Below, piece after piece: positions 1 to 64,000 of a stretch of 64,000 nucleotides of DNA. The DNA lies in NCBI GenBank assembly GCA_029532415.1, contig JAQOTA010000052.1, positions 620,001 through 684,000 of the forward strand, given 5' to 3'. The notes under the pieces were generated by a model, which ran no database searches, was not told where the DNA came from, and saw only the letters and a program-made list of their open reading frames with translations. A program made the position numbers and the translations under genes. Within the stretch, counting starts at the first letter, position 1. The number at the start of each line of letters is the position of its first letter. This DNA comes from Marasmius tenuissimus (Eukaryota > Basidiomycota > Agaricomycetes > Agaricales > Marasmiaceae).

Positions 1-918
1 AAAGATGAGGAGTAAACAAAATTGCATGTATTATCTGAAAAAGCTTCCACTGTTCGCAGTCTGCCTCAATCTGATGCCAGTTCGCTAACATATACTCTCA
101 TTCAGGGACCTGAATCGTCTGATCATGGACTACATGGTCATTGAGGGATACAAATCTGCTGCAGAAGAGTTTGCTCAAGAGGCTAATCTCACGAATACCC
201 TTGGACGTCCGTTAGATGTGGACTTCGACAACATCGAGAGTAGGATGAAGATCCGAGAGGCATTACAGCGGGGCGACATTGAAGACGCGATACAGAGGGT
301 TAATGAGCTGAATCCAGAGGTAAGCTTCACTTTGAACACCACCCATGAAACAGTGGAAGGGCTCTGTCTAGATGATTATACCTTTCATGCACCACTCTCA
401 GACCATCAACGGTCGCTGATGAGAATAACCAAAAAACTTCAGTCTTCAATATGATCCTACCCGCCCTTCCACTGTTCATTTGATCTACCTAGCACACAAA
501 TATACTAATCCATCATACGTAGATCTTGGACACAAATCCCAGTCTTTACTTTCATCTGCAACAGCAACGCGTGATTGAGTTGATACGCCAGGGCCGCATA
601 GCCGAAGCGCTGCAATTTGCCCAAGAGGAACTCGCGCCCCGGGGCGAAGAAAATCCCGAGTTGCTGAGTGAACTGGAGAAAACGATGGCGTTGCTGGCGT
701 TCGAACGATGTGACGCTAAGCCGAATGGAATTGGGGAGCTGTTGTCAGCAGGTCAGAGACTGAAAACAGCAGGGGAAATGAACGGAGCAATTCTGGAGAG
801 TCTGAGTCAGGGCAAAGAGCCGAAATTGGAGAGCTTGATAAAGCTCAACGCTTGGGGACAGAAGATGCTCAGGGAAGAGGCAAATCTGGACGACGTGCCT
901 GGTGTAAAATTAGCGTGA
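1..918 (+). CDS. GID8: GID complex subunit 8 homologue (LisH-CTLH-CRA protein), 5' partial
   Basis: Subunit of the GID/CTLH E3 ubiquitin ligase, which in yeast degrades gluconeogenic enzymes. Three exons are visible: 1-11, 106-319 and 523-918; the start codon lies outside the window. The exon at 106 opens with DLNRLIMDYMVIEGYKSAA, a LisH motif. It is followed by a CTLH segment (KIREALQRGDIEDAIQRVNELNPE) and, after the intron, by LYFHLQQQRVIELIRQG and EALQFAQEELAPRGEE, the CTLH/CRA core typical of GID8/TWA1. The C-terminal CRA part (TMALLAF) is present and the protein stops soon after it, as in homologues. The donor at 320 (GTAAGC) and acceptor at 522 keep the frame. Family assignment is firm; only the 5' end is missing. 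Confidence 0.9.
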
Positions 919-930
919 CATAGCGTGACA
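911..930 (+). repeat. Tandem 10-bp repeat TAGCGTGACA x2
   Basis: Two perfect adjacent copies of TAGCGTGACA. The stop codon of GID8 lies inside the first copy, so the second is in the 3' UTR. The 8-bp core GCGTGACA also occurs as a tandem pair at 24293-24308, upstream of importin alpha. No function is known to me. Confidence 0.8.
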
Positions 931-1145
931 TGTAATATTAGTAATCAATTAAACGTATCAACTCCAGACTGAAGCCAACTCAGCCGACGGCAAGCCAACG
1001 GGGTCAAGCACCGAGAGTCACCTTCGAGCTCAACGTCTGCCACCCTTGTTCATCGTCACCCACGACGCCCAGAGCCACCCCGCCATCGTCTGTCCTGACA
1101 TTGGCTCTTCCTTCTCATCTTCGCTCGCAACCCTCTAACCCCCTC

Positions 1146-4100
1146 ATGGTCATGGGTACAGAGGTCAGAGCGGGCAACTCAAGAGCACGTCGTCCCTTCC
1201 GTGTAACAAATCCAAACGAGTCAAGTAGCGAAGAGGAGCGATTTCCCTCCCTTGGCACTGGTTTGGATTTCTCGTGGCTCCCTCAACCGTCCCCACCGCC
1301 TTCCTCAGATAGGGAATCACCTCCTCACGACTTGCAAGAGCCGATTTATGCTGTCTATGACAAGACCAATCAGCCCTTACATCCAAGCTCTTCACCTCCA
1401 ATATCCACAGTTCCTTTTCGAAATCCTCCAAAGCCGATACCAGTCAGTAGCACTGTCTTTTTGGTTCTCGTTACGCTGTTCTCACCTGCATTGCCCTTCT
1501 AGCCCCCTCCAGTGACCTCCCCAGCACCTCCAACATCCTCCAGTCCAAATCCTACCCAAGCCATCGCCGATAAAACCCTCATTCTTGTCACCTCGGATTC
1601 GTCTTTGTACGCCAATGTTGAGATCACAGGAGCTCCAAGTGCTGCTTTTATAAGGGAAAAGATTTTTACAGCAGTGCGTACCGCACCCACAGCTCATACA
1701 CCACACAGCTAATCTTCATTCAATTCTACAGTTGAACATTTTTGATGCTGAAGAACAGGCTCGCTACTCGATCTATCGCACAGAAATCGGCCAATATGCC
1801 ATCGGCGATGCTCTTACTGATGACAGGCTCTTTGAGTTGTGCCGGGCCTCTGGTGATTCGAAAGGCTCACTCAAACTTCTCGTCTCCCATTCTTTTGCTG
1901 CTGTCCACGATCCCTCTTACCGACCTCCCATACAACCCGCACATGCCGTCACGCCGCCCGTTCTGCCTCAACAGAGCTCTCCCCTCCCGCAATCCCATCC
2001 TCCACCAGCCCTCCAGCCACGTCGTCAGTCATCAAGGTCGCGCCATGGTAGCGTGTCTTCTACCAGCGAACATGCAGGCTACGAAGCTGACCATGAGAAC
2101 CCCGTACGGGAGAATGGCCATCGGAACACAATCCGGCCATCCCCAAACCAGGCGTTCAATTGTATTGGTGTTTCAGCTCCACTACCTTCATCACCTCTCG
2201 CCAACCATCCTCTCGCCACTCGTCGCCCCAGCGCACCTCACCAATCCAGGCCCGCTACTCCACCAGTCCCTATACCCACTTCACTCCAAATAGATCGTAA
2301 TAAGGAAAGAGAAAGAGAAAGGGACAGGGACACAATCATTGACAAATACGGTAATGTGCTGCAGATGCCACCTCCACCACCACCCCTTTCGCCAAATCGA
2401 CTCACATTCGACGACAAGTCATCGACTGCCCGCCCCCATACGCATACCAGGGTAGGGTCGGAAACTGCTGCGGAGAAGCAAAACGTTGATTGGCGCTCCC
2501 GACCCAGGGCAGAGCCCACTGGTATTCCTATTGGACACCGACGGCCAGTAAAGCAATCCTCCGACCACAGTTCGTCTGGGCGAGAGCAGTCGTGGGTGCT
2601 TGTGGACGCAAATCAGCCCACCTCGCAAGAAAATACAAATTCACGTCGTTCTCCAGCCACATCCCGTACAGCACGGCATCAAATAACCTCACCTCAACGC
2701 CACAACAAACCTTACTCGCCATCTGGTCGTCTTATCCCTCCACCTCCGAGAAACGAGCCCCCTCCCGTTCCCAACGGCGTAAATGACACGCATGGGAAGA
2801 TGTTATCCCCTTCGCGTGCTGGTGGACAGTACGTTCCCGCCAATTGGCCAGTATCATGGAGACCGGAGCAGAAGATGAAGGGTGCGAAGAGTACTGGTGA
2901 TTTGCGCAACCTCTTTGCTTCGTCTTCAAGCAATCTCAGCAGCGCGAACCATCCGTCGACCTTGTTACCTGGTGGGTCTCCGAGCGAACGGTCGAAACGT
3001 CCACCCCCCGCCAATCCACCTCCAAATGCTCAGCTTCCCCCAAGACCGAATGGTTTGCCTACCGCCGCTAGTACTACAGCGTTAAACACCTCAAGACCGA
3101 TTCGTCCTTTACCAGTATCAGGCGGGCCAAGCCATAGTGTGTCCATGGAATTCACTCCGTCGTTAAACAATCGATCATTTGCCTCTGCTTTGTCCCCGAA
3201 TCAAGAGCCTTATCCCCGACCCCAGTCTGCTCTTGGACACGACACGCCGACCTCGCCTGTACAGCGATCACAACGTCCGTATGAGTCACCCACAGGCGAT
3301 TCAACCCAATCTCCCCGCGCGTTTTCCCCAACACACCACCTTCCGCTTCCCAGCAACCCTGCCATTCGCTCTACACATAGTCTCATCCCTCTACCCACGC
3401 CTCCTCAGCCTCCCCGTTCCTCTCCACCGCGCAGTCCGACCAGTCCGAGAAGCCCTCCGTCTCGACTGACCACCTCTATCTCCGAATCATCTTCTACGAC
3501 CAGTCCTCCGTCGGCATCGCCCTCTGAACACGATGTTGGTACCTTTAAGGAAGGAAAAGATTTCTTCCAGAGGTTCCTATTGGGCGCGGGAACGGGAACA
3601 GGCACAGGAACTGCTATGACCATAACCAGACCGTCGGGAGTCAAGCCATTACCCGTTACCCCCGTTGGCCCTCCACCTCCGTCAAATCCTTATGATACAT
3701 CAAGCACGGGAACCATGCTCTCGATGAGTTCAGCGACATCGTCCGACTCTGATGATTACGGAAGTGGCACTTGGCAAAAACTTCCCACTGACAAAGTTAT
3801 CCAGCGGCGGCCATCGCTCACGATTAAGACTGATGCTGCATCCCCAACCTCCGCAACTATAGTACCCAGAATCCATCCATTACCGATACCCAACCCGAAC
3901 GCGTCAAGCACGCGGGATGATATCGCAACGCTCATGCCCGGTCATCAGAGACGATCGTCAGCTTCTCGAAAGGACAAAGAGGCGAAAGCACGATTGCGTG
4001 GTAGCACTTTCACAGCCGCTGAGAGTGATTGGGCGCCCCGACCTCCGCCTGAGGATATGTATGAGCGTTTGGAAGAGTTCTTCCCCGAACATGATCTGGA

Positions 4101-5555
4101 TAGGCCGGTCATTGAAGCGAGCAGCGGGGGAACTTCTCCGACGACTGTCGAGATTCCTCCAGTCCCCCCTGTATCACCGGTAGTCGAACCTACGGCGAAG
4201 GTAAGGATCAAAGGGAAGAAGTCGATTCGTATTGTCGCGGAGGAGCACAAGAAGAGGATCGACCGTACATCAAGAGCGCTGATGGCTGGAGGTGCCACCG
4301 ATTCGGAATCGACATTTATGAACAACATGGCGAGAAAGAGAAGTACGAAGCTTTGGGGGAGTAAGGTGGAGGAGGTCTCGACAAAGGCTATTCCGTCGCA
4401 TCCAGAGTCCTCACCCGGTGGACCGAGTGAGTGTTTACCGATCCATCTGCCATTGTATCTCCTGACTTTGAATTTCCCCAGCGACGTTCAAATGGGTGCG
4501 TGGCGAGCTTATTGGGAAAGGTACATATGGACGTGTATACCTTGCCCTGAACGCGACAACGGGAGAGATGATGGCTGTCAAGCAAGTGGATTTACCGCGA
4601 ACGCCGAGTGATAGGAACGACACCAGGCAAACAACGGTCGTTCAGGCTTTGAAACTGGAGAGCGAAACGTTGAAGGACCTGGACCATCCCAACATTGTGC
4701 AGTACCTTGGATTTGAAGAAACTCCGGCCAATCTGAGCATGTAAGGAACTCATCATCCTACCCCCTTTACCGCTCGGCTGATCAAACATTCCTTCACAGA
4801 TTTTTGGAATACGTTCCTGGCGGTTCAGTAGGAAGCGTTCTGCTCAAGCACGGCAAACTCAGTGAACCAGTTACCATTTCGTTCACGGCGCAAATCCTCA
4901 GTGGACTGGAATACCTCCACTCGAGGGGAATTCTTCATCGAGTACGTTCACGCACCACAGCCATATTCGTTGTATGCTGACAAATGCTGTAGGATCTGAA
5001 GGCCGACAACATCCTTGTTGAGATGGGTGGAGTTTGCAAGATCTCAGACTTTGGTATCTCAAAACGTACTGCTGAGAGCGATGGAGCGGGAACGGCCATG
5101 CAGGGTACTGTCTATTGGATGGCTCCTGAGGTGATAAACCCGCAAGGGAAAAGCTATAATTTCAAGGTGGATATCTGGAGTTTGGGTTGCGTGGTCTTGG
5201 AAATGCTGGCGGGAGTCCGTCCGTGGACAGGCGCCGAGATGTTTGCTGTCCTCATCAAGGTAGAAATCACTCCTGTTACTCACAGAGCTGTTTCTGACAC
5301 CAGCCTCTTCGACAGCTCTACCAGGAAAAGACGCCACCTCCTGTACCCGAAGGTGTGGTGCTGTCGGAGCTTGCTGATGACTTCGTACGGACAAAGTGTT
5401 TTGCCATGTACGTCAAGGCCTCTTCATTGCTCACCTGTCGAAACTAAATGCCTTGTCCCGACAGAAACCCGGATGAGCGTCCCACTGCTGCGGAGTTGCG
5501 AAAACACAAATACCTCGAGCTGCCACCGGGTTGGCAGTTCAGCGGATTCTCATGA
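1146..5555 (+). CDS. BCK1: MAP kinase kinase kinase, BCK1/MkkA type (cell wall integrity pathway)
   Basis: Ser/Thr kinase expected to act between protein kinase C and the MAPKKs of the cell wall integrity cascade. Eight exons (1146-1442, 1503-1673, 1732-4426, 4482-4740, 4800-4941, 4993-5259, 5316-5407, 5465-5555) join to 1337 codons in frame. The N-terminal third holds a conserved ubiquitin-like/Ras-association-like segment (LILVTSDSSLYANVEITGA ... IREKIFTA joined to LNIFDAEEQARYSIY). The middle, about residues 230-900, is low-complexity Pro/Ser-rich sequence with a short Arg/Glu run (KERERERDRD). The C-terminal catalytic domain shows GKGTYGRVYLA, AVKQVDLPR, HRDLKADN (split by an intron after HR), DFGISKR and GTVYWMAPEV. 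The start is the first in-frame ATG at 1146 with acceptable context; an earlier start cannot be excluded. Ste11 is less likely because no SAM domain is seen. Confidence 0.9.
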
Positions 5556-5930
5556 AAACATACTCTAATACCGACACTAACTTTCCTTCATTGCCTTCAT
5601 CGTTGTAGCAGCTCATTGTGTTTTCTTTGTTATCATCATCTGCGGCATCTATTATGTTCTCTCATTCCTTCCATTTCTGCATCCATCACATCTACTTTCG
5701 TGTTCTTGTTTCTCTTACTGTGTTCTCATGTCCGAACAATTTTTCTACGCACACATTCTATCTTTCTTTACTTTACCTTCGTCTTCCCGTGTGTTTCTCT
5801 GTTCATTATAGCTAGCCCATCGCAAAGTTAACTTGTAGCCATTCTTAATACACTGCCACGTGACGTCATTGTAACTATACATATACCTCGAAAAACTTTG
5901 TTCGGTTACCTCTGTTCCTGTCCTTCTGCC
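5556..5930. other. Intergenic: BCK1 3' region and promoter of the IQM-like gene
   Basis: About 375 bases without a supported gene. The first 250 bases are strongly pyrimidine-rich, as expected for a 3' UTR and terminator of BCK1. The last 75 bases carry a composite E-box/CRE, listed separately. Short frames here are low-complexity and were not called. Confidence 0.6.
5857..5868. promoter_or_regulatory. Composite E-box/CRE site CACGTGACGTCA
   Basis: A CACGTG E-box overlaps a perfect TGACGTCA cAMP-response element, 62 bp upstream of the ATG of the IQM-like gene. In fungi such sites bind bHLH and bZIP (ATF/CREB) factors. Binding here is inferred from the motif only. Confidence 0.45.
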
Positions 5931-8141
5931 ATGAGCGAACCCAACTCGGAAGAGCAAGATCAACGACGTAGGCGCGATGCAGCCGTGATTATTCAACGAG
6001 CGTGGAAGAGCAAGAACAATCGTGCGCAAGAGAAAATTCTATCATCGGGTATCCGGTGGAAGGTGAGAAATGTCGATTCTGTTCTGTCGAGCATTGAACT
6101 AATGCCGATCATGTCTTGTACGCCACCCGGTTAGGATGCTGCCGTCCATGCAAAGATGAAGGTGTGTAGAGACGCATGGGATAAGCAAAGGTTCTCGAAT
6201 TCAATAGCCAACAGCTCGACAGGAATGCTGCGGACGAAGGGAAGAATCATCCTCGTGAACGATGGAACAGAGCGGTCTTCTTCGTCTCGCAACTGCGGAA
6301 CGGCAATGCTATGCTGAAGGACTCGGGAATCGAATCGAAGAACTACGTGCAGAAGCACCTGGAGACTCAACATTGGTTAGAGCTAGTGGACGGGTGAGCT
6401 TGCGGATCTCATTCCGAATTGGGTCAGTATCTGACGCTTTCCCAGAAAACATCGCTATGGATCAAATCGTTGCGTCTCTTGTTCCCTCGGAACTAGTATC
6501 TCGGTCGGCTCACTTCTTATCTTGTAGTGAAAGTGAGCAAGAGTACGCGTTCGATTCCAGAATTCTACCTCATAGCAGCCTCAAGTGGTACCATAAACGT
6601 TGGCAAGAGGACGATACACGAGATAACTTCTTCAAATGGTGCTGCTGCTTAATCTCGCTTACTTCACTCTCATACCTTGGGCTGACCAACCAGTCAGGCT
6701 TGACCAAGGAGCCGGGAAAGACCTTTCGCTGGATGAATGTTCTCGAGAGCAACTAGAGAGAGAGGTTCGTGATTCCATGCATTTCAAGTCATTCACGACT
6801 GACGGAATATGCACAGCGAATAGCGCAAGTCTTTCTTCATTTTCACAGCGTACTGAATCCTTGACGCTCGATTTCTTTACCAGCTATCTATCTCCAGAGC
6901 AAAGTACGTCCTCCAAGGCTAATCCTCCACCCCACGCTCTGAAATCTTGGGTAGGACTCAATTACCTAGTCGACATTGACCAGGAAGGGAAATTGAGGTG
7001 GGCTCGGAATAACGAGTTGGTCGATACCACGCCCGGTCATTGGAAGGATTCGGGGGATGGTTCTGGGATCGTTCCCGAAGATTCCTCTGAACGATCCCGA
7101 ACGCCACCGGAACCCCGGGGAAGCTTTGAATCTGTTTCCTCTGCCAGCTCTTCTAGCGTGGACTCGAATGCTGCAATGCACTATGTCGATGAATCGAAAG
7201 GGAAAAATGCCTGGTCAAGAACTTTCCGTCGGTACTTCACTGTACGGGGTATGCTCAATCGTCTGCTGCGTAAGACGGTCAGGCGAAATACGTGGATATG
7301 GGTCACGGTAAGCTCCGTAACCTAACCAACTGTTCACGATCTCATGTCACCCAGGATCGAAATTGTTAGTCGCCTTCCATGTTTCTAAGAATATCCGGTG
7401 ACCATGGCTTTGCACACAGACAACCTATTCATAGGTATCAAAGGTAGCTATATATTGCTCCAATATGCACTCATGATCTCAAGCGACTACCCAGATACGG
7501 GATCTTTTCAGCATTCATCATTCCTCGCTGGCGGCTTGGTCACATCAGCGGGACTTATCTCTGTCAAGAATGGGATGGTTCACACTTTGTCGCCGCTTTC
7601 CGGCCATTACAGGTGCGTAGTCTGTGAAATTTCATCATTGCAAATCTGATTTTTGCATCATAGAACCTCGACTGGTGTAAGTTATAAAATGAAACCGCGT
7701 CAGGTACACTGATGGATACGTTTGCGCAGCACTTTCATCAGTTCCTTGACAAGATGACAGAACGCGGCTTGAATATGCAGAAAGCCAAAATTAGCAAGGC
7801 CGAGGTCGCGCTGTGGGGGTGAGTCGCCTCTCTTCCACTTTTGAAGGTATTCCCTGACACGCGAATGTAGGATCGAGCACATCGGGAAGTGGAAGAAGAA
7901 GCAAGGTGAGGTGTCTCGCAAGGGGAAGGAAAAGGCGGTCACTGCGGGGGAGAATGTAGCGATGAAGCTCCCTTTGGTAAACGACAGCTGGAAAAAGGAA
8001 ATACTCGAGGGACGGAAGAAGGCGGAGGCTTCGAACGAAGACAAAGAACGCGAGGGCCCGAGCGAAGATCATTTGAACAAATCTGCGGCGAAGAGACCTG
8101 AAGGAGCGAACGAGGAGACTCCTAAGCAATCGAATTCGTAG
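5931..8141 (+). CDS. IQ-motif protein homologous to the plant IQM calmodulin-binding family
   Basis: Start ATG at 5931; the N-terminus carries an IQ-like motif (AAVIIQRAWKSKNN). About nine exons can be joined. The order of conserved blocks matches plant IQM proteins: WNRAVFFVSQ, GKHRYGSN, YHKRWQEDDTRDNFFKWLD, GKDLSLDECSREQLERE, YLSPEQRLNYLVDID, LRWARNNELVDTT, IWVTDRNYNLFIGIKDTG, SFQHSSFLAGG, AGLISVKNGMVHTLSPLSGHYR, then a Lys/Glu-rich tail ending in TPKQSNS. GSFQHSSFLAGG followed by PLSGHY is the family signature. A 27-nt exon lies at 6135-6161. Joins between about 6440-6570 and 6765-6955 are uncertain: the natural junction GSN-LKWYH has no obvious GT donor. Role in fungi is not known to me; calmodulin binding is inferred from the motif. 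Confidence 0.75.
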
Positions 8142-8260
8142 CGTCACACTTGATTACCGCCGACGCTGGTTCAAATGGATCTAAAGGTATATTTATCTTA
8201 CATGGACATCCACACCTGCATTTGTACGATATATGCATTCTCGAATATACCCCGAAACTA

Positions 8261-8984
8261 TTATGCTCTCCTCCATTCACTGCTGAACTCCGAGACGCCA
8301 ACTGGTTCTGAAGTCTTCTCGTCGTAATCCGTCCACATATCATTTTCGACGAGATCTACATCTTGGAAGACAGTACCGGTTTTCCCTCGACATATCCAAG
8401 AACCCTGAGAAAGGGCAAGGTCAAGCATTTTAACGTTTCATCTTTGTGTTTGCTGCGGACAGATGGACTCACCCTAGGTTCAAACCCGATGAATTCCAGA
8501 CCTCGGCATTCGACCTTGAGGAAGGGTGCCAATTGACCACTGTGCTCCTCCGTATAGGGTATCGTCTTGGATGGATCAAATTTCGCGGAGCTTTCCCTCT
8601 TGCAAAGACCGCATCTCCAAACAAAATGAGCCGTGTTTCCTTTCCCGCCAGAGACTTCGTATTCTTCCTATTGGATTCGATGGGACGTGACTTTCAGATT
8701 GTGCTTGTGCGGGACAAGACAGACGCGACGCACTGTACGGTTCAGGGCGACGACTTTAGGATGCTTCTCGTTGCAGCTTGTACACTTGACCTGATTGATA
8801 TTCAAGAAATGTATCTTTTGCTAGAGTATCCAGGTCCTCCACACCTCAAAGAAGTAATCGAATGGTTCTGCAGGCTCCAAAGAGGCAATATTTTCGAGAT
8901 CGGCTTTTATGGAGAGTAGTAGAAGCTAGAGAAGTGGCAATTTCAGCTCGTAATACCACTCCTGATGAACCAACTCACAACCAT
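8261..8984 (-). CDS. CXXC-motif zinc-binding protein (DUF866/UPF0587, CZIB/C1orf123 family)
   Basis: A gene of five small exons (8979-8984, 8845-8925, 8734-8790, 8473-8667, 8261-8404) that join to 483 nt, 160 residues, the usual family length. The first coding exon is only ATGGTT. Blocks seen: KADLENIASLEP, VKCTSCNEKHP, EEYEVSGGKGNTAHFVWRC followed by GLCKRESS, VECRGLEFIGFEPR, TGTVFQDVDLVENDMWTDYDE. The two CxxC pairs (CTSC and CGLC) are the predicted zinc ligands. It converges with the IQM-like gene (119 bp between stops) and diverges from mS35 (135 bp between starts). Cellular role of the family is poorly defined. An open plus-strand frame at 8446-8919 is its antisense shadow. Confidence 0.9.
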
Positions 8985-9119
8985 GTTCAATCGTATGTGG
9001 TCAAGAGGAAAGGCTGATTGTGGGAATTTCGACTCGACGCGTTCAGACTCAGAGTCGTGACGCCGGCGGCTTTCTTTCGTCGGCTGCCATTTTCTTCCTC
9101 ACCTCGACAACCTCTTCAA

Positions 9120-10086
9120 ATGGCCTCTCGACTTGGCCACCAGCTGGCCCGTGCTGCACAAGTCTGTCGACGACAAAGCGCCATTCCGACTCGCTCATCC
9201 CCGCTAACACAACTTCGTCCTTTTCATATCTCGCCTCCGTCTTTTGCTGGACGTTCGGAAGAGTTAATATCAGACGACGATGCTCTGGATCTATTTGACG
9301 ACACGTTTGAGGATGATGATACAGCTGCAGCGGGTCATATGATGCTTAGGTGCGTCCACAACAGCTGTTTTGTTATTGAAGTTTGAGGCTCAATGTGAAC
9401 CCGTTTGCAGAGAACAGAGACAAACTCTATACTACCTTCGACTAATTGAACACGAAATGCCGAAACTAGTTGGTGTGTGCGCTCTTTGGAGCTCGACTTG
9501 TCTTTCTTATGCCCAATGTCCAACTCTTCAGCTTTCCGTAAACCCTTCCAGCCTCAGAACTCCGACGCGTTAATTGTCCGTTCTCTGGACTATGGCGGTG
9601 AAGACCACCCGGCAATCAAGAAACGGGTCGTAGTGGTTGCTGTTGACTCCCTGCCTCTACGAGACCAAGATGCAGTTCACAAATTCAAGCTTCTCGCCGG
9701 ACCGAGATGGACCCTACGACCTCCTGCAGATGCTGGCGTTAGCGGCATTGCAGGTTGGGGGAATGGTTTCGTGAAGATATCTTGCGAGGACTTCCCGCAA
9801 CCGACACAAAATTTGAAGTGGATTAGTGACACTCTGGATAAGTTGATTGAAGAGGCTAACGTGCGTGACGACAATTCTCTTCCCATTCCTGAAACACTGA
9901 CACCCGGTTTAGAATTCCAAGGAAAAGTTCACGGACATTCCCCTCGACATCCGACATATATACGCCAAAGCACGGAAGGACAAGAAAGGAGAACACTTGC
10001 GCGGTCGTATCTATGGCCGGCCGACTATCCATGACTTCCCCCAAGAATGGCTACCCGACTCAGCTCCTTCGAATACTCATTCTTAA
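9120..10086 (+). CDS. RSM24: Mitochondrial small ribosomal subunit protein mS35
   Basis: Component of the mitochondrial small ribosomal subunit. Four exons (9120-9349, 9411-9472, 9532-9860, 9913-10086) join to 264 residues in frame. The N-terminus (MASRLGHQLARAAQVCRRQ and following RPFHISPP) is Arg-rich, without acidic residues and looks like a mitochondrial presequence. The core has RQTLYYLRLIEHEMPKL, FRKPFQP, VRSLDYGGEDHP and AVKKRV-like IKKRVVVVAVDSLPL, then FKLLAGPRW, KISCEDFP, NLKWISDTLDKLIEEAN and FTDIPLDIRHIYAKARK, the conserved mS35/Rsm24 domain. Divergent partner of the CXXC protein gene. Confidence 0.88.
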
Positions 10087-10239
10087 TAGTACCTAGGTTC
10101 GAATTCTAATAGACCTTTTTCTTCGACACTAGAGAACCGTCCCGGGAGAATTTCTGTGTCACCCGTGTCGGACCGGGCCAAAGTAATCCCAGCAAGCTGC
10201 ACAAGAGTGATGGCGCGATCCTTTTATCTGACATCCACC

Positions 10240-11487
10240 ATGACCTCCTCCAATATCTTCAGAGCGTCCGTTATCCAAGCATGTACGGACGCTTACTCTC
10301 TGTCTGGAACTTTGGAGAAGCTTGAGCGTCTGACTTATGAAGCAAGAGACGCTGGCGCTAAATTGGCTGTTTTCCCCGAGGTGCGCTTTACACCAGCCCA
10401 GCATCTCACTAATTGCTGATAACTGCCCAGGCATTGTATGTCTAATTGAAAACTTCCCAAACCACACTCGATTTACCCTTACACCAGTATAGGAGGCTAC
10501 CCTAAGATGTCGACGTTCGGCGCTGTGGTGGGCGATCGTTCACCAGAGGGAAGAGACGAGTTCCTCCGCTATCATTCAGCAGCTATAGAAGTTCCAGGCC
10601 CTGCCGTGTCCCGGATTGCCGAGGTCAGCAAGCAGACCGGCGTCTTCCTGGTGGTTGGTGTGATTGAGCGCGACGGGGGCACGCTGTATTGCACGGCAGT
10701 ATTCGTAGACCCGAACGAGGGCTTTGTGGGAAAACATCGGAAGCTTGTTCCCACTGCGTCTGAAAGGCTGATTTGGGGTCAAGGAGACGGATCTACCATC
10801 CCTGTCCTGGAGAGGTCTTTTCTCTCGAAGGACAATGCTGAAGTCAAAGCCAAGGTCTCGGCAACAATATGCTGGTAGGTCCGATTGTGTTACACCGGTC
10901 AACGCCTCATTCTCATTCGTTTTCCTCATTACCGTCACTACCAAAAGGGAGAACTACATGCCTCTCCGTGCGTCCTTGCTGTCTTTGCTCTGTCTTTGCT
11001 CATTTCCAAGGGCTGCTTTTGCTTTGACCAGTGCGTTATCACTACTACACCCTGGGCACACAAATCTACTGCGCACCTACCGTCGATGCACGGCCAGTAT
11101 GGCAAAACACAATGACTCACATCGCACTAGAAGGACGTTGTTTCGTGCTTTCGTCCTGCCAATTTGCACAAGAGAAGGATTATCCTCCTGGCCACGCAGT
11201 CGCAGACGTCAATGCACGCAATGACGAGAACATCATGATCGCAGGAGGTAGCGTTATTGTAAGTCCCATGGGCAAAGTACTTGCTGGGCCATTGCTAGGA
11301 AAAGAGGGCGTATTAACTGCAGACCTGGACCTGGACGATTGCGTAAGAGGAAAGTTTGACCTCGACGTTGTGGGCCACTACGCACGACCCGACGGTAAGG
11401 CAAAATTTGTATTTATCGAAGTCCATTGTCCTGACAATTTCTTTGCTGGTTTTAGTCTTTGGCTTCAAACTCCAGGCACAAGAGTGA
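10240..11487 (+). CDS. Nitrilase family C-N hydrolase
   Basis: Hydrolyses nitriles or related C-N bonds; the exact substrate cannot be told. Six exons (10240-10380, 10431-10435, 10488-10874, 10948-10967, 11032-11394, 11456-11487) give 315 residues in frame. The catalytic triad is visible: Glu in LAVFPEAFIGGYPK, Lys in GKHRKLVPT and Cys in ATICWENYMPLLR. The block STFGAVVGDRSPEGRDEF is typical of fungal nitrilases, and EGRCFVLSSCQF and GGSVIVSPMGKVLAGP are nitrilase blocks too. The second exon is only five bases (GCATT), directly after the catalytic Glu codon, and the fourth is 20 nt. I chose the ATG at 10240 (context CCACCATGA), which sits closest to the conserved RASVIQA strand; an in-frame ATG at 10210 is possible. 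Confidence 0.9.
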
Positions 11488-11765
11488 CCCGAGGTGTTAG
11501 GTCAAAGGCTCCGTTGTTGATCAAAGCACCACACAAGGGTAGCCCCCAACCCTTTGTTTAGGAAGGTGTATAGGCTCTTTGTTGTAACAATCAATCTACA
11601 AAGGTTTTATTGCTCGGAATGAATGTCTACCGTACTTAAACACCCTCAGGAGCTAAGCTGAATGACAAGGTTGAGACCTCTTCATTTACGACTCGTTCAC
11701 TCTTTCACCGCTCAATCCTCGGCCTCGTTCATTGCCTAGACTGCCCCTGTATATTCGTTAACGCA

Positions 11766-12260
11766 ATGATGTACGTCTCCAATGCTTACGCAGCTGCGTT
11801 GGCAACCGTACTTTCCTGCGAGCCGCAACGTGAACCGAACACGCAAAAAACCCGAAGACACGAGTCGACACAGAGGAGGAAGCGGACCAGAAGGACAGGT
11901 TCCGAGCACCATCTTCGAAATAAGAGGAAATCCCGCGATTTACGAAAGGGTTCTCCGTTTGAGAACAGAGGCCGTACGATATACAATGCGAATTCGTATT
12001 GCAGACAGAGGTCTGTATCTCCAACATCAAGCTCAAGTAGTGCGAGTTCTTCCACCATCTTGAACACCGAGGACTGTGGGAGTCCAGCTCGAACATCCTC
12101 AGAAGAGCTCTCGGTCTCGAAAGAGAGCTGGGACAGACAGGGATGGCTCAGAGGGGCCTTTGAGTTGTATTCGGAGGAGAATATGACTGGTGAATTGGTT
12201 ACAGAGACTCTGAGCCTAGAGGAGAAGGAAATGTTTGCGCTATTCATCAACATGGACTGA
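11766..12260 (+). CDS. Small unknown protein, basic N-half, Ser-rich, acidic C-end
   Basis: Single open frame of 164 residues. No family recognised. The N-terminal half is very basic with RKRTRR and RNKRKSRDLRK clusters that could act as nuclear signals, then a Ser run (SPTSSSSSASSS) and a charged C-terminus ending in LSLEEKEMFALFINMD. It lies between the nitrilase and CDC3 in the same orientation. A GTACGT donor-like site directly after the second codon means the true start may be spliced differently. The frame is open on the opposite strand too, so coding status is moderate. Confidence 0.45.
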   Translation: MMYVSNAYAAALATVLSCEPQREPNTQKTRRHESTQRRKRTRRTGSEHHLRNKRKSRDLRKGSPFENRGRTIYNANSYCRQRSVSPTSSSSSASSSTILNTEDCGSPARTSSEELSVSKESWDRQGWLRGAFELYSEENMTGELVTETLSLEEKEMFALFINMD

Positions 12261-12564
12261 CCAGGCTGGCCTGGGAGATGTACCAATTCTCTGCACGACT
12301 GTATCGATAGAACCTTCTACTTGTAGCAATTTTGTATAATTTTTATACCCTCAGTGACATTCTTCGTCGGAATTTTTTGACTTAGGGTTTGCAGTTGAAT
12401 AGGTTGAGCGCTCGCGGCCCTGTTCGCCGTATTCGGTCGCCACACGCGTGGCCAAATTTGTTTGGTCACCTCCTTCCCTCTTTGCCTCTCATCGCGCCAG
12501 TGTCCCAAGTAATTTTTTACCTTTTCTCCTCTCCCCTCCTTCCTCAACACTCACTTCCTTCCAG
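12261..12564. other. Intergenic: CDC3 promoter/5' UTR
   Basis: About 300 bases. The 3' half is pyrimidine-rich (TTTTCTCCTCTCCCCTCC tract just before the CDC3 start), a common feature of well expressed fungal promoters. No gene is supported. Confidence 0.5.
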
Positions 12565-14258
12565 ATGGCCGAGTCTTACACTTCCGATGTCTACTCGAAC
12601 GGCGTTCCCAATGGTTCGAACCCGTCGTTTGGGCCTTCTCAAACCTCTGGTCTCCCATCCGTCATCCGCAAAAAACTCATGGGATATGTTGGGTTTGCCA
12701 ATCTTCCCAACCAGGTTCACAGGAAGAGTATTAGGAAGGGCTTTCAGTTCACTGCAATGGTTGTCGGTCAGTTCTTTTGCTATGCTTTTGCTGTTCAGTT
12801 TACTGACGCTACAGCTTTCAAAAGGGGAGTCTGGATTGGGAAAGTCGACACTCATCAACACGCTCTTCAACACCACCCTTTACCCGCCCAAGGAAATTCC
12901 GCCTCCTTCGGCAGATAGGTCCAAGACTGTCGCCATTGAGAGCATAGGCGCTGGTTGGTTTCTTCAGCTCCGTTTCAGGGTTCGGTTTTAGCTCAGCATC
13001 CGTTTACGTGTAGATATTGAGGAGAATGGTGTGCGTCTCCATCTTACCGTTGTCGATACTCCAGGATTTGGTGACTTCGTCAACAACGACGACAGGTACG
13101 GTATCCGTCGCCTCATGTTGACCTTACTTCCCCTGACCTCGTTACGCATCTTCAAGCTGGAAGCCCATCTTGGAGAACATTGAATCCCGCTTCGATTCAT
13201 ACTTGGAGCAAGAGAACCGTGTCAACCGTCACAAGATTGTCGACAACCGTGTACATGCCTGTCTGTACTTCATCCAGGCCACGGGTCACTCGTACGTTGC
13301 CTAGGTTGCATCCTCAAGCCGTGTTAACTTATTCTCGCCAGGCTTAAGCAAATTGACATTGAATTCATGAAGCGACTGCATACCAAAGTCAACCTGATTC
13401 CTGTCATTGCTAAGGCCGACACGATGACTGAGGAGGAGATTGCTGATTTCAAGCAACGAGTATGTAATGATCCCTTCTGCTTCCAAGCCCCCTGTTGACA
13501 TCCATCAGATTCTCGCCGATATTGCGCACCACAATATCCACATCTTCCAAGCTCCGACGTACGAGAATGAGGATGAAGAGAGCATCGCCGAGCAAGAGGA
13601 AATTGCCAGCAAGATTCCATTCGCCGTCGTCGGCTCTGACAAGTATGTTGCCACTCCTGACGGTAGGGAAGTTCGGGGACGTGCATATCCTTGGGGTGTT
13701 GTCGAGGTTGACAACGAAGACCATTGCGACTTCGTCAAGCTGAGACAAATGCTCGTCCGCACATTCATGGAGGAGTTGAGGGAATACACCAACAACGTTC
13801 TTTACGAGAACTGGAGAACCGAGAAACTCGTCAGCATGGGTGTCACTCAGGATTCCAGCGTATTCAAGGAAGTCAAGTATGTGTCGTCTCATTATCCCGT
13901 CAACCCGCGTTTTAACGTTCTTGATAGCCCCGCTGCACGTCTCCAAGAAGAGCGCACGATGCACGAAGCTAAGTTAGCAAAGATGGAAGCAGAGATGAAG
14001 ATGGTGTTCCAGCAAAAGGTTCAGGAGAAGGAGGCTAAGCTTAAGCAATCCGAAGAAGAACTTTACGCGCGTCATAAGGACATGAAGGAGGCACTCGAAA
14101 AGCAGCGCCAAGATCTCGAGGAAAAGAAGCGGAAGATCGAGTCTGGTCGTCCCATCACACCAGAGAAGAACGCGGTATGTCACTGTAATGGTTTATGTTT
14201 GAGCCTCGACATTGACGAACTGGATTTTCAGACCAGGAAACGATTCCTCCGTGCTTAA
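12565..14258 (+). CDS. CDC3: Septin, Cdc3/AspB type
   Basis: GTP-binding septin that polymerises into filaments at septa and hyphal tips. Eight exons (12565-12766, 12825-12953, 13014-13095, 13157-13291, 13342-13459, 13509-13876, 13928-14174, 14232-14258) give 435 residues in frame. Seen in order: [21 protein letters not shown]-loop GESGLGKST, switch [15 protein letters not shown] (G4), VVGSDKY, septin-unique [13 protein letters not shown], and a C-terminal coiled coil (about residues 335-415, [20 protein letters not shown]). Residue-level similarity, [20 protein letters not shown] and [16 protein letters not shown], points to the Cdc3/AspB group rather than Cdc10, Cdc11 or Cdc12. Start ATG follows CCAG at the end of a pyrimidine tract. 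Confidence 0.93.
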
Positions 14259-14738
14259 GTCCAGTCGCAGGGATGATCTTCGTGTTGCGGAAATACTTAT
14301 CTCTTTCACCGACTCTACTTTACCATTTGCTCCGCTTACATCTCCGCGTTCTGCTCCCTCTTTCGTCGTTTTCTCTTGTCTTGGTTCTGTTGTGAACGTA
14401 CACACTCCTTTGTCCATGGATACTCTCAGTCTACTTTCTGTTTAGTACGAATGCGTTGATGATTTTGTTCTTCATACTGGAAACCCTACGTGCTACTTTA
14501 TTCAATATACCAGAGCACCCTTACCAGAGCACCTGTGAACTGACTGCACTGAGCGTATGAAACCGAATTCGGTTTAAGCGTTCATTATTCGATGCGTTTG
14601 CGTTTGTGGATTATAACTTTAAGGCTTGCGCGAGGGCCCGTCATATCATGACCGTTACCCCAAATAGCAGTCAACCTTCAGCGCCTTCGCTCTTTCTTTC
14701 ATTCTTTCACATCCTCAAATTTTACCTCCACTTCAGTA
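14259..14738. other. Intergenic with a 16-bp palindrome
   Basis: 480 bases between CDC3 and MTR10. A perfect 16-bp palindrome, AAACCGAATTCGGTTT, lies at 14560-14575, 164 bp before the MTR10 ATG; its centre is CCG-N4-CGG, an everted pair of the triplet bound by Zn2Cys6 factors. A short direct repeat (ACCAGAGCACC twice) lies near 14510-14532. No gene is supported. Confidence 0.55.
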
Positions 14739-17700
14739 ATGACCGATATCCAGGCTGTATTATCTGCGCTAGAAGTATTTACACAAACTCCGGACAAAGC
14801 TGCACTAGAGAAGGCCAATCTATGGCTGCAGGATTTTCAACATTCAGTGCGTTCTCCCACATCTTTTGACTTCGTCCGCTGACGTTGGCCTCTGTGCACT
14901 AGACCGCCGCATGGTCGACTTGCAATGTTCTTCTGCTCTCACCAGACGCTCCTCCAGCTGCTAAGGTATTCGCAGCACAGACTTTTCGGGCGAAGGTGCG
15001 TAGCAAATTTCCTTGAACCCAATCGAGACCACTGAACCACTCAAATAGGTTACCTACGATCTCAATCAAGTCGATCCATCGCAGCTCTCTAGCCTACGCG
15101 AAACTCTCTTGACTGCACTGAAAAGCTACCAGGCTGGTCCTCGTGCGATCATCGTCCAGCTATGCTTAGCAGTGGCAGGGTTGGCTCTCCAATTCCCTGC
15201 TTGGGAGAATGCTGTTCAAACGATGATAACAACATTCGGCTCAAATCCAGAGACGGTTCCTGTCTTACTCCAATTTCTGACCCTTTTGCCGGAAGAACTG
15301 CATACGAACGCGAAAATCCCTATCACAGTCAGTCGTTTTGACCCACCCATCGTGACGCGCCACTCAACACTCGGAATACCAGGATTATGAATGGAACGAG
15401 AGGGTGTCAAACTTGCTTACGGGTAACGCCAAGCAGGTTCTCGATCTGTTGTCGATGTATATTCAGGCTGCTGGCAAGTCCTAATTCCTCCTCCTTCGTC
15501 GCAAATCGCTCAACGAACGGATCGACATTCAGGTGTGACCATTGAGGTTCAAACCCAGGTGTTCAGCTGCTTGAAGAGCTGGCTTCTCTCCGGTGAAGTC
15601 AGCACCGCCGAAATGGCAGGATCGCCTCTTTTGGGTTTCGCATTTGAAGCTTTGGCGTCTGAGGCATTATTTGATGCCGCCGTCGATGTGATTTGCGAGC
15701 TCATCCATGAAACGCAAGAAATCGACGACAATATGGCCGTGATTGAACTCGTTGTCCCGCGCGTCATTGCTCTCAGGCCCTTGTTGACACAGCACAAAGA
15801 AGATCCCGACAAGATTAGAGGATACGCTCGCATATTCGCAGAGGCCGGAGAAACTTATCGAATGCTCATCGTCCATCATACCGAAACATTCTTCCCCATC
15901 GTAGAAGCACTCGCAGAGTGTTCGGCATACTCAGACCTCGATATAGTTCCCATCACATTCCCGTTCTGGGCTCGTCTTGCACAAGTTATTGGCAAGAAGT
16001 CCTCAGTCCCTCCAATCTTCCAGCAGGCTTATCAGACGGTGATGCGTGTCATCATCGGCCATTTGCAATTCCCGCCCGATTCTTCTCCTCTGACCGGCCA
16101 AGAAGCGGACGATTTTCGCCAGTTCAGGCATGTCATGGGGGATACTCTAAAAGACTGCTGCGAGGTGTTGGAGCCGGAGGCATGCCTACTTGGTACATTC
16201 GACATGATCACGACCGGATTGGCGCACAGTTCAGGAGCGGTGTCCTGGCAAGAGATAGAAGCACCATTATTTGCGTTGCGCTCAATGGGAGCACAGATTG
16301 ACCCGAAGGATAATCAGGCTGTCCCCAAAATCATGGATCTCATACCTTCGTTACCCGACCATCCACGAGTTCGTTATGCAGCCCTTCTCATCATTTCCCG
16401 CTACACGGAATGGATCAACATGCATCCGGAGTACATACCTGCCCAACTCCAGTACATATCGGCTGGATTCCAAGTCCAAGATTTTGAAGTCAATGCGGCG
16501 GCAGGACAGGCACTCAAATGGCTCTGCTCCGATTGCAAACAGGTCAGTCTTTGTCATACGGCGAAACTTATATTACTCAAACCTTGTTTCCGTACTCAGC
16601 ATCTCGTGGATGTTCTTCCGACTCTGCACAACTTCTTGAATACGTCTGGAACTGCCCTACAGCAGGAAGACAAGCGGCAGGTTTATGAAGCTATCGCGCA
16701 TGTTATTTCAGCCATGCCGATGGATAAGGCTGCCCAGTCGTTGAAGACATTCTCTTTGGACATTTTGTCTCGAGTCCATGCGATTACCAGTAAGCCTCTT
16801 CAGGCCACCAAGCAGGAATTGCAAGAGGTCTGCGGTGAGTATACAACCTTGCGTTAACGCGTCATGGGTATTGACTACGCGTCTAGAGGGGCTTGAGAAT
16901 CTCGAGATGATGCTGAATGTGATCAGAAGTTTCGGGGAAGAGCTCCCGCCTGCATGTCACAATACATGCAAAGAGGCTTGGACAATTTTCGACCAGTTCA
17001 TTGCGAAGTTTGGGACGAATCCAGACATTGCAGATCGCGTCACGCGTGTCCTGAGGCACGGTCTCAGTTTCTTCGACGTTGCAGTGCTTGAGATTGCACC
17101 GACGGTAGTTGCGAGAATGTCGTTTGCCTTTGAGGCTACCGGCATCTCGAGCTACCTTTGGATCGCTGGGAAAATAGTAGGACGATTTGGAGACAAAGAG
17201 AATCCTGAATTGAGGGGCTCGTTCCAAGAGATATACGAACGGTCAACCAACAAAATAGCATCAATTCTCCAAGTCAAGGATGCGGGGGTCATTCCTGATG
17301 GTGTGTGTTTCCCTCGCGAGATGAACATCTGCTAACTTCTTGACAGTCTTGGAGGACTACATCCAAATGCTGATCCAATTGATTCAGCAAGCTCCGGACA
17401 TTTTCTTCCAGTCAACTGTATTCCTGACTGCTTTCCGCGCAAGCACCGCAGGCCTCACTATTGTACAGTCGGACACCATTTTCGCTGCACTAGATTTGTT
17501 CCGGATGATCTTCTCGCACGACTGTCTGGACCCTCATCCGCCCAAGGCCTCCCCACCCAACTTTATCCTGTATGCCAACTCTATCCATAGTGTGGTCGAC
17601 CTCGCGGGCTCGGAGTTCCTGGGGTACCTTCTCAGTGGATTAGTTGGAAACTTCCCTCCTGAAAGCGACTCCATGGTCGTGTCGATATTCCGCTCTATCT

Positions 17701-17978
17701 CCACAACCTGGCCCACGCAGGTTCTTTCCTGGACTCCGCACATTCTCCAGCAGCTACCTGCCTCGGCGGCACCGAATCCGATAAAGGAACAGTTCCTAAC
17801 TCAGCTAACAAGGTGAGGACCTGCTCAGCTGTATATGCTCGTGTCGCTGAACCAGGCGGCATCTCGCAGTGCTATCGATCAAAAGAGGTTCGACCAGGTC
17901 AAGTACGCCGTGATTTCGCTACATCGAGCAGCCAAGAAAGTCCGTGAGAGAAGACGAGCAGGAGTTCTCGAGCGGTAA
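14739..17978 (+). CDS. MTR10: Karyopherin beta, Mtr10/transportin-3 type
   Basis: Nuclear import receptor; Mtr10 imports SR-like mRNA-binding proteins and is involved in tRNA traffic in yeast. Nine exons (14739-14846, 14903-14995, 15049-15327, 15383-15473, 15533-16542, 16600-16834, 16887-17300, 17347-17812, 17870-17978) join to 934 residues, in the normal range. The N-terminus (ALEKANLWLQDFQHS, AAWSTCNVLLL, VFAAQTFRAKV) is the importin-beta-like helical start. RAIIVQLCLAVAGLALQFPAW and LTLLPEELHTNAKIPI are typical of Mtr10/TNPO3. The rest is HEAT-like helices, and the C-terminus is Arg/Lys-rich (HRAAKKVRERRRAG). The intron 15474-15532 uses a GC donor (GCAAGT). Confidence 0.88.
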
Positions 17979-18225
17979 GGACCGACACGAAGTGAACGAA
18001 TGAATTACTGTGTATGTCGCGTGGTTGTTGTATGTAGTTCAAATCTAGCCAAAATGTACACTGTCGGACATAAGTTGAAGGATGTGCGCTTATAAGCGGT
18101 TTCGACGCGCTTTGAGGCTCAGGCTGAGGAAAAGCCGGAATGACCAAACACGAAACAAACAACTCTTGCTCCTACTTAGCCGTCAGGACGTCTTGTCTAG
18201 ACTATAGAATTTCCCAGGTCCTATC

Positions 18226-19718
18226 ATGTTCCGCCAATCCACACACTCTCTCGCTCGTAGTGGTGAGTATCCGATAGTTGTTTTTTTATTACATTGTCGC
18301 TCTAACTTGTCGGTACGCTAGCAGGACGCAGGGCATTCTCCCAGTCGACGTCGCGCAGAAGCTACGAAGACACCATTCGAAACCTTCTCATTAACAAGGA
18401 TACCAAAGTCATTTGTCAAGGACTTACAGGAAAGACGGTCAGCACTTTTGCAGTCGCTCGAGTTGGACCTTGGCCGTTGAAACCACTTTGAAGGGAACTT
18501 TCCATGTCAAAGAAGCACTAGCATACGGCACCAAGATGGTTGGTGGTATTTCCCCGAAGAAGGCTGGACAGACACACCTTGGTCTTCCAGTATTCGGAAG
18601 TGTTCGAGAGGTGTGTTCTATGGTATTACACTGGCCAATTTCATCAGTACTGACACGCGTTGTCCTAGGCAGTCCGAGACGTCCAACCCGACGCTTCAAT
18701 TCTCTACGTACCCCCGCCCACCGCTGCCGACGCAATCATAGAAGCTATTGAAAACGAGATTGGACTCATTGTCTGTGTCACTGAAGGAATACCTCAAGCA
18801 GACGAAATACGTGTATGCAGTGACGAGGCATATCGGAACAACTCGCCAGAGTGCTGACTACGGATCTCCAGGTCATCAACGCGTTGAAGAGCCAGTCGAA
18901 ATCAAGGCTCGTAGGTCCCAACTGCCCGGGTGGTGAGTGTTAAGCGCAATATACGTGAATTGCCTCAAAAACTTCGGCCCAATAGTCATAAACCCTGAGG
19001 GTTGCAAAATGGGTATCCAGCCAGGTCACATTCACAGCCCCGGCAGAATCGGTATGTTCTAATGTTATCAATGTGATTTCCGCTTATAGTTCGTACCAGG
19101 TATCGTCTCTCGTTCGGGAACTCTCACATATGAGGCTGTCGCTCAAACCACCGGCGTCGGACTTGGTCAATCCCTTTGCTTCGGTATCGGAGGTGACCCC
19201 TTCCCTGGAACCCAACACGTCGACTGTATCAAGGTCTTCCTCGACGACCCGAAGACTGAGGGTATGTCCTTCCACAGCGCGTTCACGTGTTTTACATTGA
19301 CGGCTGTTTAGGTATCGTCGTAATTGGTGAGATTGGTGGATCCATGGAGGAGGAAGCCGCAGAGTACCTCGAAAAATACAACAAGACCCGTGCCAACCCC
19401 AAGCCCGTCGTTGGCTTCATTGCTGGCCGAACTGCCCCTCCCGGAAGGAGGATGGGTCACGCAGGTGCTATCATTGCCGGAGGAAAAGGTTTGGCTTCAG
19501 ATTGTCCACCAAACTAAGTGTATTAACTCTTGCTGGTAGGTGCTGCCTCGGATAAGGTCGCAGCTTTGGAGAAGGCTGGTGTCCTCGTCACCGACAGTCC
19601 CGCAAAGATTGGAGCAACCATGTTGAAGGTACAACATTTCCCTTCCCTACTTGATTCTGCAATTTGACTCACTCACACATATCTCTTCCAGGCAATGAAG
19701 GACGCCGGCCTCGTATAA
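18226..19718 (+). CDS. LSC1: Succinyl-CoA ligase alpha subunit, mitochondrial
   Basis: Converts succinyl-CoA to succinate with nucleoside triphosphate formation in the TCA cycle, as a dimer with the beta subunit. Presequence [20 protein letters not shown]. Blocks: [83 protein letters not shown] and [11 protein letters not shown]. The phosphohistidine loop is [20 protein letters not shown] and the C-terminus is [19 protein letters not shown]. Many short introns interrupt the gene; the first exon is 37 nt. Length and motif order are complete for the family. Confidence 0.93.
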
Positions 19719-19902
19719 ACTCCGAGAAGTGGGGTATTTAGCGTGTTTTTATTGAATATTGAGTTTCCCTAGGCCTCTTACTTGTAGAGAACGTATATTA
19801 CATAATATATCGATCCTCCTTCGAATCGGACTGCCTTGCGGGCTGCTTTGTGTTGGCATTTGACCTCCACCTTCCAGTCAACGACTTTCAATTGCACCGA
19901 TT

Positions 19903-20762
19903 ATGACAACGTACGAACCGTCTCCCCAATTTCAAGCTGCGGCTGCTTTTCTATCGCATGCACCATCATCTCAAAAAGTGACTACGGCTACCAAACTTGA
20001 GGTCTCTGACTTGCCATATTGCTCTCATGTCCTGACATTTCGTGTTAGTTATATGGGCTCTTCAAGTGGCTGACGGTATCTCCCAATCCAAATACGTCGC
20101 GTCCGTCTATATTTGACATGACTGGAAGAGCCAAATGGGATGCCTGGAAGTCCGCTGGTACGACGTATTCAGAGGGTGCTGAAGCAGAAAAGAGATATCT
20201 CCAGATCGCAAGAGATTTGGGATGGACAGAAAGCGCGACTGTGCAAAGCAAACCTGAAGCGGAAGAAAACGAGGAGATCAATTGGGACGAGGAAGACGAT
20301 GTGCCCCATAAAGGCAGCAGTAACAGTCAGCCGTCAGGAATGGGCCCATCTGTTAGTGTCATGCTGAACGAGGAAGGCGAGGCGTTCGACAAGACAATAC
20401 ACGACTGTGCTGTCTCTGGAAATATCGAAAAACTCGAGGAGCTGTTCAGAGGGAATCCCAACCTCAATCCAAATGAACTGGATGAACATGTACGTGAAAG
20501 CCTTCTTGGGATATATGATCTCTTCACTGACGCAGCGTAGGGATACACTCCATTGCATTTAGCGAGCGACCGAGGGAACGTTTCTGTCGTCAAGTTCCTC
20601 CTGGCGAAAGGTGTCGATTCCACAATCAAGGTATGGATAGCCAGAACGTCTATTTTTTGTTATTAATCGTGATTATTGTAGGACGCGGACGACATGACTG
20701 CTATTGCTCTGGCCGAGGTCGTAGGACATCATGAGATCGTTCGACTACTTTCCAGCCCGTAA
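19903..20762 (+). CDS. Acyl-CoA-binding protein with C-terminal ankyrin repeats (ACBD6-like)
   Basis: N-terminal ACB domain: FQAAAAFLSH, LYGLFKWLT (the YGLYKQ-type helix), KWDAWKSAG and AEKRYLQIARDLGW. This is followed by an acidic linker (EENEEINWDEEDD) and ankyrin repeats (KTIHDCAVSGNIEKLEELF, GYTPLHLASDRGNVSVVKFL, DDMTAIALAEVVGHHEIVRLL). The domain order matches ACBD6, a lipid-handling protein that binds acyl-CoA; no membrane segment is seen. At least three introns. Start ATG at 19903 gives MTTYEPSPQFQAAA directly before the ACB fold. Confidence 0.88.
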
Positions 20763-20907
20763 CCGCCGCAGGCCTCGGTGCTGTGAAAGCGACGACTCCC
20801 AGGACGAGTTGAAAGGGCGGATTCCGGTGATTCTGTGGGGTCTTTTAGGTGCATAGTAGACACCCTACTTCGGATAGAACGCCATAATGTTGATTGTACT
20901 GTACGAC

Positions 20908-21321
20908 CTATGAACTGGCTGTAGAAGTCGAACTCTGCTCCGAAGGTGAAGCCAAAGTCCCGCTCGGACTAGTCACTGATGCTTCAGGATGGTACGGTGA
21001 CCCAGGCTTCAGAATCCCTCCCTACACGAGAATGTGAACGTGAGTTTAGGCTTAAGGAAGAGTATCCCTCGTACGCACCATTTCTAAGAGCTTTACAACC
21101 GTTTTACTAGGCACAGCACCCACATCCAGCCAATAACGTATTCTTCCAGTGCTCCATTCCATGGTTTTGTGGTCTTGACCACCCGGTCGGACGCGAGGGT
21201 CATATATTCCGAGCAGCTCTGTAGGTTTGCCATTTCTCCTTGTGCGCTGATTTATAGCGACAAGGTGAAAGATACGGTCGTTGCGTCTACCGTGTACCGC
21301 TAGTCGTAGTCGCATAGGCAT
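20908..21321 (-). CDS. MRPS16: Mitochondrial small ribosomal subunit protein bS16m
   Basis: Two exons (21079-21321, 20908-21021) encode 118 residues. The N-terminus MPMRLRLAVHGRRNDRIFHL joined to VAINQRTRRNGKPTELLGIYDPR is the bS16 core, with RIRYWLDVGAVPSKTVVKLLEM after it. The short Ser/Pro/Thr-rich tail (after the intron) extends beyond the bacterial length. No separate presequence is visible, as in many bS16m proteins. Convergent neighbour of the ACBP/ankyrin gene (145 bp between stops). Confidence 0.92.
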
Positions 21322-21597
21322 TTTGACGGGAGAGTGCGGTGGATGATGGAGGAAAGTGACAAGTTAGCAAAATTACTTTCAACTCCGGCAAAGTTCACAC
21401 ACGCGACCGTGGTCATACATAGCACACCAATTTATCTACCCACGAGCTGTGAACATTTGTGGTACAAGTAGCCTCCATTATCATCGATAGTATTCACTGG
21501 CTGCCAATCGGAATGTAGATTCAGTCTATTAAATTCCTGGATGTTCACAAGAAGGGGCCTGTATTTGTGGATTATCGGTGAGCTCGAGCGTGCAGCC

Positions 21598-22072
21598 TTA
21601 GGTATCTTCTGGCCCATTGCTTCCTGGAATTAACTGGATATATCATGAGGAAGCATCCGCAGAGAAAATGGATAAAGTGCTCACGAGACAGATGTTGTTG
21701 CCGTTCAGCAGAGTTTGAGCCAGTTTTGTCTTTTTTCTTCCCTGAGGCGTAATTTCGCTAATTCATCAAGGACGTCAGCCTTCATGGACTTCGCTCCTGG
21801 AGGGCGAGCCACTGACTATTCTGTCACATCTTCCAGCACCATGTCTAGCGAGGACCGAATGAGAGAGAGAACGCGTGAAACGACGCAATCGCCACTCACT
21901 GACGAAGTCATCGAATCCAAGTAAAGTGCCAGTGAACTCTCGGTCACCCTTCATGATCACCCATATCCGCGACCCTATACACCTATCAATTAATTCTGGT
22001 AGTGAGTTAGAAGAAGGAAATGCCGAGTATGAGTGAAAGAGAGCAACCTAGTGGAAGTATTTGGGAAGCCAT
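21598..22072 (-). CDS. LSM5: U6 snRNA-associated Sm-like protein LSm5
   Basis: A five-exon gene of 85 residues, too fragmented to appear as one open frame. ATG at 22072; exon 1 MASQILPL, exon 2 [19 protein letters not shown] and [12 protein letters not shown] (Sm1), exon 3 [10 protein letters not shown], exon 4 [11 protein letters not shown] and LLNGNNICL (Sm2), exon 5 [11 protein letters not shown]. All phases agree. LSm5 is part of the LSm1-7 and LSm2-8 rings acting in mRNA decay and U6 snRNP function. The Sm2 signature LLNGNNI and the VLEDVTEYE block are specific for LSm5. Confidence 0.9.
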
Positions 22073-22316
22073 GATTAAACGATCACATAAGCTCAAACGC
22101 GCTCGTTATGTTTGAACGACACTGAGCTGACAGTAACATCAACCACATAGTGGGTCTTCAGAGAGGAAATTGCAGAGAAATTGAAGCAAAGTAAAGAATA
22201 CAGAGAGGTGTTTATCGACGACGAGAATTATACCAAGAGAGTCAAGTCTGTTCATTGCCACACACACATACATAAAAAAATCGATACGAGTCAAGACTTT
22301 CCCCAAACACACCAAT

Positions 22317-24193
22317 CTACTGGCCGAATGTGAAACCACCCTGGGGTGCTTGTTGATCGGAATGGAACTGTGGAGGATGGATTGGTAGTGATTCGTAATA
22401 TCAGAGCATTGTTACTTACAGCAAATGCACCGGAAGAGTCGACTTGCGGAGCAGCAAGAGCAGTATCAACCTCTTCCTCGTCGGGGAAGTACTTGTCCAT
22501 GATGTTGAAGGCCTTCTTGTAGATCTCCAAGTTGTCGTGTTGTTGGAGATTGTGGATCGTGATCATTCCACCCGCCTCCTCGACGAACATGGCGTACTGG
22601 TTGACGGCACCGGGGCCGCCAGCTGCTTTGTCCAATTCTCCGACCTTCAGGATGTTATCAAGACCGTCAAGGGCGACCTGGATAATCCTGTTGTCCATCG
22701 TGGTGAGGAGATCACACAACGGCTTGATGCAACCTTGGCTGACAAGGTATCTAATTTGAGATGGTTCTTGGAGGCCGCCCGACGTCGCATTCGAGATAGC
22801 CCAGCAGGCTTCCTTCTTGGTCTTCAGATCGGCGTTTTGGAGGATGTTGATAAGTGGGGGAATGATGTTCGCGTCAATAACGGCTTGGATTTGGGGAGGT
22901 GATCCTGCCGTAATGTTGGAAATCGTCCAGCAAGCCTCCTTGCGGATACCGTCTTTTGGTGAAGAGAGGAGCGACAACAATGCGGGGAGAGCTCCGGAAG
23001 CAATGACCACTTGGGTTTGCAAATCATCACCAGTGACGATGTTACCAACTGAGCGAAGCGCCGGGGTCTGGACAGAAGTCGAGTTGTGCATGAGAAGATC
23101 GACCAAGCGGCGGCAAACCCCAGATTCGATGACAGCTTGAATCTTGTCGTTGGAACCATCGGAAAGATATGAGATAGCCCAGCAGGCATCGATGAGGATC
23201 TCGTCGTCGAGAGAATAGATCAGTTTCGTGAGAACAGTCAACGCCGGGGAGATCTAGTTATTCGCATTAATTCCGATGTCCTATGTTGGGTCACTGAGAG
23301 CTTACCAGATCCCAGTCAGGCTGAGGGGATTTTCCACGACAGAAGTTGCTCAAGGTCCAAGTTGCGTTTCTAAGCATACTGAGCTTATGATGCTCGCTCA
23401 GAAGAGCAAGCAGAGGGCGCAAAGCACCTTGCTGAAGGACATAGTCGCGGCACTGGGGACTGTCTCCCGCAATGTTACCGAGAGCCCAAACGGCCTGCTC
23501 ACGAACATCGAGTGTGGGGGATGAGAGCAAGTTGATGAATTCCGGCACAGCCTGCGCGTTGATGACGACCTGAGTGTGTTCTGCGGTTCCCGAAGCAATG
23601 TTGGTCAAAGCCCAAGCCGCTTCGAACTGGATCGAGTGGCGATTAGAGGCACAGAACTTGGGCATACAAATAGAGCCACTCACTTGAAGCATCGAGTGAC
23701 CGTGTTTTAAGAACTCCACGAACCGTGGCACCACACCGCACTCAATAACGCGTTCAATTGGAGGGTTCCTTTCCTTCGAAAGCAGCTTCCGGAACTTGGT
23801 GGTCGCGTCCAACTGACGTTCAGGATCCTCAGAGAAGACTCCAGACACCATTTCCTCCGCCTAGCATTGTGAGTAATGGTCAGACAATTAAACGTTGAAA
23901 GCGAGCGAATAGCGCACGAGAGGATCCCAGTTACCACTGATCACTTCTTCATCGGAGTCAGGGCCAGCAGAGGGAAGGAAGTTTCTTCTCTTTGAGATGT
24001 TTTCCTCTCGTTTCTGACGTCTGATCTCAACTTGCTGCTCCTCGCGACGACGTCTGAGATCGTCCTGCTTGAGAGCACCCTTTGCCTTGTACGCTGTTGA
24101 TAAAGGCGCGTCCGATGAGCAAAAAAGTGGATGACAAGTTCAAAAAAACTTACCCTCTCGACGAGCCTTCGTGGTACGTGATTCAGAATCCAT
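22317..24193 (-). CDS. SRP1: Importin subunit alpha
   Basis: Adaptor that binds classical NLS cargo and importin beta. ATG at 24193; the N-terminal importin-beta-binding domain is rich in Arg/Lys ([20 protein letters not shown]). Armadillo repeats follow, with the Trp/Asn ladder that holds the [94 protein letters not shown]. The last exon ([16 protein letters not shown]) is joined across an intron at about 22351-22419. A plus-strand frame at 22444-22902 is its shadow. A tandem GCGTGACA pair lies 100 bp upstream of the start. Confidence 0.95.
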
Positions 24194-24292
24194 TTCGATG
24201 AGGAAAAGAGGAAAGTTTGTTGAAAATGAGTGGCCTTAGGAGAGTTGCAAGCAGGAGAGCACGCCTTTCAAAAGATGTGACGAATTAATATC

Positions 24293-24308
24293 GCGTGACA
24301 GCGTGACA
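24293..24308. repeat. Tandem 8-bp repeat GCGTGACA x2 upstream of importin alpha
   Basis: Two adjacent perfect copies, 100 bp upstream of the importin alpha start codon (gene on the minus strand). The same 8-mer is tandemly repeated at 911-930. Function unknown. Confidence 0.7.
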
Positions 24309-24406
24309 GCCACGCGATTTCAAACATAGAAAAATTTCTTTGTCTGCCACTCATTCCTGATTGCCCCAATAAAGGCGAGATTTAGGTAATTTAGAGGGAC
24401 ATAGTA

Positions 24407-25607
24407 CTACAAAACTCTCTGCGGATGTCCATCGAGGTAACTCTGAATGTTCTCCACCGTATCTTCCCAAAAGGTCTGCGGGCTTATCAGATCTGGAGTT
24501 CCAGCCACATCATATCGAGTGGCGAAACAGTAGACTTACTTGGTAGTTGGTGTCACTAACATACGCGTTGTGTGGGCTCAGGGTTACATTGTCAAGCCTC
24601 CGGATAGGATGGTCCAGTGGTAGAGGCTCTTGGTCAAAGACGTCTAAACCTGCCCCAGCGATGGCGCCACTTTCTATTGCTTCGATAAGGGCGCCTTCAT
24701 TCACGATGGGTCCCCTTGAAGTGTTGATGAGTAGCGCCGTGGACTTCATCAACTTGAGGTCTCCAGCATTGAGGAGGTCCCTGGTTGCTTCTGAGAGAAC
24801 GATATGAATGGATACGATGTCGCTCTCCCTTAGTAGTTCCTCCTTCGTAGCACAGAAAGTAACATCCGCTTCAGCAGCACGTTTTGGTGTGAAATTCGGA
24901 CTCCATCCGATTATCTTTATCCCAAAGACTTTTGCTATCTGAAGGAAAATGAGAAGCCGGTCCCGTTCGAAAACCCTCCGATCATACCTTTGCGATCTGC
25001 GTTCCCAATCTCCCGACGCCGACGAGTCCAAGAGTCTTGCCTTGCAGGCCGAAGGGTACTACTGTTTGCCATTGAGGATTACCTCCTCTGACGTTATTGT
25101 GTTCTCTAACAATCTGACGGGATACCGCCATTATCAACGCCCATATGTGTTCGACGGTTGCATTCCCGCCGATCCGAGTTCCAGACACAATTACACCTCT
25201 TGCCTTCGCATGGCCGACATCGATGCCTGTAGGTGGGACAAGAAAGAGGTTAGTACTCACGAACTCCGCGAGATTTGTGATCAGATACCTCTATTCTGAA
25301 ATCCCGTGGTCGCGATGAACCTGATAGTGTTTTGAGCCCTAAATACAACTCATCATCTTAGCTAAGGACGAGATCTTCACCTTAAGTTTGGCAGCCGATC
25401 CAATAGCGAAGAGCTGAACTTGGTCCGTTCGCGCATAGCGCAGATGATTTCATAGGGCTTGAGTCGTTCTGCCAAACCGTCTTCATCGTGCAAGGTTTCG
25501 CGGAAAACGTCGATCTTCAAGCGGTTGCCAACGGGAGACCAGTCGGCAGAGGTTAGCGCTATGCCCTGATAATCATCAAGGATTGCAACGCTATGAGAAG
25601 AGGTCAT
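24407..25607 (-). CDS. D-isomer-specific 2-hydroxyacid dehydrogenase
   Basis: NAD(P)-dependent oxidoreductase of the D-lactate/phosphoglycerate dehydrogenase superfamily; substrate not determined. ATG at 25607 gives MTSSHSVAILDDYQGIAL. Blocks: ERTKFSSSLLDRLPNLR, HAKARGVIVSGT, EHIWALIMAVSRQIV, nucleotide-binding GLVGVGRLGTQIAKVFG, LLINTSRGPIVNEGALI (catalytic Arg), AGLDVFDQEPLP (catalytic Glu) and LDNVTLSPHNAYVS (catalytic His). At least four introns; the last exon adds TFWEDTVENIQSYLDG. The first Rossmann-like region and the Arg-Glu-His set are complete, so it should be active. Motif spacing resembles fungal and proteobacterial 2-hydroxyacid dehydrogenases rather than SerA with an ACT domain. 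Confidence 0.9.
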
Positions 25608-25840
25608 GGTTGTACTTGAGTCGAAGTGGTCTCCTGCGAGACGTTTGATAACGTCCATCACGTTACCACCTCGTCTGTGGGATACTTTCAAGCACGGGGA
25701 CTGAACAGTGAACCGGAAAACAAATAGCATTGATTATCTCTTGGAAAGTACACACGTAGTATATTTTTAACTGTCGTTGTCGAACGGATACTATAGAACG
25801 GAATCGTGTGAGTAAAAGATTCCTTCCATGGGAATAAGAG

Positions 25841-28800
25841 TCATACCTCGAAAGATGCCGGCGGAGATGCCTCGGGACCGTCATCCAAAGCGATATGCCG
25901 CCCAGAAGGCGTGGATCTGACTGCATCACCATTTCCGGTAGTAGGTGCGGGTGGATCCAGCTGGACTGGTTCAAACTCTAGTATATCTGCCTCCTCCTCA
26001 GGTCTCGTGTCCGTAAGTAGCACAATACCTCCTCCTCCCGCGAACTTCTCCTCTGGGTGCTTCGGGTCTTTGCTTGAAGGTGATGTGGTCGAAGTTCCAG
26101 TAAGAGCTCGGACGGGTTGGTACCTCGACTCTGATGGGAAGGAGATGTATGCCAGTTGCGCAGGAGTGACACGAGAGAAGTTCGGTATCTGCTCCGATGA
26201 TGGTTCTGTCTTTTTGGACTTGGGGGCTGAGCGGCAGGGTAAGTAGGAATGGTCAGAATCAAAAAGTTTAGACCTTTTTACCTTTAACGGGCGCCTCCTC
26301 GGTCTTCATGTCGACGTCGTCATCTACAGCGGCCATCTTCTCGTCCTGGTATGGTGAGGAGTATTAACCTTCATAACAATGCACAAGTCACGACCAACAT
26401 ACCCCGTCGGCAACATCCCCCTCGGCTGCAGCTTTCTTCTTTTCTCGTGCCTTGACTTTCGCCGTGGTGGACAAGACTGCAGTAGCAACCTTCGCGACTG
26501 TTTCTTTCTTGGGCGTCTTTGTCGAAGTGGGATAAGCAAAGAGACTCGGTTTCGCGTTCGACGTGATTTCGAATTTAGGGACCTAGGAAACCAAGTCAAC
26601 GGCGACCGGATGGGCTGTTTTCAATGCCTCACCTTGAGGTTCTCGTTGAGACCAATGATTCCTGTCGGCTCGAAAGCAAGACAAGCGCAATGTGCCAGCG
26701 GATACCAGTACCAGAACTGACAGAACATAACCATCCCCACGATGGCATTGGTGTTCCTACTTCCAGCCCTACTTTGAAGGTTGATTGTGACGTTTCGTCC
26801 ACCGGCGTCAATGACACCCTGGGCAATCGCAGCACCGAATCTCGCCATCGGGTCTTCGTGCTTGTCCGAAACAATCTTGGTATACAGTGCCCGAGTTGAA
26901 GCGAGTGAGGGGGACGAAGCCTCCGACTGCTGAAGAAGGATCATTCCCAAGGCGATGAAAGCACCCTGGCGAACGAAATCGACACTATCCTTGGTCATCG
27001 GCTCCAGAATTTCGACGGCATCCTGAGCATAGTCGATCAGCAATTTCCTTTGTGAAAATCGTCCTGAACACTGACCTGAAGACCTGTTCCGGCGCAGGCA
27101 ATGCCGAGAGCTAGCGTGGCACCACAGCGAACATGGGGGTTGTAGCTCTCACTAAGGAGTTGGACAATTCGCGGCACTTGGCTAGGATTCTTGAACAACA
27201 AGAAGGCGAGACAGGTCACCGCAGCACGCCTGACGTCGTTGGACACGTCCGACACGGCGATATGAAGCAGCCTCCTAACCGCATCGTTGTTCGAGGTCCC
27301 GGCGTAGGCCAAGGCCAAGGTGTAAACTCCTCCATATCGTAGAATGGGGTCCTATGAACAAATGAGCACAGCTATTGAAGAAATCGACAAAGTATTCCTA
27401 CTGTTTCGGCGAGCAGAGACTTGACAGTACCATCCGCCTCCTCTTGTCGGCCATAGAAAACGAAGGCAGTACCGATGGCGAGACCACGGATGATCTTCTC
27501 GTGCTGAGTCTCCTTCGCATAAGATAGCATTTCATGGACAGGCTCTGGAGCCGCTGTGCCGAGCATGACGAGACCCATAGCGTAGCCAGCGGCCTCACCA
27601 GCCACCGCAGAGTCCGCAAACAGAACGTTCTTCAAGTCCTCGAACATTTCCTGATTCTTGGAGCCCATGGCAGCGATACCCAGACCCAACGCAGCACCAT
27701 GTTGCACGATCTCTCCCTGAGCATTTCGGAGAGCTTCCCGCAGGAAACCAGAAATCTCCGTGCCGCACCCTGCATTGATCAAGCCCAATCCGTAGAGGGC
27801 ACCACCTTCTGAGTACGCTGCACCGGGGATGCTGCTTTCGCCCCCGTTCTGCGGAAGATACGGGCCCAGAATTGTCATGCCTTGCTCAAAGAAGCCCTTG
27901 TGAATCACACCGAGACCTGCGGTGGCGGAGAACTTGGACCAGTTCGTCGCCAGTCCGAGCCACTCCAGGTTTTCGCGAAGGAACGCGTCCGAAGTTGTTC
28001 CCGAGTGCATAAACGCGTTCTGTAGAGTGAGAGCTGTGTGATAAATAGATGAACGGGGTTCGAGGACATCCTACAACGTATCGTGAATAAACGTGTTTAA
28101 GCTTGAGTACGTTGAGTCTACCTTGGTGTGTTTCAGGATCAAAGGATCGACATGGTTGTTGCGTTTAAGGAATTCGAGATAGAGCTTCACCGATTCCTGA
28201 CCTGTCAGTATGCTTCTAATCTTGTCGAATATTTCTTTGGTGTTCTGTTTTCGAGCAATTAGAAACCAGATTAAAGACAAGAAGAGAGGGAACGTACTTC
28301 ATCTCCAGCGGGAAGCTCGTTTCTGATGCTCTCAAGGTAATCCCGAGCACCACCCTCCACGAGATCGAAAGCGAACTGGTACGCGAGGAGCTTCTCCTTT
28401 GGCACCAGAGAGACAAGTAGTGGTACGGTCAACGACGAGTCGCTGAGAGTGACCAGTAGTCGAATAATGGAGGGGACATGTGCGGAGGCTCCTTTCGCAG
28501 AGGGTTGAGGAAAGAGGGGGAAAAGGAAACGAAGCACGGTGTCACGATACGACAGAGAAAAGCCCGTATCGACCACTGCTTCCATAGTGTAACTGAGAAT
28601 AGAGATGTCGCGGGTTTGGTTGTATATCTGTGAGATAATATCGAGGCGGTGGGACTCTAAGGCAATTCCGATAGCCTAGGAGGAAGACATTCAGGCTCCC
28701 GGACAACAGTGGGAACGAGTAGACTCACTTGTTTGTACTCCCCTTCTGTTATACATCTCGAAAAAATGTTCTCGATTATTACCCGTAAACGGGGATCTAT

Positions 28801-29315
28801 CTTGTCAGCTTTGCCATACACCTGTTCTTGCGAACGTCGCTCGATGTAGCGGTCGATTGCCTTCGCTAACGGTTTTCACCACAATTAATGTATCATCTAG
28901 AGGTACGAAAGGGCACATACACAGAACAGTCTCAACGTACTCCTCCGATCCTTGGACGCGAGATTCGGCTTCGAACGCGCTTCCAGCACCCAAAGCAAAA
29001 GACAAGGCTTCTTCATATTCTCCAAGGTAGTAATACACCTTGCTCGCTAGAAGAGCAGCCGAGTCGCGAGCCTCTTTGGGAAGTTCCTCGTTATCATACA
29101 AAGATTCTCTGAAGCACAGATCGTCTTAGTGTAAGTCACACTGCAGAGTAATGAATGCAAGACACGCACACTAAGGCAATTTGTTCTGATATTTCCGCCC
29201 AAAATCGCGGGACCAGGGAGTTGAGTGATTTGAGTGCATGCTGTTTGAAAATAGGATCCGGCTCAGAAAGAAGAGCGAGAACGCCTGCAGCAGAGGACTG
29301 GGAGCGAACGACCAT
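25841..29315 (-). CDS. RPN2: 26S proteasome regulatory subunit Rpn2 (PSMD1)
   Basis: Largest scaffold subunit of the proteasome base. ATG at 29315 ([18 protein letters not shown]) is followed by [20 protein letters not shown]. Further blocks are [52 protein letters not shown], the PC-repeat toroid ([97 protein letters not shown]) and [18 protein letters not shown] Lys/Glu/Ala-rich region and the C-terminal [14 protein letters not shown] complete it. About a dozen exons. Divergent from COX6A with 166 bp between starts, so the two may share a promoter. Confidence 0.95.
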
Positions 29316-29481
29316 GGAGGAGGAGGAGAACTTGTAAGTATTTCGGTGACGCGTCCCTCTCGATTGCAGCGCAGGGCGTGTCCGAGCCGGTACCCTCCGT
29401 TTATAACACAGACAAACAATGTTCCGGAACGCCTCGAGCGTCGACCTCGACCCGTTCATCGTCTTTTACCCTTTAACCACC

Positions 29482-30085
29482 ATGTCATTCCTTGCTCGAA
29501 ATGCTCTTCGCGCTGGACTGCGCGCTAGAGCTCGCGGATTTGCTACCGAAGCAACCACCCAAGCCAAGAATGCGTACGTCGCTGAGATGGAAGCAGTAGA
29601 GCACCACGCCGCTCGTATGTCCCACCCGGTTTCCTCCCATTGCATGAATCTGACGATGTTTTAGAAACCACCGAACTCTGGAGGAAAATCAGGTAGAAAC
29701 CAATGTTCTGGAAAATTGTTCTATTTCTAATCTCGCGTCCTCCAGCTGGTATGTTTGCATTCCCGGCAGTGAGTACACTTCAGTGTAATACTTGAACTGC
29801 CCTGTCCTAATTACTTCTTATGTGCTCTAGTTGCTGTCTGCGGTGCCTGGGTATACAACCTTGAGAAGGAGCACATGGAGCACCTCGAGCACTTGAAGCA
29901 CGAAAACGATGGTGTGCTTCCCCAACCCCCCGAATACGACTACTTGAACATCAGGAGAAAGCCATTCCCCTGGGGCAACAACTCTCTTTTCTTCAACACT
30001 GAGGTAGACAACCTTCCCCTCACAATGGAGGCCGCTCTGACCTACCTATCTTACCCAGGTTCAACGGGACATGGCGGATGCTTAG
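29482..30085 (+). CDS. COX13: Cytochrome c oxidase subunit VIa (COX6A/Cox13)
   Basis: Nuclear-encoded subunit of complex IV in the mitochondrial inner membrane. Five exons (29482-29614, 29665-29692, 29746-29768, 29831-30003, 30059-30085) give 127 residues in frame; exons 2 and 3 are 28 and 23 nt. Presequence MSFLARNALRAGLRARARGF, then HHAAQTTELWRKISWYVCIP (start of the single membrane helix), AVCGAWVYNLEKEH, and the family signature PPEYDYLNIRRKPFPWG followed by NNSLFFN. The matrix/intermembrane C-end is short (VQRDMADA). Confidence 0.92.
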
Positions 30086-30182
30086 ATCGTTCTAGACCCT
30101 TAGGAGTTCTACAATATAATACCATTGTGTCTTCAAGACAACGATTACAAGCGTGATACAGTAGCCGGATTCTGTCGACACA

Positions 30183-30769
30183 CTACCAGCCCTTCATGAT
30201 CCCGGTGATCAAGCTTACCGCAAGCATGAATGTAGCGAGGAGACCGGATGAGTGTAACCCTCCAGCGCCATTCGTTGGGCGTGCAGCAGCGCTGGCGGTC
30301 ATCGTGACGGTCTTCCTGACTCCACTCGCGGCAGAAGTGGCGGCACTAGCAACCTCTGCTGCACTATTGGTGGCAACCGTCACCGCGCTCCCTCCCGCCG
30401 CTGTGTTGCGGAATCGTCAGTTGGCTGGCAGATGGGGGGAGGGGGGGATCCGGAACTTACAAGTCGCGACGCTGAACACGCTCCCAGCTCCCTGCGTCGC
30501 TTGACTGAAAACGGAACCAGCTTCATTTATATGGTGGTGAGCAAGGCGGGGAATGGAGACATTGGAGGAAGACGCACCAACTGAAGTCACGTCTACCACT
30601 ATGCTAGTGACCCCTCCAATCACATCCGGTACTATTACATGGAGGGATGATTGATTTGGTCGTAAACAGACGAGATCGGAAAACACGCACGCTGTCTATT
30701 GTTGAGATTGGCGCGGGCTACTGCCGCCAAGAGGAGTGAGACGAAAATGAGGATGAGAACCCTGGCCAT
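30183..30769 (-). CDS. Small secreted, predicted GPI-anchored Ser/Ala/Val-rich protein
   Basis: Three exons. The first encodes a signal peptide, MARVLILIFVSLLLAAVARA, cut before NLNNRQ. The second encodes VPDVIGGVTSIVVDVTSVG and a Ser/Val-rich stretch with SVFSQATQGAGSVFSVAT. The third encodes an Ala/Thr/Ser-rich part (NSAAEVASAATSAASG) and a C-terminal hydrophobic tail (GLLATFMLAVSLITGIM, then KGW) after small residues (NGAGGLHSS), fitting a GPI-attachment signal. Phases agree at both introns. No family recognised; likely a cell-wall or plasma-membrane surface protein, a common class in agaricomycetes. Convergent with COX6A (97 bp between stops). Confidence 0.7.
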
Positions 30770-31011
30770 TGCTATAAGCTGATTAGAATACAACTCCAGC
30801 CTTTTTATGAAGGTGCTTGCCTGACTTGCTCTCCTGATCGAGAATCTTCAAACATGTTTCTCATTGACAACCCCTGGGCGGGCTGCGCGAGACGTCGATT
30901 TGCATTTCTGATTCAAGTTGAAGCAGAGCCCGTGGAATGCCGGAGCACGTGAAGGGTTCAGACAATATCAGATTCCGCCGTTCACTCACTCGAGTACTTC
31001 CATCTGCAGCG

Positions 31012-32084
31012 ATGCCTCAAGCTATAATTTCCCCGTCAGTGCTAGCAAGTGATTTTGGCCAGTTAACGGCTGAATGTAAACGAATGATCAAGGATGGTGC
31101 AGACTGGCTTCATATGGGTGCGATCTGGCATGTTTTGTACCTGATCTGCAGAGTTAACGACCTTCCTTTATCCAGATGTCATGGACGGGTACTTTTGGGC
31201 ATAAATTCACTCATCGACCGTATTCTGACGCGTAAATTCAAGCCACTTCGTGCCCAACATTACTATGGGTACGTCCCAAAACACAACTGCTGTCGTCGTG
31301 TTCCTCACGAATCTCGGACAGGCGCGCCAATATTATCCTGTGTGCACAAAGGTGTCCCTGGAATCTTCATGGATTGCCATATGATGGTCGCACAACCCGA
31401 GAAAGTAAGTTGTACAACTCCCCAGCAAAGCGGAGATTTACCAGTACCAATGCAGTGGGTTAATGACATTGCCGATGCTGGAGGAGCTCTCTACTGTTTC
31501 CACATCGAAGCCACTTGTGTGTCCACCATTCCCCCTCTACATACCTTGACCTCCCGTTCAACGAGCTCCGCTAGCCGATCCCATCTCCCTGGTCAAAACG
31601 ATTCATGATCGCAAAATGAAAGCTGGAGTGGCCATCTCGCCAGACACCCCTTCGACAGCCATCACAGACGAGATCGGTCATGCCGCCGATATGCTCCTCG
31701 TCATGACCGTTTATCCTGGTCAGTAAACTGGACATCTTGTCATATCATGCCCGGTTCGCACCAACATTGTTTTTCTGTGTAGGCCGTGGAGGTCAAAAAT
31801 TTCTTGATCGATGTGTCCCCAAGATCGCGGAACTTCGCGCGAGGTTCCCTCAGAAGGATATCGAAGTCGACGGTGGTGTTGGTCCAAAGACCATTGATGT
31901 TTGTGCCGAGGCTGGTACGAAGGACTAGATTTAGCTCGATTCTCGATGGCACACTGACCTCCCAACAGGAAGCAACGTTATCGTGGCTGGGACAGCTATC
32001 TTTGGTGCTGAAGACCCCAAAGCAGTTATCACGACACTCAAGAATACGGTCAACACTGCTCAAGCTAAACTACAAACCTCGTAA
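31012..32084 (+). CDS. RPE1: Ribulose-phosphate 3-epimerase
   Basis: Interconverts ribulose-5-phosphate and xylulose-5-phosphate in the pentose phosphate pathway. ATG at 31012: MPQAIISPSVLASDFGQL, then ADWLHM|DVMDG|HFVPNITMG, where the metal-binding HxDxMDGxFVPN motif is split over exons of 13 nt (31176-31188) and 26 nt (31243-31268). Further blocks: APILSCVHKG, FMDCHMMVAQPEK, ALYCFHIEAT, VAISPDTPS, VYPGRGGQKF, IEVDGGVGPKTI, SNVIVAGTAIFGAED. TIM-barrel catalytic aspartates are present. At least eight introns. Convergent with the GT32-like gene (116 bp between stops). Confidence 0.93.
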
Positions 32085-32200
32085 GGTAGGGTGTAATCAG
32101 AAGCTCATTAAGGTGTAGATGTATGTTACGATAGATTACAGTCGCATGATCTAAATTGCACATGCGCGAAGCTCCTCCTAAGGTCGTGAAATATCGTTCA

Positions 32201-34421
32201 TTACCATTTGATCCACTCTCCGTACATATTAGGTCTTTCACCGCGAATATAGGACTCGAAAGTCCTTTTCAAAGCCGCCGACCAGTCGAGGTCTCGGAGG
32301 TCCACGAATTCCTCAGCCATGTTACGAGCTTTTCGCTCATTTTCCGCGAAGTGAGGTCCAAGGTCTGGCCAGTTGCGCGTAGCATCGAAGGGTATCCACC
32401 TAACGCCATGGATGAGGAGCGTGACTCGGGTGCAGAAATTACGGTGTCCTTACCAGAAATTGTGATAATGATATGCGAATGCGCCTTTGAAGAAACCATC
32501 GAAACCTAAGGCAAGCGGGCCAGCACTTTCAGACTCTGGTGTCTCGAAGAAGTGTTGGAAGCTATGATCAAGGAGGTTAGCGTAAAGAATATCAGCAACT
32601 AGACAAGCAACGGCACATACTCGGTCAGGAATGGCTGGGGTGGACGGTTCCGTTGGAAACCGTCGGTATTGAGCCATGCCGAATCGAATAGGGCATCTGG
32701 GACCGAATATAATAGCCCTGTAGACATTGCATCCTTGAGGTACCAAGTAATCGATATAGGATGAACGTCCAGCTCGTGTTTGAGAGCCGTTCGAAGTAGG
32801 AAAGTCCCCAATGCCGAGTTTTTGTTCATATGCAGAACAGCTGTGTTGTAACGCGACATACCCGACCACGAATACGCAAATGCGCCTTTCCATCCCCATA
32901 GTTCCTCCCAGTCCCTTAGAAACAGCATGTCCATGTCCAGGTATATACCACCGTAACGTTGGCAAAGGATAAACCGTACCAAGTCCGAAAGTACGACCGA
33001 CAGTTTATCGTATGAATCTGCCGATGCCGGGTCATCGTTCGTGCCCTCTGCCTTTTCATGGACCTCCTTGCCGTTAGACTCGAATACCGACGTGAGGGCC
33101 CTCCACTCGTCTTTGATTTCTGGGATGCTATCGAGTTGTTCCGCCGTGTCCCAGACCTTGAATTTGATAACGTTTTCGAATCGTGGATCGAGAAACGGAG
33201 CAACCCAAGGACTGTCCTTGATGGACTTCATCATGGCTTCAGCAGCGTCTGCACTGTGCATCTTGGAGGCAGAACCTGGATTAATCCAAAGCCACAGTTG
33301 TGGACGGCACGCTGCTTTGTCTTTTGGGTAGACATCGACGTGTAGGCCGGTGTTCTGAGTGTAGAGGAAAGACAAAATTGCCATGTATGGTTTGTCGGTG
33401 AAGGGACCCGTCCAGAACATGTGGAAAATCCGAGGGTAGTCGGGGTCGCATGGGCTTTCAAGTTGGGAATAGGTGCGGTACGGCATGGGTGAGGGTAATG
33501 AAACGGGAGGGACCTCTTTGACTGGACTTCTCGAGTCGTGTGGTGCTGAAGCGTTTCCCGATGTTTCGACCGCGTCGCTGATATCGTGCTCGTCAGTGTT
33601 GGACCTGGTATGTATCGGTTCCGCTTCGAGGTAGACGTGCTTCCAGTCATCCATGCTTACCCTCCGCAATTCACCTGGATTCAACCCCGCACCATCGCGA
33701 AGCACCTCTAAGCAGTCGCGAACATACTAGAAGAAAGAGATTCAGTTCACTGCTGACGCGACGCCAGAGCTAGACCTTGGACACACCTTGTCAGAGTAAA
33801 AATCACAATGTTGAAAAACTATATCCAGATCCATGATACTCCCAGGGATAGGACGCGGTGGGTAAGGTCCCTTGCGCTTTATGTCCAAGTATACACGTTT
33901 GGAACCGACACCATTCGTTATGGTAATAGCACCATTTGATGAGGGTTTTTCTGTCTTGCCAGAATGTTTTCTAGGAGGCAATCCAGGATTGTCTACAAGT
34001 TTTGATAGTCCGATCTCTTCCGGAACTACAAGGAGTTTAGACAATAGAAAAGGATTCAAGATACACGCCAACGCTCACTTGGTTTCCGAGATGGATAGTG
34101 TCCACTAGCAATCTCCCAGTACCATATCCTCTGTAAATCTTCCTTCTCAAACACCAACGTCTGTTTATGGCTCAAAATAGCTGGCGTTAACTTGTTCAAC
34201 GAAGCCGCGAGGTTCCCCGGTTGTGTGAGATGGGTGGTAAGGAGGATGACGAAGGCGAGGCCAAAACACACGAAGAGACTACCTCTCCTGCGAGTAAAAC
34301 GCGACAGCGTTATGTGGAATAGAGTGCGCATAGCATTGATGAACCATCTGAACACTCTGAAAAGGAAAGGCGAAGACGGTGCAGAATTACGCCAGGTGGG
34401 ATGATCCCTGTGCGAGGACAT
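32201..34421 (-). CDS. GT32-like glycosyltransferase (DXD sugar-binding), type II membrane protein
   Basis: Short basic cytosolic N-terminus, a signal anchor (LFVCFGLAFVILLTTHL, about residues 45-62), a stem region, then the catalytic domain: YPRIFHMFWTGPFTDKPYMA, LHVDVYPKD, LSDLVRFILCQRYGGIYLDM followed by DML (the DXD motif D-M-D), FAYSWSGMSRYNTAVLHMNK and a C-terminal FAYHYHNFWW block. The YGGIYLDMD signature is that of the glycosyltransferase DXD family (GT32, Och1/Sur1-like). Golgi location and mannosyl- or galactosyl-type activity are inferred; the acceptor is unknown. The last exon (IPFDATRNWPDLGPHFAENE to MYGEWIKW) is joined across an intron ending at 32401. Several introns in the stem. 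Confidence 0.8.
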
Positions 34422-34644
34422 CAAAGGACGCGTCGAGGGACCAAATTTAGGACCAATGCTGAATCTTGTGACGGTCCAGGCGAGAAGGGCTGAGCATAAT
34501 GGTATTGGCGCTCACTGCGGCAAGGACTGCGGGCTGCACGCTTCACTCCACGCAGTGTTTTGATGCAACCAGAAGAAAAAAATTCTATACGTATCGAATA
34601 CACCGTGTCACTGTATGTACAAATTTATTATTACCCGCAGCCAT

Positions 34645-37089
34645 CTAAGCACCAAGGGATTGCATTGCGAGGTCAGCATCGTCTGTAGGAACGTTCAAAA
34701 TACGGAGGGTGTTTGTGTGTCCGAGACCGCCCTTCCATCCTTGGACGGCAATGATAGTCGATCCGGGCGTGACGACGTTCAAAGCAATGGCATTTCGCAA
34801 TCCGAAGCGGATTCTGTTGTCGACCTGCGGAGATGAAACATAGAAAAATTAACAGCCGTATCGAAACTTTCGTAACATCGAACTCACGTCTTTCTGCCAC
34901 TGATGCTCAGGGATGCCCCTTGGCTCGGGGTACCAGAATGGATAGCACCCACGGTGCAGGTGGATCTGGCGAGCGGTCTGCTGGTTACGGGTGACTTTAG
35001 TGAATTGAAGGGTCAATGAGCAATGTGCACAAAACGGAAGATTTATAAACGCATACCCGTCAAGATGGGAACGTTGGGGCGGTATTTGGAGATGAGACGA
35101 GCGGTGTTGCCACTAGTGGAGAGGACGAGGATACCGCCCGCATTTTGCTCCGATGCAGCAGCGACTGCTGCAATAGCAACAGTCTCCGCAGTCTCGGTAG
35201 GACGAGGTTGGATGGCACGAATCTCATCGTAGAGGGGCGGGTAGCAGATAGCATGCTCGGCGAGCAAGCACGTCTCCGCCATCATGAGAACTGTATAGAC
35301 ATATTATGAATGATCAATACCGATGGACCGCATTAACTCACCAGATTGGATGGGGTATGAACCCTTGGCAGTCTCTCCGGACAGCATGACACAGTCAGCA
35401 CCATCGAGAACAGCGTTCGCAACGTCGCTGACTTCAGCACGGGTGGGCCTAGGGTTATACTAAAAACCAGGTTAGTGGGATGAATATCATATCTCGAGGG
35501 CTTCCTACCGTCATCGACTACAGAAAAAAAAAAAAAGATGATTGTCAGCTTCGCGAGCTTCGTAAGGGGCTACAGCGGCAACGAACCTCGAGCATTTGAG
35601 TAGCAACGATAACGGGCTTTCCGACAATGTTGCACTTGGCAATCATCATCTTCTGAGCAAGGAAAACCTGGCTCGCCGGAATCTCGATACCCAAATCACC
35701 ACGGGCAACCATGACACCATCCGCCTCCTTCAAGATCTCGTCAAAGTTGGCAACACCCTGCTCGTTCTCGATCTTTACGATGATTTTGATGTTGGCACCA
35801 TCAGGTCCAAGGACAGCCTTGATGTCTTTGACGTCCTGACCACGTCGGATAAACGAAGCAAAGATCATGTCAACACCGTTCTTGACACCGAATTGGAGGT
35901 CCTTCTTGTCCTTCTCGGAGAGAGCGGGGAGGTCGACATCGGTCTTGGGAAGGTTGACACCCTTGCGGGACGAAAGGGTACCGTTGTTCAAAGCACGAAC
36001 ACGGACAGTGTCCCCGTCGATCGAGAGAACGAGGAGGGAGAGAATACCTGGACGAGGTTGGAGTTTCGATCAGTGCCTTCATTGGTTATTATCATTCTTT
36101 GACTAACCATCATCAACATAGATCAACTTTCCAGGGGCGGTCACCTTGGGAAGGTTTTTCTAGCCAAGGGGAAATTGAGCGACTGAATAGCGATAACAGC
36201 CTCGAAAGATTTCACTCACGTAGTCCATCCACATCACCTTGTCATCACATATCTCGCTGTACTTGGAATCGGTGGAGACGACGAACTCGTGGCCAGCAGA
36301 GATGTTGATCTACGCGTAGGAGAGCGAAAAAAAGGCGAAAAATGAAGGAATTAATGAGCGAAATTCCTCCGATTATTCTCAGTAGTACTCACATCGATAC
36401 CATCTCTCATAAGCCCAGTACGGATTTCTGGTCCTTTCTGTTCATTTAGGAAAAGAGGATACCCGTAAGAATCAGAGCGGGAGAGAAACCTGTAAGGTCC
36501 CACGAACAGTATCGAGAGCGATAGCGACCGGTCTGCCTTCGGGTTCGGCTTTTACGAAAAGGGAAACAAAAATGTTGAGAGATCGATCGACGTGGGACAA
36601 CAACGCAGGCTTCACTCACCCTCGACCATTTTTCTTGTGTTGTCAATGACACTCTGGTGGTACTCGTATGAGCCATGGGAGAAGTTCATTCGAACTATCG
36701 AAGTAAAAAATCACGAAAAAAAAGACAGCATCATCAGACATCGAGCAAGAAAGCGAAAAGAGAACAATAACTACGCACCAACATTGACACCGGCGCGTCT
36801 CAATTCAGAGAGCTTCTCGACAGTGTTGACCTTGGGGCCTTGAAGAAGAGAAAAGTCAGTTCGACGCTCCCCCAACATAAGCGAAACGGACACACCGATA
36901 GTGGCAATGATAGACGTCTATGCAAAGGAACGCAAGTGTGAGCGATCCTGTCAACGAAAGCTCGAGAACGAGCTCCAGATCACTCACTTTGCGGTGGAAC
37001 TTGGTGCTCTCGCTGGGGATGGGCGCGTTGACCGTGCTGAGGGTCGACGACCACTCGAGTTGGGAGCGAATACCGTCAGATGGAAACAT
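34645..37089 (-). CDS. PYK1: Pyruvate kinase
   Basis: Glycolytic enzyme converting phosphoenolpyruvate and ADP to pyruvate and ATP. ATG at 37089 ([18 protein letters not shown]). Blocks: [54 protein letters not shown]-like [77 protein letters not shown] (active site Lys/Glu/Asp), VATQMLE, and [15 protein letters not shown] allosteric region after it. The C-terminus ([14 protein letters not shown]) is complete. About ten introns, one with a poly-A run near 35523-35536. Upstream 427 bp are CT-rich in the coding direction. Confidence 0.95.
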
Positions 37090-37516
37090 GATGAAAGACG
37101 AATCGAGCAAGCAGAGGGATCAAAGAGAAGAGCAGGCTCAGAGAAAAAAGCGACCCTGGAAATGGGATAAGAGGCGGAGGTAGAGGGGAGAAAGAAAAAG
37201 GGTAAAGCTATCGATGACCCAAACAAGTTTTGACAACGTTCGTAAATTCTCGTTGGGGTTGACCGTGACGCGTATCACCGCGTCTATCGTTACATACCAT
37301 TTTGCGCTAAAAAATTCTGGCTGTTGCTCATCGACGGTATACTACAACTTACAACGCGGAGACTAGATTTGCACAGCACTTCGACAACGAGGTAATAGAT
37401 ATGTACACTTCGTTCAGAGCCCAGGAAAAAAGACGTCAGAAAAAAGGGAAAAGATAAGTCAAGGGGCTGAGATAAACAAAAGGACGAGAGTAAACGTATA
37501 GGATCGTTCAAGTACT
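37090..37516. other. Intergenic: PYK1 promoter and 3' UTR of the CSL gene
   Basis: 427 bases between two minus-strand genes. Read in the direction of PYK1 transcription it contains long pyrimidine tracts (e.g. 37426-37460), as is usual upstream of strongly expressed glycolytic genes. No gene is supported. Confidence 0.55.
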
Positions 37517-39832
37517 TTACATTACTCTCAAAGACCAACTTCCTAGAGACGGAGCTGAGCCATCCTGGGGGATTGGGGGCAACCAACCAGTATCCAGGTT
37601 TCCAGGGTGCTGACCGTTCATATCCATAGGGAACACATGGTCACAAGCGATTGTTCGACCTGAATGGTACCCAACGCCATCAGAACCTCGAATGAATAGC
37701 AGCGGGAGGCTACGGCCGCTAATAGAAGGCGGCGGTCCTGACCCATTTCGGCTTGCGGGGTTAGAGCCGTCGGTAGGAGAATGGTTCTCCGACCGGTCTG
37801 TTGGTGGGGGGAGGGCATCGTCCTCAAGAGCCTTGATTACATCTGTGAGGGGTGGCATATCGACGATGACGATCGTATGCAAAGGGCCTGCCACTTGGGG
37901 AACGAATGGTGCAGCCCTTGGAGAGGAGGGAGAGGTGGGTGAATCTGACGGACCAGACGTAGGCTCTGGTAGGCCAGCCGGCGCCTGGACGAACGGGGAA
38001 ATGTTCGTGAGAGGACCAGGAGGCGAAGCTCCAAAAACTCGGTGGGCCAAGGGTCCGAGGTTGCCAAGATAGACGTCAAGTGGAAGTTGCTGCCTTGTCT
38101 TCGCATCCTCGTAGAAAAAGTTGGATACAGTTAACTCGACGGTATTGGTATTCGGCCTATAAACTGGTGCCGTGAACAACGTAGGGAACGGCGTTATGGG
38201 TTGCTCGGGTATACTGTTGTTCTTCCCAGACGAATCGAAGAACGTGTACTGGAATTTGGCTACATTGCAACGCGGTCAACGTGTGTTGAGCAAGTTAAAT
38301 GCTAAAAGCCAACTCACAAATACCAACGATCGTCCAGCAGAGGTAGTCATCCACTTCATCGAGGATTTGTCGAATGCCGTCTTTCATCTCGTCCCTTACG
38401 CGTGGGGACTGGAAGAGAAGTGGATGCGTGCCTGCTTGAGTCGACATCCCGGGTGCGGGGGGTGCTACAACGCCGGTACTTCCAGGAATAGGACCAGCCG
38501 CTGACAGATAGTGTCGTGAGCCGTCGGGATTGACGCGTTGCAGTGCAATCTTCTGCATCTGGCTGACAGGACCACCATCCTCTGCTGAAACTCGGCCCTT
38601 ATCAACTTTGCGGATAACGAGAGGTGCTGTTGCTATGCCTGTCTGAGTGTCTGACAAGACAATTTCACAGCCGTAAGTGACGGGTTGAGGTCCTGAAAAA
38701 GAAAATAGTGTGAGAGTTGAAAACGCGAAAAGTTCCCATCACATGACGAGGACGCACCAATATTCGGCACTTCGTGTGGGCGGCGAACGACATTGACATT
38801 GAAAGCTGACCATGCAACGTTACTGGCACACAACTGGGCGTGGTCAATAGTCATGTATTTCGTCCGTACGGTCTGAGAATTGATGCGATTAAATAGAGAT
38901 ACGGGCCCACCGGCCAAGATACACGAGGAAATATTGCGCGTTTTGGCGGTCTTTTTGGATGGTTTTGAGATGATTGTGACTGGAGCGGAGTCGAAGGTCG
39001 CCCAGATGCGACCAGGGGGGCCATCGCCGTCCGAACCGTGAGATGAAGGGTGCGGTTCAGCAATGTCGAGTGAGAGCTGGAAGCTCTTAGCCTTTGCAGC
39101 TCCGGTAACGTGTAAGAACTTGAAGCTCGCAGTCATAGAGTTGTCGAGGGGTGCCTTTTGTTCGAAGGAACGTTCGCCACTTTCTGCAACGACAGACATC
39201 GACAACTGTTGGTTTCTCATGTGCCAGACGGGTCCTTCGATGTGGACGACCGGCGGAGGACAGAGAAAGCGCTTTTCACTGCCGTATGACTTTTGGGCTA
39301 CAGCGGCGTGTAAGCAAATGACGGTAGTCATGGGCACGACGCGAGAGGGATCATGGGTGATATGGTCGCGTACGACGCGGCGAACTTTGTTGTGAGAGTC
39401 ATCTGAGCTTTCCGGTTCATCATGCTTGCGTTTTGACGACTAGCGTGTGGTTCAGATAAAGATTCAACGTGCCCCACGAGCGCGAATAGAGACGTACAGA
39501 GGCAGGACCTGACACTCCTGATGGGTTCTCTGAATGCAATGGAACGTTCGAATCTTGTTGCCAGGGAGGCTGTCCGTTTGGTTGCACCTCTTTCTGTGAA
39601 GCCGCTAGTATCGACTGGAGAGAAGCAGCGGGTGCGGGGGTTGAGGGACTTGACGAGGAAGAATGGGGAGGATTGGGGTTATTTGGGACCTATACGAGCA
39701 AGATTGAAGAGACAAAACAAACGCAGAGGGGAAATAACGAACATATATTGCATTCGGGGAGGTAGGACGAGAACTGGGATCCTGGGTGGCAGAGGACATG
39801 ACAGAGTTGAGGAAAAGAGAGAGATCGCTCAT
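37517..39832 (-). CDS. Fungal CSL (CBF1/Su(H)/LAG-1) family transcription factor
   Basis: DNA-binding protein of the family that mediates Notch signalling in animals; fungi lack Notch, and the S. pombe members Cbf11/Cbf12 act in cell adhesion, division and lipid metabolism. ATG at 39832, a Ser/Pro-rich N-terminus, then the RHR-N core with VICLHAAVAQKSYGSEKRFL followed by CPPP, the signature DNA-contact loop. The beta-trefoil part has MTIDHAQLCASNVAWSAFNV and GCEIVLSDTQTGIATAPLVI followed by RKVDKGR. The C-terminal RHR-C/Ig-like part is NNSIPEQPITPFPTLFTAPV to VTYGCEIV-related strands, with a long Pro/Ser insertion near 37800-38000 and an end at PSLGSWSLRVM. The short N-terminus suggests the Cbf11-like class. 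Confidence 0.85.
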
Positions 39833-40087
39833 GGCGATCAAGCAGGCGTGAGAGAACCAAGGGAAAAGGAAAGAATCCTCCACGCGGCCCACTTTATACA
39901 CACGGCATGGCGGCCCATTTCGGACTCTGCATTCCCACGCTGCGGGAGCCCTCCGGACGCCGGACAAACAATTTAGAGCCGACCAAGGACGTTCAGAGTA
40001 TTAACGACAGGACCCATTCTATACAGCGATTACAGTGGTTCATACAAAGCTACAGTAAAATGTCCGATAACCCATAGAAAATAAAAA

Positions 40088-40763
40088 TCACAGAAATAGC
40101 TCTCCAAATCCGCTCCCCCGTGGTTGCCCTGGCATTTCAATTCCTTGCGCCTTCCTTCTCGCGCAAAGAGATAAATAAAGGGACTCGTGATCAACTGGTT
40201 CATCGTCGGAATATGGGCTCAGCAGTTGCTCATGTCGTCCATCATCCTTCCTTGCAAACAAATTTCCTAACAAACAAATGGACCAGGGTCAGTTGACTTG
40301 CCCTTTCAATCGTTCGGAATCACCCACCGAATGACAGGATTCCCATTTTATCTTCGCTTTTTATGGCTTCTCTCGTCATCTCATCACTCATCTGTCCAGC
40401 CGTTCTGTTGGGTCCTGCGTCTTCTCCACCAAAACTCCAGGTCCGCTCCTCGGTGTTTACGGCTGTCTCTTCATGTTTTTCCTCTTCTGTTTCCGGGAGC
40501 CACCAGCTTGCATCACCATGGCCATTACCACCCATCGAACCAGTAGGATAGAATCCTGTGAGGTTGAAGGGATCTTCGCGTTCTGTTCTAGGTGAAACGA
40601 CACCCCGATGGATCGGTCTCAATGAACCAGTCGAAGCAGACTTTGCTTTCGGCTGAATTGTCTGGTGTGAGGCAGAACGCGGCAAATGGGCTGGCGTGGT
40701 GGCGAATGAACGCAACGCAGGCAATGGCTGAGGTGCTGATTTTGACCTAGGAATAGTAGACAT
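40088..40763 (-). CDS. Unknown small protein, possibly mitochondrial
   Basis: Two exons (ATG at 40763; join FGILSFG-NLFARKDDGRH over an intron at about 40264-40322). The N-terminus MSTIPRSKSAPQPLPALRSF with ATTPAHLPRSASHQ after it is rich in Arg/Ser/Ala and lacks acidic residues, compatible with a mitochondrial presequence. Then EDPFNLTGFYPTG and WWLPETEEEKHEE, an acidic middle, and a conserved-looking C-terminus SDDEPVDHESLYLSLCARRK ending GFGELFL. I do not recognise the family. Codon structure and a good intron support coding status. Confidence 0.6.
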
Positions 40764-41505
40764 CGTCGTTGTTGTCGTAGACTGAGAAAGAGAATGGGAA
40801 AAAAAAGTTTTGGGGTAACGTTTAGTTCATTGGGGAAGATAGAATAGGTTACCTTTTATATCGAGACCCTAGTCAAAGACAAATTGAACCCCAAAAACTG
40901 TGTACAATGACAAGTCCAACCAGTCTGACCGGTTTGACCCTGTCTGTCTCCGTTCACTTATCTTCTTCCGCCCAGAGACCGATTGTCTCGTCTAGTCTCT
41001 GCTGACCTCGAACTATTCTAGGTAGAGGTTCTATGATCTGACTGAAAACATGATTTTGCCAGGTCCTGTGCCGGCAATTTCTCCCGCGGGATCTCTGCGG
41101 CGCCGTGGTCTTGGGAAATTCGAACCAGAAACTCGCACGACCTGGGGCCTTTTTCAATAGCGTGGGCATCCCCTGGATCATTTGCTACAGATGGCACAAT
41201 CATTTTGCTTTCCGTTCTTGAACACTCGAAGGAAGGAAGAACAGAACTCGAGAGAAATCTGACGGTTGCGACGGTCACGAAGCGATCCGCTTGCGAATTA
41301 CCTTGGTGCACGTCGATCGGCACTAGAGGGCTAGGAACATTGACGGAAGACGATCACCCATAGGCAAAAACACAGCAGGAAAGATGAGAGCGTCGGAAGT
41401 TGGAACGGAATGAGGCATAGCCCGAAACGTGCAAGAAAAAAGTGCGGTCCGTGTAATGTGAAAGTGAATCGGAAACTTCTTTCTATAATGCGAAGATTAT
41501 GATAT
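40764..41505. other. Intergenic, 742 bp, with weak small frames on the minus strand
   Basis: The first part is the promoter of the unknown gene at 40088-40763. Between 40955 and 41208 two overlapping minus-strand frames stay open: a 62-codon frame with ATG at 41208, and a 75-codon frame with ATG at 41181. Neither has a recognised motif, and they overlap in different phases, so at most one could be coding. I see nothing else. Confidence 0.4.
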
Positions 41506-42128
41506 TCATTGCGAATCTGATGAATTGTTCGAGAGGTCGAGGGGCTTTTTGAGGAACTTGCTCCGTCTGTCTTCATCGTACCATCCCGAATCTCCTGTGA
41601 ACTTCCCTGCACGCTCAAACAGACCCATGGTCACTCCTCCAACAGCGCAGGCAGCAACAGCAGTTGGTAGTGAACGGGCTTTCGGAACAGTCAACCAACG
41701 CGTTCGGCATTTCTTACATCAAAGCTACGTACCTCGAATACCAGCCAAGAACCCTGCTGCACATCCACCAGCTGCTGCGTTCAGAGCGTCGTCGGTTTGA
41801 CGTTGGTTGGCAACGAAGGATTCAGTAAACGCAAATGTTGCACCCATTGCAGCTGTTCAAATCACAATTAGTGACACCCAGACTATCCCAAGAAAGATTT
41901 CCAGTACCAAAGAACGTTATTGTCCCTCCTGTTCTTGTGAAGACACCAGCAGCACCACTTGAGTGTTGTCCGAGAGCATTTTGCAGCGTGCTATAGATTA
42001 CTCCGACGGCTCCTACGAACGGAGATGGCGTAAGTTCAAAGAAATGTACTTGAAAGTGCCGACGCACCAGTCTTGAGACCCCATACTGTGGTTCTTTCTA
42101 GTGTAGCCTTTGGCTCAAACGCGGCCAT
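41506..42128 (-). CDS. NADH:ubiquinone oxidoreductase subunit, NDUFA11/B14.7-like (Tim17 fold)
   Basis: Membrane-arm accessory subunit of respiratory complex I. ATG at 42128 (MAAFEPKATLERTTVWGLKT). Then VGVIYSTLQNALGQHSSGAA, a Gly-rich helix TRTGGTITFF, MGATFAFTESFVANQRQTDD, LNAAAGGCAAGFLAGIRARS and AAGAVGG-type ACAVGGVTMGLFERAG, i.e. four Gly/Ala-rich helices of the Tim17/22/23-NDUFA11 superfamily. Three introns. The tail SGWYDEDRRSKFLKKPLDLS is soluble. Tim17-type preprotein translocases are alternatives, but the order and length fit the fungal complex I subunit of about 21 kDa. Divergent from the EED-like gene, 108 bp between starts. Confidence 0.8.
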
Positions 42129-42236
42129 GGAGGAAGGGTAGAGAATGACGATGACCAATAAGGAAAGACTCGGAGCCAATGAGGTCGCGGCAATAAATGA
42201 TTGACGCCCACACTTCCTTGACCACTTCATCTCACT

Positions 42237-44286
42237 ATGCGAATCGAACCGATCGCTGTTTCGAACCAAGAAATTCAGGAAAGTATAATTGAAGACCTCC
42301 CCTGGTATAGAGATCACTCGAACAACCTGTTTCTCCTGAAAAAACGCGTCGCCGTCAGTGTAAACCTTTAAACTACGCCGTTGGGGACTTGGTGCTGATT
42401 TTGGAAACCTCCTATAGTTGAACTCATCTAAAGAAAATACGTTCCGGACTATCGCAGTTTTTCCTTGGACTGAAGATTCAATACATGATTTCTTGAACGA
42501 TCGAACGACTTCTCGAGATCCTAGCGTTTGGAAACAAATCGTGAACAATTACTCTGGCGTTGTGGCGGTGGGCAGCGACTCCCCAGCAGAGGCCAGTCAA
42601 GATGACAGAGAAGATCATGTTTACATCTTCTTCCTCCGCTCCTCCAGACGGCCCATAAAAATCTCACTACCAAAGCAGGAGCGATCAGACGAGGTCCTCC
42701 CGACTGACAGAGTTAATGTAGCTTGGGTTCTAAACCCAGATCATTCATTCAAGCCATACCTGGTCATCTCAAGTAGATACTTGATCTACGTCTATAACAT
42801 TGAGCAAGACACTATGATTTCCACTCTCCGGGGCCATGGAGGTGTATGTAGACTGTTTATTGCTCGATTTCCAACAACTCACTGGATAACCCACAAATCT
42901 AAACTTTACAGCACATTACCTCGATAGCAGTACACCCTAGGCTGCCCCACATCTTCGCCACGACCTCACGCGACCTCTCTGTCCGTATCTACGACTTGAC
43001 GCAAACACCGAAAGAGGCGCCGAATAATCCAGTCTGGCCACCCCAGGGGAAGAAGCCTAGTCGTGCGGGTCCAGCGCACGGACTCGATATTACTGGCTCC
43101 GAAGGGTTCGGTCTAGGTAGATGTATTATGGTGCTTGTGGGCGGTATGTCGGGAGGTCATCAGGGTGACGTTTTCGCAGCGGTGAGTATTGAATGCCATT
43201 GTTCCATTTGTGACTACTATCGGCACTTGCCCACTGAAACCAACCCATACGTCTATCTCAGGCATTTCACAGAGACTATCCGATCATTGCTACGTGTGGA
43301 GTGAGTTATAGTAGAACCCTCCTTTGACGTTTGGTCCTCACTAATAAATTTGCGACCTGGCTGACCATAGATGGACCGCGCTGTGAAAATCTGGCACATA
43401 CCCTTCCCGAGTTTTTACACGGGCACGGACCAGAAGCTCGTTCGGGAGGACAAACCACTTTTCAGCAGCACTTGTATACACATGGCCCGGGTATTGTCGA
43501 TAAATTGGTATCTCTATGTCCCTTTACCCCGCAGCAGGGTTGTCCTGACACTTTGATCCCTCGTAGGATCGCCGACGATGTCCTTCTGAGCCACAATGCA
43601 CCTCCGATCATGGCGATTCCCCTCGAAGACGAAGACGAGTTGGAGATTGACCCCGGACGCATCGTGTTGTGGCAATGGCTTGGAAGAAGACGGTTTTTCC
43701 CGGATGGACTCTGGGATGAGGGGGATGTCCGTCAGACTGTACTACGAGGATGTGCATCGGTGAGCCTTGAACTCCGTCAACTTGCTTAGGCTCTTTGTTG
43801 ACCGAGATGCTGTCATCATTTACAGGACTATCAAGAATCGGGTGAGCCTTGTGATGAACTCCATGTATTCTTCTCCGTTGACCTTATCGTTCAGCGTCTT
43901 ACAAAATAATATCCTCAATCCCGTTACCTCCTTCACCCACCCAATATGACACTCCGCCAGGGTTCCAAGTATACAACGAGAGGGACTACCATGATCCCAT
44001 CGTCCTTTATACACATCCAGATCCAAAGGAAGATGGAATTACAATCATCAATGTCGCAGACTTCCCTCCACGGAAGCCCCCGCCATGTCGTTGGGCCGAC
44101 GATGAACTTGCGGAAGCGACGGGTAACCTGCAGATCTCAGAAGCCGAGCCCGAGCCTCCAAGATGGGATTTACGTCCCAAGGGTGGGGATGGAAAGGTCC
44201 AGGCCTGCGCTTTGTTGCCAGGTGGACACGCATTAGTGGCTGCTGGCGGTAGTAATTTGTGGCTATGGACGGTACCATTGACTTGA
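42237..44286 (+). CDS. EED: WD40 protein similar to EED/ESC (PRC2 subunit)
   Basis: ATG at 42237 (MRIEPIAVSNQEIQES); exon 1 ends at 42353 and exon 2 starts at 42418. Blocks align with EED in order: VNVAWVLNPDHSFKPYLVIS, YLIYVYNIEQDTMISTLRGH followed by GGHITSIAVHPRLPHIFATT and SRDLSVRIYDL, then GGHQGDVFAAAFHRDYPIIA with TCGMDRAVKIWHIP (compare EED HRDEVLSADY...SCGMDHSLKLWRI), FSSTCIHMARVLSINWL, GRIVLWQWLG and a last blade ALLPGGHALVAAGGSNLWLW. EED binds H3K27me3 and stimulates the EZH2-type methyltransferase. Assignment rests on my recollection of EED motifs; a generic WD40 protein is the alternative. Confidence 0.6.
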
Positions 44287-44585
44287 CGAGCTGTTGAGTA
44301 CTACGATATCAATCGTACTCCCTCTGACGTGACATTTTGACGATCATCTGTCTCTCCCAAACCAAATGAACATTATGCAACCAGTGCACGACATGTAACT
44401 ATACAAGGAATGTCTGTACAGTAAAGAGTCGAACGCAAACCGCCTCATGCCGCTGGGGCAATAATCCTTTCAGCTGGGACGCTGATGCACGTGGGTATCA
44501 TGAACTCCTACTCGACATCTAGAACTTAGAAAGGCGTCAGGAAGCCCAAGGACTAGCGCCAAATAAGGCACTCACCAAACTTCGC

Positions 44586-45409
44586 TCAGTAACGTGTGAT
44601 CTGGTTACCGTCCGACTTGGTGGCGACCTCGGCAGGGATGATCTCTTCCTGACGCTTCTTGTAAGGAACGATCTTGGAGCCGTCCGACTTGGTGGCAACC
44701 TCTGCAGGAATGATGTCGTCCTGACGCCTGTAGAGCTTGATGCCATCCTTATCGGCCTTTGTGGCTTTCTGAACGGGCATCTCGTTGACCTGACGCTTGT
44801 AGGGAACGATCTTAGAGCCGTCCGACTTGGTAGCCACCTCGGCAGGAATAATATCATCCTGGCGCTTCTTGTAAGGAACAATCTTGGAGCCGTCGGACTT
44901 GGTGGCGACTTCTGCAGGAATAATGTCGTCCTGACGCTTCTTGTAGGGAACGATCTTAGACCCATCGGACTTGGTGGCTTTCTGGACAGGCATCTCATTG
45001 ACCTGGCGCTTGTAAGGAACGATCTTGGAGCCATCCGACTTGGTAGCAACCTCGGCGGGAATAATATCGTCCTGGCGCTTCTTGTAGGGAACGATCTTAG
45101 AGCCGTCGGACTTGGTGGCGACCTCTGCAGGAATAATGTCGTCCTGACGCCTGTAAAGCTTGATACCATCCTTGTCGGCCTTAGTGGCCTTCTGGACAGG
45201 CATTTCGTTGACCTGACGTTTCACGTAGGCCGGGATAGTGTCTAGAGGTGCCAGCTGGCGACGCATTATCTGCATCTGCAGTGAACTGGGTGAGCGGGGG
45301 CCTCGCGACAGGCAAAAATAGAGCGCACCGGCATTGGCAGAGGCGAAGCGAGTACTTGGCCAGTGAGAAGTACTACCACAATAGCGAAGAATGTCGTGCG
45401 AGAGAACAT
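44586..45409 (-). CDS. Secreted Kex2-processed repeat protein (peptide precursor)
   Basis: Two exons (45329-45409, 44586-45275) encode 256 residues. Exon 1 encodes a signal peptide (FFAIVVVLLTGQVLA core, cut before SPLPMP). Exon 2 starts MQIMRR, then a short unit QLAPLDTIPAYVKR and nine repeats. Type A begins QVNEMPVQKATK and type B QDDIIPAEVATKSDG; they end in IKLY or IVPY before RR, KKR or KR. Every unit begins with Gln right after a dibasic site. The last unit has no basic site and ends in ...QITRY at the stop codon. The layout is that of fungal KEP precursors: ER entry, Kex2 cleavage after KR, carboxypeptidase trimming of K/R, release of about 21-residue peptides. No cysteines, no CaaX box, so not a lipopeptide mating pheromone. 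Receptor, activity and any further modification are unknown. Confidence 0.88.
44589..45215 (-). repeat. Nine in-frame tandem repeats of 63-72 bp coding Kex2-bounded peptides
   Basis: The 627 nt encode exactly nine units of 23, 24, 23, 24, 24, 23, 23, 24 and 21 residues in the order A B B, A' B B, A B B'. The array is thus a threefold (ABB) higher-order repeat of about 210 bp. Unit A' has an A-type start (QVNEMPV) and a B-type end (SDGSKIVPY). Copies differ at synonymous sites while the peptide is kept. Confidence 0.9.
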
Positions 45410-45801
45410 GATCGTTGAGAAAGAATGAAATGTGCGAAAGCAGTTGAGTAGCTGAAAGCGATGATCCTGCAACCTGGCAAGGAACTATGCACTAGGCAAT
45501 GAACTAGAGAATACATAGCTAGTCAGACACCGGAGGAAACGCGGAGAGTACCATAACTTGCCTAATGGAAAGGGATGGGAGAGAAGATGGAGGAAAGAAC
45601 GAAAGAGGGCCTTGGATTATATCAGCGTCGAGTTTAGTTGATGGTTGCTGTCTGTCGCGTTGCGCTGCCCTGTCGCCGAGTTTGCCGCTGTATTGAAAAA
45701 AGTTCCTGTGCACCCCCATCTGATTCTGCCATTTGGAATCGTTCCCTTCCCTTGGGCCTTACACCGGTCAACCCGCGTGGAAATTTACAGTCTTCACAAC
45801 C
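45410..45801. other. Divergent intergenic region, repeat precursor / ESF1
   Basis: 392 bases between two divergent start codons, so both promoters lie here. I see no clear repeated or palindromic site; short frames are not supported. Confidence 0.45.
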
Positions 45802-48122
45802 ATGTCGGACCCTCGATTTTCAAGACTCAAGACCGATCCTCGTTTCCGTCGTCCAAAAAAGCACCAGGCAAAGGTTGTCGTCGATGAACGCTTCAAATCC
45901 GTCTTCGACTCTCAGAAATCCAAAGGGAAGAAGAAAGCTGCGTCGGGTGAGTCCCACGTCATGATACATACGAGGAACCTGTACACAAAAGTATTGATCT
46001 AAATTTTTACAATAGCGCGCGTAGACAAATATGGCCGTGCACTGGCGGAAAATCACGAAGAGGACAACTTGAAACGTTTCTATCGCCTTGAAAACGACAA
46101 GAATGAGGAAGAGGACATCCCGAGTGTTCCTGACTATGCCCGTGGAGGAGTACTCATGGAATCCTCCGATGAAGAGGAAAACGAGGTGGACGAAAAGGGA
46201 GATAGTGATGAAGAAGGTTTTGTCACTGTCGGTCAAGATGCATCTCGTCCGATTCACGTTGGGGAAGTCAGCGATGAAGAAGCTGAGATAGATTTGGACG
46301 ACAATGACGATTTCGCCGACCTCGATGCCCAAGCAGCTGCCTACTCCAAGACGCACCCCCAACCAGAAGCTTCTGTCGACTCTGCCGAACGGACTAATCG
46401 TCTAGCGATTGTCAATCTCGATTGGGAACACGTTCGAGCTGCTCATCTATTCAAGATATGCTCCTCATTGGTATCACCCACTGCTCCGGCTGTGGCGCCC
46501 TCGAGATCAAAACCTGGCGTCGGCAAAAAGCCTACCAAGGGGACCACAGTCGCTCGTGGTCGAGTTCTCAATGTCAAGGTCTATCCTAGTGAGTTTGGCA
46601 AGAAACGAATGGCTAGGGAAGAGAAGGAAGGTCCACCTCCAGAGCTTTTCCGGAGGAAAGGACACGCGGATGACGAGGAAGTGAACGAACGGAACATTTA
46701 CGAGGTTGGGGGTGGGGACGATTTCGACGAAGACGCGTTGAGGAAGTACCAATTGGAACGACTAAGGCAAGTACTGGGTTCTATCTTATTAGCAACTAGC
46801 CTGACGATCGCACTTTATAGATACTACTACGCTATCGTGACTTGTGATACGGTCGATGCAGCTTCGCACATATACAACGAGCTCGAGGGAACAGAACTCG
46901 AACGTTCTGCGAATATGTTTGACCTCAGCTTTGTGCCGAACGGTATGAGCTTCGACGACGAGCCAAGGTTTGGATTTCTGTTTGTTTTGGAAAAACGATC
47001 GTGAGGACTTACACTTGAACAGAGACGAAGCCACGGAAGATATCGAAACAGGATACAAGGCCGTCGAGTTTGTCACAGACGTAGGGACTCTCTCAAACTA
47101 TTGGCACTCATAGCGAATGCTAACGCGCTCCGTATCCAGGCCCTACGGCACTCTAAAGTCAAATTAACCTGGGACGAAGATGATCCAGAGCGTAACAAAG
47201 TCACTCGCCGCAACATAACCAAGAAAGAGATTGACGATGCCGACTTCCAAGCATACATTGCATCCGCCTCCTCTGAATCGGAAGACGAAGATGCAGACAC
47301 GGGGAACCGAAAGGGCCTTGCGCGTGACAAGCTTCGTTCGTTACTTCTAGGTGGTAATGACGAGCTTCCCGAAGGCTGGGATAAAGGAAACGAGCGCGCC
47401 GACGATATCGACATGGAGGTTACCTTTACTCCTGGTCTTGGGGACGTGAAGGATGAGGAGGAGACGACCCTCGAGAAGTACCAGCGAAAGATGAGGGAGA
47501 AGCGGAAAAAGAGGAAAGAAGGTGCGAAGGAGAAGGCTGAAACACAGCCAGAGGATGACTTCTTCGATGCTGCGAGCGACGGTGATCAGGTCAAGCGTCC
47601 CACGAGAACTAAAGGAAAGTCAAGCCCGGAGCCCAGTGACGTGGAGGATCTATCGGCCGTTGTGCCGCCTGGAAACGACGCTACGGAGCCCCAGCATTTC
47701 AACCTCAAGTCGATCATGAAGGCCGAGCGCAAGATAAAAAACAAGAAGAGGAGAAAAGGCAAAAAAACGACTGAGGAAGACAATGAGATGCAGGAAGACT
47801 TCGCGATCGATGTCAAGGATGACCGATTCAAGGCGATACACGACGATCATAACTTCGCTATTGATCCCAGTCATCCACAGTGAGTTCTTTTGTGTTTATC
47901 ATTTGCGAACGGTGCTTACACCCAGACAGGTTCAAGAAGACCAAAGCTATGGAGTCGCTACTCAACGAACGTTCTCACCGTAAAACGTCGAATGACAAGC
48001 CAAAAGCGACGAGTTCACAAAGTGACAGTCAATCGGACCTCAAAAATCTCGCCGAACGTGTCAAAAGGAAGGGCGGTGCCGCACTCCAGTCGGGAAAAGG
48101 AAAGCGTCAACGCCTGCAATGA
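45802..48122 (+). CDS. ESF1: Pre-rRNA-processing protein ESF1
   Basis: Nucleolar factor for 18S rRNA maturation. ATG at 45802: MSDPRFSRLKTDPRFRRPKK with QAKVVVDERFKSVF, VDKYGRALAENHEEDNLKRF and YRLENDKNEEE. An acidic stretch is followed by TNRLAIVNLDWEHVRAAHLF, VLNVKVYPSEFGKKRMAREE, YQLERLRYYYAIVTCDTVDA, ASHIYNELEGTELERSANMF, ALRHSKVKLTWDEDDPERNK, ASASSESEDED and the NUC153 motif DDRFKAIHDDHNFAIDPSHP with QFKKTKAMESLL. Lys-rich C-terminus. Five or so introns. The order is complete for ESF1. Confidence 0.93.
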
Positions 48123-48258
48123 GTGCCTTTCGATGGTAGCATCCGACCACGGCCTATTAAAATACATCATGAGTGTACACGGGATCCCTAGTGATCTTCA
48201 TCCGAACGTGCCAATACCACCTTTTGTTTGGGACCGGCAGCGTATGGCTTGACTTGAA

Positions 48259-49149
48259 CTATGAGATCTTAGCGTTGGAGAAATCAAGTTCTGGATGGGC
48301 TGCTTGGAACTTTTTGACGGCCTTTGAATACGCAGGATTAGAAGGTTTGCAGAATCGACAACACCAAGTAACTTACCTCCATTTTTTGAAGTTCGTCAGA
48401 TGTAGGCTTTCCCATTTGCTAAACGTACTTGTGTGTCAATATTCCTCAGGAAACATACGACGGGATGTACCTTTTGCTGGTTATCGAACTAGAAATCCAA
48501 TGAGTGGAATGCTATAGCTTACATCCAAACCGGGGACATACCATCATCTTCTCCACCATTCCTCTGAGCTTCAGGTCAGAAAAAGTTGCGAGTCGAATAC
48601 AATGCGTGAGTCCGACCTTGTTTCGCCATCCAGGTCACTGAGCTTGCTATTGGCAGGCTCAATCTTGGTGGTATCGATCTTCGGGTGGTGGGTGAGCACA
48701 TTCTCCCACCACTGCTGGTCGTTCATCTTCTCGAGATGTATAAGGACCTCGTTGTCCTCTGAAACATATATTGGCTTCTCCCGAAGATTATATCTGATAT
48801 GGTGTACGCACGAATAGTCCAGGTGCTATCATCCACTTTAATTTCCTTGCATAACTCGCCATCAAGAATCTTCTCTTGACCTTTGAGACCCACTGAGAGT
48901 TTCTTTTTCTGTATGACAACGTTCAAGTCCCTTCCTCTCGTTCCCTTTGGGACTGGAACCGTGATATCAACTTCTCCTAAGATCTGAGTCCATTGATATG
49001 GCAAAGCTGAGCTATTCATTTAGAATTCGATCGCGTCGATTGAGTGAATCGAACGCACCAGCTTGTTCGGTGGCCTCTTTGGCGCGATCTTCTGCATCCT
49101 TCGCCTTCCTCTCTTCAGCTGGGAGATTTTCGTACTCTTCTGGTGTCAT
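48259..49149 (-). CDS. NUDC: NudC-type CS-domain protein
   Basis: Co-chaperone of the nuclear-distribution (dynein/LIS1) pathway and Hsp90. ATG at 49149 ([20 protein letters not shown]), a charged helix, then the CS domain: [40 protein letters not shown] and [20 protein letters not shown]. The NudC tail follows: [46 protein letters not shown], and a C-terminus ending [18 protein letters not shown]. Several short exons. Convergent with ESF1 (136 bp between stops), divergent from the FHA gene (136 bp between starts). Confidence 0.9.
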
Positions 49150-49285
49150 GGTTGGGACGTTTGAGGGGAGAGTGAGAGTGAGAGTTCACAATCACAAGTC
49201 CGATAAAAAACATGACTACCTAGTACATTACATAAACCTTAGTTTCCAACCAGTGCCACCACGAGCGAGTCAGAGCTCCGCTGCG

Positions 49286-49723
49286 ATGCCAGCACCGACC
49301 GGAATCCCTGCTCTCTACCTCTATCCCCTCAATGGCTCATTTGCTACGAAACATATAGCTCTTCTGCGGAATGAGCGGCCCGTCAACCTTGGAAGACAAA
49401 TAAATGAGCGATCGACACCCGAAGAAGGAAATGGAATCTTTGATTCCAAGGTACTCAGCCGGCAGCATGCGTCGGTCTGGGAGGAAGGAGGGAAAATATT
49501 CATTAAGGACTCGAAGAGCTCGAACGGCACGTTCGTCAACGGTGAACGATTGAGCCCGGAAGGGATCGAGTCTGACCCGTACGAACTCAAATCCGACGAC
49601 ATTGTCGAGCTCGGCATAGACATCCTTGGAGAGGACAAGAATACGATTATACACTCCAAGGTCGCTGCGCGTGTGCTCTGTGTCCTCAACGAACAGGATG
49701 CTCGGATGGCCGCTCGTACATAG
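49286..49723 (+). CDS. Short FHA-domain protein
   Basis: Single frame of 145 residues from the ATG at 49286 (MPAPTGIPALYLYPLNGSFA). FHA motif blocks: VNLGRQ, SRQHASVWEEGGKIFIKDSK (phosphothreonine-binding R/S/H) and SSNGTFVNGERLSPEG, then DIVELGIDILGED. It resembles the FHA domain of the Far9/SLMAP proteins of the STRIPAK complex, but those carry a coiled coil and a C-terminal membrane anchor, and here a TAG stop follows AARVLCVLNEQDARMAART. Either the gene is an FHA-only variant or a downstream exon was not found. The open frame continues upstream of 49286 into the NudC promoter and is not coding there. Confidence 0.7.
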   Translation: MPAPTGIPALYLYPLNGSFATKHIALLRNERPVNLGRQINERSTPEEGNGIFDSKVLSRQHASVWEEGGKIFIKDSKSSNGTFVNGERLSPEGIESDPYELKSDDIVELGIDILGEDKNTIIHSKVAARVLCVLNEQDARMAART

Positions 49724-49955
49724 TCAGATGCAGCAGCGGATTCATCGTTGAAACAAGCCGACGATGAAACGCGCGTACGAGGCACAGCCCGGACACAACT
49801 TGTATGAGCAGTGATTCGTTGGCTAGAGGGAGGTTTCCTAATAAGATCTAAGATCTATTATCTCGTATCAACCGTCATTACCTTTACCGATTTTTCTTTC
49901 TCTGTACAACGACCTATCTACTTATGTATTTTCGTGCTTTCGAGAAAGGTAATGT

Positions 49956-51994
49956 TTATTTCCGATCTTCTGTACTATTAGGTTCTTCTATGATAACATA
50001 TCGTCCATCCTGTAGCTGTACATCGATTGAAACGCCTTTCGCAGGCATTCCTGCCCTCCAAGTAGGTGCCAGTCCCAGCCAGGCAGCCACCTTTGTCAGG
50101 AACTTACGCTTCTTGCGTTCGAGCGGCTCCGGAGGATCCTCCAACAGTCCCTCCCATCGGTAAGCTGGTCTGGGAAGAATGGAAGCGTCGTCATGGTCCG
50201 TTCCTCCGCCTGTTCCTATAATGGACGACCGCTGCCCTTGCATCTCCACGTCTACATGATCCATGTCGAGTTCTGAAGTACCGTTTCCAACGTGGAATAG
50301 AATTTGCTTGAATGACGGTTAGTAGGTGCGCATAATCGAAAGGAATCTTGTTCATACCTTGCTCGAACCCCGGAAAGCGGTATCGTTCAGACGAAGATAC
50401 AATTTGTTCAGGAAGCCGGTATGGAAAAAGTCGCCCCATCTCGGCTGTTTGGCAAGAAGATTTCGCTGCGTCAAGAAAGCCTCCAAAGCTGGGCGAGGAA
50501 GTGGCGTATAGGCAATGGACGAAGGATAGTGAGGGTTGAAGTCCGTAGCATGAAGTCGTAGGCCAGCTATAGTATCAGCGTTTCTGCGCCACAGGTCATC
50601 CTAGCGAACATTCAAGCCGGGGGAACTCGACAACAGGAAAAATCATTTCTTACCCAAAAGATGTACCACCATGTCGCCGCCTCTGACTGTGACACGGCCA
50701 AGAAACGCGTGTAGGCTGCATCGAACACTGCTTCACTCCCCACCATCAGTTGGCGAACTCGCAAGTCCCGTTCATACTCGATGGAGCTTCCACTCATAAG
50801 GCTCGGGTCCCGAGGGAGGTCGTAGACGTGTGACAAAAATTTGTAGCTCAGAACTTCTGCCTTTTGAAGACATTCCTTGCGGTGGTGATGACGGTATTCC
50901 GATAGAACGTTTTCAATGTGTCGCAATCGAGGGGCGACGAGACGGTGGTTGATCGCCAGAAACCTAGCAAGCGGTTCCGTGAGGTCAAAGTCATCGCTCA
51001 AACCAATGACTTCGCCATCTAGCTTTAGCTTCTTTCCATAGGTGAGTTGCACCGAAAACCCGCTACCAAAGTCGAGGTCTTTCCAGTTCAGATACCCGTT
51101 CCGTTTGATCTGAACTATAGCTGTTTCATATCGGACCGAGGTTCGTGCACTATATCGTCTCCTCAAGCCACAGCAGAAAGCTTGTGTCCCGATTGGCTTG
51201 AAGAGTGTAAGATTGGATAAAGCTAGAAGCTAAAAAGTCGTGCTTACCTCAACATGTTCGTATGGCCAAAAGACCCTTTGCCCGTCTAAAGCTCGTAAGG
51301 ATAACCGAACCTCGCGTCTCCGTTGGATTTCCCGTGAAGCATTTTGCTTGACGTATAGGTCCAATTCTGCCACCTCACGTAGGACAGCGTATCGTCCGTC
51401 ATCATACCGAATGACCTGCATAGAGTCAGCTAACAGTTGGGCGTTGTACACGGCGGCCCTACCAGTGTTGGGGGGAACGGAATCATCCATGCGTTTCCGA
51501 AAAAGTGAGTACAGTGAGGTATCGAGACCTCCCGAGGGTCCTTCCAGTAGGAGTCCGGCCCCGTGAAGTGCTTCTGGATTTCTTCCTCGAGTTGCCTAGT
51601 CCTCTCAAAGTCGGGCCCATACATGAGAGCAGCAGCCTTGCGATACTCCAGAGATCCAACCTCTTTCAGAATCTGACGTTTGTGGTGTGAGTGACCGAAA
51701 ACTCAAGCTTGAAAGTTGCACATTTACCTTAAGATTCTCAACATGCCTCTCCGCGGGCGTGCCGAGAAAATCTAAGAGGTAAGGTGGGAATTCTGAGTCA
51801 CGACTTTGTGCGAATAGCATCTTCTGTTTCGACGGGATTTTGCATTCAGGACTGGTAAGAAGAATCGTGGATATCGACTCCTGCCAGATTCTCCGCTTCA
51901 CATGGGGCGACGGATAGGATAGAGCCAATCTGGAGGAAGATTTCAGGACAATAACAGGGAGACAGACTTGGGACGTACCTGGGAGAAAAGACAT
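49956..51994 (-). CDS. Unknown conserved-looking protein
   Basis: About seven exons from ATG 51994 (MSFLPGTSQV) to the stop at 49956. Blocks: HVKRRIWQESISTILLTSPE, FPPYLLDFLGTPAERHVENL, RKAAALMYGPDFERTRQLEE, HCTHFFGNAWMIPFPPTLVI, RYDDGRYAVLREVAELDLYV, RRREVRLSLRALDGQRVFWP, SEAATWWYIFWDDLWRRN and PHYPSSIAYTPLPRPALEAF. The C-terminus is GVSIDVQLQDGRYVIIEEPN. Internal exons are long, in phase and have good splice sites. No transmembrane segment or catalytic motif recognised. It starts only 49 bp beyond the stop of the membrane-protein gene, in the same orientation, so a functional link is possible but not shown. Confidence 0.65.
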
Positions 51995-52043
51995 CGATGC
52001 CTACGCCACTTCGTAGTTAGTGTCTTTTTCGTCACGATGAAGT

Positions 52044-54389
52044 TCAAGTAGGCGTACTGAAATCTATTCTCCTTGTGAGTCCTGTGGAAAACAGAGGATT
52101 AGCCCGCATCTGTATAGCAGAGGACATAGTCTCACTTTTGACAGCCCGCTTTGTTATCGAAAGATTGATAATGGTGAAATCTGCAGCGCTGGTCAGCCTT
52201 TCCATAAATTACGGAGAAAAAGAACCCACAAAAACTAAATCCGTAGGTCAGAATATATATTCTGGAAAACGAGTGAGATAAACTTCTTTGGCAGTTAAGG
52301 ACATAAACCCTCACCCATAAAGTACATAATAATTTAGAATATCCTTTCCGGGTATATCAAGAGCAACAAGTAGAGCAAGGAGAGAAGTCAGAACGTAGTT
52401 CAGCCTTGACACCCATTCGCTAGCATTGTTCACGGGATCAAGAAAGGGTCCGAAGACACACTGGGCAACAAAGAATCCGACTGTGGTGACCAGAAGAAGT
52501 ATTTGACGAACGATGGGAATGAATGAACGAGGAGCTGAACGGAAAAGACAATTGTTTGGATCTATGACCGCTACGATGAATAGAGTGCTGAATTTGGCGA
52601 AGAGGTATATGGGCTGATAGGTTCCCCAATCACGCCGGAAACCTTGACACAAATAATTGTCAGACACGGTTTGCCAAGTACTCAATAATAACACTTACCA
52701 GCATAGAGAAAGGCAAAAGGATTATTGTCGCGGGCGAGCAGACGATGATACTCTGAATCCATGTCGATCTGGCTTCTTGGTCTTCCGAGTTGGGTGAAGC
52801 GATCAACTTTAGGGACTGACTTCCGTATAACACTGCGTAGTGAGAGTGGATAGCAAATGGTTAACTATCGTTACGGGGCGTTCAGCGAAATGGGGGCGTG
52901 CAATGGACACAATACGATACCCACAGCGATGATGATAATGGCTGATATGATGATGACGACGGGCGCCCAGTTGACTTCATTCCTCTTCATTGTCGTTGTC
53001 CAGCAAAAGTCCAATGGGTCACGGTATTCGCTGGATGGTCCGAGCGGGGCGAGTGTTGGTGGGAAAGATGTCGCATTTGTGTATGGGTTTGGAATGGGCC
53101 AAAGGTCGTCAGACCACACCAGAACGTGTATTGCCATAGTGCTGATCGGGAGGTAGATCAAAGTAAGGAGAAAAGTGATGACGAGGAGCTTCCACTCTTT
53201 CCCCTCTTTGTCGTTCTGCCGAAGTCCTTCAATCCTTGCATACCGGTCGCATTTCATCGCTGATTTCCAAAATCGATAAAGGAGGCCGGATGCCAGGATC
53301 ATGAATATGACGAGAAATATCAGTGATTTGCTCAAGTCTGAGGCAAAGTTCAACGCCAAAACGTTCGGGCTATGAACCAGAATGTCAGAACTGAGCACTT
53401 TGATTGCCAATAAAACCCACATTGTCCCCAAGAATAACTTCCTCCAATGGTTACCCAAACTTTCCCCCTTGACTGGCACTACGGAGACACTATATGAGGA
53501 CGTGCAGTGTTAGGGGCGGGAAAACTTCAGTACCAATGGTGCTTAGCAGCAGTGCGAAGACTTGAACGGTGTTGGCAAGGCCCTGAAGGCTATAGAAAGT
53601 GGCAAGCATGCTAGATCCCTGGATTTTCCGTCTGAGTACTTCAGCAGCATAGAGGGAGGTATAACGTACGGTTACTCCCAACACTAGATTCACGGCGGAG
53701 CCCAGGAGGGTTTGCCTATTTCGCCAAAACGGGGCTACTCGAGAGTTTGCCTCAAGTTCTTCTATTGTGAAGCCCGAGGCTGTGAGTCGATCCATTGGAG
53801 GGAACATCCCTGCCGGTGTGGATGACTTGATGCCATTAAAGGACGGTTTGGGTAAGGACGAGAGGTAGGAATCAAGTTTGGGTAGATATAAGGGAGATGC
53901 TTTCCGAGAGAATAATTCAATAGCTGAGATTGGTTTATGAGGTCCAAACTGTGGCCGTCCAGGTATGAGTGTCGCTGAGGAGGATAACGAATGGTGCGAT
54001 GTCGAGGAAGGGGGGTATGTATGGGTTCGTTCAATCAAATGTCGAGTTTCGTCGTCATCATAAGGCTCTTGGTAATTCTCGGACGACCACTCATCGTCCT
54101 TTACAGCTGGAGGTATCATTCCATCATCGATCCTGGTCGGTGGTCGAGGGGTATTCACGTCCGTAATGTCGACCGTGGTGTTGGTAATAACAACGGGTAT
54201 CGTATTCGTGAAGGCCGTAGCAGATACAGATGGATCATCGTTGGTTTCTTGAGGCAGTCCGGTATATGAGGTCTTTCTATTCCGTAGAATTCGAGGTCCG
54301 GGGTTAATGAAGCGAGCAGGAGTACTCGCTGGAATTTGCTGAGGGGTAGACTTGGACTCGAAGCGGTCAACGAGATCCTTCACGGGCAT
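52044..54389 (-). CDS. Large unknown multi-pass membrane protein
   Basis: ATG at 54389 (MPVKDLVDRFESKSTPQQIP). A 250-residue Ser/Pro/Thr-rich hydrophilic N-terminus is followed by FWRNRQTLLGSAVNLVLGVT and about eight to nine hydrophobic helices: TFYSLQGLANTVQVFALLLS, LFLGTMWVLLAIKVL, SLIFLVIFMILASGLLYRFW, LLVITFLLTLIYLPISTMAI, WAPVVIIISAIIIIAVGIVL, IYLFAKFSTLFIVAVI, QILLLVTTVGFFVAQCVFGP, LNYVLTSLLALLVALDI and YILTYGFSFYFTIINL. A charged loop (KCDRYARIEGLRQND) and an ectodomain-like loop with NATSF lie between. It ends KRAVKRLTRRIDFSTPT. No transporter or receptor family recognised. The 3' exons needed a 52-nt intron near 52190. Confidence 0.7.
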
Positions 54390-54727
54390 CCTATCTCCGC
54401 ATTTCCTGTTTGTACTCGACTAGCGTGTCCGACGGTGCAGCTTGAGCCTACAATGGCCAAGGTATAGGAAGAAAGAAAGTAGGAGCAATTTCACAGCAAC
54501 CCTGCCCAGGCCAATGACGTCCTACCTGGGCCGTGGCTGTGCAAGCGCTTGCACCACCAAAATAAGCGCGCGTTCACTGGCTTCTTTTCCTGCGTCGCCA
54601 GATTGAGGCTGAGTCACATCGATACGCAGCGAAATTGAGAGTAAAGAGCGTATGTATACTGAGCAATAACAATGAGCGAATACATCTGTAATATATTAAA
54701 GTACCGCAATCCTCGTCCGTTCATCTT
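54390..54727. other. Intergenic with CRE-like site and a 16-bp palindrome
   Basis: 338 bases between the GT31 gene and the membrane-protein gene. It holds TGACGTC at 54515-54521 next to a CCAAT, and a perfect 16-bp palindrome GTGCAAGCGCTTGCAC at 54539-54554, 150 bp upstream of the membrane-protein start. No gene is supported. Confidence 0.5.
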
Positions 54728-56886
54728 CTACACAACATCCGTGCCTAATACGGGCTCAGGTGTAGCTTCCGCGTCGCTCGAGGTCTCATTACGTTCCACT
54801 GGGAGGTGACCTCTTTGCAGGACGTCACTTCCTTCTAGCATCGCAAGTGCCGTCTCCAAAAACCACATATTTTGCTTGATAAAATGGACTGCTACGGTTC
54901 CCCCCACACGGTGTCCCTCGTACCTTGTCCGCCTGTCTTCTCGGTTATCCCAAGCATGTTTGGAACTCGTGGTACTGTCTAAAATGAGGAACAATCTAAG
55001 CAAACAACTTGCAGGAGATACGAGATATTAATACCTTCGCGAAGTTTTGACATCTCACTCCCTTCTACCAGCGCCTCTATACTGCGGTGGACATCGAGAT
55101 TGGTAATAGGCGGGGAGTACCTGACGTGGAAGGTAGATACACTGGAATGTGCCCAAGACGCTGGCGTTGGTCCCAATTCACTTCCGAGGGACTGAGTAAC
55201 CCGCTGTTCCTCGGTATATTTATCGAGGGAAGAGGCTATTCTCTTCCTGACTCGACCTGCTTCTGAAGGGAATAGATACCCATGTGCATATCTAAACGCG
55301 AATGTGTGAGAGTGAATGGTGAAACGAGTAAAAGCGGGTACATACACTGTCCCAGCTCTCGGATGGTCGTATATCCAGCAACGCTCACTAATCCACCGGA
55401 CAAGGTTGGCCTTTGGATGTATCTTCATCCACTTTGCAGTTTGTTTATCCTCCTTGCCCTTGGTAAGATGCCGAACAGCTGGATCATTCGCAACGTAATC
55501 GACAAGACTCCAGCTCAATGTGTAAAGCTCTCCCGCCATGAAACGATGGAGCTTGTTCGTAACAAGATATCCCCAGTATATTAAAGGGTCTTGGAACGGG
55601 GATGAGGATGGGAAATGTGGAATGGCGTTCGGATCGGATGGTTTAGCGTGTAGTTCGAGTCTCAAGCGCGCCTCGAGTTCTGCTAGCATTACGAACGCAT
55701 CGTCATCTACTTTGACGACGAAATCAGGTCTACCCCAGTCTTTCGGAGAGGCACTGTTTCGATCACGCTGGGCCTGTATCGGGTCGTGAGGTGCAAGGCG
55801 CGGTGGCCGCGAGCGTTCATGAGAGTATGAGTATCTCGGTGGAGAGGTGGGGCTCGCCACGTAGATAGGTGGAACCCACGCGTCTTCGGCGGCCCAAGAG
55901 AAGAATGTATGAGTCTTGCCGTTGTTCATGTTCTCTTGCATTGGTAGAACTATGATGTCGTTGTATTCTAGATAGGAAACATTGAGTCAGTAATTGAATG
56001 GAATAGGAATGTGAGACAGCTCACCTTCGTTCTCCAGCGCGATTCTCCGCTCAAAATCCTTTCGTGGTTGGCCCATGATGAATCGGACAATCGTACGCGA
56101 CGTGCCCGTACCTTCGTCACCGGGTCCCGCGCCGTCCCTGCTTCGCGGGTGTGATGCCCAGGTTGACCGAACCAATGCCCGACGTTCGTACGCCGAGTCT
56201 GTCGAAAACACACCAATGAAGACTCCAGCAGGGGGAAGCTCGTCGAGCTCTTCATGAGGGAAAGGGGCCGTTCGCGTGCCGAGGGTATAATTACGATACG
56301 GGTCGTTGTAGAGATTAGGGTCTTGAACGTCCGGAGGTGAGTTCAAGTAGGGCGTCGAGCAATAGCCTTGCCACGGTAATGGTTCTTTGTCGGGATTGAG
56401 GATGTACATGAGGAATATGGTGAGGAGGACAGCGAACAGAGCAAACATGACGATGCTAAGAATCTATCCTGAGGCATAAGCTTATAGTTTCAGCTGAGTC
56501 GAAGACAAGATACTGACGATTGTGGTAGGTCTTCTGGGGAATAGAGGATGGCGCACAAGTCTTCTCAGCCATTTCCTGGTTATTCTCCAGACTCTCGTTT
56601 CCGTCAGTCGCTGGCACCGTCGCGAAGGCTGCCACCATCGTCTGCGCTCTTCCCTCCACCAAGGCTCATTTCTCATGAGAAGACCATGAGATTCACTATC
56701 TCCTTCGGACATCGAAGAATGCGACGAGTGATGCCGCCGTGAGGGTGAAGAAGAGCGGGAGGAAATGGGGGTGGTCGAAGGTCTGGTTGCATCGCCTAGT
56801 CGAAATTGCTGAATTGTGTCGGTAGAGTCGGCGCTATCTGAGCTATCATATCCGTCAGAGGATTGGCGGTTAGAGAAAGGGTTCAT
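54728..56886 (-). CDS. Beta-1,3-galactosyltransferase-like glycosyltransferase (GT31), type II membrane protein
   Basis: ATG at 56886 (MNPFSNRQSSDGYDSSDSAD). Ser-rich and Arg-rich cytosolic tail, a signal anchor MFALFAVLLTIFLMYIL at about residue 120, then PAGVFIGVFSTDSAYERRAL with VRSTWASHP (the GT31 RRxxIRxTW block), RFIMGQ, EYNDIIVLPMQENMNNGKTH and FFSWAAEDAW. The DXD-type motif follows (DFVVKVDDDAFVMLAELEAR), then YWGYLVTNKLHRFMAGELYT and LSWSLVDYVA. Golgi location and sugar-transfer activity follow from the family; donor and acceptor are not known. An insertion of about 50 residues rich in Arg/Pro precedes the DXD motif, a fungal feature. Several introns. Confidence 0.82.
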
Positions 56887-57165
56887 CGGGAGACCAAAGA
56901 AAGATTCGTGAGAGGATAGCTAGACATACAATGTGTAGCACTGTCACGATAAAGAGGAGCAAAAAATGTTCATCAGGGCGGCTTTCCTGCGGGCAAATCT
57001 CGCCTACGTAAATATCACACGCTACAGCTTCCTCCCATTAGCGCCTGTAAAGTTACTGCGGAAGTTCCGGCGGATATCGTTGGTGCTGCACTTGTACTAT
57101 ACTGTTACATTACTTGAACACTGCCATTTCTCTTGGTCCTTCGCTTTCGAATGCTCTCCGTTGGT

Positions 57166-58611
57166 TTAAACCAGTCCGTCTGCATAGACCTTCTTCCAGC
57201 TCGGTCTTTCCTTCATAGAGTCCCAAAAGGCTGCCAGTTTGCTGCGACTCCCGGGTCGCTCGTCTTCCGCCTTCATCTTGTCCATCGGCAGCGTCACGCG
57301 CGGAATCGAGAAATCATTCCCCACATGCTTTTCAATCTTCCCTATGGCCGTATTGCCATCATCAGAAGAGGTAGCACCAGCCAGCATCGCGACCCGTGCT
57401 AGCCAAGGGGCCAGATGCAAGTCTGCGATGGAAACCTGTTCACCTGAAAATAGGAGACAATCAGCTCTCCATCAACGGTATCAGTAGTATTTCGATCGAG
57501 GTACCCAGGGCGAAAGGTCCAATAACCTCTTCGTTCAATCTGGACAGGATCTTGGGTAGCCCCGTCTCCCAAGCTACCTTCGCCAGGTTGAAGTAGTCCG
57601 TGCGTTTGGCCTTGAACGCATCGTCGAGTTCATCAGTCGATTTCTGAGCGTGCTCAAAGACGGCCAGTAGAACATCCACAGCATCCTTCCTGGTCTTCCA
57701 AAAGGTTTTGATTTTCTCTGCAACGTTTATCTTCCCGCTTTCAGCTTCGGAGAGATACTGGGACAATGCCTGTTGTTTCCCTTGTAATAATGGCAGCACT
57801 ACCTCCGAAAGGGTCTTCAACGAGGCATCATCTCGGGCATTCATGTACAGGAGGTTATTGGCATCAGCGATTTCGGTGTGGAGGATTTCGTCGACGATAA
57901 TCTTGGCTGTAGATGCGAATGCAATAGTGGCTGGCGCCAAAGAAGGTGCAGGTGCGTCAGAAGTAGTGTGAGTGCGCGACAAGGGTGAGCGCGACTTGTC
58001 CAGGAACTCGATGATGGCCTTGTGGGATTGACTTTAGTTCTTTTCTCCAAAACCTTGGACTTGAAACGCACCTTAGTCTCAGTTACAGCTTTGTAGCGGC
58101 TCTCCACCTCGTCCGATAGCGTCTTCTCGAGAGGTACAACCAGCGTCGGAACAGTGGCTGTCAGAATAAAGTTCTCGTCAGTCCAGCAACCGCTCAGGAC
58201 CTTCGAAATCAATCCCAACCTTTCGGATTCAAGCGCAGGAAAGGAGGACCGTAGTTCTCGCCCTTGCCTGTGGATCGGTCAGATACTGCAATAGGGACCG
58301 ATAGACATCCAAACACACTGAGATCAACGATCTTTAGATCAAGTTCGTCCTCGCCATATCCTTTCTCCGTCCTACGCTAAACGATCAACGAACGGGTCTC
58401 GAGAGATATGTGACCGCTTTACAAAGTCAAAAGGGCTGGTGGATCGGATGAACATCGAAGTTTTGTTGATCGAAATGAAGCTTGATGGCCTCACCAGCAG
58501 CCGACCAAGCAGATTTTGGGTAGTAGTACAGAACGGCTGGGAAACATCATTCAGCACTGGCTGATAGCCAGAAAGAGATAGGAAATCACCTTTAGGAACG
58601 TGATTCGACAT
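57166..58611 (-). CDS. Glutathione S-transferase-like protein
   Basis: Minus-strand gene with ATG at 58611 (MSNHVPKGDFLSLSGYQPVL). N-terminal thioredoxin-like parts: LTEKGYGEDELDLKIVDLS, GENYGPPFLRLNPKATVPTL, VVPLEKTLSDE, with the cis-Pro in TVPTL. Alpha-helical C-terminal domain: ETKAIIEFLDKSRSP, KTLSEVVLPLLQGKQQALSQ, TDYFNLAKVAWETGLPKILS, FALGEQVSIADLHLAPWLAR (the N-capping box S/T-x-x-D), SKLAAFWDSMKERPSWKKVY. Exon order near the 5' end is uncertain around 58400-58540. Cofactor and substrate class unknown; the large C-domain resembles basidiomycete GST-like proteins rather than a canonical class. Confidence 0.75.
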
Positions 58612-59037
58612 CGAGGATGATTGAGAACGAGATGGATGTCAAGGGTCAAGTGGTAGATTGCTGAGTGTGACGTATACAATAGGCTAAGGCTGCCCCGCAT
58701 TGTGAACTTCTCGGATTCTCCGGATCCCATGTCAGTGGTGCAACGAGCATAGCATTGTATTGGAGCGATACGAGCACATGAGAAGAGTATACCAGAACAA
58801 CAGGTCGAAAAAATCAGCAGGTGCCAGCCATGACACTGGTTTCTGAACAGTGTACTCGCGCTGGCTGGATCAAAAAGTAGTGAGGAATGTGACTTGAAAG
58901 TGACGCGTACACGTGCCTCGTGACCGTGTGACGTCGAATTTGCTGGAAGGAAATGTCAGTAGCGCCCAGCGGCACCGCCTCACCACACGCGATTTCCGTA
59001 GTCACCTACATCCCTCTCTCTTTGTTCTACAACCACC
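58612..59037. other. Divergent intergenic region with E-box and CRE half-site
   Basis: 426 bases between the divergent GST-like and SGT1-like genes. CACGTG lies at 58910-58915 and TGACGTC at 58929-58935, both within 130 bp of the SGT1-like start codon. Motifs suggest bHLH/bZIP control of one or both genes; this is inferred from sequence only. Confidence 0.45.
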
Positions 59038-59803
59038 ATGACCACACCCAGGTCAGTAGCATCCTGCCCAGCTTTCCTTTCCTCACACCTCAGGATCTCA
59101 CGCGATCTTCTCCAGACACGAATACTACGAGACCGACGAAAAAATAACTTTATCGGTATTCGATCGAGGAGTAGATCCTGCTGATGTATCCGTGAAGTTT
59201 GAGGACAGAAAGGTGCTCACGAAATCACTGCCTGTCGGCACCCCGAGCTAACTGCACTCCAGGTCACCTACACACATGGAGACAAAGTCCTCGTTCTTGA
59301 GCCACTCAAGGGCCAAATCAAGCCAGATACTTCCGACTACACAGTTGGAAAAGTGAAGGTGGAAGTCCGTCTGGCAAAAGCTGTACAAGGCAGATGGGGT
59401 GGGCTCATCGGTGACAGTCCTGATCGTGAGTTGTCGTTGGTATCGTTGCTGTGTGGCGTGATTCTGAAAGACCTCGTCGTTAGCATTGGCCAACTCTGCG
59501 GCCCCTACTACCACCGCTACCACGCGTAAACAGCAGAAGAATTGGGAAGGCATTTCTTCCGAAATCTTGTCTTCAGAGAAGGAGAAGACGTTGGAAGAAG
59601 ATCCCAATGTTGGTGGTGACAGCGCCGTGAATCCTTTCTTCCAGAAACTCTTCGCCGATGCAGACGAAGACACAAAGCGCGCGATGCTCAAGAGCTACAC
59701 TGAGAGCGGGGGGACCACTTTGAGCACAAACTGGGATGAAGTCAAGAAGGGGAAAGTTGAAGTCAAGCCCCCCGAAGGTTCTGAGTGGAAGCAATGGGGC
59801 TGA
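59038..59803 (+). CDS. SGT1: SGT1-like CS/SGS domain protein without TPR
   Basis: Four exons (59038-59051, 59116-59212, 59263-59425, 59484-59803) give 197 residues in frame. CS domain: HEYYETDEKITLSVFDRGVD, PADVSVKFEDRKVTYTHGDK, VLVLEPLKGQIKPDTSDYTV with GKVKVEVRLAKAVQGRWGGL. Then a linker with KQQKNWEGISSEILSSEKEK and the SGS domain, AVNPFFQKLFADADEDTKRA, MLKSYTESGGTTLSTNWDEV and PPEGSEWKQWG. SGT1 is a co-chaperone linking Hsp90 to SCF and kinetochore assembly. Yeast Sgt1 has an N-terminal TPR domain that is absent here; the gene starts directly with the CS domain. Confidence 0.88.
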
Positions 59804-60013
59804 AGGTCTCTTTGATTTTTCTTGTCGCTGATCTCAAATTGCTGTAATCTAAATACTTTGCTTTACTGCTTTCCATCGTTGTACCACAGAGTTATATACA
59901 ACTTTGTTTCCCTCGGTCACAGTGAACACCCATGACACTGAGGGCAACTTGAAGACAAATTGAAGATGTAAATACCCACACGCCTCGTGATACGCAAATT
60001 GAAAACCATTGGC

Positions 60014-60680
60014 ATGTCTCGTCTCACCCTCATCGTCGCAGCCACGAAAAATAATGGTATCGGGCAGGAATCGCGTCTTCCCTGGCGTCTTCCAAAGGAG
60101 ATAAGCTATTTCGCAAAGGTTACTACGAACGCTCCAGAGGGAAAAAGGAATGCAGTGTTGATGGGACGCAATACATGGGAGAGCATTCCAACCAAATTTC
60201 GCCCGCTCCCAAACAGGGTGAACGTTGTTATCAGTCGACAGAAAGACTACAATCTGTGAGCGACAAGTACTCTGAACTGTAGCCTAGGTCTTATAGTGGT
60301 GCAACAGGGGGGCACCGAACTCACTGTGTGCTGTTCGCAACAGCTACGAGGAAGCCCTTCAATACCTACAGCAGGAGAAAGGCAGCATTTACCGCGCTTT
60401 TGTCATTGGAGGAGCAACCGTCTACGCGAAGTCATTGAAATCACCACCTTCATCCTCTATAGCATTCGTGGATCGAGTGTTACTGACGCGCATTTTATCT
60501 CCATCGTTTGACGAGTGCGACGTGTTCATGCCGGACTTTCAGAGTAGTAGTGACTGGAAAAGGGTACCGCATAATAGCTTATGCGAATGGGTTGGATTTG
60601 AGGTTCCCGAAGGGGTGCAGGAAGAGAAGGGTGTACAGTACGAATTCCAACTCTGGACTCGTGCATCTCTGCAGGCGTAG
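60014..60680 (+). CDS. DFR1: Dihydrofolate reductase
   Basis: Reduces dihydrofolate to tetrahydrofolate with NADPH. Two exons (60014-60255, 60308-60680) give 204 residues. MSRLTLIVAATKNNGIGQES, RLPWRLPKEISYFAKVT (folate site with the Glu/Asp helix), AVLMGRNTWESIP (NADPH site), RPLPNRVNVVISRQ, the join NLGAPNSL, FVIGGATVYAKSL and VDRVLLTRILSPSFDECDVF. The C-terminus is EKGVQYEFQLWTRASL. Length fits fungal DHFR. The acceptor at 60307 lies in a CAACAG|GGGGGC run, the only choice keeping phase. Confidence 0.93.
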
Positions 60681-60799
60681 TCTACGTGTGTCCATGGCCA
60701 CATTTCCATCGTTGAGTTCCCAATTCCATTAATACTGCCGCGTAAACGGTCAAGTCGAAGCATATTATAACGTGTGTATGGTTTATAGTTGGTGTTCAC

Positions 60800-61111
60800 T
60801 CATCCCTGCCTCTAAATTGACATTCCTCAAATCAGCAAGGAAGAGCGAAGCTGCATAGATACGATGATACAACGCACCTGTTTGTGCTTGGGATTTTTTG
60901 AGCACACAATGTAGACTCTCCCTTTCCTCCTGACAACGCTACACCCGTCACACATGAGCTTGACTGAGGACCGGACCTTCATTCCCCTTGTGAGCAGCGA
61001 GTTGTGAGATAGTGCGTGTGGCCTTAGCATGCGTTCATGTTGTATGAAGGCTGCACTGCGACCGAGGTGAGAAAGAAGAGGTCTGCTCGAGGCCAATAGT
61101 GCTCGAAACAT
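60800..61111 (-). CDS. RTC6: Mitochondrial large ribosomal subunit protein bL36m
   Basis: Two exons; the second encodes only RQG and the stop, joined over an intron at about 60812-60866. Presequence [20 protein letters not shown], then mature [20 protein letters not shown] with [18 protein letters not shown]. The zinc-ribbon ligands C-x2-C and C/H ([12 protein letters not shown]) and the MKVRSSVK start are diagnostic. Convergent with DFR1 (119 bp between stops), divergent from the SLC35F-like gene. Confidence 0.93.
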
Positions 61112-61319
61112 TTTTTTGCGGGATGAACGTCGGGAAAGGCTTTGTTGTGGCTGTGCGGCACAATTGCCGTGCAGTGGTCTTTCCAGGCTACCCGGGCACT
61201 GCGGGGAGGCCAAGGGCTGCTCCTCTTGCGCTCACTACACCGTCGCCTTTTCTTCTTTTTCCCTTTTTCTTGTTCAGCTGTCTGCCTTGCAGATGCCCTG
61301 GAAATTCGAACTCATCTAG

Positions 61320-62851
61320 ATGTCTCCTCAACTAACCTTCCAACTTAATGGCAAATGGACAATACCTGTATTCATCGTTACACTGGTATCATTCGTTACA
61401 GAGAGCCAGCTCACGCAAGTATGTATTGATTTTCTCTTCCGGGACCTCCGGTTCTGATCTTCTCTATCTGAAGTATGTTCAAACGAACTTAGACTATCAG
61501 CAGCCTTATTTCTTATTGTTGGTCCAAGTTGCTTCCCACTTGGCACTCAGCCTTCGAATTTTTCTGACTGTCACGCAGCTACATCGTTCATTCGTCCTTT
61601 ATCATCCTATATCCATGTCACATCCTGTACCTTACGCTCGCAACATCTCACACCCGGTCTTCGCTTTGGCAAATTGTCAAGAATGCCACTGCCAATCGAC
61701 TTAATTCGGATACAGGGTCCAGCGTGTTTCCGACAACTCGACTATTATACCTAATCCTCGCATTGACTGCAGGAATTACCGTACCAGCTCTTCTTTGGTT
61801 CGCTGCTCTTCCTATAGCTTCGTGAGTCTTTATTTTTGCACGTCGGCCCCGTACACGTTTTAAATATGGGATCTTTCCAGTGTCACCGACGTCACTGGTA
61901 AGTGAATTCTGAATCTCGTGCGACCTGCGTGTTCGGCGTTCGCGGTGCCTTGGTTCTTTGTATTGATTCAAGTCTCCGTCTTTCTCACATCCAGCCATAT
62001 GGAACACAAACGCCTTCTTTGCGTACATCTTCACGGTGAAAGTATTCGGACTCAAATGGGAAACTCGCAAGCTTGCAGCTGTGATGCTTGCCACGATGGG
62101 TACGATGGCTGTCGTCTACGGTGGAGCAAATACGCCCGCGGCAGATGACACTGCTACCGCAGTAGACAACACCACTCCCTCTGCGTCGGATCAAGCCATC
62201 GTTCCCCGCAGGCCTACCAGCCATTTGGCGGGAGACTTACTGACGTTAGTCGCCTCGGTAGGCTACGGTGGCTATCAAGTCTTCTACAAGAAATACGCCG
62301 CATTATCGTCCGACCCAGATTCGGAAGATATGGACCGAGAGGACTATCAACGTCTTCCGGAGGGAGACGACACAGAAGGTGGAAGACGGCTTTCAGGCTA
62401 TCGAGAAGAGAGCGAAGAGGCGCCTCCTTTCGGCCTTCACTCCAACTTCTTGACGTCTTCGATTGGGTTGTGCACGCTACTTTTGCTGTGGATACCCTTA
62501 CCGATCCTTCATTGGTCGGGCGCCGAGCCATTTAGATTGCCTTCAAGTATGACCATAGTATCAACTATTGGTGCGATTGCCCTGACCGGATCTCTATTCA
62601 ATGCGGGATTTATGGTGAGCTTGAGGCTTGGTGCACGCCTTTTGTCCACACTGACGTAGTACAATTAGATTCTATTGGGCCTTTGGGGCCCTATCATAAC
62701 TTCAGTGGGAGGACTGTTGACTATCGTGCTGGTCTTTTTTTCGGACGTGTTCCTTGGAGCCACTGATGCTTTCAACCTCTGGACCGTTTGCGGATCAGCC
62801 ACAATCATTGCAGCGTTCGGGGTTCTAGCATACGACATGGTCGGGAGGTAA
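61320..62851 (+). CDS. EamA/DMT-superfamily transporter, SLC35F5/YML018C-like
   Basis: Multi-pass membrane protein. ATG at 61320: MSPQLTFQLNGKWTIPVFIV joined in phase to YVQTNLDYQQPYFLLYIVHS with SFVL, LILALTAGITVPALLWFAAL, SVTDVTAIWNTNAFFAYIFT, VKVFGLKWETRKLAAVMLAT, MGTMAVVYGG, DLLTLVASVGYGGYQVFYKK, SSIGLCTLLLLWIPLP, TIVSTIGAIALTGSLFNAGF, GGLLTIVLVFFSDVFLGATD and IIAAFGVLAYDMVG, about nine to ten helices. A hydrophilic loop with EDYQRLPEGDDTE sits mid-protein. The order matches yeast YML018C/SLC35F5, vacuolar or Golgi-type carriers of unknown substrate. Six or more introns. Divergent from bL36m (208 bp between starts). Confidence 0.83.
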
Positions 62852-63442
62852 ACTACTCGCGAGCGATGAGATAATAACACATCTCCTACAAGATAAACGA
62901 TGTATTCCTTGTCAATGCCGAAACCATGGGTAAATCAACAATGATTGTGAACACAAACGTCGCAGAGCATTCTGATGTTCAATAGATAGCAAACAGAGAA
63001 TAAGACAGTGGAAAGACCAATGATACCTGGAAAGGGAGAGGTGAACGAAAGGAAAAAGGGAGACAAATCACATATGTGTACAGGAGGAAGCTCAGAAATG
63101 CATGTGTATGTAAGGTACCTAGCAAAAAGGACAGAAAGACGAATGGAGTGGGAAGGGTTACAGGCGGGCCATCCGTGAGGCTGATACCAAATGGGAGATC
63201 GTGGCGTGCAGATGAATCAGTTCCTGAACGAAACAGGAAGGCATTGATTGCAGTTGGAGTATGAAGTTGGGCGATAGCAACTTCAGATCCTGAACCGAGA
63301 CAAAGTCATTATTAAATCGTGTACGTCCGTCATGCAGGGAAGCGAGGCGACCTAAAGTCCGGGGCTCTCAAGTGGCCGTCGCCATCAAACTGTGATTTGG
63401 ATTATGATGAGTACAGTTGGCAGAAGGATTGTTGATTGGCGC
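62852..63442. other. Intergenic, 591 bp, no gene seen
   Basis: Lies between convergent SLC35F-like and PPZ genes, so it should hold two 3' UTRs and terminators. The middle (63000-63140) is purine-rich. I see no conserved frame, repeat or RNA gene. Confidence 0.5.
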
Positions 63443-64000
63443 TACCTTTTCCGTTTGGCTTTCGTCATTTCCTTGCGCAACGCGGCTCCATCAAGAGGCT
63501 TCAAAAGTTCAAATGCACACAGCAAATCCTCCGAGACACTGCAGAGGGCAAAAACATGAATACGACTGAGGAACTGGGGCGATGCGTATGGCATCTCACC
63601 TCATGCATGCGCCGTAGTTATCAAACTCTGGAAGAAAAACGTAAGAAAACGGACCGAAGTTATAGGAGAACGGCGAACCTCCACAGTAGTTCGGTGCACT
63701 GAACACCGTAACCAACGTCCGATCGTTCCAGAACTCGTAACCATCCTCAACCACCATGTGTGCTCGGCATATAAGGTCCATGTCGTATCGAACCAGAAAC
63801 TCATTAATGATGCCCTTCCCGAAGCAATAGCTGACCCCTCGTTCGTTGTCCTCCCAGTCCATGGCTGTATCTGATGGATCAGACCACAGGAGGTCGTTCA
63901 GAAGTCCGTAGTCAGGAACGTCTGTTGGTCGCTGTATTCGCTTTATGTCGTCCATGGAATGTAATGATGGAGAAAGCCCGCCGTGCACACAGAATATTTT
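63443..64000 (-). CDS. PPZ1: PPZ-type serine/threonine protein phosphatase, 5' partial (C-terminal part)
   Basis: Three exons visible; the gene continues beyond 64000. Blocks: [100 protein letters not shown] (joined over an intron inside the Glu codon of GEF), [20 protein letters not shown] and a Lys/Arg-rich end KAKRKR. Metal ligand His residues of HGG and RAHMVVEDG are present. The PPP-family core with [19 protein letters not shown] and the absence of the PP1 tail favour PPZ over PP1 (Glc7); PPZ controls salt tolerance and potassium flux in yeast. Confidence 0.85.

What the first reader, a model, noticed from the sequence alone, without database searches (positions are those of the whole stretch)
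44586..45409. Secreted precursor with nine Kex2-bounded peptides, probably an undescribed peptide family
Seen: a signal peptide, then nine near-identical 21-24 residue units separated by RR, KR or KKR, with no cysteine and no CaaX box. Known: fungal KEP proteins (Kex2-processed repeat proteins) are released in this way, as in the yeast alpha-factor precursor, Ustilago Rep1 and dikaritin RiPP precursors. Inference: the gene makes several secreted peptides with signalling, surface or defence roles. I do not recognise the peptide sequence from any described precursor. No UstY-type (DUF3328) oxidase gene is visible within the window, so a cyclised RiPP is less likely than linear peptides.
Basis: partly seen in the sequence, partly recalled or inferred. 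Interest (0 to 1): 0.88.

Follow-up and report, generated by a model that had tools for sequence, protein, structure and literature searches.

The report
Conserved mushroom peptide precursor gene
This fungal gene encodes a predicted secreted protein made of nine short peptide repeats that would be cut apart by the Kex2 protease; its main peptide matches one already detected by mass spectrometry in the mushroom Coprinopsis cinerea, so the gene is a new and informative member of a known family whose function is still unknown.

Summary
On the minus strand (45409 to 44586, one 53-nt intron inferred) lies a 256-residue precursor: signal peptide, one leader peptide, and nine units bounded by RR, KR or KKR, without cysteine or CaaX box. 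The units are two peptide types: A (QDDIIPAEVATKSDGSKIVPY, five identical copies plus a C-terminal variant) and B (QVNEMPVQKATKADKDGIKLY, two copies), plus one B/A chimera. Identical copies differ only at third codon positions (13 of 13 variable columns in A, 8 of 8 in B), so the peptide sequence is under strong purifying selection. The claim 'undescribed family' fails: the A core is 10 of 17 identical to the peptide of C. cinerea KEP 497993 (pyro-QIPAELPTKSINGNIEPY), which Vogt et al. 2022 detected by MS and knocked out without visible phenotype. One sequence search and two profile searches gave 39 relatives, the named ones in four Agaricomycete orders and in Sordariales (Ascomycota). One copy was found in this genome, which also has kexin-like and glutaminyl-cyclase-like genes; the only UstYa stretches on the contig lie about 518 kb away. 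Likeliest reading: linear pyroglutamyl peptides, probably extracellular signals. Release and function remain untested.

The parts
45329..45409 (-). Exon 1: start codon, signal peptide MFSRTTFFAIVVVLLTGQVLA (45347-45409) and SPLPMP
   Evidence: the cut after ...VLA is by eye (recalled -3/-1 rule), no predictor was run
45276..45328 (-). Intron, 53 nt, GTGCGC...CTGCAG (alternative acceptor 6 nt further, 59 nt)
   Evidence: join supported by Marasmius fiardii P0014; no RNA evidence
44586..45275 (-). Exon 2: MQIMRR, leader peptide, nine repeat units, stop codon
45216..45257 (-). Single leader peptide QLAPLDTIPAYV-KR between the RR site and the repeats; conserved in about half of the relatives
   Evidence: 18 of 40 by a pattern written after viewing; 20 of 35 testable relatives beat 99% of shuffles
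45147..45215 (-). Unit 1, B-type: QVNEMPVQKATKADKDGIKLYRR
45075..45146 (-). Unit 2, A-type: QDDIIPAEVATKSDGSKIVPYKKR
45006..45074 (-). Unit 3, A-type: QDDIIPAEVATKSDGSKIVPYKR
44934..45005 (-). Unit 4, B/A chimera: QVNEMPVQKATK + SDGSKIVPYKKR
   Evidence: first 36 nt: 32 of 36 identical to each B unit, 22-23 to A units; nt 37-66: 25-28 of 30 to A units 2, 3, 5, 6, 8, 15-17 to B units, 15 to the variant unit 9
44862..44933 (-). Unit 5, A-type: QDDIIPAEVATKSDGSKIVPYKKR
44793..44861 (-). Unit 6, A-type: QDDIIPAEVATKSDGSKIVPYKR
44724..44792 (-). Unit 7, B-type: QVNEMPVQKATKADKDGIKLYRR
44652..44723 (-). Unit 8, A-type: QDDIIPAEVATKSDGSKIVPYKKR
44589..44651 (-). Unit 9, C-terminal A variant ending in Tyr before the stop: QEEIIPAEVATKSDGNQITRY

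Best explanation
The gene encodes a precursor of the Coprinopsis cinerea KEP 497993 peptide family that is predicted to enter the secretory pathway and to be cut by Kex2 after RR and KR into about ten linear peptides. Inferred steps: signal peptidase removes about residues 1-21; Kex2 cuts after each dibasic site; a Kex1-type carboxypeptidase trims the basic tails back to Tyr, which is where the last unit already ends; the N-terminal Gln becomes pyroglutamate. Predicted products: pGlu-DDIIPAEVATKSDGSKIVPY (five copies), pGlu-VNEMPVQKATKADKDGIKLY (two), the chimera (one), pGlu-EEIIPAEVATKSDGNQITRY (one) and the leader pGlu-LAPLDTIPAYV (one). The likeliest role, clearly less certain than the processing (about 0.4), is an extracellular ligand acting between hyphae or in developing tissue, with an unknown receptor.
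For: Architecture. Purifying selection on each peptide type: over ten pairs, five identical A units show 68 synonymous and 0 non-synonymous differences (pS 0.45, pN 0); at least 14 changes, all synonymous, chance 1e-9 to 2e-8 under a simple mutation model. Family link: A core 10 of 17 identical to the published C. cinerea core, 0 of 100000 shuffles reach this; a profile from units of P0001-P0010 only (found with the window protein alone) scores the C. cinerea core 37.6 against a shuffle maximum of 15.9. Named relatives in four Agaricomycete orders and in Sordariales. In C. cinerea the products are pyro-QIPAELPTKSINGNIEPY and the same +K, absent from the knockout; a third product of that precursor, pyro-QVPVDEPA, was in the culture supernatant. 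Own genome: kexin-like ORF (best PDB hit Kexin 2id4, E 2.8e-35), glutaminyl-cyclase-like ORF (PDB E 2.5e-16), Peptidase_S10 stretches (Kex1 not told apart from other members). The calculated products carry net charge -2 to +1 and are hydrophilic except the leader. AlphaFold2 of exon 2 gives no fold (mean pLDDT 47.9, pTM 0.17), weak because only 17 rows were used.
Against: No transcript, peptide or cleavage evidence for this gene. In C. cinerea the knockout had no visible phenotype, synthetic KEP peptides had no antibacterial activity, and the IPAEL peptides were found mainly in premature caps and not in culture supernatant, which argues against a freely diffusing signal in culture. The paper reports that the 497993 peptides persisted in its kex knockouts, the kex2a/c double mutant included (for the cap peptides its figure legend names only the kex2a knockout as testable), so the protease is not fixed. 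B units match the C. cinerea core only 5 of 17 (119 of 100000 shuffles reach that). 12 of 141 family units lack a dibasic site or chain end, and 2 of 40 proteins show no recognisable unit. The intron donor GTGCGC is unusual.
Confidence: 0.82

Rival explanations
1. The released peptides act on other organisms (bacteria, animals, competing fungi or a plant host) rather than as signals of the fungus itself.
For: Vogt et al. suggest a role in biotic interactions because C. cinerea kep knockouts looked normal in axenic culture. Another Kex2-site repeat precursor, Laccaria MiSSP8, is reported to matter for mycorrhiza formation (passage in PMC7329392).
Against: No antibacterial activity of synthetic C. 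cinerea KEP peptides against the five strains tested there. The main A peptide is acidic (net -2) and hydrophilic (GRAVY -0.33), unlike typical cationic antimicrobial peptides (recalled). Conservation of the core over distant orders is unlike an arms-race effector (inference).
Confidence: 0.3
2. The products are structural: they coat hyphae or assemble on surfaces, as reported for the Ustilago Rep1 peptides.
For: Same precursor layout; many copies per precursor suggest that quantity matters (inference). Rep1 peptides are described as amyloid-like fibrils and water-repellents.
Against: The A, B, chimera and C-terminal peptides are hydrophilic (GRAVY -0.33 to -0.88); strict conservation of sequence and of the Tyr end is more than a coat would need (inference).
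Confidence: 0.12
3. Cyclised RiPP (dikaritin type) with UstYa-type oxidases acting on Tyr.
For: Every unit holds a Tyr at its predicted end; the genome holds 26 PF11807 stretches.
Against: None lies in the window; the only two on the same contig end about 518 kb before the window. The C. cinerea relatives were detected as linear peptides.
Confidence: 0.04
4. The protein stays whole as a repeat protein of the cell surface; the dibasic pairs are incidental.
For: No processing data exist for this species.
Against: 106 of 141 family units are followed by a dibasic pair and 23 end the chain; 78 of the 126 units with an upstream dibasic pair within about 10 residues start with Gln; C. cinerea products were observed; no fold is predicted (weak).
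Confidence: 0.04

Closest known systems
Coprinopsis cinerea KEP 497993 and its agaricomycete homologues (Vogt et al. 2022, PMC9769878; abstract, parts 1-3 of 9, discussion and found passages seen; figures and supplements not)
   Same: Core IPAExxTKSxxGxIxPY, N-terminal Gln (pyroglutamate when detected), Tyr or Tyr-Lys end, Kex2 sites; at least 13 homologues reported there
   Different: The window precursor carries a second peptide type (B) and a chimera, a DD insertion between Gln and the core, KKR sites and a three-unit higher-order array; the full 497993 protein was not retrieved, so the comparison rests on the published peptides
KEP type G-1/P-2 (#7) of Umemura 2020 (PMC7329392; section 6 and found passages seen)
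   Same: Near single copy (64 KEPs in 62 strains, 49 genera), none with DUF3328 genes within 15 genes, Tyr-rich repeats, two phyla; genera include Coprinopsis, Hypsizygus, Pleurotus, Panaeolus, Termitomyces and Moniliophthora
   Different: Identity of the type with this family is inference: its profile is in a figure and a supplement that could not be read. Of the 11 genera named among the relatives here only Termitomyces is on its list; Lentinula, which Vogt et al. also name, is not
Ascomycete alpha-pheromone precursors
   Same: Signal peptide, tandem peptides between Kex2 sites
   Different: No XA/XP (STE13) spacers after the Kex2 sites; contig C5 holds none of the STE3 stretches found
Ustilago maydis Rep1
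   Same: Kex2-cleaved tandem repeats
   Different: Hydrophilic units here; no sequence comparison was made

Membership tests
KEP (Kex2-processed repeat protein) | N-terminal signal peptide | tested here: met
   MFSRTTFFAIVVVLLTGQVLA by inspection; no predictor run
KEP (Kex2-processed repeat protein) | Tandem peptide repeats between dibasic sites | tested here: met
   Nine units, eight ending in RR/KR/KKR and the last at the stop
KEP (Kex2-processed repeat protein) | Released as peptides in the organism | not testable with these tools
   Needs peptidomics
C. cinerea KEP 497993 family | Shared peptide core | tested here: met
   A core 10 of 17 identical, 0 of 100000 shuffles; profile from P0001-P0010 scores 37.6 against shuffle maximum 15.9. 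B core only 5 of 17 (119 of 100000 shuffles)
C. cinerea KEP 497993 family | Whole-precursor homology | not tested
   497993 itself was not retrieved; a Termitomyces relative (P0019) carries QIPAEVPTKSINGKIEPYDKR
C. cinerea KEP 497993 family | Pyroglutamyl N-terminus | not testable with these tools
   Gln starts all nine units and the leader; a glutaminyl-cyclase-like ORF is in the genome
Umemura type G-1/P-2 | HMM profile of the repeats | not testable with these tools
Dikaritin RiPP | DUF3328/UstYa gene near the precursor | tested here: not met
   26 PF11807 stretches in the genome, none in the window
Alpha-type pheromone precursor | XA/XP STE13 spacer after the Kex2 site | tested here: not met
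   Units begin QDDII, QEEII or QVNEM
Alpha-type pheromone precursor | STE2-type receptor in the genome | tested here: inconclusive
   0 PF02116 matches, but the control genomes gave none either
Basidiomycete lipopeptide pheromone | C-terminal CaaX box | tested here: not met
   Ends ...QITRY, no Cys

The most novel reading that the evidence does not exclude
The locus is one member of an ancient peptide-hormone family of fungi, spanning Sebacinales to Agaricales and reaching Sordariales, in which one precursor delivers a fixed set of different ligands (A, B and a conserved leader peptide) to an as yet unknown receptor. The separate codon-level freezing of A and B in this gene would mean that each peptide has its own target.
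Probability: 0.3. Interest if true: 0.75.

Novelty: new member of a known kind. Interest (0 to 1): 0.36.

Why it matters
[quoted passage not shown] This gene adds three things to a family with MS-proven products: evidence from a single genome that the peptide sequence itself is under strong selection, a second co-encoded peptide type under the same constraint, and a leader peptide shared with about half of the relatives. Together with relatives in Sebacinales, Russulales, Polyporales and two Sordariales it makes a general, not lineage-specific role testable, and it says which peptides (A, B, leader) to synthesise.

Tried and rejected
Rejected: undescribed family; dikaritin; mating pheromone by linkage (STE3 stretches lie on contigs C37, C10, C30 and C11, none on C5). 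Led nowhere: Pfam scan of the precursor (only DUF5022 at 16.6 bits, below its cut-off of 25); promoter scan, which uses a bacterial consensus and says nothing here; a look for TATAWA or CCAAT boxes in the 400 bp upstream, none; paper searches on Serendipita secreted repeats (listing only), on later KEP papers (listings only) and on assembly figures to name the species (listing only); AlphaFold2 model, too poor for a fold search. Le Marquer et al. 2019 (PMC6339444; passages and section 10 seen) name conserved motifs in the text there, none like this core; its tables and figures were not seen. STE2 absence is not shown. A second gene copy was not found with three protein queries (two weak matches on C10 and C41 at E 0.24 and 1.3 were not followed); the tool scores only its best candidates and reads no introns. 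Not searched: the C. cinerea proteome, synteny in other fungi, any transcriptome. Two kexin-like places were found (only one of them compared with PDB), against three kex2 genes in C. cinerea; counts in that tool are lower bounds. Of eight further M28 places looked at as ORFs only the C21 one was compared with PDB.

Full report
What is there. The minus-strand gene runs from ATG at 45409 to the stop at 44586-44588. Signal peptide and repeats lie in different frames; a 53-nt GT-AG intron at 45276-45328 joins them into 256 residues. The Marasmius fiardii protein P0014 reads SPLPMPMRMMRRQLAPLDTIPAYVKRQ at this place, the window SPLPMPMQIMRRQLAPLDTIPAYVKRQ, which supports this intron and acceptor. 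There is no RNA evidence and the donor GTGCGC is unusual. The neighbours are ESF1 exons (46003-47883, PF25121 and NUC153), divergently transcribed, and an ORF pair ending at 44286 without a Pfam match.

The repeats. Nine units (coordinates) fall into two types. A: QDDIIPAEVATKSDGSKIVPY, identical in units 2, 3, 5, 6 and 8, with a variant as the last unit 9. B: QVNEMPVQKATKADKDGIKLY in units 1 and 7. Unit 4 is a chimera, B in its first 36 nt (32 of 36 to each B unit, 22-23 to A units) and A in nt 37-66 (25-28 of 30 to units 2, 3, 5, 6, 8; 15-17 to B; 15 to the variant unit 9). I read the array as three blocks of B-A-A; TRF finds a 213-bp period, 2.9 copies, 84% matches. The A and B cores share 7 of 17 residues.

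Selection. Summed over the ten pairs of the five identical A units there are 68 synonymous differences in 150 synonymous sites and none in 510 non-synonymous sites. All 13 variable columns in A and all 8 in B (units 1 and 7) are third codon positions. At least 14 changes are needed for A; if each had the chance of being synonymous of a random change (0.227, or 0.280 with transitions weighted four-fold), all being synonymous has a chance of 1e-9 to 2e-8 (a simple model). Gene conversion alone would also erase the synonymous differences, so selection on the peptide is the better explanation (inference). The terminal unit 9 is an exception, with 8 non-synonymous differences to each of the five.

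Relatives. A search with the window protein gave 10 proteins at E <= 1e-3, a profile of these 15 at E <= 0.01, a second profile, which included a row built from the published C. cinerea peptide, 33 at E <= 0.1; 39 distinct proteins in all. Each search scored only the roughly 8000 candidates sharing most words, so the list is not complete. Fourteen carry an organism name: Serendipita vermifera (Sebacinales), Mycena alexandri, Marasmius fiardii, Amanita thiersii, Termitomyces sp., Lentinula raphanica, Lentinula lateritia, Agrocybe chaxingu, Hermanssonia centrifuga (Polyporales), Russula decolorans, Lactarius indigo, Lactarius vividus, and from Ascomycota (Sordariales) Rhypophila decipiens and a Naviculisporaceae species (names; five lineages looked up, the other orders recalled). 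A pattern written after viewing finds 141 units in 38 of 40 proteins, window included (none in P0037 and P0038); 96 are followed by KR, RR or KK within 3 residues, 10 by KR or RR further on within 12, 23 end the chain, 12 do neither. Of the 126 with an upstream dibasic pair within about 10 residues, 78 begin with Gln.

Link to a described family. Vogt et al. 2022 (PMC9769878; abstract, parts 1-3 of 9, discussion and found passages seen) detected pyro-QIPAELPTKSINGNIEPY and the same +K from C. cinerea KEP 497993, lost in the knockout, and report at least 13 homologues. The A core matches 10 of 17 residues ungapped; 0 of 100000 shuffles reach that. A profile from 27 distinct units of P0001-P0010 only, that is before the published peptide entered any query, scores it 37.6 against a shuffle maximum of 15.9. 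B matches 5 of 17 (119 of 100000 shuffles). The main text of that paper does not contain the words Serendipita, Marasmi-, Russula, Sebacinales, Ascomycota or leader; its figures and supplements were not seen, so I cannot say that the wider spread or the leader is unreported.

A second possible match is the most widespread KEP type of Umemura 2020, G-1/P-2: 64 KEPs, 62 strains, 49 genera, two phyla, none beside DUF3328 genes (PMC7329392 section 6). Copy number, lack of DUF3328, Tyr-rich repeats and the presence of Coprinopsis, Hypsizygus, Pleurotus and Panaeolus fit. Against it, the profile itself could not be read, Lentinula is missing, and of the 11 genera named among my relatives only Termitomyces is on the list. 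I hold this as plausible, not shown.

Leader. Between signal peptide and repeats lies QLAPLDTIPAYV-KR. In the 35 of 39 relatives with a long enough region, 19 have at least 6 of 11 identities to PLDTIPAYVKR and 20 beat 99% of shuffles; the Serendipita protein (P0005) does not, nor does the Russula one (P0025). The leader was part of the queries that found the relatives, so these counts lean upward. It resembles the C-terminal part of a unit (I-x-x-Y-x-KR; my reading).

Machinery. The genome (71.06 Mb, 70 contigs) has two P-domain places on C21, one of which was compared with PDB and matches Kexin 2id4 at E 2.8e-35, a glutaminyl-cyclase-like ORF on C21 (E 2.5e-16), 42 Peptidase_S10 stretches among which Kex1 was not picked out, and one found copy of this precursor. 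PF11807 gives 26 stretches, none in the window; the two on C5 end at 102114, about 518 kb before the window start. STE3 stretches are on C37, C10, C30 and C11. STE2 gave nothing, but neither did its controls.

Reading. Shown: anatomy, two peptide types, codon-level constraint, family relation of the A peptide. Inferred: secretion, Kex2/Kex1 cutting, pyroglutamate, Tyr as the mature end. Least certain: function. A conserved, apparently single-copy, selection-frozen peptide without modification genes nearby speaks for a ligand; against it stand the lack of phenotype in the C. cinerea knockout, and detection of the IPAEL peptides mainly in young caps and not in culture supernatant, although pyro-QVPVDEPA from the same precursor was in the supernatant. 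A role in fruiting tissue or toward other organisms remains open.

Verdict. New here are the second co-encoded peptide, the chimera, the strength of the constraint and, as far as I could read, the taxonomic reach.

Noticed in passing
G000:C21:47655-47960, 69429-69596 and about 184000-184700: Two kexin P-domain places and the glutaminyl-cyclase-like gene lie within about 140 kb on one contig.
   Followed up: partly
P0017 and P0035 (Sordariales): Two ascomycete relatives carry three units each that end in PF instead of PY, followed after one residue by RR or KR; either an old family or transfer between phyla.
   Followed up: no
G000:C37:445554-558046: Cluster of STE3-type receptor stretches, probably a pheromone-receptor mating locus.
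   Followed up: no
G000:C36:147402-150523, C36:510870-512355, C27:2133155-2134408, C30:1480779-1483776, C11:771084-782738, C5:101351-102114, among others: Paired or clustered UstYa (PF11807) stretches, possible cyclic-peptide loci in the same genome.
   Followed up: no
window 38633-39439 (-): LAG1/CSL DNA-binding domain, PF09271, E 2.9e-27.
   Followed up: no
window 32599-33726 (-): Glycosyltransferase with DXD motif, PF04488, E 2.9e-7.
   Followed up: no
window 44523-45245 (+) and 44537-45220 (-): Long open frames in other frames over the repeat array (240 and 227 aa); probably by-products of the repeat, since third-position variation marks the 44586 frame as coding.
   Followed up: yes
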